Source: Deltaproteobacteria bacterium (GTDB lineage Bacteria; Myxococcota_A; Polyangia; Haliangiales; Haliangiaceae). Taken from it: a stretch of DNA of 50,544 nt. The DNA lies in contig JACCRC010000284.1 in assembly GCA_013813765.1 (NCBI GenBank), positions 1 to 50,544 on the forward strand. Direction: 5' to 3'. The notes under the pieces are model-generated. The model had not been told where the DNA came from, did not search any database, and was given only the letters and a program-made list of their open reading frames with translations. The position numbers were made by a program, and so were the translations under genes. Shown here piece after piece: positions 1 to 50,544 of the stretch (its first letter is position 1; each line of letters begins with the position of its first letter).

Positions 1-4
1 GCAA

Positions 5-46
5 GGTCCGGCGAGCCGGACCGCGCAGCACCGCCGGAGGCGGTGC
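5..46. repeat. Bipartite hairpin repeat, copy 1
   Basis: Two adjacent hairpins. Arms GGTCCGGC (5-12) and GCCGGACC (15-22) form the first. A GCGCA linker (23-27) follows, then arms GCACCGCC (28-35) and GGCGGTGC (39-46) around a GGA loop. It lies just past the 3' end of hisC. The same element occurs inverted at 26265-26307 with identical arms, and a relative with different arms is at 17312-17352. There is no U-tract, so a simple intrinsic terminator is less likely than a REP-like dispersed element. Confidence 0.75.
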
Positions 47-61
47 GAAGGTCGATCGCTC

Positions 62-1123
62 TCACGCCTGCAGGGCCGCGAGCAGCGCGTCGGTCTCGGC
101 CGGTGTGCCGACGGTGATGCGCAGGCAGCTCGCGAGTGCGCCGGTCGCGCCGAACGCGCGCACCGAGACGCCGGCGGCGAAGAGCTTCGCGTACGTCGCC
201 GCTGCATCGGCGAACCGCACGAGCAGGAGGTTCGCCTCCGACGGGAACACCTCGTGGCCCGCCGCGGAGAGCGCAGCGGCGAGGCGCGCGCGCTCGGTCA
301 CCACATCGGCAGCACGTGCGGCGCACCACTCGGCGCCGTGCTCGAGCACGAGCTCCGCGGCGCGCTGATCCAGCGAGGACAGGTTGTAGGGCGGACGCAC
401 CTTCTCGAGCACGTGCGCGATCGCCGGCGAGCTGATCGTGAAGCCGACGCGCAGACCGGCGAGGCCGATCTTCGACAGCGTGCGCATCACCACGAGGTTC
501 GGGTGCGCGGCGAGCTGCGGGAGGTTCGTGACGCCGGCGTACGCGACGTACGCCTCGTCGGAGACGATGACGGTGTCTCGGTGGCGCGCCGCGAGCTCGA
601 GCGCGAAGTCGGTCCGCCACAGCGTGCCGGTCGGATTGTTCGGCAGCGCGAGGAACACGACGCTCGGCCGGTGCAGAAAGATCGCGCTCGCGACGGCATC
701 CTCGTCGAGCGTGAAGTCCGCGCGCAGGTCGACCTCGATCGTCGGCAACCCGCGCGCGATCGCGGCGAGCTTGTAATAGACGAACGTCGGCGTCGGATAC
801 AGGATCGGACCGGCGAACGCGTTGCACAGCATCGCGATCAGCTCGTCAGATCCGTTGCCGAACACGATCTGCTCGCCCGCCACCGCGAGCTGCTTCGCGA
901 CGACCGCGCGCAACCCCGTGGCCTGTGGATCCGGATAGCGCTCGAGGGGCACCTCCGACAGCGCGGCGGCGAGCGGCGAACGCAGCTGCGCCGGCAACCC
1001 GTAGGGCAGCTCGTTCGCATCGAGCTTCGCGATCACGCGCGGCGGTTTCGGCACGTGATACGCGCTCGATCCGCGCAGCGCCTCGGGGACCCGCGCCGCC
1101 AGTGGTCCGAGCCCGTCGGTCAC
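62..1123 (-). CDS. hisC: Histidinol-phosphate aminotransferase (HisC)
   Basis: PLP-dependent fold-type I aminotransferase that converts imidazole-acetol phosphate and glutamate to histidinol phosphate in cytosolic histidine biosynthesis. About 353 residues, normal for the family. Visible motifs are the N-terminal [10 protein letters not shown] substrate segment, the FGNGSDELI phosphate-binding turn, [17 protein letters not shown], and the PLP lysine in [15 protein letters not shown]. The chosen start is GTG at 1123: it overlaps the hisD stop as GTGA and has GGAG seven bases upstream. An in-frame start further upstream would add 17 Arg-rich residues and run into hisD. HisC paralogues can act on other substrates, but direct coupling to hisD supports the histidine role. 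Confidence 0.95.
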
Positions 1124-2385
1124 GGCTTTCTCCGGATCAGCGCGGAGCGACCGTGGCCGTCGAGGCCTTCGCACGCGGCGAGCGCGGCGATCGCATCGGC
1201 GTGCGCGGAAGCGGCGTCGGCGGAGTACTCGATGATCGAGGTCCGCTTGCGGAAGTCGTGGACGCCGAGCGGCGAGGCGTAGCGCGCGGCGCCGCCGGTG
1301 GGGAGGACGTGGTTCGCGCCGGCGAGGTAGTCACCCGCCGCTTCCGAGGAGTAGGCGCCGACGAAGATCGCGCCCGAGGTCGTGCATCGAGACGCCGCGC
1401 CGCGGGCGTCGGCGAGTTGCAACTCGAGGTGCTCGGGGGCGAACGTGTTCGCGAACGCGATCGCGGAGTCGACCGAATCGACGATCACCGTCGCGCCGTG
1501 GTCCCGGAGCGAGGCCTCCGCGATCTCCTTGCGCGGCAGATCCGCGAGCTGGCGGATCAGCTCCGCGTTCACGGCGGTCGCGAGCTGCTCGGACGTCGTC
1601 ACGAGGACCGCCCGAGCTTCGCGATCGTGCTCGGCCTGCGCGATCAGATCCGCGGCGACCCACGCGGGATTTGCCGTGTCGTCGGCGATGATCAGCACCT
1701 CGGACGGACCCGCGATCGAATCGATGTCGACCTCGCCGTAGACCTGGCGCTTCGCCGATGCGACCCAGGCATTGCCCGGACCGACGATCTTGTCGACGCG
1801 CGGCACGGTCTCGGTGCCATACGCGAGCGCAGCGACGGCCTGCGCGCCGCCGAGCTCGAACACGCGATCGACACCGGAGAGCTTCGCGGCGAGGAGCGCC
1901 TCGGGTGACGCGCCCGGCGTCACCATGATCACCTCGGGAACACCGGCGACCTTCGCGGGGATCGCGGTCATCAGCACGCTCGACGGATAACGCGCGGTGC
2001 CGCCCGGGACGTAGAGGCCGACACGCGCGAGCGGCCTGACGCGCAGCTCGAGGCGCACGCCATCGAGGGCGATGTCGACCTCGGGGTCGATCTGCTTCGA
2101 GTGAAACGCGAGGATCCGGTGCACTGCCAGCTCGAGTGCGGCGTGCACCTTCGCGTCGACCTTCGACGCGAGCTCGGCCCAGCGCGCGCGCGACAGCTCG
2201 TAGCTGCCGTCGGTGGGCTCTCGGTTGTCGAACCGGCGCGTGTACTCGGTGACCGCGGCGTCACGGCGAGCGCGAACGTCGGCGAGGATCGCGGCGACCT
2301 GCTCGTCGATCGAGCCGGCCATTCGCGTCGAACGATCGAGTAGACCCGCTGCCTGGGCCAGGCCTCGCAGCTGCTTCAGCATCAC
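1120..2385 (-). CDS. hisD: Histidinol dehydrogenase (HisD)
   Basis: Zinc- and NAD-dependent enzyme that oxidises L-histidinol to L-histidine in two steps, the last steps of the pathway. About 421 residues, typical size. Recognised by [20 protein letters not shown], the [14 protein letters not shown] and [15 protein letters not shown] segments, the [12 protein letters not shown] signature, the catalytic Glu-His in APEHLEL, and the late [10 protein letters not shown] block. The start is either GTG at 2385 (overlapping the upstream lipoprotein stop as GTGA) or ATG at 2382 (TGATG). Translational coupling is likely either way. hisC follows with a 4-base overlap, so lipoprotein-hisD-hisC form one minus-strand operon. 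Confidence 0.96.
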
Positions 2386-3083
2386 TTCTTCTTCGGCTTC
2401 TTCTTGTCTTCAGGCGGCGGAAGATCGTCGGGCTCGATCTGCTTCTCCGGAATCTTCACCCGATTCGGGTCGTAGTTCTCCGGGTTCGCCTGCGGGTTGT
2501 TCGGGTCGTACTTCTGCGTCTCGCTGTCCTTCTTCGGCTTGTCGTCGGGACCGGCCGGGAGCGGACCCTCCAGCGAGCCGCCGGGGAGCTTCGATGGATA
2601 ACGATCACCGTAGCTCTCGACCACCGCGCCCGGCACCGACGTGCGGCCCTGCCCGCCGACCTTCACCACGTGTGTCTTCGACGGCCACATCACCCACGCC
2701 TCGGCGGGTCCTTTGATCGTGAGCGCGCGGACGCCCGAGATCTTCTCTTCGTCGACCTGGTAGCCCTTCTCCTGCGCGAGCCGGCGGACCAGCTTGACGG
2801 TCTCGCGCACCACGCCATCGGGTTTTTCGTAGGACGTCACCGTCACGTTGACGAGATCCTTGTCCTCGATCTTGCCGCGCTTCTCCGCATCACTCGTGAT
2901 GTAGCTCGCGCTGTAGGCCTCGCCCTTGTTGTTCGCGATCCAGACCTCGACATCGAGCAGAGGTCCCTGGAAACGCCGGTACTTCCAGGAGCCCAGGTCG
3001 CCCTCGACCACGAGGCGCTTCGGGACCGGCTTTTGGCCTCCGCACCCGACGAGGAGGACCAGCGCAACCAGCACGAGTCGCAT
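2382..3083 (-). CDS. Lipoprotein of unknown function upstream of hisD
   Basis: A 233-residue putative lipoprotein. A short hydrophobic signal ends in a lipobox (LLVGC, Cys about residue 14). A soluble domain of about 130 residues follows ([39 protein letters not shown]), then a Pro/Asn/Lys-rich low-complexity tail (residues about 165-233) with YDPNN/YDPNR repeats and a KKKPKKK end. It is the first gene of the hisD-hisC operon, with its stop overlapping the hisD start. No family is recognised. Nothing in the sequence links it to histidine synthesis, so co-transcription may reflect only genome packing. It diverges from metK across a 67-base intergenic region. Confidence 0.85.
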
Positions 3084-3109
3084 CCGCTATATCGTACCTC
3101 TTATCCGTG

Positions 3110-3138
3110 TTGACAGCGCCGCGCCATCACTGAATAGT
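3110..3138 (+). promoter_or_regulatory. Predicted metK promoter, near-leaderless
   Basis: A perfect TTGACA at 3110-3115, a 17-base spacer, then AATAGT at 3133-3138 (4 of 6 to TATAAT). The -10 ends 12 bases before the metK ATG at 3151, so the 5' leader would be only about 5-7 bases. No SD precedes the ATG. There is no room for a SAM riboswitch between promoter and start. Confidence 0.6.
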
Positions 3139-3150
3139 CCGCCCAACTCC

Positions 3151-4566
3151 ATGGCCAGCTATCTGTTCTCCTCTGAATCCGTCACCGAAGGTCACCCCGA
3201 CAAGCTGTGTGACGCGGTGTCCGACGCCGTCCTCGATGCGTGCCTCGAGACCGATCCGTTCAGCCGAGTCGCCTGCGAGACCGTGGCGAAGACGGGATTC
3301 GTGCTGCTCGCCGGTGAGATCACCACGCGCGCGCAGCTCGACTTCCAGAAGATCGTCCGCAACACGGTGCGCGACATCGGCTTCACCTCGAGTGACATGG
3401 GCTTCGATTCCACGACGTGCGCGGTGATGGTTGCGATCGAGCAGCAGTCTCCGGACATCGCTCAGGGCGTCGATCGCGGAAACCCCGAGAAGCAGGGCGC
3501 TGGCGATCAGGGCCTGATGTTCGGCTACGCGTGCGACGAGACCCCCGAGCTGATGCCGCTGCCGATCCAGATGGCGCACCACCTCGCGTACAAGCTCGCC
3601 CAGGTCCGCAAGGAGCAGGCGAACGGTATCGACTGGCTCCGCCCCGACGGCAAGACCCAGGTCTCGGTCCGTTACGAGGACGGCGAGCCGACCGGCATCG
3701 AGGCGATCGTCGTCTCGACGCAGCACGGCCCCGAGGTCAGCCACAAGGACATCGTCGAGGCGATCCGCGAGCTGGTCATCAAGCCCACGCTCGATCCGAA
3801 GCTGATCACCAAGAAGACGAAGATCCACGTCAACCCGACCGGCCGCTTCGTCATCGGTGGTCCGCAGGGCGATGCCGGCCTCACCGGCCGCAAGATCATC
3901 GTCGACACGTACGGCGGCTACGCTCGCCACGGCGGCGGCGCCTTCTCGGGCAAGGATCCGAGCAAGGTCGATCGCTCCGCCGCGTACTACGCGCGCTACA
4001 TCGCGAAGCACATCGTCGCCGCGGGCCTGGCTCGTCGTTGCGAGGTGCAGTTCGCGTACGCGATCGGCGTCGCGGAGCCCGTCTCGATGCTGGTCGACAC
4101 CGCCGGCACCGGCATTGTCTCCGACGAGATCCTGACGAAGGCCGTCCTCAAGACGTTCGATGCGCGCCCGGGCATGCTGATCCAGGAGCTGGATCTGCGC
4201 CGTCCGATCTTCCGCCCCACTGCCGCGTACGGCCACTTCGGTCGCACGGGCTTCTCGTGGGAGCAGACGCCGCTCGTCGACAAGCTGAAGGCCGCCGCGG
4301 GCGTCAAGGCTGCGAAGCAGCCGGCCGTGAAGGTCGTCGAGGCGCCGGTTGCCGCTGCCGCTGCGCCGAAGGGCAAGAAGGCAGCTGCCGCGACAAACGG
4401 CACGAATGGCCAGCACACGAACGGCCACACGAATGGCAACGGCAAGGCCGCTGCGAAGGCGACGCCGAAGATCGTGGCGAAGCCCACCAAGGCGCAGTCC
4501 AAGTCCGCGAAGAAGGCCCCCCCGCCGCCCGCGAAGAAGAAGGGCTCTGCGGTCGCCCGCGCCTAG
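3151..4566 (+). CDS. metK: S-adenosylmethionine synthetase with long basic C-terminal tail
   Basis: Makes S-adenosylmethionine from methionine and ATP; cytosolic. The catalytic core fills residues 1 to about 383: N-terminal [15 protein letters not shown], the [12 protein letters not shown] hexapeptide region, [22 protein letters not shown], and the [19 protein letters not shown] phosphate-binding loop. The protein is 471 residues against a usual 380-400. The extra 88 or so residues are Ala/Lys/Pro-rich with an Asn-Gly-Thr-His segment ([17 protein letters not shown]) and resemble histone-H1-like bacterial tails. The start is ATG 3151, because the frame upstream has no family similarity. The tail is in frame with unchanged composition at third positions, so a frameshift artefact is unlikely. 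Confidence 0.96.
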
Positions 4567-4613
4567 ACCACGACACGACTGTCTCGGCGCCTGACTTCTG
4601 GGCGCCTCCCGCC

Positions 4614-4658
4614 AAAGGCCGGGTGCCCTCGGAAATCCGAGACCAGCATCCGGCCTTT
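4614..4658 (+). terminator. Nested inverted repeat after metK, possible terminator
   Basis: AAAGGCCGG (4614-4622) pairs with CCGGCCTTT (4650-4658). A smaller hairpin, CTCGG-AAAT-CCGAG (4628-4641), sits inside the loop. A further short repeat, GGCGCC...GGCGCC, lies just upstream near 4586-4606. The outer stem ends in TTT, which is weak support for an intrinsic terminator between metK and the next gene. Confidence 0.45.
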
Positions 4659-4699
4659 CGCACGTTTGAGAGGGCACGCTCGCTGCACATCGACAGCTC

Positions 4700-5671
4700 A
4701 TGCGCCCCACCCTCCGTCGCACGCTGATCAACCTCGTTCTCGCTGCCGCGCCGCTCGCTTCGTCGGGATGCTTCATCCCCGGCGACTGCTACGAGGACGA
4801 GACGACGACGTTCCGCGTGCTCGAGCCGCCGCCGATGGAGCTCGAGATGGTGCTGCGCGCATGCGAGGCCGATCCAGCGAAGTGTGTCGAGCTCTGCGAG
4901 GCGGTGCTGATGCGCGAGCGTCCATACGGTGGCGGCTTCCAGGGCTGCTCGGTGAAGCACGACGCCACCGGGCACGATGTGAAGATCACCTACGAGGTCG
5001 CGACCGGAAACTCGGGCTGCCCCATCGATGGTCGCCGCCCGCCGGGTCTCAAGCGCTGCCGTCCGCGCCGCGCGACGATCGCCGGCGCTCACCTCGCGCG
5101 CGCCGCTCACTTCGAAGCCGGATCCGTCCACGCGTTCGTCGGGATGGCGCGCGAGCTCGCCCGGCACGGCGCACCGGCGGCGCTCCAGCACGCAGCGCGC
5201 ATCGCGGCGATCGACGAGGTTCGTCACGCGCGCGTCGTCGGCGAGCTCGCTCGTGCACGCGGTGCCGAGCCCGCACCCGCGGTCGTTTCGGCGCCGCGCC
5301 GCCGCTCGCTCGAAGCGCTCGCGATCGAGAACGTCACCGAAGGCGTGGTCGGCGAGACCTGGGCCGCGCTGATCGCCTACTGGCAAGCGCAGCACGCAGC
5401 CGATCCGGCACTGCGCGCTGCCTACGCCGCGATCGCCGAGGACGAGCTTCGCCACGCCGAGCTCGCGCGTGAGGTCGCGACCTGGGCGGAGGCCAAGCTC
5501 TCGCCCGCCGCCAAGCAGCGTGTCCGGCTCGCGCAGCGCCGCGCGGTCGCTCGCCTCGCCCGCGGTGTCCGGCGCGGAGCCCCGGCCGCCCTGACCCGTG
5601 ACCTCGGCATCCCGGACCCCGGGCAGATGCAGACCCTGTTCGACGGTGCGCGCGCCGAGCTCTGGGCCTGA
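4700..5671 (+). CDS. Exported ferritin-like di-iron lipoprotein
   Basis: 323 residues. The N-terminus has an Arg-rich start, hydrophobic stretch and lipobox (LASSGC, Cys24). Residues about 25-120 are a Cys-containing region with several Cys. Residues about 125-265 look like a ferritin-like four-helix bundle: E139, then E173-x-x-H176 (DEVRH), E210/E214, then E249-x-x-H252 (DELRH). This two-fold E...ExxH pattern is the carboxylate-bridged di-iron signature. Ferritin-like domains are mostly cytosolic, so an exported lipid-anchored one is unusual. Substrate and role (iron oxidation, peroxide handling, protein modification) cannot be read from the sequence. There is no clear SD before ATG 4700. 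Confidence 0.85.
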   Translation: MRPTLRRTLINLVLAAAPLASSGCFIPGDCYEDETTTFRVLEPPPMELEMVLRACEADPAKCVELCEAVLMRERPYGGGFQGCSVKHDATGHDVKITYEVATGNSGCPIDGRRPPGLKRCRPRRATIAGAHLARAAHFEAGSVHAFVGMARELARHGAPAALQHAARIAAIDEVRHARVVGELARARGAEPAPAVVSAPRRRSLEALAIENVTEGVVGETWAALIAYWQAQHAADPALRAAYAAIAEDELRHAELAREVATWAEAKLSPAAKQRVRLAQRRAVARLARGVRRGAPAALTRDLGIPDPGQMQTLFDGARAELWA

Positions 5672-5777
5672 CCCCGTCGGGAAAACCCGGTTCCTGAGGC
5701 GCCGCGGCTGCGATCTGGGTCACCGCTGCGAGCGGAAACCACGGACTCCCGGGAGGGCTTCGTGCCAAGGTTGGCCG

Positions 5778-8465
5778 ATGCGGACGCGGGTGATCGCAGC
5801 GGCCATCCTGCTCGCGAGCGGGACGGCAGGCGCGTGGATCGCCCAGCCGGACAGGGAGCCGCCGGAGGTGGCGGCTGGAGCGCTGCGTCTCCGGGCGGAC
5901 CGGACACTGGTCGCGGGACGTGGATTGCCTGCGGGCTGGCAGGGGGCGCGCGATCGCGAGACCGGCGTGGTCGCGGAGCTGTGGGGCGGGTACGTGCCTG
6001 CGCCAGGCGCGGTAGCCGATCCGGCGATCGCCGAGAAGGCCGCGCGCGCGTTCCTCGCGGATCACCTCGCGCTCCTCGCACCAGGCGCGCGCAGCGATGA
6101 CTTCGTGGTTGTCGCGAACCATCTCGAGCGGGGGCTGCGCACGATCGGCCTCGCACAGATGCACCGCGGTGCTCGCGTGGTGGGTGGGCAGCTCGCGATC
6201 TTCATCAAGAACGATCGCGTGTTCGCCGCGCAGTCGCAGGCGCAGCCGAACGTCAGCGTTGACGTGCCGGCGCGCACCGGTGCGGTCACCACCCGGCGCG
6301 TCGAGGACTGGATCGGCGGTCGCGTGATCACGCGCTCGATCGGTGCGCGCGTCGTGCTGCCGATCGATGGCGGTTACCGCGTGGCCGACCACGTCGAGAT
6401 CGAGGCGCTCGATCGCGCAGGACGCTGGGATGTCTACGTCGGCCTCGACGGCGCCCCGCTTCTGCGCGCCTCGCAGCTGAGGTTCGCGACGGGCACGCTC
6501 GTCTACGACGTCGGTGAGCGCTATCCGCTAGGAACGCGGCGAGATGCACCGGCGCGGCTGGTGGGCCTCGTCGCCGATGGGGTTTCCGGAACCACCGCGA
6601 GCGACGGAACGTTCAGCTGGAGCGAGACGGCGGCGGCGACGGTCGAGCCGGGCCTCGTCGGACCGACGGTTGCCGTCGAGAATGCGGCCGGCCCGCTGGC
6701 GGCCGCGTCGCTCACGGCGCAGCCCGGCGGAACGGTGCGCTGGAGCCTCGCCGGCGACGAGCACGGCGATGCACAGCTCACCTCGTTCGTGCACGTCGGC
6801 ATCTCGCAGGAGCGCGCGCGCGTGCTGCTGCCGTCGCTCGCGCCGTGGCTCGATCAGCCGCTGCCCGTGGTCGTGAACGAGAACGACATCTGCAACGCGT
6901 ACTCGACGGGCAACGACATCCACTTCTACCGGCGCGGCCCCACCTGCGAGAACACCGGCCGGCTCGCCGATGTGATCACGCACGAGTTCGGTCACTCACT
7001 GCACAAGCACGCGATCATCCCGGGCGCCGGCGGCTTCAACGCAGCGCTCAGCGAGGGCGTCTCCGACTTCTTCGCCGCGATGGTCGTGGGCGATCCGGGG
7101 ATCGGCCGCGGGTTCAGGTTCGACAACATGGCGACGCGCGACCTCGATCCGGACGGAATCGAGGCGGTGTGGCCGCGCGACAAGAGCGCGGACCCTCACA
7201 TCACCGGCCTGATCATCGGCGGCGCGCTGTGGGACCTCCGCGCGAAGTTGATCGCGGATCTCGGTCAGGCGGCCGGCCTCGCCACCACCGATGTGCTGTT
7301 CGCGAGCGTGCTGCAGCGAGCGCCCGACATCACCGGCGCCTTTCTCGCCGCGCAGATCGCCGACGATGACGACGGCGATCTCGGCAACGGCACGCCGCAC
7401 TTCTGCGCGATCCAGGGCGCGTTCGGCAAGCACGGCCTCGGCGGTCCGTCGTACCTGTCGACGCGCGTCGATCCGCCGGTGTTCGACGGCACCACGTTCA
7501 CCGTGACCACGAGCGTGCCGGTCGGCACGACCTGCGCACCGGTGCTCGTCGACAACGTGCAGATCCGCTACCACGACAGCACGGGTGCCACGGGCACGGC
7601 GAACCTCACCGCGAACGGCGGCACGTGGACCGGCGCCCTGCCCGCTCTCACGCCGAATCGCGTCGTCTACTACAAGGTCGTCGCGACACTGGCCGATGGC
7701 GCCACGATCACCTATCCCGACAACCCGGCGGATCCCGAGTACGAGCTGTTCACCGGCACGCCGACCGAGATCTGGTGCGCGCGCATGGACGAGAATCCGC
7801 AGTGGACGTCATCGGCCGACGCGAGCTGGGAGTGGTCGGTGCCCTCGCCGCTCTCGGTCAGCGGCGATCCGATCGTCACGCACACGGGCACGCACATCCT
7901 CGGCACGAAGATCTTCGGCGATGGACGCTACCCGCGCGAGACCACCACCTCGATCACCGCGCCCGAGATCCAGACGTGGATGTACGACGAGGTTCACCTC
8001 CAGTACTGGCGATGGCTCAGCGTGGAGGACGGCGTCTACGATCGCGCCTCCGTCGTGGTCAACGGCACCACGGTCTGGCAGAACGTCGAGTCCGGAAACG
8101 GCGGCCGCGACCACGTGGATCGCGAGTGGCGGTTCAAGGACATCGACGTCACGAAGTACGCGGGACACTCGATCACCGCGTCGTGGCTCCTCACGAGCGA
8201 CCGGAGCCGCGAGCTCGGAGGCTGGACGCTGGACGATGTCTGCCTCGTCGGCATCGGCAAGCACCCGGTGTGCGGGGACGGCGTCATCGATCACACCGAG
8301 GACTGCGATGACGGCAATACCTCGGACGACGACGGCTGCACGCAGTACTGCCGCGACGAGGACGCTGGTTGTTGCTCCGCCGGCACGGATCCGCGTGCGC
8401 CGCTCGTGCTCGGGCTGGGCGTGGTCGCCCTGCTCGCGCGCCGGCGTCGTACAGTTCGCGGATGA
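5778..8465 (+). CDS. Secreted zinc metalloprotease (fungalysin/M36-like) with MYXO-CTERM tail
   Basis: 895 residues from ATG 5778, chosen because it gives a clean signal peptide (RTRVIAAAILLASGTAGA). Residues about 65-180 resemble an FTP-type propeptide. The gluzincin catalytic site is HEFGH (H402, H406) with Glu426 in AALSEGVSDFF, fitting the thermolysin/M36 arrangement. Beta-rich domains follow (residues about 555-825). Near residue 831 there is a myxobacterial Cys-rich repeat (CGDGVIDHTEDCDDGN...). The C-terminus is MYXO-CTERM-like: a CC motif, one hydrophobic helix and RRRR. It is likely exported, processed and surface-anchored or released. The stop overlaps the next start as ATGA. The family assignment is by motif, not by alignment. 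Confidence 0.88.
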   Translation: MRTRVIAAAILLASGTAGAWIAQPDREPPEVAAGALRLRADRTLVAGRGLPAGWQGARDRETGVVAELWGGYVPAPGAVADPAIAEKAARAFLADHLALLAPGARSDDFVVVANHLERGLRTIGLAQMHRGARVVGGQLAIFIKNDRVFAAQSQAQPNVSVDVPARTGAVTTRRVEDWIGGRVITRSIGARVVLPIDGGYRVADHVEIEALDRAGRWDVYVGLDGAPLLRASQLRFATGTLVYDVGERYPLGTRRDAPARLVGLVADGVSGTTASDGTFSWSETAAATVEPGLVGPTVAVENAAGPLAAASLTAQPGGTVRWSLAGDEHGDAQLTSFVHVGISQERARVLLPSLAPWLDQPLPVVVNENDICNAYSTGNDIHFYRRGPTCENTGRLADVITHEFGHSLHKHAIIPGAGGFNAALSEGVSDFFAAMVVGDPGIGRGFRFDNMATRDLDPDGIEAVWPRDKSADPHITGLIIGGALWDLRAKLIADLGQAAGLATTDVLFASVLQRAPDITGAFLAAQIADDDDGDLGNGTPHFCAIQGAFGKHGLGGPSYLSTRVDPPVFDGTTFTVTTSVPVGTTCAPVLVDNVQIRYHDSTGATGTANLTANGGTWTGALPALTPNRVVYYKVVATLADGATITYPDNPADPEYELFTGTPTEIWCARMDENPQWTSSADASWEWSVPSPLSVSGDPIVTHTGTHILGTKIFGDGRYPRETTTSITAPEIQTWMYDEVHLQYWRWLSVEDGVYDRASVVVNGTTVWQNVESGNGGRDHVDREWRFKDIDVTKYAGHSITASWLLTSDRSRELGGWTLDDVCLVGIGKHPVCGDGVIDHTEDCDDGNTSDDDGCTQYCRDEDAGCCSAGTDPRAPLVLGLGVVALLARRRRTVRG

Positions 8466-8840
8466 CGATCAGCTGCAAGCGCGCCATCCCGATCCTGCGG
8501 ATGTTCGACGAGGCGATGACGAAGCAGTCTACGTCGACTTCCTCGAGTTCGAGATCCGCTTCGAGCACAGGTTCGAGGACAGCGCCCCGCTCTACATGGG
8601 GATCAAGAAGGGCGACTGCGAGCTCAACCTGTCGGGGCACTTCGGCGATGGCTCGCCCGGTGCGGCGGTCCGCATCGAGACCACCGATCTCGATGACTAC
8701 GCGAAGCTCCTCGCCGGCAAGAACTACAAGCACGCCCGACCGGGCTGCCGCAGGATCAAGACTGGGGCTGCCGCGAGCTGTCGATCCAGGACCCCTCCGG
8801 CAACAAGCTGATCTTCTACGCGAACGTGCCGACCACGTAA
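8462..8840 (+). pseudogene. Glyoxalase/bleomycin-resistance family gene, two frameshifts
   Basis: Three reading frames together spell one VOC/glyoxalase-like protein of about 126 residues. Frame 1 from ATG 8462 gives MTISCKRAIPILRMFDEAMTK. Near 8521-8526 the homologous reading moves to the next frame (VYVDFLEFEIRFEHRF, then LYMGIKKGDCELNLSGHFGD and HARPG). Near 8740-8750 it moves again (QDQDWGCRELSIQDPSGNK, ending FYANVPTT at TAA 8840). Each shift equals one missing base; for example, GGGCTG for an expected GGGCCTG at the second. The start overlaps the protease stop. It could be a recent pseudogene or two sequencing or assembly indels. Confidence 0.85.
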
Positions 8841-8847
8841 GCCGGAA

Positions 8848-9312
8848 TCAGTTCGCCGCTCGTGCCGTTGCGGCGAGCCGCTGCTCGAGCAGCTGGCCGT
8901 CGCGATCCGTCTCCGCCTTGATGCCGTAGTAGACCTTCGGTCCGCGCGGATCATCGGGAACGGTGAGCTTCAGATCGAACGGCTCGGGCCCATCGACCTT
9001 CTCGATCGTGTACGGGCTCGTGACCTCGTCCTTGGTCTCGTGCAGCGTGAACGTGATGTCGCTGCCGGTGGCCGCGAACGAGAACAGCTCGAACGTGCCC
9101 TTGAACAGCGTGCGGTCCTGGAACACGCCGCCGCCCATCGACGGCACGAACCGATACACGAACAGATGATCGCGCTCGGTCTTGGGGTAGACGTCGAGCC
9201 AGTTGCGATCGATGAGGAGCTGCCTGGCCTCCGAGTCCGCAACGACGTTCGTGGACTTCGACGAGGAGCAGGCGGAGATCAGAGCGAACGCGATCACGGG
9301 CAGGCTGCGCAT
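8848..9312 (-). CDS. Small lipoprotein, unknown function
   Basis: 154 residues. The signal RSLPVIAFALISAC is followed by Ser-rich residues, giving a clear lipobox with Cys about residue 15. The mature part is a single predicted beta-rich domain (LFVYRFVPSMGGGVFQDR; TFELFSFAATGSDITFTLHE; YYGIKAETDRDGQLLEQRL). The phrasing resembles lipocalin-like or other small myxobacterial envelope lipoproteins, but I do not recognise a named family. It ends 8 bases beyond the broken glyoxalase gene, tail to tail. It probably follows the Roadblock-like gene (ending at 9336) in one transcript, with a 23-base gap. Confidence 0.8.
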   Translation of the reverse strand: MRSLPVIAFALISACSSSKSTNVVADSEARQLLIDRNWLDVYPKTERDHLFVYRFVPSMGGGVFQDRTLFKGTFELFSFAATGSDITFTLHETKDEVTSPYTIEKVDGPEPFDLKLTVPDDPRGPKVYYGIKAETDRDGQLLEQRLAATARAAN

Positions 9313-9335
9313 GCCCGAACCTTAGCGCGTTTGGT

Positions 9336-9710
9336 CTACGCCGCGAGGATCCGCACCGCGCCCTCGGCGCCGCGCGTGATCTGACGCTTCCGTGACTCTG
9401 GCGTGCCGCCGACGGCGCACACGAGAAGCTCGGAGCCGTCGACCTCGACCTTCATCATCTGGACCTGCCAGGCGTTCCCGACCCCGAGGAGGGTGCCGGA
9501 GAACTCCTTGATGCGCGCGCCCACGAGCACCATCCTGGCCGCCACCTCGTCGCACGCGAACGTGTCCCCCGACGAGGCGAGCGGCAGTCCATCTCCATCC
9601 GCGACCACCATGGCCTCGATGCGGCCATCCTCGCAGCACTGCGCGAGCTGGTACTTCAATGCCTGGACGGCCGTATTGGCGCGGCGACGCCGGCGTTCGG
9701 TGATCAACAT
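9336..9710 (-). CDS. Roadblock/LC7-like domain protein
   Basis: 124 residues from ATG 9710. A longer reading would add 13 residues (LPPAPPVGTIIF) with no support. The fold pattern fits Roadblock/LC7: a helix (NTAVQALKYQLAQCCEDGRI), a strand with a functional-site-like motif (AMVVADGDGLPLASSGD), a helix (CDEVAARMVLVGARIKEF), and two strands (VQMMKVEVDGSELLVCAVGG). In Myxococcota such proteins often regulate small GTPases of the MglA type, but no GTPase gene is in this window. It diverges from the DPP-IV-like gene, with starts 65 bases apart. The assignment rests on pattern only. Confidence 0.65.
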   Translation of the reverse strand: MLITERRRRRANTAVQALKYQLAQCCEDGRIEAMVVADGDGLPLASSGDTFACDEVAARMVLVGARIKEFSGTLLGVGNAWQVQMMKVEVDGSELLVCAVGGTPESRKRQITRGAEGAVRILAA

Positions 9711-9775
9711 GAAAATAATGGTCCCAACCGGCGGTGCCGGGGGCAACAAATCGCCGATCCGGTAAGGTCTCCGCC

Positions 9776-11941
9776 GTGCGCGCCCACGCCGTCGCCCTCG
9801 GAGTGCTGCTGGCCTGTGCTCCGCGCACCCCCAAGGTCCCCATGTCCACCTGGCCTGCCCTCGACGACCCGCTGCTCGCGGACGCCGCCGCGACCTACAA
9901 CTTCAAGCTCGGCGTTCCTGCGCCGCTCGCGATCACCGCGGACGGCGCGGTGCTGTTCCGGCGCACGCCGGCCCGCGCCTTCGCCTCCGACCTGTTCGAG
10001 CTCTCGCCCACCGGCACGGTGCGCACGCTCGCGACCGCCGCCGATCTGCTCGGCGCGGCGGAGGAGAAGCTGTCGAACGAGGAGAAGGCGCGTCGGGAGC
10101 GCTCGCGAACCGCGACGAAGGGCGTCGTCGATCTCGACGTCTCGGACGACGGCAGCACGGTGATGGTGCCGATCGGCGGGCAGCTCGTGCTGATCGACCG
10201 CGCGAGCGGCAGCCGCACCTCGATCGATCCCGGCGGCGCGGCCTACGATCCGCACCTCTCGCCCGACGGCAAGCACGTCGCGTTCGTCCGCGATCGCGCA
10301 CTGTGGATGATCGGCCGCAGCGGCGCCGCGCGCCAGCTGACGCAGCCGCCGGAAGGTCACGAGGACGGTGTCGCCGACTTCGCGGCGCAGGAGGAGCTCG
10401 GCCGCCGACGCGGGTTCTGGTGGTCCCCCGACAGCACGCAGATCGCGTTCCAGCGCTCGGACCTGCGTCCCGTCGACTCCATCTACGTCTCCGATCCGCG
10501 GCACCCGGATCGCGAGCCGGTGAAGTTCAAGTATCCGCGGGCCGGCACGAACAACGCGATCGTCTCGCTCGGTGTGGTCGGCCTCGCCGGCGCGGCGCCG
10601 GTGATGTTCACGTGGGACGCCGCGGTCGAGTACCTCGCGGACGTGACCTGGACCGCGAACGCGCCGCTCACCGCAGTCGTCCTCGATCGCGATCAGGACG
10701 ACGTCTGGGTGCTCGCCTTCGACGTCGCGACGAAGCGCACGACCACCCTCCTGACCGAGCACGACGACGCGTGGATCAACGTCAACGTCGGCACACCGAA
10801 GTGGCTCGAGGACGGCTCTGGCTTCCTGTGGATGACCGAGCGCCCCGGCGCGTGGGTCCTCGAGCACCGCGATCGTACCGGTGCGCTCGTGAAGCAGCTC
10901 ACGGCGCCGGACTTCCACCTCCATCACGTCGGCGGTGTCGAGAAGGACGCGGCGATCGTGCTGGTCACGCCGGTGCAGACTCGACAGGAAGTCTGGCGCG
11001 TGCCGTTCGACGGCAGCGCTCCCAAGCGAATCGATCGCCACGACGGCGTCGCGAACGTGATGAAGGCGAAACACGGCGTGATCGCGATCGACACGCAGCT
11101 CGCCGCGGGCGGCCGTACGGTCACCGCGCTCTCGGCCACCGGCGAGCGCGTGCTGCCGAGCGTCGCCGAGCAACCGAAGCTCGTGCCGACGACGGTGCTC
11201 GAGACCGTGCAGCTCGGTGGCCGGCTGCACAACGTCGCGATCACGCGGCCGCGCAGCTTCGACAGGTCGAAGAAGTATCCGGTGCTCCTGAAGGTGTACG
11301 GGGGACCGCACGCACTGACCGTGCTCGACGCCCGCGACACCTACGTGATGGATCAGTGGTACGCCGATGCAGGCTTCATCGTCGTGCGTAGCGACAACCG
11401 CGGCACGCCTTCGCGGGGCCGCGAATGGGAGCGCGCGATCCTGAACGACTTGATCACCGTTCCGCTCGAGGATCAGATCGGCGCGCTGCACGCCGTCGGT
11501 GCGCGCCACGCGGAGCTCGATCTATCGCGCGTCGGCATCTGGGGCTGGTCGTTCGGCGGCTATGTCTCCGCGCTCGCCGTGCTGCTGCGGCCGGACGTGT
11601 TCAAGGCCGGCGTCGCCGGCGCGCCGGTCACCGACTGGACGCTCTACGACACCGCGTACACCGAGCGCTACATGAAGACGCCGAAGGCGAACGCCGCCGG
11701 CTACACGTCGTCGAGCGCGCTCACCCACGCCGGGAAGCTGACGCGCCCGCTGCTCGTGATCCACGGCATCACCGATGACAACGTCCACTTCGCGCACACG
11801 CTCGCGTTCATCGAGGCGCTCTACATCGAGGGCAAGCGCGCCGAGGTGATCACGCTGTCGGCGACGCACATGGTCCCCGATCCGAAGCTGAACCTCGCGC
11901 GCGAGCGCGTGCAGATCGACTTCTTTCGTCAGCACCTGTGA
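9776..11941 (+). CDS. Prolyl oligopeptidase / DPP-IV-like S9 peptidase lipoprotein
   Basis: 721 residues from GTG 9776, chosen because it yields a lipoprotein signal (RAHAVALGVLLAC, Cys14) and GGTAAGG lies just upstream. The N-terminal two thirds are a WD-like beta-propeller typical of DPP-IV (DLDVSDDGSTVMVPIGGQL; FWWSPDSTQIAFQRSD, a characteristic segment). The C-terminal alpha/beta hydrolase carries GWSFGGY with nucleophile Ser592, Asp668 in TDDNVHF and His698 in ATHMV; the spacing matches DPP-IV. It is expected to cleave short proline-containing peptides in the periplasm or on the envelope. The truC-like gene follows with a 4-base overlap. Confidence 0.93.
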   Translation: MRAHAVALGVLLACAPRTPKVPMSTWPALDDPLLADAAATYNFKLGVPAPLAITADGAVLFRRTPARAFASDLFELSPTGTVRTLATAADLLGAAEEKLSNEEKARRERSRTATKGVVDLDVSDDGSTVMVPIGGQLVLIDRASGSRTSIDPGGAAYDPHLSPDGKHVAFVRDRALWMIGRSGAARQLTQPPEGHEDGVADFAAQEELGRRRGFWWSPDSTQIAFQRSDLRPVDSIYVSDPRHPDREPVKFKYPRAGTNNAIVSLGVVGLAGAAPVMFTWDAAVEYLADVTWTANAPLTAVVLDRDQDDVWVLAFDVATKRTTTLLTEHDDAWINVNVGTPKWLEDGSGFLWMTERPGAWVLEHRDRTGALVKQLTAPDFHLHHVGGVEKDAAIVLVTPVQTRQEVWRVPFDGSAPKRIDRHDGVANVMKAKHGVIAIDTQLAAGGRTVTALSATGERVLPSVAEQPKLVPTTVLETVQLGGRLHNVAITRPRSFDRSKKYPVLLKVYGGPHALTVLDARDTYVMDQWYADAGFIVVRSDNRGTPSRGREWERAILNDLITVPLEDQIGALHAVGARHAELDLSRVGIWGWSFGGYVSALAVLLRPDVFKAGVAGAPVTDWTLYDTAYTERYMKTPKANAAGYTSSSALTHAGKLTRPLLVIHGITDDNVHFAHTLAFIEALYIEGKRAEVITLSATHMVPDPKLNLARERVQIDFFRQHL

Positions 11942-12585
11942 TCCTGCATCGAGACAGTCGCTGCGTCGCGGTGCACAAGCCGAGCGGCCTGTCCACGCAC
12001 CGCGGTTGGGACGACTCCGACGACGCGCTGCTCCAGCGCGTGCGCGACGAGGTCAACGCCTACGTCTATCCGATCCACCGGATCGATCGCGGTGCCTCGG
12101 GCATCGTGCTGTTCGCGCTCGACAAGGAGGCCGCGCGCGCGTTCACCGATGCATGGATGAGCGGCGAGGCCGACAAGCGCTACCTCGCGATCACACGCGG
12201 CCATCCCGCCGAGCACACGCTACTCGATCACCCGATCCCGAAGGCCCCCGGCGAGGATCGCGTCGAGGCGCGCACCGAGATCTGGCTCCGCGAGACCTTC
12301 GGTCGCTACGCGCTCGTCGAAGCCCGCCCGCACACCGGCCGCTTGCACCAGATCCGCCGCCACCTGAAGCACCTGTCGTGTCCGCTGATCGGCGACGTGC
12401 GCTACGGCAAGGGCGAGCACAACCGGATCTTCCGCACCGAGCACGGCCTGCACCGCCTCGCACTCCACGCGACGAAGCTCTCGGTCCCGCACCCCGACGG
12501 CGGATTGCTCGTCGTCGACTGCCTGCTCGCGGACGATCTCGCCGCGGCGATCGCCAGCTGCCGCCGCGCGTACGCCGTGGGATAA
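11938..12585 (+). CDS. truC: tRNA pseudouridine synthase, TruC-like (RluA family)
   Basis: 215 residues, starting at GTG 11938 overlapping the peptidase stop (GTGA). The sequence enters the fold at once (ILHRDSRCVAVHKPSGLSTH), as TruC does, without an S4 domain. The catalytic Asp50 is in HRIDRGASGIVLF. The TruC-like block HTGRLHQIRRHLKHLSCPLI followed by GDVRYGKGEHNR supports the assignment within the RluA family. It should convert a tRNA uridine (U65 in E. coli) to pseudouridine. A broader RluA-family rRNA target cannot be excluded. Confidence 0.88.
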   Translation: MILHRDSRCVAVHKPSGLSTHRGWDDSDDALLQRVRDEVNAYVYPIHRIDRGASGIVLFALDKEAARAFTDAWMSGEADKRYLAITRGHPAEHTLLDHPIPKAPGEDRVEARTEIWLRETFGRYALVEARPHTGRLHQIRRHLKHLSCPLIGDVRYGKGEHNRIFRTEHGLHRLALHATKLSVPHPDGGLLVVDCLLADDLAAAIASCRRAYAVG

Positions 12586-12591
12586 CGGCGC

Positions 12592-13125
12592 ATGGCCTGG
12601 GTAAAGATCCCGAAGGAGAACCACCCGCTGTTCCACGCCGCGCTGCCGAAGGACAGACGCGTCTCGACGCTGAACATGTTCGGCGGCATCGCCGCGAAGG
12701 TGAACGGCAACATGTTCGGCGGTCTGTTCGGACACTCGGCGATCGTGAAGCTGTCACCGACCGATCAGACCGAAGCGCTCGCGCTCGACGGAGCGCAGCT
12801 GTTCGATCCGATGGGCAATGGCCGGCTGATGAAGGACACCGTGCACCTGCCGGAGTCGGTGATGGACGAGCCGGCCGAGCTCCGCGGCTGGCTGCAGAAG
12901 GCACTCGACTACACGTCGAAGCTTCCGGCGAAGAAGCCCAAGCCGGCGGCGAACAAGCCCGCGCCGAAGAAGCCCGCAGCGAAGAAGAAGCCCGCAGCGA
13001 AGAGGAAGCCCGCAGCGAAGAAGCAGCCGGCACCTGCAACGAAGAAGCCTGCGGCCAGGAACAAGTCCGCGACCAAGAAGCCGCCGCCTGCGAACAAGAA
13101 GCGCGCAGCGAAGAAGAAGCGCTAA
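12592..13125 (+). CDS. TfoX N-terminal domain protein with histone-H1-like tail
   Basis: 177 residues. Residues about 15-105 fit the TfoX N-terminal domain as found in stand-alone proteins (MFGGIAAKVNGNMFGGLFGHSAIVKLS, then FDPMGNGRLMKDTVHLPE). Residues about 111-177 are a Lys/Ala/Pro tail with repeats such as KKPAAKKKPAAKRKPAAKK, as in bacterial histone-H1-like proteins and AlgP. The tail is expected to be disordered and to bind nucleic acid non-specifically. TfoX-N alone does not imply competence control. It follows truC by 6 bases and is the last gene of the plus-strand run. The DNA repeats of the tail (AAGCCCGCAGCGAAG) are prone to copy-number change. Confidence 0.85.
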   Translation: MAWVKIPKENHPLFHAALPKDRRVSTLNMFGGIAAKVNGNMFGGLFGHSAIVKLSPTDQTEALALDGAQLFDPMGNGRLMKDTVHLPESVMDEPAELRGWLQKALDYTSKLPAKKPKPAANKPAPKKPAAKKKPAAKRKPAAKKQPAPATKKPAARNKSATKKPPPANKKRAAKKKR

Positions 13126-13168
13126 CGGCACAGCTGGAGCTCGTTTTGACGGCCCGGAGCGCGCGAGC

Positions 13169-13299
13169 GGGTCCCCGGGGCACGCCGGTCTGAGGCCGGC
13201 CCCCGCGCGGAGCAGAAAAGCTCGAGCCCGCCGAGGATCGAGGCGAGCGCGACGCGCGAGCAGCGGCGTGCCGCCCGAACAGGCGGACCCCGGGGACCC
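13169..13299. repeat. Inverted repeat pair built on GGGTCCCCGGGG with adjoining hairpins
   Basis: GGGTCCCCGGGG at 13169-13180 recurs as its exact reverse complement at 13288-13299. Each copy has a small hairpin on its inner side, two or one bases away: GCCGG/CCGGC (13184-13200) and CCGCC/GGCGG (13271-13286). The hairpin arms differ between copies but pairing is kept. It sits in the 273-base region between two convergent genes, which holds no plausible gene. Confidence 0.65.
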
Positions 13300-13362
13300 C
13301 GAAGCAGCGCAGGGCCCGCACATGCGCCGCGCGAAGCGCGGAGGCACACGCCCTGCTCCGGG

Positions 13363-13399
13363 AGCGAGCGACCGACCGAGCGACCGGCCGACCGACCGC
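13363..13399. repeat. Short imperfect tandem repeat of GACC/GAGC units
   Basis: A run of GCGACC, GACC and GGCC units lies immediately downstream of the membrane protein gene stop (13399). It is an imperfect low-complexity repeat of under 40 bases with no visible gene content. Confidence 0.5.
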
Positions 13400-14190
13400 T
13401 ATCCCTGGCGCTTCTTGCCGATGGCGGCCCAGCCGATCGCGCAACCGATGAGCGTCGCGATGCCGCCGCCGAGGGCGAACACACCGAGGATCGCCATCTC
13501 GTCCTGGCTGCCGCCCCGCTCTCCACCCGCGCGCGTCACGAGCAGTGCGAACCCGCCGGTACCGAGCACGCCGCCGAGGAATGATGAGAGCAGCGGACGG
13601 GTGCGGGCGGACACCCCGATCGAGATGCCCGCGATGATGCAGCCACTCGCGAGGCCGATGATCAGCCCGGTGGCGACCGAATCTGCGTTCGTCTCGGGGC
13701 TGGCGCTGCCGACAACAATGAACGTCGCGATCACCGTCGCGAGCACGCACGCGCCAAACGTGGCGAGCATGCTGTAGATCACCCACGGGCCCGACGACTG
13801 CGTGGACTCGCCGAGCGCCTTCTCCGAGATCCATGCGCCCGCGAGCGCGCCGCCAGCCGCGAGGCCGCCGACGAGGCCAACGAACTTCATCGTGCCGCCC
13901 GAGTCCACGTTCCAGAGGAACTTGCCGACCTCGGTGCCGGCGGCGAGCCCGACGATCGTCCCGATCACCGCGATGCCACCGATCGCCGGCTCGAGGATCG
14001 TCGCCCCGCGACTCGCGCGTCCCGCCACGAAGCCACCGAGGAACGCGCCCGCTGCCATCATCACGTAGACGATGACGTCACTCGTCACCTTCGCGAAGCC
14101 CGCGATCAGCATCGCGGTGAACATCCCCCCTCCGACGAGGAAGTAGCTCAGCACCACCGTCGCTAACGAGAACCCCTGCTGTTGCGGCAT
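13399..14190 (-). CDS. Multi-pass membrane protein, unknown function
   Basis: 263 residues from ATG 14190; a GTG nine bases upstream is also possible. About seven hydrophobic segments, many Gly/Ala-rich (LATVVLSYFLVGGGMFTAML; VIVYVMMAAGAFLGGFVAG; IGGIAVIGTIVGLAAG; FVGLVGGLAAGGALAGAW; LATFGACVLATVIATFIVV; GLIIGLASGCIIAGISIG; LGVFALGGGIATLIGCAIG) and a short basic C-terminus (KKRQG). No transporter motif is recognised. It is the last gene of a minus-strand run, 13 bases after the preceding gene's stop. Confidence 0.8.
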   Translation of the reverse strand: MPQQQGFSLATVVLSYFLVGGGMFTAMLIAGFAKVTSDVIVYVMMAAGAFLGGFVAGRASRGATILEPAIGGIAVIGTIVGLAAGTEVGKFLWNVDSGGTMKFVGLVGGLAAGGALAGAWISEKALGESTQSSGPWVIYSMLATFGACVLATVIATFIVVGSASPETNADSVATGLIIGLASGCIIAGISIGVSARTRPLLSSFLGGVLGTGGFALLVTRAGGERGGSQDEMAILGVFALGGGIATLIGCAIGWAAIGKKRQG

Positions 14191-14203
14191 GGCCGCCACG
14201 CTA

Positions 14204-14698
14204 TCACGACAGCTGCGGAGTAAAGTCGCGCGCGAGCTCGTCGTAGAACTCGTCGCTCATCAGGTAGAACGCCCACATCTTCTCGACGGGAGTCACGCCG
14301 CGGCGCGCCTGGAATTGTACGAGGTCATCGAACTCGCCCTCGAACCAGCCCCAGAGGAACCGCGCGCGCATCAGGTCGAGCTTGCGCTCCTTGATCTCCT
14401 CGATCGCTTCGTGGAGCTCGAGGTCGTCGAGCTCGTCGACGAGCTCGGACGCTTCGTCGATCGTGCGGCCGAGGTACTCGATGCCCTGCTTGGTGAGCTC
14501 GTAGCGGCCCTTCTTCGCATTGATCGAGATCAGGTCATCAACGGCGAGCTGCTGCAGCGTCTCGTCGAGCGGTGACAGCTCCGACGGCAACACGACGGGA
14601 ATCAGCATGCCGCCATCCTCGGATTTGAGGTCGAGCTTCTTCATCAAGAAGAGGCCCGCGTACGTCTGCTTCTGCTCTTCGGTTAGACGGTTCGCCAT
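14204..14698 (-). CDS. Unknown protein, possible winged-helix N-terminus
   Basis: 164 residues from ATG 14698. The N-terminal 75 residues read like a winged helix (LDETLQQLAVDDLISINAKKGRYELTKQGIEYLG, helix-turn-strand-strand pattern). An acidic helix follows (DEASELVDELDDLELHEAIEEIKERK). The C-terminal part is Trp/Phe-rich (LMRARFLWGWFEGEFDDL; MWAFYLMSDEFYDEL). The family is not recognised. The start lies 16 bases inside the end of the upstream gene, which suggests translational coupling and a linked function for the pair. Confidence 0.75.
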   Translation of the reverse strand: MANRLTEEQKQTYAGLFLMKKLDLKSEDGGMLIPVVLPSELSPLDETLQQLAVDDLISINAKKGRYELTKQGIEYLGRTIDEASELVDELDDLELHEAIEEIKERKLDLMRARFLWGWFEGEFDDLVQFQARRGVTPVEKMWAFYLMSDEFYDELARDFTPQLS

Positions 14699-15156
14699 GC
14701 GTCGGCGGTGAGAATGATGCGTTCTGCGCCTTCGCGCCAGCTCTCGACGTCACCGAGTCCGTAGTGGATCGGCGTCGTCGCTCCCGCGGGCCGGCGCAGC
14801 TCGGCGCGATGCGCGTTGCATAGCGCGAGCACGACGCTCTTCGTGCGGGGTAACACGGGCAGCCAGCGGTCGAGGAACGTCGATGCGAGCACGCCCACCG
14901 AACCATCGGGCAGCTCGAACTCGAGCTCGACGTCGTCCGCGATCGGCTCGCCGTCATCGGCGGAGTGCAGGGCGAGCACGAGCGCGTCGACGATCGGCTG
15001 CTCTGCATCACCGACCGCGAGCCAGAGCGAGTCGACGCGCGCCCAGCCGAAACCGGCGTAGTCGTGGTCTGGAAGCTCGCGCTCCTCGACGAGGTTCAGG
15101 AGCTCGAGGACTGGCCGCTCGAGAAACGGCAGCTCGGCGACCGAACGAACCGTCAA
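14683..15156 (-). CDS. Unknown acidic protein paired with the winged-helix-like gene
   Basis: 157 residues, predicted start TTG 15156. An in-frame stop lies two codons upstream and no ATG or GTG occurs near the N-terminus, so TTG is the only reasonable choice. The mature sequence is acidic and mostly alpha/beta (FLERPVLELLNLVEERELPD; VDSLWLAVGDAEQPIVDALV; DDVELEFELPDGSVGVLAS). No motif is recognised. It lies 3 bases after the upstream lipoprotein stop and overlaps the next gene by 16 bases. Confidence 0.7.
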   Translation of the reverse strand: MTVRSVAELPFLERPVLELLNLVEERELPDHDYAGFGWARVDSLWLAVGDAEQPIVDALVLALHSADDGEPIADDVELEFELPDGSVGVLASTFLDRWLPVLPRTKSVVLALCNAHRAELRRPAGATTPIHYGLGDVESWREGAERIILTADAWRTV

Positions 15157-15159
15157 TGC

Positions 15160-15870
15160 TCAGGCGGTGAGTCGCGTCGGACGAACCGTGCGACCCGCGC
15201 GAGAGAGACCGAACCGGCCACCGCCGCTACGACCACCGCCGCTGGAGCGCCCCGACGACGACGGGCTGCCGTACGAGCGACCGCTGTTCGACCTGGAGTA
15301 CTTGCCGGGGTTCGCCGCGCGATGGCTCGCGCGCTGGCTACCGAGGCTCGACACGCGGCTCGCCGGCGTCGTGTACCCCTGGCGATACATCGGCGAGTAG
15401 CCCGGCATGAACATGCTCGAGAGCATGTGGCCCATCAGCATGCCCGTCATGATGCTCATCATCGGCGAGTGGTAGCCGTAGTACGCACCGTGACCGGTGG
15501 TCTGCACGGTCGCGCCACCCTCGCCGCTCGGGACGCGCTTCATCGTGAAGATCTTCTCGGGCTCGTCGACCTTGCCGTCGGTGTTCTTGTCGAAGAACCC
15601 GGTGACGATCTGGGTCTTGTCTTCCTGATCGTGGACAGCGATCGAGATGATCTCGTCGCCCTCGTAGATCTCGTTGATTCGCTTCTCGAGATCCTCGGGG
15701 CCTTCGGCGAGCTTGTAGGCCTCGTTCACCTTGTCCCAGTCGATCGCGACGTTCGTGTTCTGGGTCGTTGCCCAGCGGTCGGTGCCCTCGTCGTTCGTCG
15801 AGCAGCCGGAGACGGCGCCGACGACGGAGAAGGCGAGAGCGGCAGCGAGCACCTTGGTCTTCGAGAGCAT
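15160..15870 (-). CDS. Lipoprotein with EF-hand-like loop and Gly/Ser/Arg tail
   Basis: 236 residues. A signal with lipobox (VVGAVSGC, Cys23) is followed by a domain of about 110 residues containing DKNTDGKVDEPE, which matches an EF-hand calcium loop (positions 1, 3, 5, 9 and 12 acidic or Asn). Next come Met/Tyr/Gly-rich residues (YYGYHSPMMSIMTGMLMGHM) and a low-complexity Ser/Gly/Arg tail (GRSSGGGRSGGGRFGLSR). No family is recognised; the layout resembles other exported low-complexity envelope proteins. Its upstream region (15871-15931) shows no clear promoter. Confidence 0.8.
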   Translation of the reverse strand: MLSKTKVLAAALAFSVVGAVSGCSTNDEGTDRWATTQNTNVAIDWDKVNEAYKLAEGPEDLEKRINEIYEGDEIISIAVHDQEDKTQIVTGFFDKNTDGKVDEPEKIFTMKRVPSGEGGATVQTTGHGAYYGYHSPMMSIMTGMLMGHMLSSMFMPGYSPMYRQGYTTPASRVSSLGSQRASHRAANPGKYSRSNSGRSYGSPSSSGRSSGGGRSGGGRFGLSRAGRTVRPTRLTA

Positions 15871-15931
15871 GTGGGAACCGTAGTGACCAACGGACCTCTC
15901 GTCAACCGTGCGGTCCTGCCCATTCGCCCAG

Positions 15932-16861
15932 TCATTTCGGGGAATAACGCTCGCGGACCCACCCGATCGCGACCCGGTAGTCGTCCTGGGACCCGGTAAC
16001 GGAGGACACGAACGCTTTCCCGAAGGCCTCGACGCGTGTGTCGTGGTCGCGGAAATCGAAGCCTCCGGGCAGCGCGAACGACCGAAACCGCAGCTCTCCG
16101 CGCTCGATCACGGGGGCCGGAACTGCCTTTGCTGCCGGCAACTTGCGGTTGCGGGACTTCGATCCGATGTGATGGGTGAAGATCGCCTGCTCCCGCGAGA
16201 AGTGGCGCAGGGTCGTCGCCGACAGCGAGCGAAACCGCTCGGACTCATCGGCGGTCATCAGCCCCTCGACGATCGCGCGGCACAGCTCGCGGGATTCTTC
16301 GTCCCACAATACGGTCGCCTGGCCCTCGGTCACCGCGTCGGCGAGCTCGCGCTTGCCCTCCAGGATCAGCTTCTCGGCACGCAGTGCGCGCAGCACCGTC
16401 GGAACCGAGTCTGCGAAGATGCCGCGGTTGGTGCGGCGCAGGACATCCTCCGAACCGTCGCCCAGCTTCTCGTACGTGTCGTAGCCAAGGCGGCTCGCGA
16501 GCCGCCCGGCGAGCCCGTAGACGCGTGCGCGATCCATCCCGCCGATGACCTGGACGATGCCGAGGATCGCGATGATCGGCCACGGATAGCGGAACGACAG
16601 TCGCTCGGCGAGCGCCCAGTAGCCGGCGATGCGGCCGTAGAGGCTGCGGTTGTACTTCCTCAGCCACTCGTGTGCTGCGGCGCCGAGCGCGGCCTCCTCG
16701 GCGTACAGCGCGTCGCGCAACTGCGGCGCGATCGCGGCCTCGTGCGAGGCGACGGCGGCGCGCAGATCCTCGACAGTGATCCGCTGAAGGGCCTCGCCCA
16801 TCAGCTGGAAGCTCGACGCCGACGGATCCCCGAGCCGCCGGCGGAGCGCATCGATCAACAT
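15932..16861 (-). CDS. Unknown protein, 309 residues
   Basis: A largely helical protein of unknown family, starting at ATG 16861. One moderately hydrophobic stretch (YPWPIIAILGIVQVIGG, about residues 92-108) could be a single membrane helix or a buried core helix. Other visible segments are Arg/Glu-rich helices (EKLILEGKRELADAVTEGQ; ESRELCRAIVEGLMTADESE). The C-terminal 70 residues look beta-rich (GELRFRSFALPGGFDFRD). It follows the 130-residue gene by 3 bases, so the two are surely co-transcribed. Confidence 0.75.
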   Translation of the reverse strand: MLIDALRRRLGDPSASSFQLMGEALQRITVEDLRAAVASHEAAIAPQLRDALYAEEAALGAAAHEWLRKYNRSLYGRIAGYWALAERLSFRYPWPIIAILGIVQVIGGMDRARVYGLAGRLASRLGYDTYEKLGDGSEDVLRRTNRGIFADSVPTVLRALRAEKLILEGKRELADAVTEGQATVLWDEESRELCRAIVEGLMTADESERFRSLSATTLRHFSREQAIFTHHIGSKSRNRKLPAAKAVPAPVIERGELRFRSFALPGGFDFRDHDTRVEAFGKAFVSSVTGSQDDYRVAIGWVRERYSPK

Positions 16862-16864
16862 GGA

Positions 16865-17257
16865 TCAGGCGACGAGCGTGTCGTCGAGCTCGCGGACACT
16901 CATGTCGAGCACGGCCCAGATCACGGCGGCGATCACGGTCGCGACCGCGTCGGCCTCCTGCGGCAGCAGCACGACATTGAGCTCCTCGATCTGATCGCGT
17001 AGCGAGCGCACCATCGCGCGATCGCACTTGCCCCCGCGCACCGCGGCGAGCCCGACAGCGAGCGACTGGTGATCGAGCCGCATGTCACCGACGGGGGTGC
17101 GCCCACCGAGGACCCGGCACGCGAGCTCGAGGCCCGCGGCGAACGCATCGTTGTCGTCCGTGGCCAGCTCGCGCTCGAGCAAGCGCATCACGGCGGGCTG
17201 TCGGATGGCGAGCCAGCTCACGTCGTGCTCGGCGAGCTCCTGATGATTTCCGATCAT
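16865..17257 (-). CDS. Unknown helical protein, first gene of the 17.3-13.4 kb run
   Basis: 130 residues from ATG 17257. Predicted mainly helical with repeated Leu/Ala heptads (AVMRLLERELATDDNDAFAAGLELACRVL; MVRSLRDQIEELNVVLLPQEADAVATVIAAV). The last 35 residues are hydrophobic but interrupted by acidic residues, so a membrane segment is uncertain. No domain is recognised. An alternative longer frame (to 17752) lies inside the thiolase gene on the other strand and is not credible. It diverges from the thiolase across the hairpin repeat at 17312-17352. Confidence 0.65.
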   Translation of the reverse strand: MIGNHQELAEHDVSWLAIRQPAVMRLLERELATDDNDAFAAGLELACRVLGGRTPVGDMRLDHQSLAVGLAAVRGGKCDRAMVRSLRDQIEELNVVLLPQEADAVATVIAAVIWAVLDMSVRELDDTLVA

Positions 17258-17311
17258 CCCTGACCCTACGCACCGCTCATTCTCACGCGCCAGTTTTCGG
17301 CGTCTACCTTC

Positions 17312-17352
17312 GCAACGCTTCGCGTTGCTGCGCGCCCCACCGAAGGTGGGAC
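17312..17352. repeat. Bipartite hairpin repeat, copy 2 (different stem arms)
   Basis: Arms GCAACGC/GCGTTGC around a TTC loop (17312-17328), linker TGCGC (17329-17333), then CCCACC/GGTGGG around GAA (17336-17350). Flanks CCTTC before and ACTTGC after match copy 1 read on the minus strand, but the stem arms differ completely while pairing is kept. The 3' arm GGTGGG is also the probable ribosome-binding site of the thiolase gene. Confidence 0.65.
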
Positions 17353-17357
17353 TTGCT

Positions 17358-18575
<1,218 letters not shown>

Positions 18576-18588
18576 CCGCTAATATTGG

Positions 18589-18627
18589 TGACAATCTTTG
18601 TCAGGGAGCCCACACGACATTGGGCTC
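18589..18627 (+). terminator. Two small hairpins between thiolase and kinase genes
   Basis: TGACAA-TCT-TTGTCA (18589-18603), then GAGCCC (18606-18611) pairing with GGGCTC (18622-18627). Neither has a U-tract. They could terminate the thiolase message or serve as operators for the kinase gene that starts at 18664. Confidence 0.35.
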
Positions 18628-18663
18628 TCTCGGTGCATTCTCGGGTAGCAGTCGGTTAGTCAC

Positions 18664-21600
18664 ATGACCAGCGTGCAGGACCAAGTCGCCAAATCGCTCA
18701 AGCTCGTCGGCCGGGTCCTCGGCGACAAGTTCAAGCTCACCGCGTGCATCGGCATCGGTGGTAGCGGCGCGGTCTACAAGGCAGACCAGATCGCGCTCGG
18801 ACGCACGGTCGCGGTGAAGATCCTGAACGAGGACCTCTCCGCCGATTCGCGAATGATCAAGCGGTTCCGCGACGAGGCGATGAGCGCCTCGCGGCTGAAC
18901 CACCCGAACTGCGTCTCGATCATCGACTACGGCCAGTCGATGATCGACGGCCTCCTGTACCTCGCGATGGAGTACGTGAAGGGACCGACCCTCACGCAGC
19001 TCCTCGTCAACGAGAACCCGCTCGCGGTCGATCGTGTCGTCGACATCACGATGCAGTCGCTCGCCGGCATTGAGGAAGCGCACCTCGCCGGCGTGATCCA
19101 TGCCGACCTCAAGGCCGACAACATCATTCTCGACCAGCGCCGCGCGAGCATCGACGTCGTCAAGATCGTCGACTTCGGTATCGCTCGCCTCGTGACAGGC
19201 GCGAGAGAGACGGAGGATCGCTCGATCAGCGGCACGCCCGAATACATGGCGCCCGAGGTGATCAGCGGTGCGCCTCCGAGCTTCGCCTCCGACATCTACG
19301 CGGTCGGCATCATTCTCTACGAGCTGCTCGCGTACAAGACGCCGTTCTTCGCGGGCTCGACGACGGAGATCCTCGCGAACCACCTGAAGGCGATCATCCC
19401 CGTGCTCTCGAATCGCCGCGAGCAGGTGCCGAAGGAGCTCGACGCGATCGTCGCGCGCGCGCTCGCAAAGCACCCGGCGGATCGCTTCGTGTCGGCGGCG
19501 GAGATGCGCGCCGCACTGAGCTCGCTGCAGGCGCGTACGCGCGCACCGAAGACCGACCTCTGCCAGTCGTGCGGCACGTCGTGCCCACCGAGCTTCAAGT
19601 TCTGCCCCGAGTGCGGCACGCCGCGGTCGCGCGTGTCGAAGACGTTCGACATCCCGGCGGCACCCGCACCGGATCTGCTGCCGCTGCAATTCACCGGCCG
19701 CAGCGACGAGCTCGAGATCCTCCTCGATCACGCGCGCAAGTCTCCCGGCAAGGAGACGGGCCTGTTGATCATGGGCTTCGAGGGCGCGGGCCGCAGCGCG
19801 CTGCTGCGCCACGCGTACCCGCGGATCGCGAACGAAGGCCGCGTCATCTATCAGACGGGCCCTGATCCGAGCGGTCTCGCCGCACCGTTCTATCCGATCC
19901 GCGCGTTGCTCGCCGCCGTGCTGCAGCTGCCGCCCGTTTCGAGCGAGATCGAGCTCCGCGACGCGGTCATGCAGCTCGGGCTGAACGAGCGCGACATGCC
20001 CGGCATCGCGCAGCTGTTCGGCCACCCGACGTCGCTGCTCGAGCTCGAGCCGCCGGTGCGCCGCCGCGAGATGGTGTGGTCCACGCTGCGCGCGCTCGAA
20101 CGAGCCGCGATGGCCGGCCCCGTGACGATCGTGTGCGAGGACATCGACCGGTTCGATCACCCGAGCCTCGAGATCCTCCGCCGGGTGACGGAAGTCCACG
20201 AGCTGACGCTGCCGCCGATCATCATGACGTCGACGACGGCGTTTGGCTCGCAGTGGCCGTCCAGCGTGCCGCGCCTCGAGATCGGCGCGCTCGAGTCGAA
20301 GGATCTCGAGTCGATCGTCAAGACCCTCACCGATGCCGGCGTGAAGAAGCTGCCGCCCGTGCAGCGGCTGTTCGAGACGACGCGCGCGTATCCGGGCCAC
20401 GTCGAGCACGTCGTCCGCTACCTCCTCGAGGGCGGCAAGGCCGAGGACACGCAGACCTCGCTCCCCGACTTGATCTCCGCGCGCCTGTCGATCCTCAAGC
20501 AGTCGACGCGCGATGCGCTGCAGGCCGCGGCCGTGCTCGGCATCGAACCGCAGCTCGACCTCTTGCGCGCGATGCTCCCCGCCGACGCACTCGAGCTCGC
20601 GCTCGTCGACGCCGAGCGCAGCGGCCTGCTCGGTCACGATCCCGGCGGCGAGCTGATGTTCACGAGCCGCCTCGTGCGCGACATTGTCTACGACGCCACG
20701 CCGGCCGACGTTCGCCGCTCGCTCCACGCGCAGGCCGCGGCGGCGGTCGAAGCGCTGTCGCCGGACATCGCGCTGCTCGGTCACCACCACGATCTCGCCG
20801 GCCACGCGAAGGAAGCGATCACGCTGCTGCGCCGCGCCGGTGACCACGCCGCCGAGCAGCTCGACGATGTCGGTGCCGGTCAGTTCTTTCACCGCGCGCT
20901 CGTCGCCGTGCGACAGGCCGTGCTCGTCGGTGATGACGACGGCACCGCCGAGACGCAGTTCGTGTTGCTGTCCGTCAAGCTCGCGGACGTGCTGCGCACC
21001 CGCGGCGAGACGGCACTCGCGCGTGGTGTGCTCGCCGAGGCGCGCGACTGGTCCGGAGCACCGATGCTGGTGGCGATGATCGATCGCGCGGGCGCATCGA
21101 TCGCGCTCTCCGAAGGAGACGTCGATGGTGCGGTCTCCGGACTGCGCCGCGGCGTCGGCCGTGCGATCGCGACCGGCGACATGAACATCGTGTGCGAGCT
21201 GTATCTCGATCTCTCGACCTCGCTGCTGCGCGCCGGCGATCCGGAGATGGCGCTGCACGAGCTCGTCGAGTGCATCGACCTCGCGACGCTCGGCGAGGGC
21301 TTCACCGCGATCGACGGGCCCGAGCCGTTCTGGCGGATCCTCCGCGCGCAGGCGCAGATGATCGACAACGCCGGCGACTCGTACCGCGCGCTCCGCCTCG
21401 CGGAAGCCGCGCTGTTCCACGCGCAGCGGGTGCGGTCGCGGCTCGGCGCCGCCCGCGTGCAGCAATTGCTCGCGAGCCTCTGCGACAAGGCCGGCCTGCA
21501 GGGTAAGGCCGAGCGCTACAGGGCGGCCGCGATCAACGAGATGCGGACCCTCGGCGACCGCCGCGCCACCGCCGAGCTGCTACTCAGTGATACTCCTACG

Positions 21601-21720
21601 AAGTCCGCGGTTGTCGTCCCCGGCCGGATCAGCGACGCCATGCAGATCACCAAGGAAATTGGTTGGACCGAAGGGCACGAGCGAGCCAAGCGGAAGTCGC
21701 AGCCTCCGCCGACCAGCTGA
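18664..21720 (+). CDS. Ser/Thr kinase - zinc ribbon - STAND/AAA-like ATPase - TPR protein
   Basis: 1018 residues, no membrane segment, probably cytosolic. Residues 22-290 are a kinase with intact key residues: glycine loop GIGGSGAVYK, Lys52, H146-A-D148-L-K, Asn153, D170-F-G, and APE 196-198. Residues 300-317 form a zinc ribbon (CQSCG...FCPECG). From about 340 there is an ATPase-like module with a degenerate P-loop (GFEGAGRS, Lys replaced by Arg) and a Walker B-like VCEDIDRFD. The C-terminal 350 residues are helical, TPR-like, with Ala/Leu/Arg repeats. The layout resembles PknK-type kinases of actinobacteria. The gene is single, followed by the receiver-like gene. Confidence 0.88.
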   Translation: MTSVQDQVAKSLKLVGRVLGDKFKLTACIGIGGSGAVYKADQIALGRTVAVKILNEDLSADSRMIKRFRDEAMSASRLNHPNCVSIIDYGQSMIDGLLYLAMEYVKGPTLTQLLVNENPLAVDRVVDITMQSLAGIEEAHLAGVIHADLKADNIILDQRRASIDVVKIVDFGIARLVTGARETEDRSISGTPEYMAPEVISGAPPSFASDIYAVGIILYELLAYKTPFFAGSTTEILANHLKAIIPVLSNRREQVPKELDAIVARALAKHPADRFVSAAEMRAALSSLQARTRAPKTDLCQSCGTSCPPSFKFCPECGTPRSRVSKTFDIPAAPAPDLLPLQFTGRSDELEILLDHARKSPGKETGLLIMGFEGAGRSALLRHAYPRIANEGRVIYQTGPDPSGLAAPFYPIRALLAAVLQLPPVSSEIELRDAVMQLGLNERDMPGIAQLFGHPTSLLELEPPVRRREMVWSTLRALERAAMAGPVTIVCEDIDRFDHPSLEILRRVTEVHELTLPPIIMTSTTAFGSQWPSSVPRLEIGALESKDLESIVKTLTDAGVKKLPPVQRLFETTRAYPGHVEHVVRYLLEGGKAEDTQTSLPDLISARLSILKQSTRDALQAAAVLGIEPQLDLLRAMLPADALELALVDAERSGLLGHDPGGELMFTSRLVRDIVYDATPADVRRSLHAQAAAAVEALSPDIALLGHHHDLAGHAKEAITLLRRAGDHAAEQLDDVGAGQFFHRALVAVRQAVLVGDDDGTAETQFVLLSVKLADVLRTRGETALARGVLAEARDWSGAPMLVAMIDRAGASIALSEGDVDGAVSGLRRGVGRAIATGDMNIVCELYLDLSTSLLRAGDPEMALHELVECIDLATLGEGFTAIDGPEPFWRILRAQAQMIDNAGDSYRALRLAEAALFHAQRVRSRLGAARVQQLLASLCDKAGLQGKAERYRAAAINEMRTLGDRRATAELLLSDTPTKSAVVVPGRISDAMQITKEIGWTEGHERAKRKSQPPPTS

Positions 21721-21744
21721 GAAATGTCAGCTAGATGACCCGTC

Positions 21745-21779
21745 TCACCGGCACAAAACCCGGTGATCCAGGGTACGAT
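21745..21779 (+). promoter_or_regulatory. Stem-loop and -10-like site before the receiver gene
   Basis: TCACCGG (21745-21751) pairs with CCGGTGA (21760-21766) across an 8-base loop. A TACGAT hexamer at 21774-21779 lies only 5 bases before GTG 21785. The stem-loop could end the kinase message. The TACGAT could be a -10 giving a leaderless message, but no good -35 is present. Confidence 0.35.
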
Positions 21780-21784
21780 TTCGT

Positions 21785-22195
21785 GTGGGCAGTATCCTCC
21801 TCGTGCAGGCCGATCCGATGACGAGTGATTCGTGGGTGGCGGCGCTGACGGAGGCAGGGCACTCGGTGATCACCGCGATCCTCACGCGTGAGGTCGTGCC
21901 GGTGCTTCGCGAAGGCGGCATCGATGTCGTCGTGATCGACGCCTACGATCCGCGTAACGGCATCGTCGAGCTCGCGCACAGCATCGACGCGCTGCCGGAT
22001 CCACCGCCGATCGTGCTGATCTCCGATTCGCCGCTCGCGCCGGAGATCTCTGCGCGCATCGGCGCCGCGGCATTTCTCGCGAAGCCGTGCGAGCCGAGAG
22101 AGCTGGTCATCGAAACCAACCGACTCATGGGCTCCCAGCCTCCCGTGAGACTCATGGAAGATGATCCGACCGGGAAGTCCCGGACTCGAATCTGA
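21785..22195 (+). CDS. Receiver-domain protein with degenerate acidic pocket
   Basis: 136 residues, GTG start. The CheY-like pattern is visible: strand 1 GSILLVQAD, the phospho-acceptor position Asp52 in VVVIDAYDP, Ser80 in IVLISDS, and Lys100 in AFLAKPCEP. The usual acidic pair after strand 1 is reduced to QAD (only D10), so Mg binding and phosphorylation may be weak. There is no output domain, only a short charged C-terminus. It is placed between the large kinase and the transporter on the same strand. It could be a partner of a histidine kinase elsewhere or a phosphorylation-independent docking protein. Confidence 0.75.
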   Translation: MGSILLVQADPMTSDSWVAALTEAGHSVITAILTREVVPVLREGGIDVVVIDAYDPRNGIVELAHSIDALPDPPPIVLISDSPLAPEISARIGAAAFLAKPCEPRELVIETNRLMGSQPPVRLMEDDPTGKSRTRI

Positions 22196-22210
22196 GCGCA
22201 TAGTCCGGCC

Positions 22211-23524
22211 GTGAGCCAGAAGCCGGCCCGCACGTCCTTCCGGATCGAGGTCGCTCCGCGCACGATCCTCTACGTGCTGATCGCGATCGCAGCCGTCTGG
22301 CTCGCGTTCGAGCTCGCGACGGTGCTGACGGTGATGATCGTCGCGCTCGTGCTCGTCGGTACCCTCGATCCGCTGGTCGCCTGGTTCGAGCGACGAGGTA
22401 TCCGGCGCGGCCGCGCGCTCGTGCTCGTGTTCACGGTGATCATCCTCGCGATCACCGCCGTCCTCCTGCTGACGATCCCGCCGCTGGTCTCGCAGATGCT
22501 CACGATGCTCGAGGGCCTGCCGAAGACGCGCGATCACGTTGTCGACTGGTTGCGACAGTACACGTGGGCCAAGCCGCTCATCCAATCGATCCGCGCGGTG
22601 CCGATCAACGATCTCGTCGCGCAGGGTGGCAACCACCTGCTCGGGTACTCGCAACAGATCCTGCTGTTGATCGGCTACGGCCTCTCGACGGTGTTCCTCG
22701 CGATCTACCTGCTCGCCGATCCGCTGCGCGCGAAGGGTCTGCTCTACGCCGTGGTGCCGCGCCACTACCACATCAAGCTCGCGCGCATCCTGCTCGAGCT
22801 GAAGGTGATCGTCGGCGGCTACATGCGCGGCCAGCTGATCACGTCGGTGTCGATCTTCGTCTTCGTGTTCGTGTTGCTCTCGATCTACAAGGTGGAGAAT
22901 GCGCTCGCCCTCGCGCTGTTCGCAGGGCTCACCGACATCATCCCGTTCGTCGGCGGGTACATCGCGAGCGCGCCGGTGATCATCGCGGTGGTCCCCCACG
23001 GCTCCACCTCGGTCATCCTGGTGACGATCATCATGTTCATCTACCAGGAGTTCGAGACGCGCATCCTCGTCCCGAAGGTGTACGGCCGCGTGCTCCGGCT
23101 GTCGCCGGCGATCGTGATCATCGCGCTCCTGATCGGCGGCACGCTGATGGGGATCCTCGGCGCGCTGATCGCACTGCCGATCGCCGCCGGTGTGCAGATG
23201 GTGGTGCGCGAGCTGCGCGTCGAGCTACCCGGCGAGGCGCCGCCGTCCGATGTCACCAGGGCCCGTGACGAGAAGGCGGAGAACATCTACGAGCGGCTCT
23301 CCGACGGAAAGCCCGCTGCCGAGTCCGCCGTGATCGCGGGCCAGCTGGCGCATCGGATCAAGGACTCCGAGCAGAAGGGCCTGACGCTCTCCGGCATGAT
23401 CCCGATCCAGACGCAGCCGGCGGCCATGACCCAGCCGAAGGAGGTCGTGATCGAGGCGGAGGAGCCGCCCGAGGATCTCGCGAACCCCGACGCCGATGGG
23501 AACAAGAAGCTCACCACCGACTAG
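22211..23524 (+). CDS. AI-2E family transporter (PerM/YdiK-like)
   Basis: 437 residues, GTG start. The family layout is seen: two N-terminal helices (ILYVLIAIAAVWLAFELA; VLTVMIVALVLVGTLDPLV), the LVAWFERRGIRRGRALVLVF region, a soluble segment, then TM helices with the conserved GLTDIIPFVGGYIASAP motif and ILVPKVYGRVLRLSP. The family exports or takes up small solutes or ions; the substrate here is unknown. The last 95 residues are hydrophilic and longer than usual, with Pro/Glu-rich segments. Its TAG stop shares the palindrome CTAG with the stop of the opposing GH35 gene, so the two genes converge with overlapping stops. Confidence 0.9.
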   Translation: MSQKPARTSFRIEVAPRTILYVLIAIAAVWLAFELATVLTVMIVALVLVGTLDPLVAWFERRGIRRGRALVLVFTVIILAITAVLLLTIPPLVSQMLTMLEGLPKTRDHVVDWLRQYTWAKPLIQSIRAVPINDLVAQGGNHLLGYSQQILLLIGYGLSTVFLAIYLLADPLRAKGLLYAVVPRHYHIKLARILLELKVIVGGYMRGQLITSVSIFVFVFVLLSIYKVENALALALFAGLTDIIPFVGGYIASAPVIIAVVPHGSTSVILVTIIMFIYQEFETRILVPKVYGRVLRLSPAIVIIALLIGGTLMGILGALIALPIAAGVQMVVRELRVELPGEAPPSDVTRARDEKAENIYERLSDGKPAAESAVIAGQLAHRIKDSEQKGLTLSGMIPIQTQPAAMTQPKEVVIEAEEPPEDLANPDADGNKKLTTD

Positions 23525-25440
23525 ACGAGCAGGCGCACGCCGGCGACCGGCACGCTGACCTTGCCGCTGGTGACGTGGAACGTCTCGCCGGTGAACGGAT
23601 CGCGCAGCGCCGAGCGCTCGTCGGCGAGGAGCACCGCGGTTGCCGGTTTGCCGTCGTTGACGAGGAAGATCGCGCGCGCCGTGCCAGCCGCGTCGGCGTA
23701 CGCGAAGCAGCGCACTGTATCGGGCCGCTCGACCTGCCACGTTTCGGGCAGCTCGCCCGCGAGCGCAGACAGATCCTCGGCGAGCCCCGGGATGTCATCG
23801 AGCGAGCCCTCGCGGATCTTGCCGATCCGGCGCGGCAGCGGCTCCACGTAGGGCTGGTCGAGCTCGTCATGCACCGGCGTGCCCGGACCGATCACGACGA
23901 CCGCGCGCTTGTGCTCGGCGAGCGCGCGCAGCCGGATCGCGAGGCCGCGGTCGAGGCGCGTCGTGGTCGGTACGATCACCGCGCGGAACCGAGCGAGCTC
24001 GTCCTCGGTCGCCGCCTCGTCGATGATCGCGTACGGCACCTGCGCGAGCTCCAGCGCCGCGCAGATCGCCGCATGCCATCGACGCGCAGCGAGCGCCGCG
24101 GCATCCGTGCCGAGCTCCGCGGCTCCAGCGTGTCCGAGGCCGAGCACCTCGGCGAGCACCGGCGTCATCGGATCGACGGCGTTCGTGGCGAGACCGAACC
24201 GTGCATCGGCGCGCGTATCGACGAGCGCGATCGGAACCGTGCGGCGCAGCGACGGCCAGTCGATGTCCGCGAGCGTCGAGGTCAGCTGCGGGATCCACTT
24301 CGCGTGTGGCTCCGCGACGCCGTCCTTCGTGATCGCCGCACCGAACCAGCGGTCCCGCTCGACGGCCATGTACAGGTTGAAGCCGCGCATTCCGCCGGAG
24401 AGCAGCGTCAGCAGGTGGTCGCGCTCGCGCTGCGGATCGTCGCCGGCGTCGAGGGGCGGAAACCACGGGAAGAACCCGACGCCGATCTCGAAGGCGATCG
24501 GCACCGGCGATGCGACGGTCGCGACCTGGATCGCGCGGCGTCGGAGCTCGCGGAATTCAGCGCGCGGGGTGTACGCATCGAGACCGACCGGGCCGTGGAT
24601 CGCGTGCTGCGCGCCGCGAAGGTCGGAGAGTCCCAGTGGACCGGGCGGCAGGTTGTGAAACCGCGCGATACCGCGGAAGCCGACGTCGTCGAGCGCGTGC
24701 GCGAACATTCCGAGCGCGCGCGAGAGGTACTGCTCCTTGAATCGCACCCACGAGATGCAGCGCCCCACGTCCGCCGGGTCCCACGCGCGCGGCGGCGTGC
24801 CCTCGATGCCCGATGCCTCGTGCCACCAGGTGACTGCTTCCGGGTGGTAGTCGAGATCGTAGGGCCCGAGCCGGAAGAACATCTGCGCTTCGTTGTCGAC
24901 GCCGAGCGCGACGACGGGTCCCTCGGGCGCGAGGTGCGGAGCCGCGATCCGCGCGACCTCCGCGAACCAGGCCTTCACCTTCGCGTGGAAGGCCGCGCTC
25001 GCATAGGACGGCAGCGGCCACGCGCGCGGCGGCGATGGAAGCCACGCCGGCGTGCCGTGCGCGGTGCGTGCCTGGATCGCGGGATCCGCGAGCAGGTGAT
25101 CGGGAAACCCGAACGCGGTCAGCTCCGCGTTGATGTGGGGGCCCGGCCGCAGCACCACGGAGAGCCCGGCCGCGCGCGCCAGCTCGAGGAACTTCGCGAG
25201 GTCGTTCGCGCCGCTCCAGTCGTACTGGCCCGGTGCGGGCTCGTGCACGCGCCACGGCACGTAGGTCTCGACGCAGGTCAGCCCGAGCGCGTGGATCGCC
25301 TTCAAGCACGCGGCCCAGCGCGTCGGATCGACGCGCCAGTAGTGCATCGCGCCGGCGTAGAACGGCAGTCGCCGCTCGCCGCTCGGACCGATGACGATCA
25401 GCCCGCGTTCGTCGAACCGGGTGCGCTGACGTGCTTCCAC
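23521..25440 (-). CDS. GH35-family beta-galactosidase
   Basis: 639 residues. The N-terminal TIM barrel shows family features: FYAGAMHYWRVDPTRWAACL, GLTCVETYVPWRVHEPAPG, VVLRPGPHINAE, the acid/base Glu in VVALGVDNEAQMF, and a probable nucleophile Glu in PIAFEIGVGFFPWF. No signal peptide is seen, so it is probably cytosolic. It should hydrolyse terminal beta-galactosides. The chosen start is GTG 25440 because GGAGG lies 7 bases upstream. It makes a 43-base overlap with the end of the Nudix gene, and the two are likely co-translated. No sugar transporter or regulator is adjacent. Confidence 0.88.
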   Translation of the reverse strand: MEARQRTRFDERGLIVIGPSGERRLPFYAGAMHYWRVDPTRWAACLKAIHALGLTCVETYVPWRVHEPAPGQYDWSGANDLAKFLELARAAGLSVVLRPGPHINAELTAFGFPDHLLADPAIQARTAHGTPAWLPSPPRAWPLPSYASAAFHAKVKAWFAEVARIAAPHLAPEGPVVALGVDNEAQMFFRLGPYDLDYHPEAVTWWHEASGIEGTPPRAWDPADVGRCISWVRFKEQYLSRALGMFAHALDDVGFRGIARFHNLPPGPLGLSDLRGAQHAIHGPVGLDAYTPRAEFRELRRRAIQVATVASPVPIAFEIGVGFFPWFPPLDAGDDPQRERDHLLTLLSGGMRGFNLYMAVERDRWFGAAITKDGVAEPHAKWIPQLTSTLADIDWPSLRRTVPIALVDTRADARFGLATNAVDPMTPVLAEVLGLGHAGAAELGTDAAALAARRWHAAICAALELAQVPYAIIDEAATEDELARFRAVIVPTTTRLDRGLAIRLRALAEHKRAVVVIGPGTPVHDELDQPYVEPLPRRIGKIREGSLDDIPGLAEDLSALAGELPETWQVERPDTVRCFAYADAAGTARAIFLVNDGKPATAVLLADERSALRDPFTGETFHVTSGKVSVPVAGVRLLV

Positions 25441-26231
25441 GTGCGGTCCTCCAGGACGAAGCGGCTCGGGCCGCGCGCCCACGCGGGCTGGTAGTTCAGC
25501 GGTGCACTGTCACCGCTCGCGCCGTCGACGTACGCGGGATCCCACGGGAGCAGCAGCGTCACGCCCTTGTCGCCGGTCGTGAACTGTTTCAGTCGCGGAA
25601 GGATCGGGAACGGCTCGTCGGCGCGCTGCTTCGCGGCCGCGAGCACGCGCTCGATCGTCGGATGCTCCGCGAGCTCCCACATCGTCCGGAGCTGCGGCGG
25701 CGGCAACGCGAGCTCGCCCGCGCGTGCGATCGCATCCTTGGGCGTCACCCAGGTCTGCTCGACGGTCTCGATGTCATCAAAGCTCGGATCCTGGCCGCTG
25801 GGCAGCTCGCAGACGAAGAATCGCGCGGAGAAGCGCTTCGGCTCGATCGACGGCGTGATCCAGTGCGACCACGGCGCGAGCACATCGGTCCACCAGCCGA
25901 GCCCCGACGCGGCGAGCACCGCGGTCGCGTCCATGCCGCCGAGCACCTTCTTGCGCAGGCCATCGACCGACATGATCTGCCCATCGGCGAGCGTCTCGAT
26001 GTCGCCGCCGGTGTCCTTCGCCAGCAGCACGCCGGCTTCCTCGAACAGCTCGCGCGCCGCGCAGGTGCGCGCATCCTCGTTCGCGTCGGCGCCGCCGCCG
26101 GGAAACACGAACGCTGAGGCCATGAACGATGCGCCCTTGCGCCGCCGCAGCAGGAGCACCTCGAAGCCCGCCGGCTGCGCGCGCCGCAGCAGGATCACGG
26201 ACGAGGCTTCGCGGAGCGGCGTCGCGGTCAC
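25398..26231 (-). CDS. Nudix hydrolase
   Basis: 277 residues, GTG start. The Nudix box is complete: G-x5-E-x7-REL-x-EEAG (GGADANEDARTCAARELFEEAG). The N-terminus (SSVILLRRAQPAGFEVLLLRR, then FVFPGGG) is standard. The C-terminal half, about 150 residues, is longer than in small MutT-like enzymes and matches the long Nudix group often annotated as NUDT19/CoA-pyrophosphatase-like; the substrate is not certain. The start follows the hairpin repeat at 26265-26307. Confidence 0.9.
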   Translation of the reverse strand: MTATPLREASSVILLRRAQPAGFEVLLLRRRKGASFMASAFVFPGGGADANEDARTCAARELFEEAGVLLAKDTGGDIETLADGQIMSVDGLRKKVLGGMDATAVLAASGLGWWTDVLAPWSHWITPSIEPKRFSARFFVCELPSGQDPSFDDIETVEQTWVTPKDAIARAGELALPPPQLRTMWELAEHPTIERVLAAAKQRADEPFPILPRLKQFTTGDKGVTLLLPWDPAYVDGASGDSAPLNYQPAWARGPSRFVLEDRTWKHVSAPGSTNAG

Positions 26232-26264
26232 GACGACGTTCCTACCACGGTCGATCGACTCTGC

Positions 26265-26307
26265 GCACCGCCTTCGGCGGTGCTGCGCGGTCCGGCAGAG
26301 CCGGACC
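26265..26307. repeat. Bipartite hairpin repeat, copy 3 (inverted relative to copy 1)
   Basis: GCACCGCC/GGCGGTGC around TTC (26265-26283), linker TGCGC (26284-26288), then GGTCCGGC/GCCGGACC around AGA (26289-26307). The arms are identical to copy 1 read on the other strand. The loops differ (TTC and AGA here; TCC and TC in copy 1 on the same strand). It begins 3 bases past the stop of the gene at 26310-26720 and lies upstream of the Nudix start. Confidence 0.75.
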
Positions 26308-26309
26308 TT

Positions 26310-26720
26310 TCAGTCGATACGGACTTCGCCGCGAATCGGCTCGTCGTCGAGACCGAGCCAGTCCTCGATCTGCCGCTCGACGAAGCGCGCGACGCGTCCC
26401 TCCGGAGTCTCGAGCACGAGCCGATCGGCGCGGCCTCGCCGGCGCGCGAATACGCCGAACCAGGTGAGAAACCCCGAGCGTGGCTGCCGCTCGACGACGA
26501 ACAGCGCATCGATGGCGCCGGCACCGAGCACGAAGGCGTCGCTGCCCTCGTGGACTTCGATCGCGATGTCGTCGACCTCGATCACGACATCGAACGGATC
26601 ACCTCCGCGCGGCGTGACGGCGACGCGGATCCGCAGCGTGTCCTTGCCGGTCTCGATGCCGCGATACGGACTGCGCAGACGCAGCTCGTTCGATATCGTC
26701 TCCATCGAGACGTTTCGCAT
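26310..26720 (-). CDS. Unknown beta-rich protein
   Basis: 136 residues from ATG 26720; Met6 (26705) is an alternative. The sequence alternates strands (LRIRVAVTPRGGDPFDVVIEVDDIAIEVHEG; AIDALFVVERQPRSGFLTWFGVF) with a basic patch ARRRGRADR and a C-terminal helix (EGRVARFVERQIEDWLGLDDE). No family is recognised and there is no signal peptide. Its start overlaps the DoxX stop by one base (TGATG). Confidence 0.7.
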   Translation of the reverse strand: MRNVSMETISNELRLRSPYRGIETGKDTLRIRVAVTPRGGDPFDVVIEVDDIAIEVHEGSDAFVLGAGAIDALFVVERQPRSGFLTWFGVFARRRGRADRLVLETPEGRVARFVERQIEDWLGLDDEPIRGEVRID

Positions 26721-27136
26721 CAGCCCAGTCTACTGCGATCCGCCGGTTCGGCGCGGGTGAACCACCAGGCCCACAGGATCAGAACTGCTTGGAGCGGCAG
26801 GCGCGCCCACAGGGCCCACGTTGGCACCTCCGAGGTCCCCAGCTTCAGGCTGTTCACCGCCATGTTCACGTTGGCTGGAAAGATCGCGAGGAGCAGTGCG
26901 ATCAATCCCCACGCCGCCCACCGTCGGGTCGCCGGCAAGATCAGGCCCAGGCCGCCGAGGATCTCGAACACGCCGGAGACGTAGACGAGCCCGAGGTGCC
27001 AGCTCTGTGGTAGCTCCGCCGGCATCATGCCGAGGTACGGCGCCGGATTGATGAAGTGGTTCACGCCGGCCGCGACCATGAACACGGTCAGCAGCCAGCG
27101 AAGGATCGACTTGATCCGGGCGCGCCTCGCCGTCAC
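26720..27136 (-). CDS. DoxX-like small membrane protein
   Basis: 138 residues, GTG start overlapping the FHA gene stop as GTGA. Four hydrophobic helices (LRWLLTVFMVAAGVNHFI; LGLVYVSGVFEILGGLGLIL; AAWGLIALLLAIFPANVNMAV; LPLQAVLILWAWWFT) and the family-like GVNHFINPAPYL and EILGGLGLILPATR match DoxX/DoxD proteins. Members take part in thiol or sulfur redox in some species, but the role here is not shown. It is co-transcribed with an FHA-domain gene, an unusual partner. Confidence 0.85.
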   Translation of the reverse strand: MTARRARIKSILRWLLTVFMVAAGVNHFINPAPYLGMMPAELPQSWHLGLVYVSGVFEILGGLGLILPATRRWAAWGLIALLLAIFPANVNMAVNSLKLGTSEVPTWALWARLPLQAVLILWAWWFTRAEPADRSRLG

Positions 27137-28065
27137 GGAACGACGACGAACTCGCGCTTCATCAAGCTGATGATGTTCTGCGCAGCGTCGAGATCCGTGC
27201 CCGGGAAGTTATCGAGAACTTTCTGCAGCTGCCCGTGATCGAGCACGAGCTGGAACGTGTCGAGCTCGCTCGGCGTGAGATCGCGCAGCTTGCCGGCGAG
27301 CGGCGTGGGCACCGCGAGCGGGGAACCGAGCGGCGGCAGATTCTTCTGCATGTTGCGGAACTCGTCGAGCTGGCGGACGCCTTCCATGAGCAGACCTTCG
27401 GTCGACTCCTGGATCTCCTCCATCACCTGCATCTCGACACTCGGCTCGAGCTCGAACGTGCCCGTGAGCCACGTGAGCATCCGGTAGATCGCCTTCTGCG
27501 GCGACACCGCGAAGTCGTCGTTGATCGTCGCGAAGTAGATCGCGCCCTTGCGCAGGTAGATCTTGCCGAGCGAGACGCCGTTGTTGACGGTGAGCACGCC
27601 GCTCTTGCGGCTCGTCGAGAGCAACTGGAGCAGATCGGGGAGCGGAATCTCCTCGATCACGCCCGACATCGGTCGGCCCTGCGTCTGCTGGCGCTGTTGC
27701 GCGCCGGCCTCGAGCTTGCGGCGCGCCTCGGCTTCGGTCGTCGACGCGAGCGCACCTTCGACCGCGACGACCTTGATGATCGACGTTCCCACGAGGATGC
27801 GATCACCTTCGTGGAGCAGCGCGCGACCGGCGATCTTCTCGCCGTTGACGAACGTGCCGTTCGTCGAGCCCATGTCCTGGATGTAGACCTCGGTATCCGT
27901 CGAGCTGATCTTCGCGTGACGCCGCGAGACCATGTCCTCGACCAGGACCATATCCAGGTCGCTGGAACGGCCGATGATGATCTCCCGGTTCATGCGAAGC
28001 GGGAACTCGCCTCCCTGGTACTTGCCCGAGATGAAGCGAAGCGCGAAACGTGGACGATCACTCAT
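27133..28065 (-). CDS. FHA domain - DUF4388-type protein
   Basis: 310 residues. Residues about 8-105 form an FHA domain: IIIGRSSDLDMVLVEDMVSRRHAKI carries the phosphothreonine-binding Arg and SxxH, followed by DMGSTNGTFVNGEKI. A Gln/Arg linker leads to a region typical of DUF4388/PATAN proteins of Myxococcota (LLQLLSTSRKSGVLTVNN, GKIYLRKGAIYFATIND, AIYRMLTWLTGTFELEP). The C-terminal 60 residues are an Asp/Leu-rich helical extension. The protein should bind phosphothreonine proteins, for example targets of the Ser/Thr kinases in this window, but that link is inference. Its promoter is predicted at 28088-28117. Confidence 0.9.
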   Translation of the reverse strand: MSDRPRFALRFISGKYQGGEFPLRMNREIIIGRSSDLDMVLVEDMVSRRHAKISSTDTEVYIQDMGSTNGTFVNGEKIAGRALLHEGDRILVGTSIIKVVAVEGALASTTEAEARRKLEAGAQQRQQTQGRPMSGVIEEIPLPDLLQLLSTSRKSGVLTVNNGVSLGKIYLRKGAIYFATINDDFAVSPQKAIYRMLTWLTGTFELEPSVEMQVMEEIQESTEGLLMEGVRQLDEFRNMQKNLPPLGSPLAVPTPLAGKLRDLTPSELDTFQLVLDHGQLQKVLDNFPGTDLDAAQNIISLMKREFVVVP

Positions 28066-28087
28066 GGATTGGGCAAGAGACTCGAAA

Positions 28088-28117
28088 ATTCTAGTGCCCT
28101 TCGCTCCAGGTGCGCAA
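28088..28117 (-). promoter_or_regulatory. Predicted promoter of the FHA-DUF4388 gene
   Basis: On the minus strand: TTGCGC (28117-28112), 18-base spacer, TAGAAT (28093-28088; 5 of 6 to TATAAT). The -10 ends 22 bases before the ATG at 28065. No SD is seen. This site would drive the FHA-DoxX-hypothetical genes. Confidence 0.5.
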
Positions 28118-28156
28118 GCAAACGCCCGAGCGAACCACTGTTGAAGCGTTCAGCGC

Positions 28157-28978
28157 CTAGTCGGTTTCGGGCGAATCATCGCCCTGGTACTCGGGCTGTG
28201 GGGGCCGCAGCGTGTTGACGACGCGCCGGTAGACCTCCTCGGAGACCACCAGGCTCGAGTGCCCGAGCGGGACGGTCATCGCATTGGCGCCCTGCACGCG
28301 CGTTGTCGCCAGCGGCACGACCCAGTCGCGCGCCGCGGCGATCGTGTGGAGCTCGACGCCCGGAGGCGCTGGCCCCTGCGCGAGCTCGTCGAGGAACCGG
28401 CTACGCGGCAGGAGCTGCCACGACGACGTCGACCACAGGCCGAGCGTGACGACGCCCGCGAGCGCGGCCCAGGTCCCACGGACCGGCGTACCCATCATGA
28501 TGAGCTTTCGGACTCGTGCGTGCCCGCCGAGCTTCTTCACGTAGTAGAGGCCGATCAGGCCGCCCATCGAGTGACCGATGATGTCGATCTTCTGCGACGG
28601 GGTCTGCGCGAGGATGCGCTCGATCTTTCGATGGATCAGAAACGCCGAGCGCCGGATGTCGCGGACGTTGAACGTGCCGAGGTTGAACGACACGCACACG
28701 AAGCCGTCCTGCACGAGGCGGCGCTCGAGCATGTACATCGATCCGCGCGTACCCAGGAACCCGTGGATGATCAGGACGGGCGGCGCCTCGGGCGTCACCT
28801 CGTCAAACCCCGCGCCGCGACGGATCCGATTGCCGCGCACGAGGTGGCGCAGATACGAGAGCCCGTCAGCGCCACCGGTCATGTCCTGACCGATCGTGCT
28901 GCGCTTGCCGAGCCAGCGCCGAGGTGCCTCGAGCGCCCAGCGCACGAGCCACGACGACTTCGGCTTCGACGGACTCAT
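28157..28978 (-). CDS. Lipase-like alpha/beta hydrolase
   Basis: 273 residues from ATG 28978. A GTG at 29002 (8 more residues) overlaps the preceding gene and is possible. The oxyanion motif PPVLIIHGFLGTRGSMY, nucleophile elbow DIIGHSMGGLIGLYY, a late Asp in HTIAAARDWVVP and His in VPLGHSSLV fit the triacylglycerol lipase/esterase group. No signal peptide is seen. The N-terminal 45 residues are Arg/Lys/Trp-rich and may form an amphipathic membrane-binding part. Confidence 0.85.
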   Translation of the reverse strand: MSPSKPKSSWLVRWALEAPRRWLGKRSTIGQDMTGGADGLSYLRHLVRGNRIRRGAGFDEVTPEAPPVLIIHGFLGTRGSMYMLERRLVQDGFVCVSFNLGTFNVRDIRRSAFLIHRKIERILAQTPSQKIDIIGHSMGGLIGLYYVKKLGGHARVRKLIMMGTPVRGTWAALAGVVTLGLWSTSSWQLLPRSRFLDELAQGPAPPGVELHTIAAARDWVVPLATTRVQGANAMTVPLGHSSLVVSEEVYRRVVNTLRPPQPEYQGDDSPETD

Positions 28979-28994
28979 CGTTCGCGCACCACCC

Positions 28995-29654
28995 TCAATC
29001 ACGATAGTCCGAGAAGCCCTCGCCGACGAACCGTGACACTTCCTTTGCGAACGCGCTCGATGCGAAGGCAGGTGTCGGGTACTCGACCACCCGCCACTGA
29101 CCGCGCTGGCCGACGGTGCCGAACCGCTCGATCACCGCGGTCCCGACCCGGTAGATCAGCGCGAACTCGTTGTCCTTGCGCAGCGAGCGCGAATCACCCG
29201 ACGGCACGCGGCCGGGCGGCAGCGCCGCGTCGGTGACGTTGCCCTCGGGGACGTCGCGCGGACCCGGCATCTGGGTGGGGTCCTCGACGGTGCCAGGGAC
29301 GGCCGGCGGCGCGCCGATCGCGGCGGTGGGCGGCATCGAGATGGTCTGGCTGCGCGCACGCACCGGCGCCTCGACGGGCCGCATCGGCTGCGGGGTCGCC
29401 TCGGGCCAGGGTTCGGCCTTGGGCGGCGGCGGTTCGATCGCGGGGGGATCCACCGGGGTCTCGGCCTCGGCCTCGGCCTTCGGGGCCTCCGGCGCGGCGG
29501 CCTCGTCGGTCTTCACCGGCTCGTCGGCTGCTGGTGCCTCCGCCTTGTCGTCGCCACCGTCGTCGCCTTGTTCGCCCTTCTGCCGGCGCGAATACGCGAG
29601 CGGACGGACGCGCGCGATCTTCGACTTCTCGGGAGTCGGCTTGCCCTTCGCCAT
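28995..29654 (-). CDS. Disordered Pro/Ala/Glu-rich protein with small C-terminal domain
   Basis: 219 residues from ATG 29654. A basic N-terminus (KGKPTPEKSKIARVRPLAY) leads into about 130 residues of Ala/Pro/Glu low complexity. The last 60 residues look folded (NEFALIYRVGTAVIERFGTV, QWRVVEYPTPAFASSAFAKE, RFVGEGFSDYRD). There are no membrane segments. I know no named family. It heads a minus-strand pair with the lipase-like gene and diverges from the pseudokinase gene at 29765 across about 110 bases. Confidence 0.7.
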   Translation of the reverse strand: MAKGKPTPEKSKIARVRPLAYSRRQKGEQGDDGGDDKAEAPAADEPVKTDEAAAPEAPKAEAEAETPVDPPAIEPPPPKAEPWPEATPQPMRPVEAPVRARSQTISMPPTAAIGAPPAVPGTVEDPTQMPGPRDVPEGNVTDAALPPGRVPSGDSRSLRKDNEFALIYRVGTAVIERFGTVGQRGQWRVVEYPTPAFASSAFAKEVSRFVGEGFSDYRD

Positions 29655-29764
29655 TGCTTAGTTTGGTGCCAGCGTTCGCCGTCGAGGGCAAGTTTGACGA
29701 GCGCAAACGATGCTCGTGCCAACGCGTCGCGTCATGTCGCCGCATCGTATACATTGAAGTCGCG

Positions 29765-32311
29765 GTGACGGCCTCGACACCCAGCGAGCGCGTGGGGCGC
29801 TACCAGCTCCTCGAGCCGATCGGCAATGGTCCGTGCGGTGTCGTCTCGCGCGCGAAGGTATTCGGCGTCGCCGGGTTCGAGCGCCAGTTCGCGGTGAAGC
29901 GCTTCCATCCCGAGCTGACGATCACGAACGCACTCGCGCAGGCGCTGTCTGCTGCCGCGCGAGCGTATGGATCACTCGAGCACCCGCGGATCGCGCGGAT
30001 GAGCGAGTTCGGCGTCGCGCAGGGCCAGACGTTCACCGCCGTCGAGTACGTCGCCGGGCTCGACTCCGCGCGGCTCGTCGCGGAGGCACGGCTCGCCGGG
30101 ATGTCGCTCGCCGCGGGCGGTGCACTCGCGTTGATCTCGCAAGCCGCGCGCGCGGTCGGGTACGCGCACGGACGCGGGCTCACGCACCTTGGCCTCTCGC
30201 CGACCAACATGATCGTCAACGTCGATGGTGACGTGAAGATCACGGACTTCGGCATCCTCGCCGCCGGCCTGCCGCAGCGGGCGGTCGATGTCGCGCGTCT
30301 GCAGCACCGCATCCAGTACCTCGCGCCAGAGCAAGTCGCGTCCGAGGCCACCTCGGCGGCGACCGACGTGTTCGTGCTCGGCGTGATCGCGTACGAGCTC
30401 GTCACCGGTCAACGTACGTTCCGCGGCGATACTCCGCAGCAGATCGCGCAGTCGATCATGGCCGGGCCACCGTCGGAGCCCGCGCTTCCGCGGCCGATCG
30501 TTCGGGTGCTGCATCGCTGCCTCGCGCGGTCTCCGTTCGAGCGGTTCCCCGATGCACGCGCGCTCGCCGATGCGCTCGATGCAGCTCTGCGCGTCGCGCC
30601 GGTGCCGGGCACGCGCAAGGACATCGGCTCGCAGGTGAAGGCCACGCTCGATCGCCTGCAGCAGCTCAACGATAGCGAGCTGTCGGGCATGGTCGCGCTC
30701 AACGTCGGAACCGGTCCCGGGCCGCGCTCGCCGGCACCGGAGATCCCCACGCTCGGCCGCGATTCGCACGCGGAGCTCGCGACCCACGAGTTCGTGCGCC
30801 CCGACGTCCCGGTGCACGGACCTTCGGCGCTCGTCGGTCCGTCGGTGACGATGCCCGACATGCCGCGGCCGATGACGACGATGACCGGGCTGGCACCGCC
30901 GCCGATCCCGGTGCCGCCCGGCGTCCACACGCTGTCCGCAGCGCCACCTCCGCCGATGCGTGATGCACCGGCGACTCTGATCGGGATCTCGGCGAAGGCA
31001 CCGCCGGTCCCGGCGAAGGTGCCTGCGATTTCCGCGCGCCACCCACCGTCCAATCCGCCGTCGTCGGCTGGTGAGACCGCGCCGATGATCCCGAAGATCC
31101 CCGCGCGCGCCGACACGCAGGAACCGACGCGCGAGCGCGGCTTCGATCCGGGCGCCCTCTTTGGCGACAACAACTCGCCGCCGTTCGTCGACGATAGCAA
31201 GAGAGGCATCACGCCCACGTCTCCGGTAGCGATGCCGCGCACGCGCACGAGCGAACGCGAGATCCGGACCAGCGAGATGTCGCCGCTGCAGGGCGAGATG
31301 CTGCGCGAGGCCGCGAAGGCGCCCGAGGAGCAGCTCGCGCGCGTGTGGCGCGAGACCTCCGAGTTCCCCGAGGTGCAGATCGAGGAGGATCGGCCCAGCG
31401 CGCCGATGTTCTCCGTCGATCAGGTACCCGCAGCTGCGCTTCCGCGTCCCGAGCCCGCCGTCCCGCCGGTGATGGGCGCGCGTCCGGGTTCCTCCGTCGT
31501 CGAGGGCGAGGCCGGAATCCCGTCGCTGACCGAGGCCGCGCCGCCGGCCCCTCGACGCTCCTCGAAGACGGCGCTGGTGCTCGGGTTCGCGTTCGTCGCA
31601 CTCGCCGGCGCGGGCATCGCGGCGTGGCAGCTGATGAAGACCGACGACGGCACCACGGCCGGGTCCGGATCGAACGTCGTCGTAACGCCGCAACCTCCCG
31701 CCGATGCCGCGGTCGTCGCCACTGCGAGACCCGATGCCGCGCAGGTCGCGACCGCGACGATCGATGCGGGCACCGCTGCGAAGAGCCCCGACGCACAGGT
31801 CGCGGCGCCGCCCGCCGACGCCGCCGTTGTCGCAACGACGAAGCCCGATGCCGCTGTCGCGACGAATCCGACGAATCCGACGAACACCGACAAGCTCACG
31901 ATCACGTCGACGCCCGCGGGCGCGCGTGTCTACATCGACGGCTCGGATGCCGGCGTCACGCCGCTGAACCGCGAGGGTTCACCCGATCGCCACACGATCG
32001 CGCTCCTCCTCGCCGGCCACGATCTCTACATCGCGCAGGTCGACGGCCACGGCGCGTTCGCGATCCCGCTGAAGGAAGTCACGCCGCCCGCGGGCCCCGC
32101 TGGTATCAAGGTCCTCAAGTGCAAGGACAAGGATCGCTACTACGTCTTCCTCGACGGCAAACCGACCGGAATGATGTGCCCGACCGAGCGCATCGAGACC
32201 GAGCTCGGCACGCACACCGTCGAGGTCTACGACGCGGTCAGCGAGGCGAAGAAGAAGTGGGATGTCGTCGTGAAGGACACCCGGCTATCGCACCGCATCA
32301 AGATCGAGTAG
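29765..32311 (+). CDS. Membrane pseudokinase with C-terminal PEGA domain
   Basis: 848 residues from GTG 29765; reading further upstream gives no kinase similarity. Residues 12-280 are a Hanks-type kinase fold with Lys45 (QFAVKRF), the DFG Asp161 and APE (187-189). The catalytic loop, however, reads H141-L-G-L-S-P-T-N148: the catalytic Asp is replaced by Gly143 and the Lys by Ser145, so phosphotransfer is unlikely. A Pro/Thr/Ala-rich linker (about 300-595) leads to one membrane helix (about 600-625), then an Asp-Ala repeat region (DAAVVAT) and a PEGA domain (from about 709, KLTITSTPAGARVYIDGS). The C-terminal end is periplasmic or exposed. It converges on the FHA-sigma54 activator. Confidence 0.88.
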   Translation: MTASTPSERVGRYQLLEPIGNGPCGVVSRAKVFGVAGFERQFAVKRFHPELTITNALAQALSAAARAYGSLEHPRIARMSEFGVAQGQTFTAVEYVAGLDSARLVAEARLAGMSLAAGGALALISQAARAVGYAHGRGLTHLGLSPTNMIVNVDGDVKITDFGILAAGLPQRAVDVARLQHRIQYLAPEQVASEATSAATDVFVLGVIAYELVTGQRTFRGDTPQQIAQSIMAGPPSEPALPRPIVRVLHRCLARSPFERFPDARALADALDAALRVAPVPGTRKDIGSQVKATLDRLQQLNDSELSGMVALNVGTGPGPRSPAPEIPTLGRDSHAELATHEFVRPDVPVHGPSALVGPSVTMPDMPRPMTTMTGLAPPPIPVPPGVHTLSAAPPPPMRDAPATLIGISAKAPPVPAKVPAISARHPPSNPPSSAGETAPMIPKIPARADTQEPTRERGFDPGALFGDNNSPPFVDDSKRGITPTSPVAMPRTRTSEREIRTSEMSPLQGEMLREAAKAPEEQLARVWRETSEFPEVQIEEDRPSAPMFSVDQVPAAALPRPEPAVPPVMGARPGSSVVEGEAGIPSLTEAAPPAPRRSSKTALVLGFAFVALAGAGIAAWQLMKTDDGTTAGSGSNVVVTPQPPADAAVVATARPDAAQVATATIDAGTAAKSPDAQVAAPPADAAVVATTKPDAAVATNPTNPTNTDKLTITSTPAGARVYIDGSDAGVTPLNREGSPDRHTIALLLAGHDLYIAQVDGHGAFAIPLKEVTPPAGPAGIKVLKCKDKDRYYVFLDGKPTGMMCPTERIETELGTHTVEVYDAVSEAKKKWDVVVKDTRLSHRIKIE

Positions 32312-32315
32312 CGAG

Positions 32316-33686
<1,371 letters not shown>

Positions 33687-33703
33687 CTTCTCCCGGCCAC
33701 GCC

Positions 33704-33732
33704 ATCGTAGCCCCGGGCCAACCCCGTGTAAA
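33704..33732 (-). promoter_or_regulatory. Predicted promoter of the FHA-sigma54 activator
   Basis: On the minus strand: TTTACA (33732-33727; 5 of 6 to TTGACA), 17-base spacer, TACGAT (33709-33704; 4 of 6 to TATAAT). GGGAG follows next to the ATG at 33686. The site lies between the upstream kinase stop and the activator, so the activator can be expressed independently. Confidence 0.5.
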
Positions 33733-33744
33733 TACGCGCCCGGC

Positions 33745-35244
33745 TTACTTCTCTTTCACGGTGACGTCGGGCCCCGACATCGCGACGACCGCGGCTGCAA
33801 TACCGGCAGCGAGCAACACAAGAATCACGATCACCCAGGGCATCCTGCTCTTCGTGCGGCGGCCCGCGGTCGACGGCCGGGGGACGGGCGTAGGGGCCAC
33901 ACGCATACCCGCCGGAGACTGCTGCGGGACCGGCGGTGGGGGACGCCGCGGGGCCGGCAGCGGCGAGGGCGCGGAGTCGATCAGGCGGGGGCCCGAGTCG
34001 AGTGTGGGTCCCTTGTTGAGATCGACGAGCGGCTTCCCGCCCTCCACCTCGAGATCCATCATGTTGATGATCGAGGTCAGCTCGACGCCCGCGAACTTGC
34101 CGACCTCGGTCTTCGGGCGCGAAGGACGATCACTACCGTGCGGTGTCTTCGCACGGGAGAGCGCGATCGAGTGGATCGACACCGGCCCGATCCCGAGATC
34201 CTCGTCCTGGTTGTCCTCGTCCTCGTCGTCCTCCGCACTCGCGTCGTAGACCTCGGTGCCGGCGCGCTTGCCCTCGACATAGCCGAGGTCGTCATCGTCG
34301 TCGTCACCGCGCCACTGATCCGTGGGTCCGCAGGTCGCGAGCAGCTCGCGAGCGAGATCCGGCGCGTTGATCAGGAGACCGTTTCGATGCGCGCAGCGCG
34401 TGAGCGCTTCGTTGAGCTCGCCCGCCGTCTGGTAGCGATCGTCGGGCGAGATCGAGAGCGCCTTCTTCATGATCGCGTCGAGATCCGCCGGTACGCCGGG
34501 CACCTTCTTCGAGATGCTCGGCACCTGCTGCGAATAGATCTCCTCGGCGGAGGTCGTCAGGCCGGCGTGCACGAACAGGCGCTCGCCGGTCAGCACCTCG
34601 TACATGCACACCGCGAGCGAGTAGAGGTCGCTACGGTGGTCGAGCGGCTCGCTCTTCGCCTGCTCGGGCGACATGTAGCCGATCTTTCCCTTCACCTTGT
34701 AGAAGAGCGAGTTGTGCGTGGCCGCCTTCGCGATGCCGAAGTCGGTCAGCTTCACCTCGCCGGTGTACGAGAGCAGGATGTTCGACGGCGAGACGTCGCG
34801 GTGGATGAGCTTGAGCGGCTGGCCGTCGAAGTCGCGCTTGACGTGCGCATACGCGAGCGCGCTCAGCGTCTCGCGGCAGATCCGGATCGCCGCCGCCGGA
34901 GAGAACCGCTTGCCGCGCCGTCTCGCCCGCTTGATCAGGCTCCGGAGATCCCCGCCCGGCAGGTACTCCATGACGATGAAGTACTCGCCGCCCGCGGTGA
35001 CGAGATCGATGGTGTGGACGATGTTCGCGTGATCGAGCGTGGCGGAGAGCTTGGCCTCGCGGAGGAAGAGGTCGATGAACTCCTCCTGCTGCGTGAACTC
35101 CGGCAGCAGTTGCTTCAGCACGACCTCCATCTCGAAGCCGCCGGCGCCGAGCTTCTTGCCGACATAGATCGCACCCATGCCGCCCTCGGAGAGATGCTCC
35201 AGGACGACGTAGCGATCGATCGGTGCTCCCCCGACGTCGACCAT
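33745..35244 (-). CDS. Membrane Ser/Thr protein kinase
   Basis: 499 residues from ATG 35244; an ATG at 35262 is possible. The kinase domain (about 10-285) is complete: GGMGAIYVGKK loop, VVLKQL Lys, HRDVSPSN catalytic loop, DFGIAK and MSPEQ. A long acidic and Pro-rich linker (residues about 310-465, with DDDDDD and EDDEDEDNQDED runs) precedes a single membrane helix near the C-terminus (PWVIVILVLLAAGIAAAVVA). Only a handful of residues (VTVKEK end) lie beyond the membrane. The kinase is therefore cytoplasmic and lacks a sensor domain. It is adjacent to and upstream of the FHA-sigma54 activator, which suggests a functional pair. Confidence 0.92.
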   Translation of the reverse strand: MVDVGGAPIDRYVVLEHLSEGGMGAIYVGKKLGAGGFEMEVVLKQLLPEFTQQEEFIDLFLREAKLSATLDHANIVHTIDLVTAGGEYFIVMEYLPGGDLRSLIKRARRRGKRFSPAAAIRICRETLSALAYAHVKRDFDGQPLKLIHRDVSPSNILLSYTGEVKLTDFGIAKAATHNSLFYKVKGKIGYMSPEQAKSEPLDHRSDLYSLAVCMYEVLTGERLFVHAGLTTSAEEIYSQQVPSISKKVPGVPADLDAIMKKALSISPDDRYQTAGELNEALTRCAHRNGLLINAPDLARELLATCGPTDQWRGDDDDDDLGYVEGKRAGTEVYDASAEDDEDEDNQDEDLGIGPVSIHSIALSRAKTPHGSDRPSRPKTEVGKFAGVELTSIINMMDLEVEGGKPLVDLNKGPTLDSGPRLIDSAPSPLPAPRRPPPPVPQQSPAGMRVAPTPVPRPSTAGRRTKSRMPWVIVILVLLAAGIAAAVVAMSGPDVTVKEK

Positions 35245-35271
35245 GAGCGCGCAGTGTAACATCCCGAGTCC

Positions 35272-35700
35272 ATGAGCGATGCGAACCGCTACCGCCTGGA
35301 TCCGTTGCGCGATGCACGGACTCGCGACGAGAAGGTTCGCAAGGGCGAGCTAGCGGGCGCGGTCGGGGAGGCTCGCAGCACCGAAGTGGAGCTCGCGCGC
35401 GCGACCGAGCGTGTTGCCAGCGCCCGCGCGGCGCTCGACGCTGCACGCGCACCGACCGTGGCTGGGAGCGCCGCGGCGATCCTCCGTGGCGAGCAGTTCG
35501 TGGTGCGCAGGCGGCGCGAGCTCGAGCGCGCGATCGACGCCAGGCTACGCGCCGACGCAGCGCATCGGGGTCAGCTCGACGCGGTCGATACCGCACGAGG
35601 CCGGCTCGCATATGCCCGGGGCCAGCGCGAGGTCATCGAGCGACACTTCGCACAGTGGCGGACACAGCGTCGCAAGCTGGCGGAACGCCGAGAGGATTGA
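35272..35700 (+). CDS. Coiled-coil protein, FliJ/SctO-like
   Basis: 142 residues, helical throughout, with heptads of Ala, Leu, Arg and Glu (ELAGAVGEARSTEVELARATERVASARAALDAA; REVIERHFAQWRTQRRKLAERRED). The size, N-terminal RYRLDPLRDARTRDE and C-terminal HFAQWR...RRKLAE resemble FliJ/YscO stalk proteins of flagellar or type III secretion ATPases, but no such genes are in this window. The assignment is tentative. The start is divergent from the kinase ATG, 27 bases away. Confidence 0.55.
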   Translation: MSDANRYRLDPLRDARTRDEKVRKGELAGAVGEARSTEVELARATERVASARAALDAARAPTVAGSAAAILRGEQFVVRRRRELERAIDARLRADAAHRGQLDAVDTARGRLAYARGQREVIERHFAQWRTQRRKLAERRED

Positions 35701-35742
35701 CGCTCCCGTGCAACCCCCTCCTGGGGGTCGTGTCTCCTTCGC

Positions 35743-36030
35743 ATGCGCAGCTTCTTGATTGCCGCTCTGATCGCCCTCCCCGCCACCGCCCTCGCTCAGC
35801 CGGCCAAGGCCGCCGACGTCACGACGATGGCCTCCGATGACTGTGCGAAGGCGCGCAAGGCCGGAAAGACCTGCGTGCTCACGATCGAGGACGAGGACGT
35901 CACGGGCGGCGTTCCCACGCACGACAACATCGGCAGCGGCTTCATCACGTTCGGCGACCACGGAAGCCTGATCAAGATCCGCCGCGACTTCATCACCGAG
36001 ATCCTCCGGACCGCGGAAGACATCGACTAG
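35743..36030 (+). CDS. Small exported protein, unknown function
   Basis: 95 residues with a signal peptide (RSFLIAALIALPATALA, cleavage after about residue 18). The mature part has two Cys (DDCAKARKAGKTCVLTIED) that may form a disulfide, then Gly-rich turns and a helix (LIKIRRDFITEILRTAEDID). It looks like a conserved small myxobacterial periplasmic protein, but I do not know its function. It is followed 23 bases on by a lipoprotein gene. Confidence 0.75.
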   Translation: MRSFLIAALIALPATALAQPAKAADVTTMASDDCAKARKAGKTCVLTIEDEDVTGGVPTHDNIGSGFITFGDHGSLIKIRRDFITEILRTAEDID

Positions 36031-36053
36031 TCAGGCCGTCTATCATCGGCGCG

Positions 36054-36314
36054 ATGCGCCGCCTCCTCGTGCTCGCCGCGCTCGCGATGCTCGGGTGTAC
36101 CGAGACGCGGAGCGCCCGCTGCAAGGAAGTCTGCAAGCGCGAGGCGGAGTGTGTCGATTCGACCGGCAGCAAGATGCCGTTCGACGAGAAGGAATGCGTC
36201 GCCGCCTGCGCCGCGCTCGAGGCCGACAAGGCTGACAACGGAGCGAAGGTCGAGCGCCACATCGATTGCGTGCACAAGCAGCAGCAGTGCAGCGCGATCC
36301 TGGAGTGCAAGTAG
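36054..36314 (+). CDS. Small Cys-rich lipoprotein
   Basis: 86 residues. Lipobox in LAALAMLGC (Cys15). The mature part has eight further Cys in a pattern suggesting disulfides (CKEVCKREAEC, ECVAACAAL, IDCVHKQQQC, ILECK). A -10-like TATCAT at 36041-36046 lies close to the ATG. Its TAG stop overlaps the next GTG start by one base (TAGTG), so the regulator gene is coupled. Confidence 0.78.
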   Translation: MRRLLVLAALAMLGCTETRSARCKEVCKREAECVDSTGSKMPFDEKECVAACAALEADKADNGAKVERHIDCVHKQQQCSAILECK

Positions 36315-37195
36315 TGCTCTCCGCGACGAGCGTCCGCCCGTTCGGGCAGAGCACGTTCAAGACGACGATCTTTCTCGAGCGCAGATTCCGCGCGCACCTC
36401 GTGGTCCGCGACCGCCTGCTGTTCGACTCCGCGTTCTCTCCGCCGGCGAAGAAGGCGAGCGCGTTCGTTCATCTCTACGCGAGCCTCAGGGGTAGCTTCT
36501 CGCTCGATCGCGGCGAGCCGGTGACCGGTCCGCAGGCCTACGTGCTCGCCGAGAACGAGTTCGATCGCGTGACACCGGGTGCACCGACCTTCCGCTCGTG
36601 GGGAGCACCCGGCACGATCTGCGAGCTGCGGGTCCCCGCGAGTGATCTGCGCCGCCCGATCGGCCTGCGCAACGGTCAGCTCGAGCTTCCCCCACCGGTG
36701 TGGGACGCGTACGCCGCGCTCGAGGCCGCGCCCGGCGAGTCCGCACTGCATCAGTTGATCGTGCGGCTGGGCGAGGCCGGGGTGCTGTCGAGTGATCTCA
36801 CGTCGAGCGTCGTCGCCGAGGAGCCGGAGCGGTTCGTGCGGCTGTGGACGGTGCTGAAGCCGCTGTACGAGGACCTCGCGGTGTCGGCGTCGCTGAAGCA
36901 GATCGCGATCGTCGCGAAGCTCTCGCTGCGCCAGCTCGGCCGCGATCTCGGCGATCTGACGCGCACGTTCGGGCTGTTCGGCGCCGGGTTCCGCGATGCG
37001 ATGCGCGTGCTGCGCCTCCGCGCCGCGGTGGTGTTCCTCTCCGCGCCGGGAGCCACACCGAGCGAGGTGGCGAAGGTCGTCGGTTACGGCAGTCTCGACG
37101 CGATGGGCCGCGCGTTTCGAGATGCGCAGCTACCCGCACCGAGCATCGTGCAGGAGGCCGTGCGTTATCCTCTGGGTCTGGCGGAAGCCGGCTGA
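36314..37195 (+). CDS. AraC-type transcription regulator
   Basis: 293 residues from GTG 36314, overlapping the lipoprotein stop by one base. The N-terminal about 190 residues are a ligand-binding-like region (FLERRFRAHLVVRDRLLFDSA; GSFSLDRGEPVTGP) with no recognised family. The C-terminal 100 residues look like an AraC double HTH (SLKQIAIVAKLSLRQLGRDL; ATPSEVAKVVGYGSLDAMGR, where the second helix carries GYGSLDAMGRAF). Target genes are unknown. It ends tail to tail with the hybrid kinase, overlapping by 31 bases. Confidence 0.7.
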   Translation: MLSATSVRPFGQSTFKTTIFLERRFRAHLVVRDRLLFDSAFSPPAKKASAFVHLYASLRGSFSLDRGEPVTGPQAYVLAENEFDRVTPGAPTFRSWGAPGTICELRVPASDLRRPIGLRNGQLELPPPVWDAYAALEAAPGESALHQLIVRLGEAGVLSSDLTSSVVAEEPERFVRLWTVLKPLYEDLAVSASLKQIAIVAKLSLRQLGRDLGDLTRTFGLFGAGFRDAMRVLRLRAAVVFLSAPGATPSEVAKVVGYGSLDAMGRAFRDAQLPAPSIVQEAVRYPLGLAEAG

Positions 37196-38814
37196 GCCGG
37201 GCGACCGACCACGCGCTCGAGCAGCTCGAGATCGACCGGCTTGACCAGGTGCTCGTCGCAGCCCGCTTCGCGCGAGCATTTTCGGTCGGACTCCATGCCG
37301 TAGCCGGTGACCGCGATGATCCGCGCGTCGCACGTGCGCGGATCGTCGCGTAGCGCAGCCGCGACCTCGTAGCCGTTCATCCCGGGGAGGCCGATGTCGA
37401 GCAGCACGACCGCCGGTGTCAGGTCGCGCGCCATCGCGACGGCCGTGGGACCATCCGCAGCGTGATGCGCCTCGTGGCCCCACGCACCTAGCAGCGCGAC
37501 GATCATTTCGGCTGCATCGAGATTGTCGTCGACCACGAGCACGCACGTCTGCGCGGAGGCCGCTCGCTCGACCCGTGGCGGATCGAGGGCGATGCGCGGT
37601 TCGGCGGCGGGAATCCGCACCGTGAACCGGCTGCCGATGCCGACCTGGCTCGTCACGTCGACACGCCCACCGTGGAGCTGCGCGAGCTGGTGGACGACCG
37701 TGAGTCCGACGCCGAGCCCGCCGGAGCGGCGATCGACCGACGGAGAGAGCTGCACGAACGGCTGGAAGATCAGGGGCAACACCGACGCCGGGATGCCGAC
37801 GCCCGTATCTGAGATCTCGATCACCGCCGTCCCCGACTCGTGTGCGACCGCGATCTCGATCACGCCACCTTCCTGCGTGTACTTCGCTGCGTTGAGCAAG
37901 AGGTTCGTGATCATCTGCTCGAGACGCACGCGATCCGCAGTCACGTGCACGCGATCGCGGACCCAGAGTTGCACCGCGTGGCGCTTGGCATCGAACTGCA
38001 CCCGCGTGGCGTCGAGCGCGCGCCGCACCACATCGGACACCTCGAGCAGCTCGAGAGCGAGCGAAACCTTGCCGCGGGTCACGCGCGCGGCGTCGAGCAG
38101 GTCGTCGACGAGACGCGAGAGCTGCGCGGTCTGCCGCTCGAGCACCGCCTCCGCGCGCATCACGATGCCTGGATCGCTCGGACCGCTGCGCAGGAGCTCG
38201 AGGGCCGCCGAGATCGCAGCCATCGGGTTGCGCAGCTCGTGACCGAGCATCGCGAGGAAGTCATCCTTGCGGCGCGACTGCTCCTCGAGCTCGGCGTTGA
38301 GCCGCGCGGACTCTGCGAGCGCGCGCTCGATATCGGTGCGTGCAGCGTCGAGCGCGCATGCGAGGTCGCGGGCCTGGACTCCCCCGAGCTTCGCGACTCG
38401 TGCCTCGCCGTCGGAGAGGAACACGTTGTGCTCCGCGCGCAACATCGCACCGACGAGCGGGAAGTAGTCGAGCACGCTCGTCAGCAGATCGGCATAGGGC
38501 TCGTTGCCGAGCATGATCAACGCGACGCCGTCGGTCCCGACGTGCGCGAACGCGGGCAGCGCAGGTCCATCGCCACCGTCGAGCTCGCCGCGGTGCATCC
38601 CCGGGACGGTGAGCTCGTGAACGAACGAGCGCCACTTCGGGCCACCCGACAGCGCGTGCGAGAAGCCCGGCGCTGGAAGCATCACGTCGAGCACCGTGTC
38701 GCGCAGATAGATCACGACGCGCGCGACGCCGAGAGCATGCGCGAGCTCGGTGGCCGCTTGTTCGCGGCCGGCGACGTCGGAGAACCGAGACAACAACTTC
38801 ACGTGGGCAGACAC
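37165..38814 (-). CDS. Hybrid histidine kinase with C-terminal receiver
   Basis: 549 residues, no transmembrane helix, probably cytosolic. Residues about 1-150 form an unnamed GAF-like sensor region. A coiled coil (about 155-190) leads to HisKA with phospho-accepting His in DDFLAMLGHELRNPMAA, then HATPase_c: N-box LLLNAAKYT, G1 ISDTGVGIP, G2 GGLGVGL. The receiver (about 430-545) has VLVVDDNLDAAEM acidic pair, Asp in LLDIGLPGMNGYE, T in VTGYG and Lys in HLVKPV. It should autophosphorylate and pass phosphate to its own receiver. No separate response regulator is adjacent. Confidence 0.94.
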   Translation of the reverse strand: MSAHVKLLSRFSDVAGREQAATELAHALGVARVVIYLRDTVLDVMLPAPGFSHALSGGPKWRSFVHELTVPGMHRGELDGGDGPALPAFAHVGTDGVALIMLGNEPYADLLTSVLDYFPLVGAMLRAEHNVFLSDGEARVAKLGGVQARDLACALDAARTDIERALAESARLNAELEEQSRRKDDFLAMLGHELRNPMAAISAALELLRSGPSDPGIVMRAEAVLERQTAQLSRLVDDLLDAARVTRGKVSLALELLEVSDVVRRALDATRVQFDAKRHAVQLWVRDRVHVTADRVRLEQMITNLLLNAAKYTQEGGVIEIAVAHESGTAVIEISDTGVGIPASVLPLIFQPFVQLSPSVDRRSGGLGVGLTVVHQLAQLHGGRVDVTSQVGIGSRFTVRIPAAEPRIALDPPRVERAASAQTCVLVVDDNLDAAEMIVALLGAWGHEAHHAADGPTAVAMARDLTPAVVLLDIGLPGMNGYEVAAALRDDPRTCDARIIAVTGYGMESDRKCSREAGCDEHLVKPVDLELLERVVGRPAQPASARPRG

Positions 38815-38878
38815 TAGCGGGCGTTCTCGACGAAGAACGGTCGGCTAACCGCTTCCTCACCAGTGCGCCCACGCGCGA

Positions 38879-40216
38879 TCACAGCATCGGGGAAATCACG
38901 TAGTAGGTCAGCGCGGCGAGCACGACGCCGAGCCCCGACACGGCGACGATGCCGCTGACCGGCAGCGAAGCACCTTCGGGCCGCGGCAGCTCGCGCGCGG
39001 TCTGCTTCGGATCGATGAAGAGCAGCCATGCGGTGACCCCGATCTGGATCGCCGCAACGACGAGATAGCAGCGGGCGTAGTCGCTGTCGAGCCACGAGGT
39101 CAAGGTGGACGAGAACCTGAAGCCCGCCGTCGTCGAGAAGTTCGCGAGCGCCATGTACGCGGTGAACTGTGAAGCTCCGATGCGCGCCCATGACACATCC
39201 ATGCAGAGGGCAAACAGCGTCACCGTCATGATCGAGGTCGCCAGCGTCTGGAGCATGGCGGTCGCGTAGATGAACGCGTCGCTATCCCAGTACTGCGTGA
39301 GCGACCCGAAGACGATCCAGACCACGGCCAGCGAGATCGATGCGATCGCGGCGAGCTTGCGCCGGCCCACCACATCCGCGAGCCAGCCGCCGAGGACCGC
39401 GCCACCGAATCCGGCGGCGAGCCCGAGGCCTCCGGTCAGCCGGGCGTACTCCTCCGGAGTCCACTTCAGATTCTGCGTGAACAGCACGAAGCCGTTCGCG
39501 GTCACGACGCCGAGCGCGAAGTTCACGCTCAGCATCAGCAGCGCGGTGATCAGCACCGAGCGCACCGAGAACACCTCGACGAGCCCCCGCAGCACATCGC
39601 CGAGCCTGGGTCGCTCCTCGAGCGGCTTCGGCGTCTCGCGGACGAGCAGCGGCACCATCATGATCGCGACGAGGATCGCGGTCTGCACGATCAGCGCGGT
39701 CTCGAGGTTCGACGCCGCGACGATCGTCGCCATGACGCTGCCGCCGATGATGCCGCCGCCGTACTTCGACGCGTACATGAGGCCGTTCGCGCGGCCGCGC
39801 TCGTGCTCCTCGAGCAGATCGACGGCGAGCGCATCGACCGCGACGTCCTGCAGCGAGTTGAACACCGTGTGGACCAGGACGATCCACGCGAGCATCTTCA
39901 GATCGACCGTCAGATCCGGGATCAGGATCATCGACAGGATCGTCAGCGCCATCATCCCCTGCGCGAACACGATCCACGGGCGCCGCCGACCGAACCGCGG
40001 CAGCGTGTACGCGTCGATGATCGGTCCCCACACCCACTTGAAGGAGTACGGCAGCGTCGTCATCGCGAGCGCCGAGCCGATCGCAGCCGTGTCGAGCCCG
40101 CGCTCTCCGAGGTACGCCGGGATGGTCACCGCGGTGAAGCCCCAGGGGATGCCCTGCGCCACGTACAGCGTGCACAGCGTGAAGAGTCGCAGCCAGCGTC
40201 GTTCCGCGAGGCTCAT
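38879..40216 (-). CDS. MFS transporter, PAT/AmpG-like
   Basis: 445 residues with about 12 membrane helices. The N-terminal block (LYVAQGIPWGFTAVTIPAYL, LPYSFKWVWGPIIDAY, FGRRRPWI) and NSLQDVAVDALAVDLL are typical of the PAT/AmpG group, which includes muropeptide permeases and acetyl-CoA-type transporters. No beta-lactamase or recycling gene is adjacent, so the substrate is not settled. A TACGAT hexamer at 40237-40232 on the minus strand lies 15 bases upstream of the ATG and may be its -10. It diverges from the GIDE gene. Confidence 0.9.
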   Translation of the reverse strand: MSLAERRWLRLFTLCTLYVAQGIPWGFTAVTIPAYLGERGLDTAAIGSALAMTTLPYSFKWVWGPIIDAYTLPRFGRRRPWIVFAQGMMALTILSMILIPDLTVDLKMLAWIVLVHTVFNSLQDVAVDALAVDLLEEHERGRANGLMYASKYGGGIIGGSVMATIVAASNLETALIVQTAILVAIMMVPLLVRETPKPLEERPRLGDVLRGLVEVFSVRSVLITALLMLSVNFALGVVTANGFVLFTQNLKWTPEEYARLTGGLGLAAGFGGAVLGGWLADVVGRRKLAAIASISLAVVWIVFGSLTQYWDSDAFIYATAMLQTLATSIMTVTLFALCMDVSWARIGASQFTAYMALANFSTTAGFRFSSTLTSWLDSDYARCYLVVAAIQIGVTAWLLFIDPKQTARELPRPEGASLPVSGIVAVSGLGVVLAALTYYVISPML

Positions 40217-40257
40217 GGTCTCAGCCGGAACATCGTATCCTTATTGGTGGGGGAAAC

Positions 40258-40974
40258 ATGAGTCAGCTGCACGTGTGGGGTGTGATGGCGAGGGGCTCGC
40301 TCTCCGGTGGAGCGTGGCTCGTCATCATCCTCGTGATCCTCGCGATCATGGTCCTCAGCTGGTACTTCAGCGAGGCGCAACGGACGAAGCGACAGCTGCT
40401 CGCGGCCAAGCCGTGGACGCTGAGCGAGCTGCCCGAGGATACGCACGGCCGCGTGATCGGTCAGGCGCATGCGATCGGCGAGCAGCTGCAGGGGCCGCTG
40501 ACCGGCCGCCCGTGCGTCTACTACGTCGCGATGGTCGAGGAGCAGCGCTCGACAGGTCGCTCGACGTACTGGAAGACGATCGTGTCGGAGACCCGCGGTG
40601 TTCCGTTCATGATCGAGGACGGCACGGGCCGGGCGATCGTCGATCCGAACGGCGCGCAGGTCGCGCTCGACTTCGATGGCACCAGCAAGTCGGGCACGTT
40701 CAACGACGCTGACCCGGTTCAAGAAGCCTTCCTCGCGCGCCACGGTCACAAGAGCGAAGGCTGGGTCTTCAACAAGTCGCTGCGCTATCGCGAGGCGATC
40801 ATCGAGATCGGGGAGACCGTCGCCGTGCTCGGCTCCGGCGTTCGGGAGCCCGATCCGAACGCGGCTCCGGAGGCCGCGTATCGCGGGGCCCCGCCCACGC
40901 GGCTCCGGCTGACCAGCTCGCCGAAGTTTCCGCTCGTCATCAGCGACGACCCGACGACCACGCGTACGAGCTGA
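40258..40974 (+). CDS. GIDE-type (E3-ligase-like) domain membrane protein
   Basis: 238 residues. One N-terminal membrane helix (AWLVIILVILAIMVLSWYF), then a domain like eukaryotic GIDE/MULAN: GRVIGQAHAIGEQLQGPLTGRPCVYYVAMVEE, TRGVPFMIEDGTGRAIVDPNGAQVALD, SLRYREAIIEIGETVAVLGSG. No RING domain is present, so this is not a ubiquitin ligase; the domain is known in bacteria. A strong purine-rich site (GGTGGGGGAA) is 3 bases from ATG 40258. The C-terminus is Pro/Arg-rich and probably cytosolic. Function unknown. Confidence 0.8.
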   Translation: MSQLHVWGVMARGSLSGGAWLVIILVILAIMVLSWYFSEAQRTKRQLLAAKPWTLSELPEDTHGRVIGQAHAIGEQLQGPLTGRPCVYYVAMVEEQRSTGRSTYWKTIVSETRGVPFMIEDGTGRAIVDPNGAQVALDFDGTSKSGTFNDADPVQEAFLARHGHKSEGWVFNKSLRYREAIIEIGETVAVLGSGVREPDPNAAPEAAYRGAPPTRLRLTSSPKFPLVISDDPTTTRTS

Positions 40975-40988
40975 ATCCCGCGCGGCAG

Positions 40989-41069
40989 GGTGCGACAGCG
41001 TCCCTCCTGCGACGATCGGTGCGACAGGTCTCAGCCTCGCAAAACGCAGTGCAAGTGACCGAAATTCGG
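40989..41069. promoter_or_regulatory. Repeated TGCGAC sites and palindrome before the 50-residue gene
   Basis: GGTGCGACAG occurs at 40989-40998 and 41018-41027, with TGCGACG at 41008-41014 between them. A perfect 11-base palindrome CCGAAATTCGG follows at 41059-41069. The layout suggests regulator binding in the 175-base gap between the GIDE gene and the small gene at 41150, but no known box is recognised. Confidence 0.35.
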
Positions 41070-41149
41070 TAGGTTCGAATTGGCTCGTCTGTTGAACATG
41101 GTGGTACTCGCGGCGTGAATGCCGCATCGAAAAGAAAGAAGGAGCCACC

Positions 41150-41302
41150 ATGACCCGACTCGACACCATCGCTACCCGCCAGAAGAAGAGCTTCGTTCGT
41201 GACGTGGTGTTTGCCGCGTTCGTGGCCCTCGCCGCGGTCGTGTCGATCACCGGCGTTGGCACCGCGGTCGCCGCGTCCAGCACGCACGTAGCCCAGCGTT
41301 AG
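41150..41302 (+). CDS. Small single-pass membrane protein of 50 residues
   Basis: A short gene: ATG 41150 to TAG 41302. A strong SD (AAGGAG, 5-base spacing) precedes it, stronger than for most genes here. The product has a basic N-terminus (RLDTIATRQKKSFVRD), one hydrophobic helix (VVFAAFVALAAVVSITGVGTAVAA) and a short end (SSTHVAQR). It could be a membrane peptide or a cleaved export signal; I recognise no family. An imperfect stem (GCGGC/GCCGC, about 41110-41126) lies in the leader. upp starts 18 bases downstream. Confidence 0.7.
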   Translation: MTRLDTIATRQKKSFVRDVVFAAFVALAAVVSITGVGTAVAASSTHVAQR

Positions 41303-41320
41303 TCGTGTAGGGTCCGTGCC

Positions 41321-41953
41321 ATGGCAGGCACGGTCCACGTCATCGACCACCCACTCGTCCAGCACAAGCTGACGCTGATGCGGTCCAAGGAGACCAGCAC
41401 CAGCAAGTTCCGGAGCCTGCTCCGGGAGATCAGCATGCTCCTCGCCTATGAGGTGTGGCGCGATCTCAAGACGTCGCTCGTCGACATCGAGACGCCGATC
41501 GCGCCGATGAAGGCACCGATGCTCGACGGCAAGAAGACCGCGATCATCGCGATCCTCCGCGCCGGCGGCGGCATCCTCGAAGGCATGCTCGACGTGCTGC
41601 CCTCGGCGCGCATCGGCCACATCGGCCTCTATCGCGATCCGAAGACGCTCGAGCCCGTCGAGTACTACTACAAGGTCCCCGAGAGCCTCGACAGTCGCGA
41701 GGTGATCGTGGTTGACCCGATGCTCGCCACCGGCAACTCCGCCGTCGCAGCCGTCGCGCGTCTGAAGGAGAGCAACCCGCGCTCGATCAAGTTCGTGTGC
41801 CTGCTCACCTGCCCCGAGGGCATCAAGGTGTTTCACGCGGCGCACCCCGAGGTCCCGATCTACACGGCGGCGATCGACGAGCGGCTCAACGAGAAGAGCT
41901 ACATCGTCCCCGGCCTCGGCGACGCAGGCGATCGCCTGTTCGGGACGAAGTGA
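41321..41953 (+). CDS. upp: Uracil phosphoribosyltransferase
   Basis: Converts uracil and PRPP to UMP in pyrimidine salvage; cytosolic. 210 residues, the usual size. Recognised by [34 protein letters not shown], the substrate loop [14 protein letters not shown], the PRPP loop [18 protein letters not shown], and the C-terminal uracil-binding block [20 protein letters not shown] followed by DAGDR. The stop overlaps the next start by one base (TGATG). Confidence 0.97.
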
Positions 41954-42543
41954 TGCGCGCGCTCGCGATCGTGCTGCTGCTCGTCCCTGCCATCGGACAC
42001 GCGGACTCGTACGTCGAGCTCGGCGGTGGCCTGAACATCCCGGTCTCCGACGACGAGTACACCCGCTACGTCGAACCGAGCCCGAATCTGTTCGTGCGGA
42101 TCGGCGGCGGTGGCCCGCGGGTCGGCGGGATGTTCAGCGTCGACTGGACACCGCTCGCATCCGACGACGGGCAGTTTGTCGACTTCAACCGGTTCCGGAT
42201 CCTCGGGCACGTGGTCGCGCGCGGTAAGGCGGGGCCCAAGGTCGAGCTCGCCGGCCGCTTCGGCGCGGGCATCGACATCATGCGCCTTGCGGTCGATGCC
42301 ACGATCCTGGGCATTCGCTTCGAGGGCTCCGACACCGACCTGGGTTTCGCGCTCGAGGTCGGCGGCGGCGCGTGGTTCACGGTCGGCGCGGGCTCTACCC
42401 AGGTCGGGGTCGAGCTGGTGCTTCCGATCGCCTATCACGCGACCGAGGGCAACCCGAACAACCCCACGGACCCCGACAACGCGCGGTTCGAATACACCAG
42501 CGTCGACCTCCAGATCCTCGGGGGTGTGCGCCTGCGTCTCTGA
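41953..42543 (+). CDS. Outer-membrane beta-barrel-like protein
   Basis: 196 residues. A signal peptide (RALAIVLLLVPAIGHA, cleavage about residue 17), then alternating strands with Gly turns (YVELGGGLNIPVSDD, LFVRIGGGGPRVGGMFSVDW, VELAGRFGAGIDIMRLAV, AWFTVGAGSTQVGVELVLPI) ending in LQILGGVRLRL. The terminal Leu and strand pattern fit a small outer-membrane barrel, but the family is not named. ATG 41953 is coupled to the upp stop. Confidence 0.7.
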   Translation: MRALAIVLLLVPAIGHADSYVELGGGLNIPVSDDEYTRYVEPSPNLFVRIGGGGPRVGGMFSVDWTPLASDDGQFVDFNRFRILGHVVARGKAGPKVELAGRFGAGIDIMRLAVDATILGIRFEGSDTDLGFALEVGGGAWFTVGAGSTQVGVELVLPIAYHATEGNPNNPTDPDNARFEYTSVDLQILGGVRLRL

Positions 42544-42600
42544 CGCGCTTTTTGCGCCTCGGTTACGCGCCGGAAACATGAATCCCCTGACGATTGGGGC

Positions 42601-43815
42601 ATGAACACTGGCGACACCGCGTGGCTGCTGATCTCGGCAGCGCTCGTGATGCTCATGACCCCCGCCCTCGCGCTGTTCTACGGCGGCATGGTGCAGGGGA
42701 AGAACGTCCTCTCGACGTTCATGCACAGCTTCTTCGCGCTCGGGCTCGTCACCGTGCAGTTCGCACTGGTCGGTTACTCGCTGTGCTTCGGCACGAGCTG
42801 GAACGGTCTCATCGGCGGCTTTGACTTCGTCGGCCTCGCAGGTGTCGGTACCGGGCCCATGACCGAGGGCGCGACCGTCCCGCACTTCGCGTTCATGATC
42901 TACCAGTGCATGTTCGCGGTGATCGCCCCGGCGCTGATCTCCGGTGCGTACGCCGAGCGCTTCAAGTTCTCGGCGTACTGCCTGTTCACCGTGCTGTGGG
43001 CGACGTTCGTCTACGATCCAATCGCGCACTGGTCGTGGGCCACCGAGGGCTGGCTCATGAAGCTCGGTGCGATCGACTTTGCCGGCGGCACCGTCGTTCA
43101 CCTCTCGTCGGGTGTCTCGGCGCTGGTGATCGCGCTCGTGCTCGGCAAGCGCAAGGGCTATCCGACCACGCGCCACCCGCCGCATGATCTGACGATGACC
43201 GTCGTCGGCGCCGGCATCCTGTGGTTCGGCTGGTTCGGCTTCAACGCGGGCGGCGGCTCGCTCTCCGACGGCCGCGCGTCGATGGCGCTCGTCAACACGC
43301 ACCTCGCGGCGGCGACTGGTGCGCTGACCTGGTGCATCGTCGAAGGCGCGCGGATCAAGAAGGCCACGATGCTCGGCTTCGCATCCGGGCTCATCGCCGG
43401 TCTCGTCGCGATCACGCCCGCCGCGGGCTTCGTGTCGCCGATGGCAGCACTCGCGATCGGCGCGATCGCCGGTGCGGTGTGCTACGGCGCGGTGCTCCTG
43501 AAGGCGAAGCTCGGCTACGACGACGCCCTCGACGCGTTCGGCGTGCACGGTGTCGGCGGCGCGACCGGCGCGCTGCTCACCGGCATCCTCGCGATGGAGA
43601 TCTACGGCGGCGGCGTGTCGCTGCTCGGCAAGCAGGCGATCGCGATCGGCGCCGCGGGCGCGTGGTCCGCGGTGGTCACGTTCGTCCTCCTGAAGGGCAT
43701 CGATCTCGTCGTCGGCCTGCGCGTCGACCCAGAGGTCGAGCACGACGGCCTCGATGGTGCACTCCACGGGGAGTCCGCCTACGGCGGCGCCGGCTCGGCG
43801 ACGCACGGGGGCTGA
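42601..43815 (+). CDS. amt: Ammonium transporter
   Basis: 404 residues with 11 predicted membrane helices. Amt signatures: DTAWLLISAALVMLMTPALALFYGG, DFAGGTVVHLSSGVSAL (first pore His), ILWFGWFGFNAGGG, the second pore His in FGVHGVGGATGALLTG, and the C-terminal DPEVEHDGLDGALHGESAY. It admits NH4+/NH3 into the cell. No GlnK (glnB family) gene follows, which is unusual; the HTH-cupin gene comes next. Upstream, CCCC/GGGG half-sites flank the short leader. Confidence 0.96.
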   Translation: MNTGDTAWLLISAALVMLMTPALALFYGGMVQGKNVLSTFMHSFFALGLVTVQFALVGYSLCFGTSWNGLIGGFDFVGLAGVGTGPMTEGATVPHFAFMIYQCMFAVIAPALISGAYAERFKFSAYCLFTVLWATFVYDPIAHWSWATEGWLMKLGAIDFAGGTVVHLSSGVSALVIALVLGKRKGYPTTRHPPHDLTMTVVGAGILWFGWFGFNAGGGSLSDGRASMALVNTHLAAATGALTWCIVEGARIKKATMLGFASGLIAGLVAITPAAGFVSPMAALAIGAIAGAVCYGAVLLKAKLGYDDALDAFGVHGVGGATGALLTGILAMEIYGGGVSLLGKQAIAIGAAGAWSAVVTFVLLKGIDLVVGLRVDPEVEHDGLDGALHGESAYGGAGSATHGG

Positions 43816-43843
43816 GCCGGGCAATTCCGCTATAGCAGATGCA

Positions 43844-43864
43844 CCCGTGATATACGTTCACGGG
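43844..43864. promoter_or_regulatory. Candidate operator before the HTH-cupin gene
   Basis: Inverted repeat CCCGTGA (43844-43850), 7-base TATACGT, TCACGGG (43858-43864). The centre contains a TATACG -10-like hexamer and the site ends 5 bases before GTG 43870. A dimeric HTH protein bound here would block both transcription and initiation, so autoregulation is plausible. Confidence 0.45.
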
Positions 43865-43869
43865 CCCAG

Positions 43870-44523
43870 GTGAAGAAGAAACCCGTGACCAAGCCGGCCA
43901 CCGCCGAGGTGCCGATCGTTCCCACTCCGACCAGCGCCGCGGGACCCGCCGAGGCGCAGACCGATCTCGCACCGGTGGTCGGCGGGAACCTTCGTCGTCT
44001 CCGCACGCGCCGCGGTCTCTCGCTCGAGCGCCTGGCCCAGATCTCGGGCGTGTCGCGCGCGATGCTCGGCCAGATCGAGCTCGGCCAGTCCGCACCGACG
44101 ATCAACGTGCTGTGGAAGATCGCCCGCGCACTCGAGGTCACGTTCTCCGCTCTGATCTCGGCACGCACGCAGTCCGGTGCGCTCGTGCTGCGCTCCACCG
44201 ACTCGAAGATCCTCACGAGCAAGGACCGCAGCTTCAGCTCGCGCGCCCTGTTCCCGTTCGACGAGCCGCGTCGTGTCGAGTTCTACGAGCTGCGCCTGTC
44301 GGCCGGCTCCATCGAGGACGCGGATGCGCACCCGCCCGGTACCAGCGAAAACCTCGTGGTCACCGCCGGGACCGTCGAGATCGACGTCGCGGGCGACACG
44401 CACAAGCTCGAGGCAGGTGACTCGATCCTGTTCGAGGCCGACACGCCGCACGCGTATCGCAACGTCGGGCGCAACGAGGCCGTGATGTACCTCGTGATGA
44501 CGTACGCCGAAGAGATCGGCTGA
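43870..44523 (+). CDS. HTH (XRE) - cupin transcription regulator
   Basis: 217 residues from GTG 43870. A Pro/Thr/Ala-rich leader (about 1-35) precedes a Cro/C1-type HTH (NLRRLRTRRGLSLERLAQIS, GVSRAMLGQIELGQSAPTIN). The C-terminal cupin (about 130-217) holds GTSENLVVTAGTVEIDVAGD, HKLEAGDSILFEADTPHAYRN. Such proteins sense small molecules, for example putrescine or amino acids, in the PuuR-like group. A role with the neighbouring amt gene is possible but unproven. The palindrome at 43844-43864 is the best operator candidate. Confidence 0.92.
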   Translation: MKKKPVTKPATAEVPIVPTPTSAAGPAEAQTDLAPVVGGNLRRLRTRRGLSLERLAQISGVSRAMLGQIELGQSAPTINVLWKIARALEVTFSALISARTQSGALVLRSTDSKILTSKDRSFSSRALFPFDEPRRVEFYELRLSAGSIEDADAHPPGTSENLVVTAGTVEIDVAGDTHKLEAGDSILFEADTPHAYRNVGRNEAVMYLVMTYAEEIG

Positions 44524-47274
44524 TCAGCGGCAGCACTTGTCGCGCTTGGCCGTGAGCTCCTGCACGAGCTCCGGGTCCGGCGGCAGCTTCGCGAGAACCG
44601 CGAACGCGGTCTCGAATTCCTTGTCTGCCTCGACTCGCTTCCCTAGGTTCCCGAGTCCGACGCCGAGACCGGCGTGACTCTCGGCGAGGTCTTTCTGCGA
44701 CTTCGTGCTGGTCGGGTCGCTTGCCGCGAGCTTCTCGGCGATCGCGAAGTCCGCGCGGTATTCGACGAGGGCAGCAACATGCTCCCCAAGATCCGTCAGC
44801 AGCTCGGCGAGCTCGGAGTGCATCACGGATAGATCACGCTGCCTGCTGCGATCCGCGGGAGCGGCGTTGGCTAGCTCGGTCGCGATCTCGAGAGCGGCGA
44901 CCGCGGCCTGCTTTGCCGCCGCACGTTCGTCGGTCTCCTTCAGCACGGAAGCGTGGCGGCTGTAGGCGCTCATCAACGACCTGCGATGCGCGGCATTCTT
45001 CGGGTTCCGCGTTGCCACGGCCAAGCGGCGCTCGGTAGCGCGCGCGGCGAGCTCGGTCGCCCGCTTCCAGTTCTTCGCCGCGCCCTCGAGCAGGACGAGC
45101 CTGTCGAGTGCTGTCGCGTGCTCGCCTGTCAGATCGTCGTTCTCGGGTGACCGCGCCGAGGCGCGTTCTGCGATCGTGAGCGCGGCCTCGGCGTGCGTGC
45201 GCGCAGCCGGAAAGTCCTTCAGCTTCACGAGCGAGCTCGCGAGGATTCGGTTCATCGTTCCCACGTCGCGCTCGGCCACCGCGTTGCGCGGATCCGCATC
45301 GTGCGCCTTCTGCACGATCGCGAGCGCGGCACGGAACGCCGTGAGTGCGCCGGGCGAATCACCCGTACTCGCGCGGAGGCCGCCGAGCCGCTGCAGCGAC
45401 AGAGCCAGTGCGCGCTGTGCGGTCCAGCGCTTGTCACGTCCCGCAAGCTGCGTGCGCAGATCGACTGCGCGCTGGAGCTGCTCGGCGGCACCCGTGCTGT
45501 CGCCACTGCTCGCCAACAGCTCGGCGAGGGTGACCGCGAGCCCGGCGCGAGCTTCGACAAGTCGATCCGCCAACGGCGCGGGGACCTCGCGCTTCGCGCC
45601 CAGGAGTGCTTCGGCCCGCCGTGCCTCCTCGAGGCCCGCCTTCGTCTCGCCGTTCTCCCCGAGCTGTTCTGCGAGCTGGCCACGGCGCTGTGCGAGCGCG
45701 AATGTCAGCTCGAGGTTGGCGGGCTCCTCGGCGTGGAGCGATTCCATGCGCGACACACCGTCGCGGTAGTGCGCGAGCGTGGCTTGCTTGTCCCCGCGTG
45801 CTTGCGCGATGTCACCGAGCACCATCGAGAACGCCGCTCGGTCCGCACGGGGTGGTACCTGCGGCGAGCGCAGTCGATCGAAGGCAGCGATAGCCGACTT
45901 CACCGCGGAGGTTGCACCGTCGAGATCGCCCTTCGTACGAAGTGCGTCTGCCAGGTTCTTGTAGGCCATCATCAACCCGATGTTGGAGTTCCCGCTCTGG
46001 TCAGGGTGACCCTCGAACGTCTTGATCACCGTGCGCGACACCGGATCCAGCAGGTCGACGCGATTCAGCAGCTCCAGCTGTTCACGCAGATCGTTCTGCA
46101 TGTACCAGACGAGCGAGAGCGCTTGCTCGCTGCGACTATCGGCGAGCGCACGCTGCGCATTCGCCTCGCGACGCTCGGCCATGATGTTGTAGACGCTGTA
46201 GACGCCGAGCACGAGGAGTGCCACGAGCGCGACAGCCGAGGTCACCAGAATTGCGCGGTGCCTGCGCATCCAGCGGCCGAGGAGCTGACCGGTCGTGTAT
46301 CGATGCGCGCCGACGAGCTGACCGGTCTGAAATCGACGAAGATCCTCGGCGAGCTCGCGTGCCGACGGATAGCGGTCCGAGCGCTCGCGCGCCATCGCCC
46401 GCCCCGTGATCGCGACGAGCTCTGCGGGTACATCGGAGGGAAGCGCCTCGGGTGGACCCTCGATCACGATCTCGAGCAGCTCCTCGACCGTGCGCGCCGT
46501 GTACGGTGGCCGACCGGCACACAGCTCGTAGAGGATCGCGCCGATCGCATAGACGTCGGCGGTGCGGTCGACCTCCTCGCCGCGCGCCTGCTCGGGTGGC
46601 AGGTACATCGGTGTTCCGATCACCGAACCCGCCGTCGTCAGGTCGCCGCTCTGCGCGCTGCCGTCGATGGATGCGAGCTCGTCGCTCCCGAGCTCCTTCG
46701 CGAGGCCCCAGTCGATGACGACGGTCTCGCCGAACTCGCCGACCATCACGTTCTGCGGCTTGAGATCGCGGTGGATGATTCGCAGCTGGTGCGCGTACGC
46801 GACAGCATCGGCGACCGCGAGCACGTTCGGGACGAGCGCGAGGCGATCGCGACGATCCTTCCGCTCCGCGAACAGCTTGTCGAGCGAGCGACCCGCGATC
46901 ACGCGCATCGCGAAGAACGGCTCGCCGCTCGGCCACTTGCCGGCCTCGTGGATGCCGACGATACCGGGATGCTCGAGCCGTGCGGTCAGCGCTGCTTCGC
47001 GCTCGAACCGCGCTCGCGCCGCGGGGTGATCGATGCGCAGCTCCTTGATCGCGACCTTGCGACCGAGCCGTGCGTCGTGCGCGATCACGACCTTGCCCAT
47101 GCCGCCCTCGGCGAGCAGCTGGCGATCGGTGTAGAGCCCGCGCTCGACGACGCCGAGCGAGATCGCGGTGGCGGTCGAGGTGCGCGCAGCTTCCTGGCTG
47201 TCGATCGTCGCGGCGCTTCCGGGCTCGGTGTCCGCTGCCGTCGGGGCCATTGGGTCCGTCGCCTGCTCCACCAT
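44524..47274 (-). CDS. Membrane Ser/Thr kinase with extracytoplasmic TPR-like repeats
   Basis: 916 residues. The kinase domain (about 48-310) has AEGGMGKVVIAHD, AIKEL Lys, IIHRDLKPQNVMV, the DFG variant IDWGLAK and PPEQ; Trp for Phe in DFG is common in this bacterial group. One membrane helix (about 338-360) separates it from about 550 helical residues with many Ala/Leu/Arg repeats and TPR-like helices, outside the membrane. There are no other catalytic motifs. It is the third gene of the operon with the TPR-like gene (16 bases upstream) and the kinase at 48031. ATG 47274 is the start. Confidence 0.92.
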   Translation of the reverse strand: MVEQATDPMAPTAADTEPGSAATIDSQEAARTSTATAISLGVVERGLYTDRQLLAEGGMGKVVIAHDARLGRKVAIKELRIDHPAARARFEREAALTARLEHPGIVGIHEAGKWPSGEPFFAMRVIAGRSLDKLFAERKDRRDRLALVPNVLAVADAVAYAHQLRIIHRDLKPQNVMVGEFGETVVIDWGLAKELGSDELASIDGSAQSGDLTTAGSVIGTPMYLPPEQARGEEVDRTADVYAIGAILYELCAGRPPYTARTVEELLEIVIEGPPEALPSDVPAELVAITGRAMARERSDRYPSARELAEDLRRFQTGQLVGAHRYTTGQLLGRWMRRHRAILVTSAVALVALLVLGVYSVYNIMAERREANAQRALADSRSEQALSLVWYMQNDLREQLELLNRVDLLDPVSRTVIKTFEGHPDQSGNSNIGLMMAYKNLADALRTKGDLDGATSAVKSAIAAFDRLRSPQVPPRADRAAFSMVLGDIAQARGDKQATLAHYRDGVSRMESLHAEEPANLELTFALAQRRGQLAEQLGENGETKAGLEEARRAEALLGAKREVPAPLADRLVEARAGLAVTLAELLASSGDSTGAAEQLQRAVDLRTQLAGRDKRWTAQRALALSLQRLGGLRASTGDSPGALTAFRAALAIVQKAHDADPRNAVAERDVGTMNRILASSLVKLKDFPAARTHAEAALTIAERASARSPENDDLTGEHATALDRLVLLEGAAKNWKRATELAARATERRLAVATRNPKNAAHRRSLMSAYSRHASVLKETDERAAAKQAAVAALEIATELANAAPADRSRQRDLSVMHSELAELLTDLGEHVAALVEYRADFAIAEKLAASDPTSTKSQKDLAESHAGLGVGLGNLGKRVEADKEFETAFAVLAKLPPDPELVQELTAKRDKCCR

Positions 47275-47290
47275 GCGAGCTACCTTACGC

Positions 47291-48034
47291 TCAGAATGAA
47301 CCGACCGCCGCGAGCCCGCCGCCGCCGGCGTCGAACCAGCCGGTCACGGTGGTCTGCTTGCTGCTCCCGCGGTGGGTCGCGTACCAGACGATGCCCGCTG
47401 TCACGAGCACCCCGCCGCCGATCAGCGCGCCGACGCCGAGCTTGCCGCGCGACTCGGCGCGATCCTCGAGGCGCTGGAACTCGCCGTAGCTCGGCGCACT
47501 CGCCTTGTCCTTGTCGGCGGAGCGGGCCTGCACGAGGAACACGCCGCCGACGCCGAGCCCGATCACTCCGACACCGACGAGCGCGCCGCCGACTGGATCC
47601 TTCCACCACGCGTGCGACGACTCCTGCTGCTGCGGCGGCGGAGGTGGCGGCGGCGCGGGCGCGGGCTGCGCGACCACCGGGATCTCCGGCTCCTTCGGCG
47701 GCTGTGCAGCGAGGATCTTCTGGCACTCCTCGAACTTCTCGCGCACGACGGCCTTGTTCTCCGCTGGGATGTCCGCGGCGAGGAGCTTCGCGTACAGCGC
47801 ACTCGCCTGATCGCAGCGCTCGAGCTTGCGCTCCGTCTGCGCCCACGCGAACAGCGTCTCGATGTCGGGCTCGAGGTCGTACGACTTGTTGAGGGCCGCC
47901 GACGCCGCGGCGTAGTCGCCCTTCGTGTACGCCGCGACACCAGTGTCGAACGCGGCCTTCGCCTCGGCGCCCTTCGGTGCGGCACTCGCGGTCGATGCGC
48001 CGAACACGAGCGCGATCGCCGCGAGCCACCTCAC
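47291..48034 (-). CDS. Exported TPR-like protein between two kinases
   Basis: 247 residues from GTG 48034, which overlaps the upstream kinase stop as GTGA. A signal peptide (RWLAAIALVFGASTASA) precedes TPR-like helices (AAFDTGVAAYTKGDYAAASAALNKSYDLEP, LFAWAQTERKLERCDQASALY). A Pro run (APAPPPPPPP) follows, then two hydrophobic segments (VGGALVGVGVIGLGVGGVFLV; GVGALIGGGVLVTAGIVWYA). It is probably attached to a membrane. It may recruit or sense partners of the flanking kinases, which is inference from context. Confidence 0.8.
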   Translation of the reverse strand: MRWLAAIALVFGASTASAAPKGAEAKAAFDTGVAAYTKGDYAAASAALNKSYDLEPDIETLFAWAQTERKLERCDQASALYAKLLAADIPAENKAVVREKFEECQKILAAQPPKEPEIPVVAQPAPAPPPPPPPQQQESSHAWWKDPVGGALVGVGVIGLGVGGVFLVQARSADKDKASAPSYGEFQRLEDRAESRGKLGVGALIGGGVLVTAGIVWYATHRGSSKQTTVTGWFDAGGGGLAAVGSF

Positions 48035-49821
48035 TTCTTGTCGAGGCGCACGGGCATGAACGGCGACTCGGCGTTCCATGCGGGATCCTTCTTGGGCTCG
48101 GGTTTCTTCACGACCGGTGGCGCCGGGCGCTTGACCGGAGTCTTCACGATCGCCGGCGTCTTCACGACGGGCGGGCGTTTCCTCTCGATAACCGGCGCTG
48201 CTGTCGCAGGTTCGGGCTCCTTCGCCGGCTCGGGCTCCGGCTCCTTCGCGACCGGCATGGGCTCCGGAACGGGTTCGTCGAGCACCTCGGGCTTGGTCTC
48301 CGAGGCGTTCGTCTTCGCGGATTCCGTCGACGACGTCGTCTCGTTGCTGCCATCACCGCCACTGAACGCGATGAACGCGATGCCCGCGGCAGCAGCCGCG
48401 ATCCCGATGCCGACGAACAGCATCGGCCGCGAGCGCGGCGGCCCCACCACCGTCGTGTCGTTGCGCGTCGGCAACGGCCTCGGCGCGACGGTCGAGACCA
48501 GCGTACCGGGCTGCGGCAACGCGACGATCGGGTCCGGCGTCATCACGTGCAGCGGCATCGGACTCGGCCGTGCGGGTGCGAGCGCCGGACCCGCGAGCGT
48601 GTCGGTGAGCTTGTGCTCGGGCGGCAGCCCTGACGAGCTCCTGCGCGGCTGCTTCATCGTCGTCGCGTCGGGCACGGGGGCCGGACCGACCTTCGTGTCG
48701 AGCAGGCGCAGCGAGGTGACATCGGTCTTCTCGTCCTCGGGTGGCGCCTGCGGCGGCGGTTCGACGGCCGGGGTCTCGCTCGTCCTGCCGCTCTCCATCA
48801 GCGTTCGCACCACGTGCTGCTCGACGAAGAACGCCCCCTGCGCGCGCGCGTGGTCCCACTCCTCGAGGCGCGCGGGAAACAGCGTGGACATCAAGCGCGC
48901 GAGCACGAGCGGTGAAACACGCAGCCGGCTCTCGTGCGCGAAGTCCTCGATGTGTCCCTGCAGCTCGAGGGCGGTGGCGTAGCGTTGATCCGGATCGCGC
49001 GCGAGCGCCTTCATCACGATCGCCTCGAGCGGCGGCGGATAGCCCGGCACGATCGAGCTCGGTCGCGGCGCGTCGTTGTTGACGATCTGGTTGAGCACGC
49101 CGTACTCGGTCTCGCCGGTGAACGGCAGCTGGCCGGTCGTCAGCTCGTAGAGGATCGTGCCGACGGAGAAGATGTCGCTGCGCCGGTCGAGCGTGACCTT
49201 GCCCTTGCACTGCTCGGGCGACATGTACGCGATCTTTCCCTTGAGCCCCCCGCGCGTCGTCGCCGGAGCGCTGCCTGCGCGTGCGATGCCGAAGTCGACG
49301 ACCTTCACCGCACCGTCGTAACTGACGAGCACGTTCGAGGGCGACACGTCGCGATGGACGACGTTCAGCGGCTTGCCGTCGGGGCCCGCCTTCTCGTGGG
49401 CATGGTGAAGACCCGCGCACAGGCCCGCGACCAGCGTGAGCGCGCAGTCGAGCGAGACCGGAACTCCATTCTCCGCTGCGGTCACGTTGAGGCGACCGAG
49501 GTCCTCGCCGTGCACGTACTCCATCGAGAAGAAGTAATCGCCCTCCTCGACGCCGATGTCGTAGACCTGCGTGATGTTCGGGTGGTGAAGCGTGGCCGAA
49601 AGGCGCGCTTCGTTCAGGAACATGTTCACGAAGCTCGGTTGGTCGACGAACTGCGGGAGGATCCGCTTCACGACCACGAGCTTCTCGAAGCCCTCGATGC
49701 CCATCGTGCGCGCGAGGTACAGCTCCGCCATTCCCCCGACCGCGATCTGGCGGATCAGGTCGAACTTCCCGAGCTTGTCGCCGGGAGCCAAAAAGCGCGG
49801 TCGTAGCGCCGGGTTCGCCAA
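48031..49821 (-). CDS. Membrane Ser/Thr protein kinase with Pro/Lys-rich C-terminus
   Basis: 596 residues; TTG 49821 is the predicted start, with an AAGGCGGGG purine run upstream and no ATG near the kinase N-terminus. The kinase domain (about 18-290) is complete: AVGGMAELYLAR loop, VVVKRI Lys52, HRDVSPSN, DFGIAR, MSPEQ. A Pro/Thr-rich linker, a single membrane helix (about 466-485) and a C-terminal region rich in Glu-Pro and Lys-Pro (KEPEPEP, KTPAIVKTPVK) follow. The stop overlaps the TPR gene start, so this is the first gene of the kinase-TPR-kinase operon. Confidence 0.92.
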   Translation of the reverse strand: MANPALRPRFLAPGDKLGKFDLIRQIAVGGMAELYLARTMGIEGFEKLVVVKRILPQFVDQPSFVNMFLNEARLSATLHHPNITQVYDIGVEEGDYFFSMEYVHGEDLGRLNVTAAENGVPVSLDCALTLVAGLCAGLHHAHEKAGPDGKPLNVVHRDVSPSNVLVSYDGAVKVVDFGIARAGSAPATTRGGLKGKIAYMSPEQCKGKVTLDRRSDIFSVGTILYELTTGQLPFTGETEYGVLNQIVNNDAPRPSSIVPGYPPPLEAIVMKALARDPDQRYATALELQGHIEDFAHESRLRVSPLVLARLMSTLFPARLEEWDHARAQGAFFVEQHVVRTLMESGRTSETPAVEPPPQAPPEDEKTDVTSLRLLDTKVGPAPVPDATTMKQPRRSSSGLPPEHKLTDTLAGPALAPARPSPMPLHVMTPDPIVALPQPGTLVSTVAPRPLPTRNDTTVVGPPRSRPMLFVGIGIAAAAAGIAFIAFSGGDGSNETTSSTESAKTNASETKPEVLDEPVPEPMPVAKEPEPEPAKEPEPATAAPVIERKRPPVVKTPAIVKTPVKRPAPPVVKKPEPKKDPAWNAESPFMPVRLDKK

Positions 49822-49894
49822 GGTCGCCCCGCCTTTACGATAGACGAAAACACACTGTGGCGCAGCACAATGAAACCGATGGCGTTCTCGGGGC

Positions 49895-49900
49895 TATAAC
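49895..49900 (+). promoter_or_regulatory. -10-like TATAAC directly before argH
   Basis: TATAAC (49895-49900) lies 6 bases before ATG 49907 and sits inside a GGGG-CTATAA-CCCC inverted repeat. There is no good -35 at 17-18 bases upstream. It suggests a very short leader or an operator over the promoter. Confidence 0.3.
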
Positions 49901-49906
49901 CCCGGC

Positions 49907-50544
49907 ATGTCCGGACCGAAAGGCGCGAGAGGTCGAAGGTTCGAGGGTGCGCTCGATCCGATCGCGGCGCAGATGAACGCCTCGATCGATTTCGATCAGC
50001 GCCTGCTTCACCACGATGTTGCCGGATCGATCGCGCATGCGGAGATGCTCGCGGTGCAGGGCCTGATCACGGCTGCCGATGCAAAGGCGATCGTCGATGG
50101 TCTGCGCAGTGTCGAGGCAAAGCTCGCAGCGGGCGAGCTGCCCTGGGATGTCGCGCTCGAGGACGTCCACATGAACGTCGAGGCGCGGCTGATCGATCAG
50201 ATCGGCGATGCCGGCCGCCGTCTCCACACCGGGCGCAGCCGCAACGATCTGGTCGCGACCGACCTCCGGCTGTACGCCCGCGCCGCGGGCAACGACATCG
50301 TCGCTGCGATCGACGAGCTGCGCCGCGCATTCCTCGCGCAGGCGCGTGCACACGTCGACACGCTGATGCCGGGCTACACTCACTTCCAGCGTGCACAGCC
50401 GGTGCGGCTCGCGCACCACATGCTCGCGTACGACGCGATGCTCGAGCGCGATCGCGGTCGGGTCACCGACGCGGCGAAGCGCGCGGATGTCTCGCCGCTC
50501 GGCTCGGGTGCGCTCGCCGCGACCACGCTGCCGATCGATCGCGA
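49907..50544 (+). CDS. argH: Argininosuccinate lyase, cut by the window end
   Basis: The first 212 codons of ArgH; the gene continues beyond the window. The enzyme splits argininosuccinate to arginine and fumarate. Signatures seen: [24 protein letters not shown] at the N-terminus, [42 protein letters not shown] and [17 protein letters not shown]. The later GSxxMPxKxN catalytic loop is outside the window. ATG 49907 matches the expected N-terminus. It diverges from the kinase operon. Confidence 0.95.

Follow-up and report, generated by a model that had tools for sequence, protein, structure and literature searches.

The window analysed here is a stretch of 50,544 nucleotides from a Deltaproteobacteria bacterium of the family Haliangiaceae (contig JACCRC010000284.1 of assembly GCA_013813765.1, forward strand), and it contains three copies of a short element built of two unlike hairpins (Table 1). 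They lie where the original prediction had placed them, at 5-46, 17312-17352 and 26265-26307, and fold as it described, with copy 1 in the reverse orientation to copies 2 and 3. The stems of copy 1 (5-46) are GGTCCGG/CCGGACC and GCACCGCC/GGCGGTGC, and those of copy 3 (26265-26307) are GCACCGCC/GGCGGTGC and GGTCCGGC/GCCGGACC. Copy 2 had been singled out for stems that are altered and still paired, and we found exactly these (GCAACGC/GCGTTGC and CCCACC/GGTGGG, 17312-17350). Variants resembling copy 2 were seen at L074, L015:2793 and L072, and at L061 hairpin 1 occurs alone. Copy 1 lies at the contig edge (window position 1), and several other copies are likewise found at contig ends, which would be expected had repeats or arrays interrupted the assembly. 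Genes were called with a codon-score caller trained on the window. One of them, at 12592-13125, carries in its 3' part (about 12915-13138) an 18-nt repeat coding for a Lys/Ala/Pro-rich tail, which we take to be similar to histone H1-type tails.

Table 1 Positions of the three element copies, their parts and their neighbouring genes in the window
Feature	Position	Strand	Details
Copy 1 of the element	1..57	-	Covariance-model match C314:1-57:-, E 5.8e-18
Copy 1 layout	54-57 (GATC)	-	GATCGACCTTC-hairpin 1-TGCGC-hairpin 2-TTGC; TTGC end at contig edge
Copy 1 hairpin 1	28..46	-	8-bp stem, 3-nt loop
Copy 1 linker	23-27	-	TGCGC, joining both hairpins
Copy 1 hairpin 2	5..22	-	7-bp stem, 4-nt loop
Copy 2, variant (GCAACGC / CCCACC stems)	17301..17360	+	Model match E 2.3e-15
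Copy 2 hairpin 1	17312..17328	+	7-bp stem, loop TTC
Copy 2 hairpin 2 core	17336..17350	+	6-bp stem on the plus strand; 8 pairs including one wobble when the minus strand is folded
Copy 2 neighbours	16865-17257; 17358-18575	-; +	Divergent genes called
Copy 3	26253..26315	+	Model match E 1.3e-18
Copy 3 hairpin 1	26265..26283	+	8-bp stem, loop TTC
Copy 3 hairpin 2	26289..26307	+	8-bp stem, loop AGA
Copy 3 neighbours	25398-26231; 26310-26705	-; -	Tandem genes called; outer letters of the copy overlap the stop codon of the gene at 26310-26705

Copies in the genome and the genus

The genome from which the window comes (hereafter the own genome) is an 8.1-Mb draft in 562 contigs. Searching it by blastn with a 60-nt query from the copy at 26265 gave 46 matches, of which the best, apart from the query, had E 1.7e-15. 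With a covariance model made from 41 copies, 82 matches were obtained at E<=0.01, 79 of which were below 1e-4. Across 56 genomes at E<=0.001, the congener G003 had 71 matches, another congener had 6 and the other 13 genomes of the genus had between 0 and 3. Four genomes outside the genus, among these 56, gave one weak match each (E 4.7e-5 to 9.4e-4), and among 35 genomes of the order searched separately, the 19 outside the genus gave no match at E<=1e-6. The model search thus bore out the expectation of a dispersed, REP-like element with many further copies. A 35-letter pattern searched against named genomes was found in 7 stretches, all of them in 'Myxococcales bacterium isolate new MAG-80', which we take to be G003, in a search that may omit records near the window's own.

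Most of the further work used 79 own copies (78 aligned ones plus L014:2039), leaving aside the three weakest of the 82 matches, and 57 of the 71 matches in G003. Both genomes are drafts of many contigs, in which copies at contig ends are cut. Comparison of the flanks of these 79 and 57 copies, which covers the copy-bearing loci of the two drafts, identified five places that match on both sides; the site of copy 3 is also filled in G003 (L091). With so few places in common, most insertions seem younger than the split of the two species.

Anatomy of the unit

With hairpin 1 placed first, the unit reads (GATC or similar)-N-ACCTNC, hairpin 1 (GCACCGCC nnn GGCGGTGC), TGCGC, hairpin 2 (GGYCCGGC nnn GCCGGRCC), TTGC and (GATC or other). 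The two hairpins and the TGCGC linker had been predicted; the motif proved wider than that, with ACCTNC 5' of hairpin 1, TTGC 3' of hairpin 2 and often GATC outside one or both ends. In the 41 aligned copies, ACCTNC, TGCGC and TTGC are about as well conserved as the stems. Most copies measure 56-59 nt from the left tetranucleotide to TTGC, that is, about 53 nt plus a GATC-like tetranucleotide, and at some loci (C232, C201, C298) copies form tandem arrays of period near 58, with GATC, TGTC or CATC as junction letters. A large share of copies have GATC as their outer left tetranucleotide. Many have GATC on both sides, a feature that is not general, and the two ends are unlike (ACCTNC versus TTGC). 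In copies with CGTC-like left ends the right tetranucleotide is mostly unlike the left, so that a clean target duplication is not general either. For comparison, a MITE of a DDE transposon is marked by terminal inverted repeats together with a target duplication.

Both strands of the element fold well, and its loops are polarized. Hairpin 1 loops, obtained from 69 of the 79 own copies, include TTC (26), TCC (9) and TGC (6), with none of the inverted forms, and hairpin 2 loops (75 of 79 copies) include 31 of the AGA, AAA, GAA and GGA type versus a single TCC. Some four-letter loops of hairpin 2 occur in both orientations (CTCG 17 and CGAG 2, CAAG 6 and CTTG 2 in the own genome; CTCG 3 and CGAG 4 in the congener).

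We also noted shortened copies (L038:2004-2109, L082:1589, L083:1540) in which hairpin 1 is incomplete, for example GCACCGCTGCGCGGTCGG, as though a deletion had occurred between GCACCGC and TGCGCGG. One variant of the stems, GCACTCCC/GGGAGTGC with CCCGACG/CGTCGGG, was found at L078:810, L080:1588 and L053:1501 (G015). Its presence in both the own genome and the congener G015 is a hint that the family predates the two rich genomes.

Covariation of the stems and its cause

Compensatory changes in the stems, anticipated from the three window copies, are strong across the family: 15 of the 16 stem pairs show two-sided changes in 78 own copies. In these copies 96.3% of cells pair, and the covariation score was 0.271 compared with 0.082 in shuffles and at most 0.069 with slid partners. 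The same picture emerged from the congener set, five copies of which come from other congeners. The alignments of own and congener copies had been made to the model and are biased in its favour; in an unfitted MAFFT alignment of 41 copies, two-sided changes were present at 10 of 16 pairs.

Four orthologous sites occupied in both species by a like-oriented element show that pairing has been kept in place. Here stems differ at 8 of 124 letters and unpaired letters at 34 of 123; when outer letters are excluded the contrast is 8 of 124 against 21 of 87 inner unpaired letters (p=4e-4). The eight stem differences amount to three two-sided A-T/G-C exchanges and two C-G/T-G wobbles.

Mispairs were then scored by type. 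On the plus strand, A-C exceeds G-T by 21 to 5 in the own genome and by 25 to 16 in the congener set (again including 5 copies of other congeners), and such an A-C excess corresponds to wobble pairing on the minus strand. This is a hint that folding takes place on the minus strand, from counts in which array copies are not independent of each other and the congener set alone is not convincing.

Covariation of this kind could also be a mutational artefact. Template switching during replication would copy one hairpin arm onto the other and keep them matched without selection, an explanation that concerns the covariation and not the identity of the element, and to which we give serious weight while placing it somewhat short of even. 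Template switching in hairpins can restore the pairing of palindromes (PMC8794818), and a template-switch mechanism has been described for coding genes (PMC8604942). It would account for two-sided changes outnumbering unpaired cells (105 versus 44), for the scarcity of G-T intermediates in the own genome and for those four-letter loops of hairpin 2 that occur both ways round, as switching from arm to arm would give. It also fits the shared sites, at which unpaired letters, unprotected by such repair, drift and stems do not. The three-letter loops, however, almost always keep one orientation, and the lean of mispairs to A-C over G-T, with its minus-strand wobble, speaks against it as well. The conserved ACCTNC, TGCGC and TTGC were not counted against template switching, as they may only reflect recent copying. 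Of the earlier proposal of selection on structure, the preserved pairing through paired changes is borne out. Selection and template-switch repair between arms can each keep pairing. Covariation in a dispersed repeat is, by itself, no evidence of a functional RNA.

Search for a mover

GTAG-tagged REPs are mobilized by RAYT transposases, and a link to such a gene had been put forward for the window copies. Y1_Tnp genes do exist (5 in the own genome, 2 in G003), but no copy was found at any of these 7 loci, in a model search over flanks that are short where contigs end and with Y1 as the one family searched. On two contigs a Y1 gene and a copy occur together, C175 with 3.4 kb between them and C12 with 21 kb. 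We consider it unlikely that the element is a canonical REP mobilized by a RAYT/Y1 transposase of its own genome. The presence of Y1 genes in both rich genomes and the two shared contigs would suit that explanation, as would the REPs of S. maltophilia, in which an 8-bp perfect palindrome with a 3-nt loop is cut single-stranded by a Y1 enzyme (PMC8266576). Against it stand the empty Y1 loci, the different repeat carried by those on C12 and C289, the congeners with 7-34 Y1 matches and only 0-6 element matches, and the lack of GTAG next to either stem.

The different repeat surrounds the Y1 genes at L046/L235 (G000:C289) and L047 (G000:C12) and consists of CCGCGCGAGAGCCAGCGC together with CCGAACC/GGTTCGG palindromes. 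Its copies are spaced 155-174 nt apart in L235, and repeated 16-mers number 112 in L235 and 60 in L047; it is perhaps a second REP family with a RAYT of its own. Another genome of the genus, G011, has 34 Y1_Tnp matches, several of them at contig ends, versus 5 and 2 in the element-rich genomes.

An autonomous parent was sought with patterns of the separate ends, which gave 76 left-end and 26 right-end matches, 34 and 18 of them being known copies. Among the non-copy matches, the 14 of 42 left-end and 7 of 8 right-end cases inspected were all unrelated and mostly coding-like.

Copies inside genes

Whereas the three window copies lie between genes, as had been stated for all copies, this does not hold for the family, which has members in frame inside genes. 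Of copies placed between coding flanks on one strand, 27 of 32 keep the frame (one third expected) and 25 are open throughout. Five are out of frame, and two contain a stop, one of these being the window copy at 26265, which lies between tandem genes. The 25 copies that are open and in frame (7 of 79 own, 18 of 57 congener) were counted from 136 copies, 11 of which are at contig edges and fall outside the frame test.

The seven hosts in the own genome are FtsK, PurH, a T3SS-type ATPase, a 2-oxoacid dehydrogenase E2, an Amidohydro_3 enzyme, a protein kinase and an Fe-ADH protein; among the hosts in the congener are a histidine kinase and a RecG-like helicase. Pfam searches covered 10 own genic proteins and 10 of the 20 from the congener, 3 of these latter 10 having no family. 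The insert lies within a single Pfam domain in PurH and the Amidohydro_3 enzyme; elsewhere among the own hosts it is found between domains, as in FtsK and the 2-oxoacid dehydrogenase E2, or else before or after them. A glycosyltransferase copy, added by eye, is also within a domain, and the same protein in G003 has no copy.

PurH offers the clearest view of empty and filled sites. In both rich species 19 extra codons follow KHNNPCGVA-I, and the sequence is uninterrupted in 11 congeners (14 loci read, 13 with the motif). PurH 3zzm, which we take to be the M. tuberculosis enzyme, has a gap where the insert lies. The net insertion is 57 nt for a copy length of 58 (left tetranucleotide to TTGC), and several of the empty sites contain GATCGA. 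Position, orientation and junction letters are the same in both PurH copies, which makes a single insertion the simplest reading; two of their stem pairs have changed on both sides since.

In ftsK the element lies between the same codons in both species (VPGPA ... AETVAASP) in opposite orientations, and ten other congeners have a variable linker without it (14 loci read; 12 shown, 2 with the element). This reflects either two insertions at one place or a flip of the element. GATC is its own complement, so the junctions can look alike whichever way the element lies. In recB, two Xanthomonas species have been reported to carry different REPs at about the same site (PMC3733652).

We asked how open the unit is to translation. 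Without its outer letters, the body has all six frames open in 59 of 79 own and in 46 of 57 congener copies; once they are included, the figures fall to 19 of 79 and 26 of 57, as compared with 17% in letter shuffles of the own copies. Six open frames are thus not a special design, and openness owes much to GC content.

Copies between genes

Extragenic copies beside the 3' end of a gene mostly touch its stop codon. With arrays collapsed, 31 of 37 own and 16 of 19 congener copies lie at most 12 bp from it, often overlapping. These counts treat 10 own and 20 congener copies as genic, namely the 25 in-frame ones plus five added by eye (L016, L060, L079, L182, L194), of which L060, ending at a contig end, and L079, near a C terminus, are weak cases. 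They exclude copies placed in an open reading frame by the caller (7 own, 11 congener), at edges (6 and 4) or far from genes (2 and 0).

Of 61 collapsed copies in the own genome, 17 have convergent, 20 tandem and 9 divergent neighbours, the rest being unclassified; gene pairs in the window number 6, 31 and 7, respectively. The congener has 1 convergent, 18 tandem and 2 divergent cases and thus no convergent excess. Within tandem pairs, orientations are split 15 to 5 in the own genome and 9 to 9 in the congener.

Such positions raise the possibility of a host RNA element of mRNA 3' ends, a terminator or exonuclease block kept for that use, with the genic copies as accidents. This too is improbable in our judgement. 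Contact with stop codons, over-representation of convergent pairs in the own genome, good folding of both strands and stems that are steadier than unpaired letters at shared sites are what it would lead one to expect. But an intrinsic terminator was rejected for the copy at 26265, with no T-run after its hairpins and 0 terminator-like sites in 26000-26600, and by eye no T-run follows the other copies displayed. Rfam gave no gathering-level match within the window. Further arguments against a host function are the missing convergent excess in the congener, the absence or scarcity of copies in most species of the genus, the twenty-five copies in frame inside genes and the same closeness to gene 3' ends in known REPs (PMC3733652).

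Discussion

We have described a two-hairpin unit of about 57 nt that occupies about 80 places in this genome and about 70 in one congener, has few places in common between them and is rare or absent elsewhere in the genus. Most of its extragenic copies beside gene 3' ends reach the stop codon, and most of those between coding flanks preserve the frame. We judge the element to be probably a non-autonomous, REP/RPE-like mobile DNA, with the distribution of its copies as the argument for mobility.

We class the element as a REP/RPE-like family; it lacks the tags that define the two described REP super-families, its unit is an asymmetric pair of hairpins, and a notable share of its copies is genic and in frame. 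Elements of the IS200/IS605 type and their miniature derivatives resemble ours in having hairpins near both ends, with conserved unpaired letters beside each. Guide tetranucleotides next to hairpins have been described (PMC8266576). Unlike those elements, the whole element here is about 57 nt, the matches inspected included no autonomous parent, and a cleavage site would be hypothetical. GTAG REPs and REPINs with a RAYT are likewise many-copy short hairpins near gene 3' ends that form stop codons at the element end and are sometimes intragenic. The present element differs in its two unlike hairpins, in the absence of a copy from any Y1 locus of the two rich genomes and in its flanking letters: in 41 aligned copies these are ACCTNC, TGCGC and TTGC on the plus strand and GCAA, GCGCA and GNAGGT on the minus strand, with GTAG absent beside the stems.

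CGTC REPs are defined by an unpaired CGTC (or TGTC, CCTC) directly next to a stem of 8-9 bp whose foot has A-T pairs (PMC3733652). Their stems of 8-9 bp, short loops, dimers (of unlike units in some families) and intragenic copies are close to what we see. They are not tied to a transposase gene; here, among the Y1 genes of the two rich genomes, none was flanked by a copy. Our element, in contrast, has neither a CGTC abutting the stem nor A-T pairs at the stem foot, its loops are mostly of 3-4 and not 4-5 letters, and it forms a fixed unit with a conserved linker; CGTC does occur as a variant of the outer left tetranucleotide, 7 nt from the stem.

The palindromic elements of Rickettsia (RPE-1, RPE-4, RPE-6) are also short palindromic repeats that lie both between genes and in frame in conserved genes and are unevenly spread among species (PMC2229807, PMC3733652). 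That lifestyle recurs here, with 25 in-frame copies, PurH and FtsK orthologues among their hosts, beside extragenic ones. The form does not: RPEs, as reviewed, are 105-146 bp long, with one long stem-loop made from terminal inverted repeats, whereas this element combines two separate hairpins of different sequence, each 15-20 nt, within about 57 nt and has GATC-like outer ends. The host range is also different, the genus of the element having one named member, a Myxococcales MAG. Among the papers listed from the open-access myxobacterial literature on REPs, miniature inverted-repeats and RAYT, none resembled the element, judged from titles and abstract openings.

The element works like known intragenic palindromic repeats, and most of its behaviours have precedent; new are the closeness of extragenic copies to stop codons (31/37, 16/19) and the 25 of 136 copies that are open and in frame. 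In-frame palindromic inserts have been known chiefly from Rickettsia and some REP-rich species such as Opitutus terrae (PMC3733652).

How might such a unit spread? The two sub-terminal hairpins, the polarity of the loops and the analogy with REP enzymes suggest a single-strand mechanism. The unit would move as a folded single strand, recognized by an enzyme acting in trans, for which the HUH/Y1-like type is the nearest known, and would join preferentially at GATC-like sites. Insertions that spare the host may be those that survive, either after a stop codon or as 19 codons added in frame, and a GC-rich body with few stop codons in any frame would help survival inside genes. We are doubtful of the more ambitious proposition that this is a self-spreading double-hairpin unit adapted to protein genes, with few stops, a net multiple of three reached via differing small changes, GATC joins that fit either orientation, re-insertion or a flip at one ftsK codon and a single-strand enzyme that reads loop polarity.

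That GC-rich hairpins are merely alike by chance can be dismissed, because although neighbouring perfect hairpin pairs in the window (68% GC) are nearly as common in ten Markov shuffles (10 versus 2-9), so that the window alone is little proof, the genome counts (46 blastn and 82 model matches) and the conserved unpaired motifs rule it out.

The repeats described here, probably mobile, form a separate family in another lineage, with both shared and unshared sites in two sister species, and this makes several questions testable: what moves palindromic repeats that carry no known tag, how PurH-type enzymes tolerate 19 inserted residues, and whether stem covariation arises by selection or by template switching.
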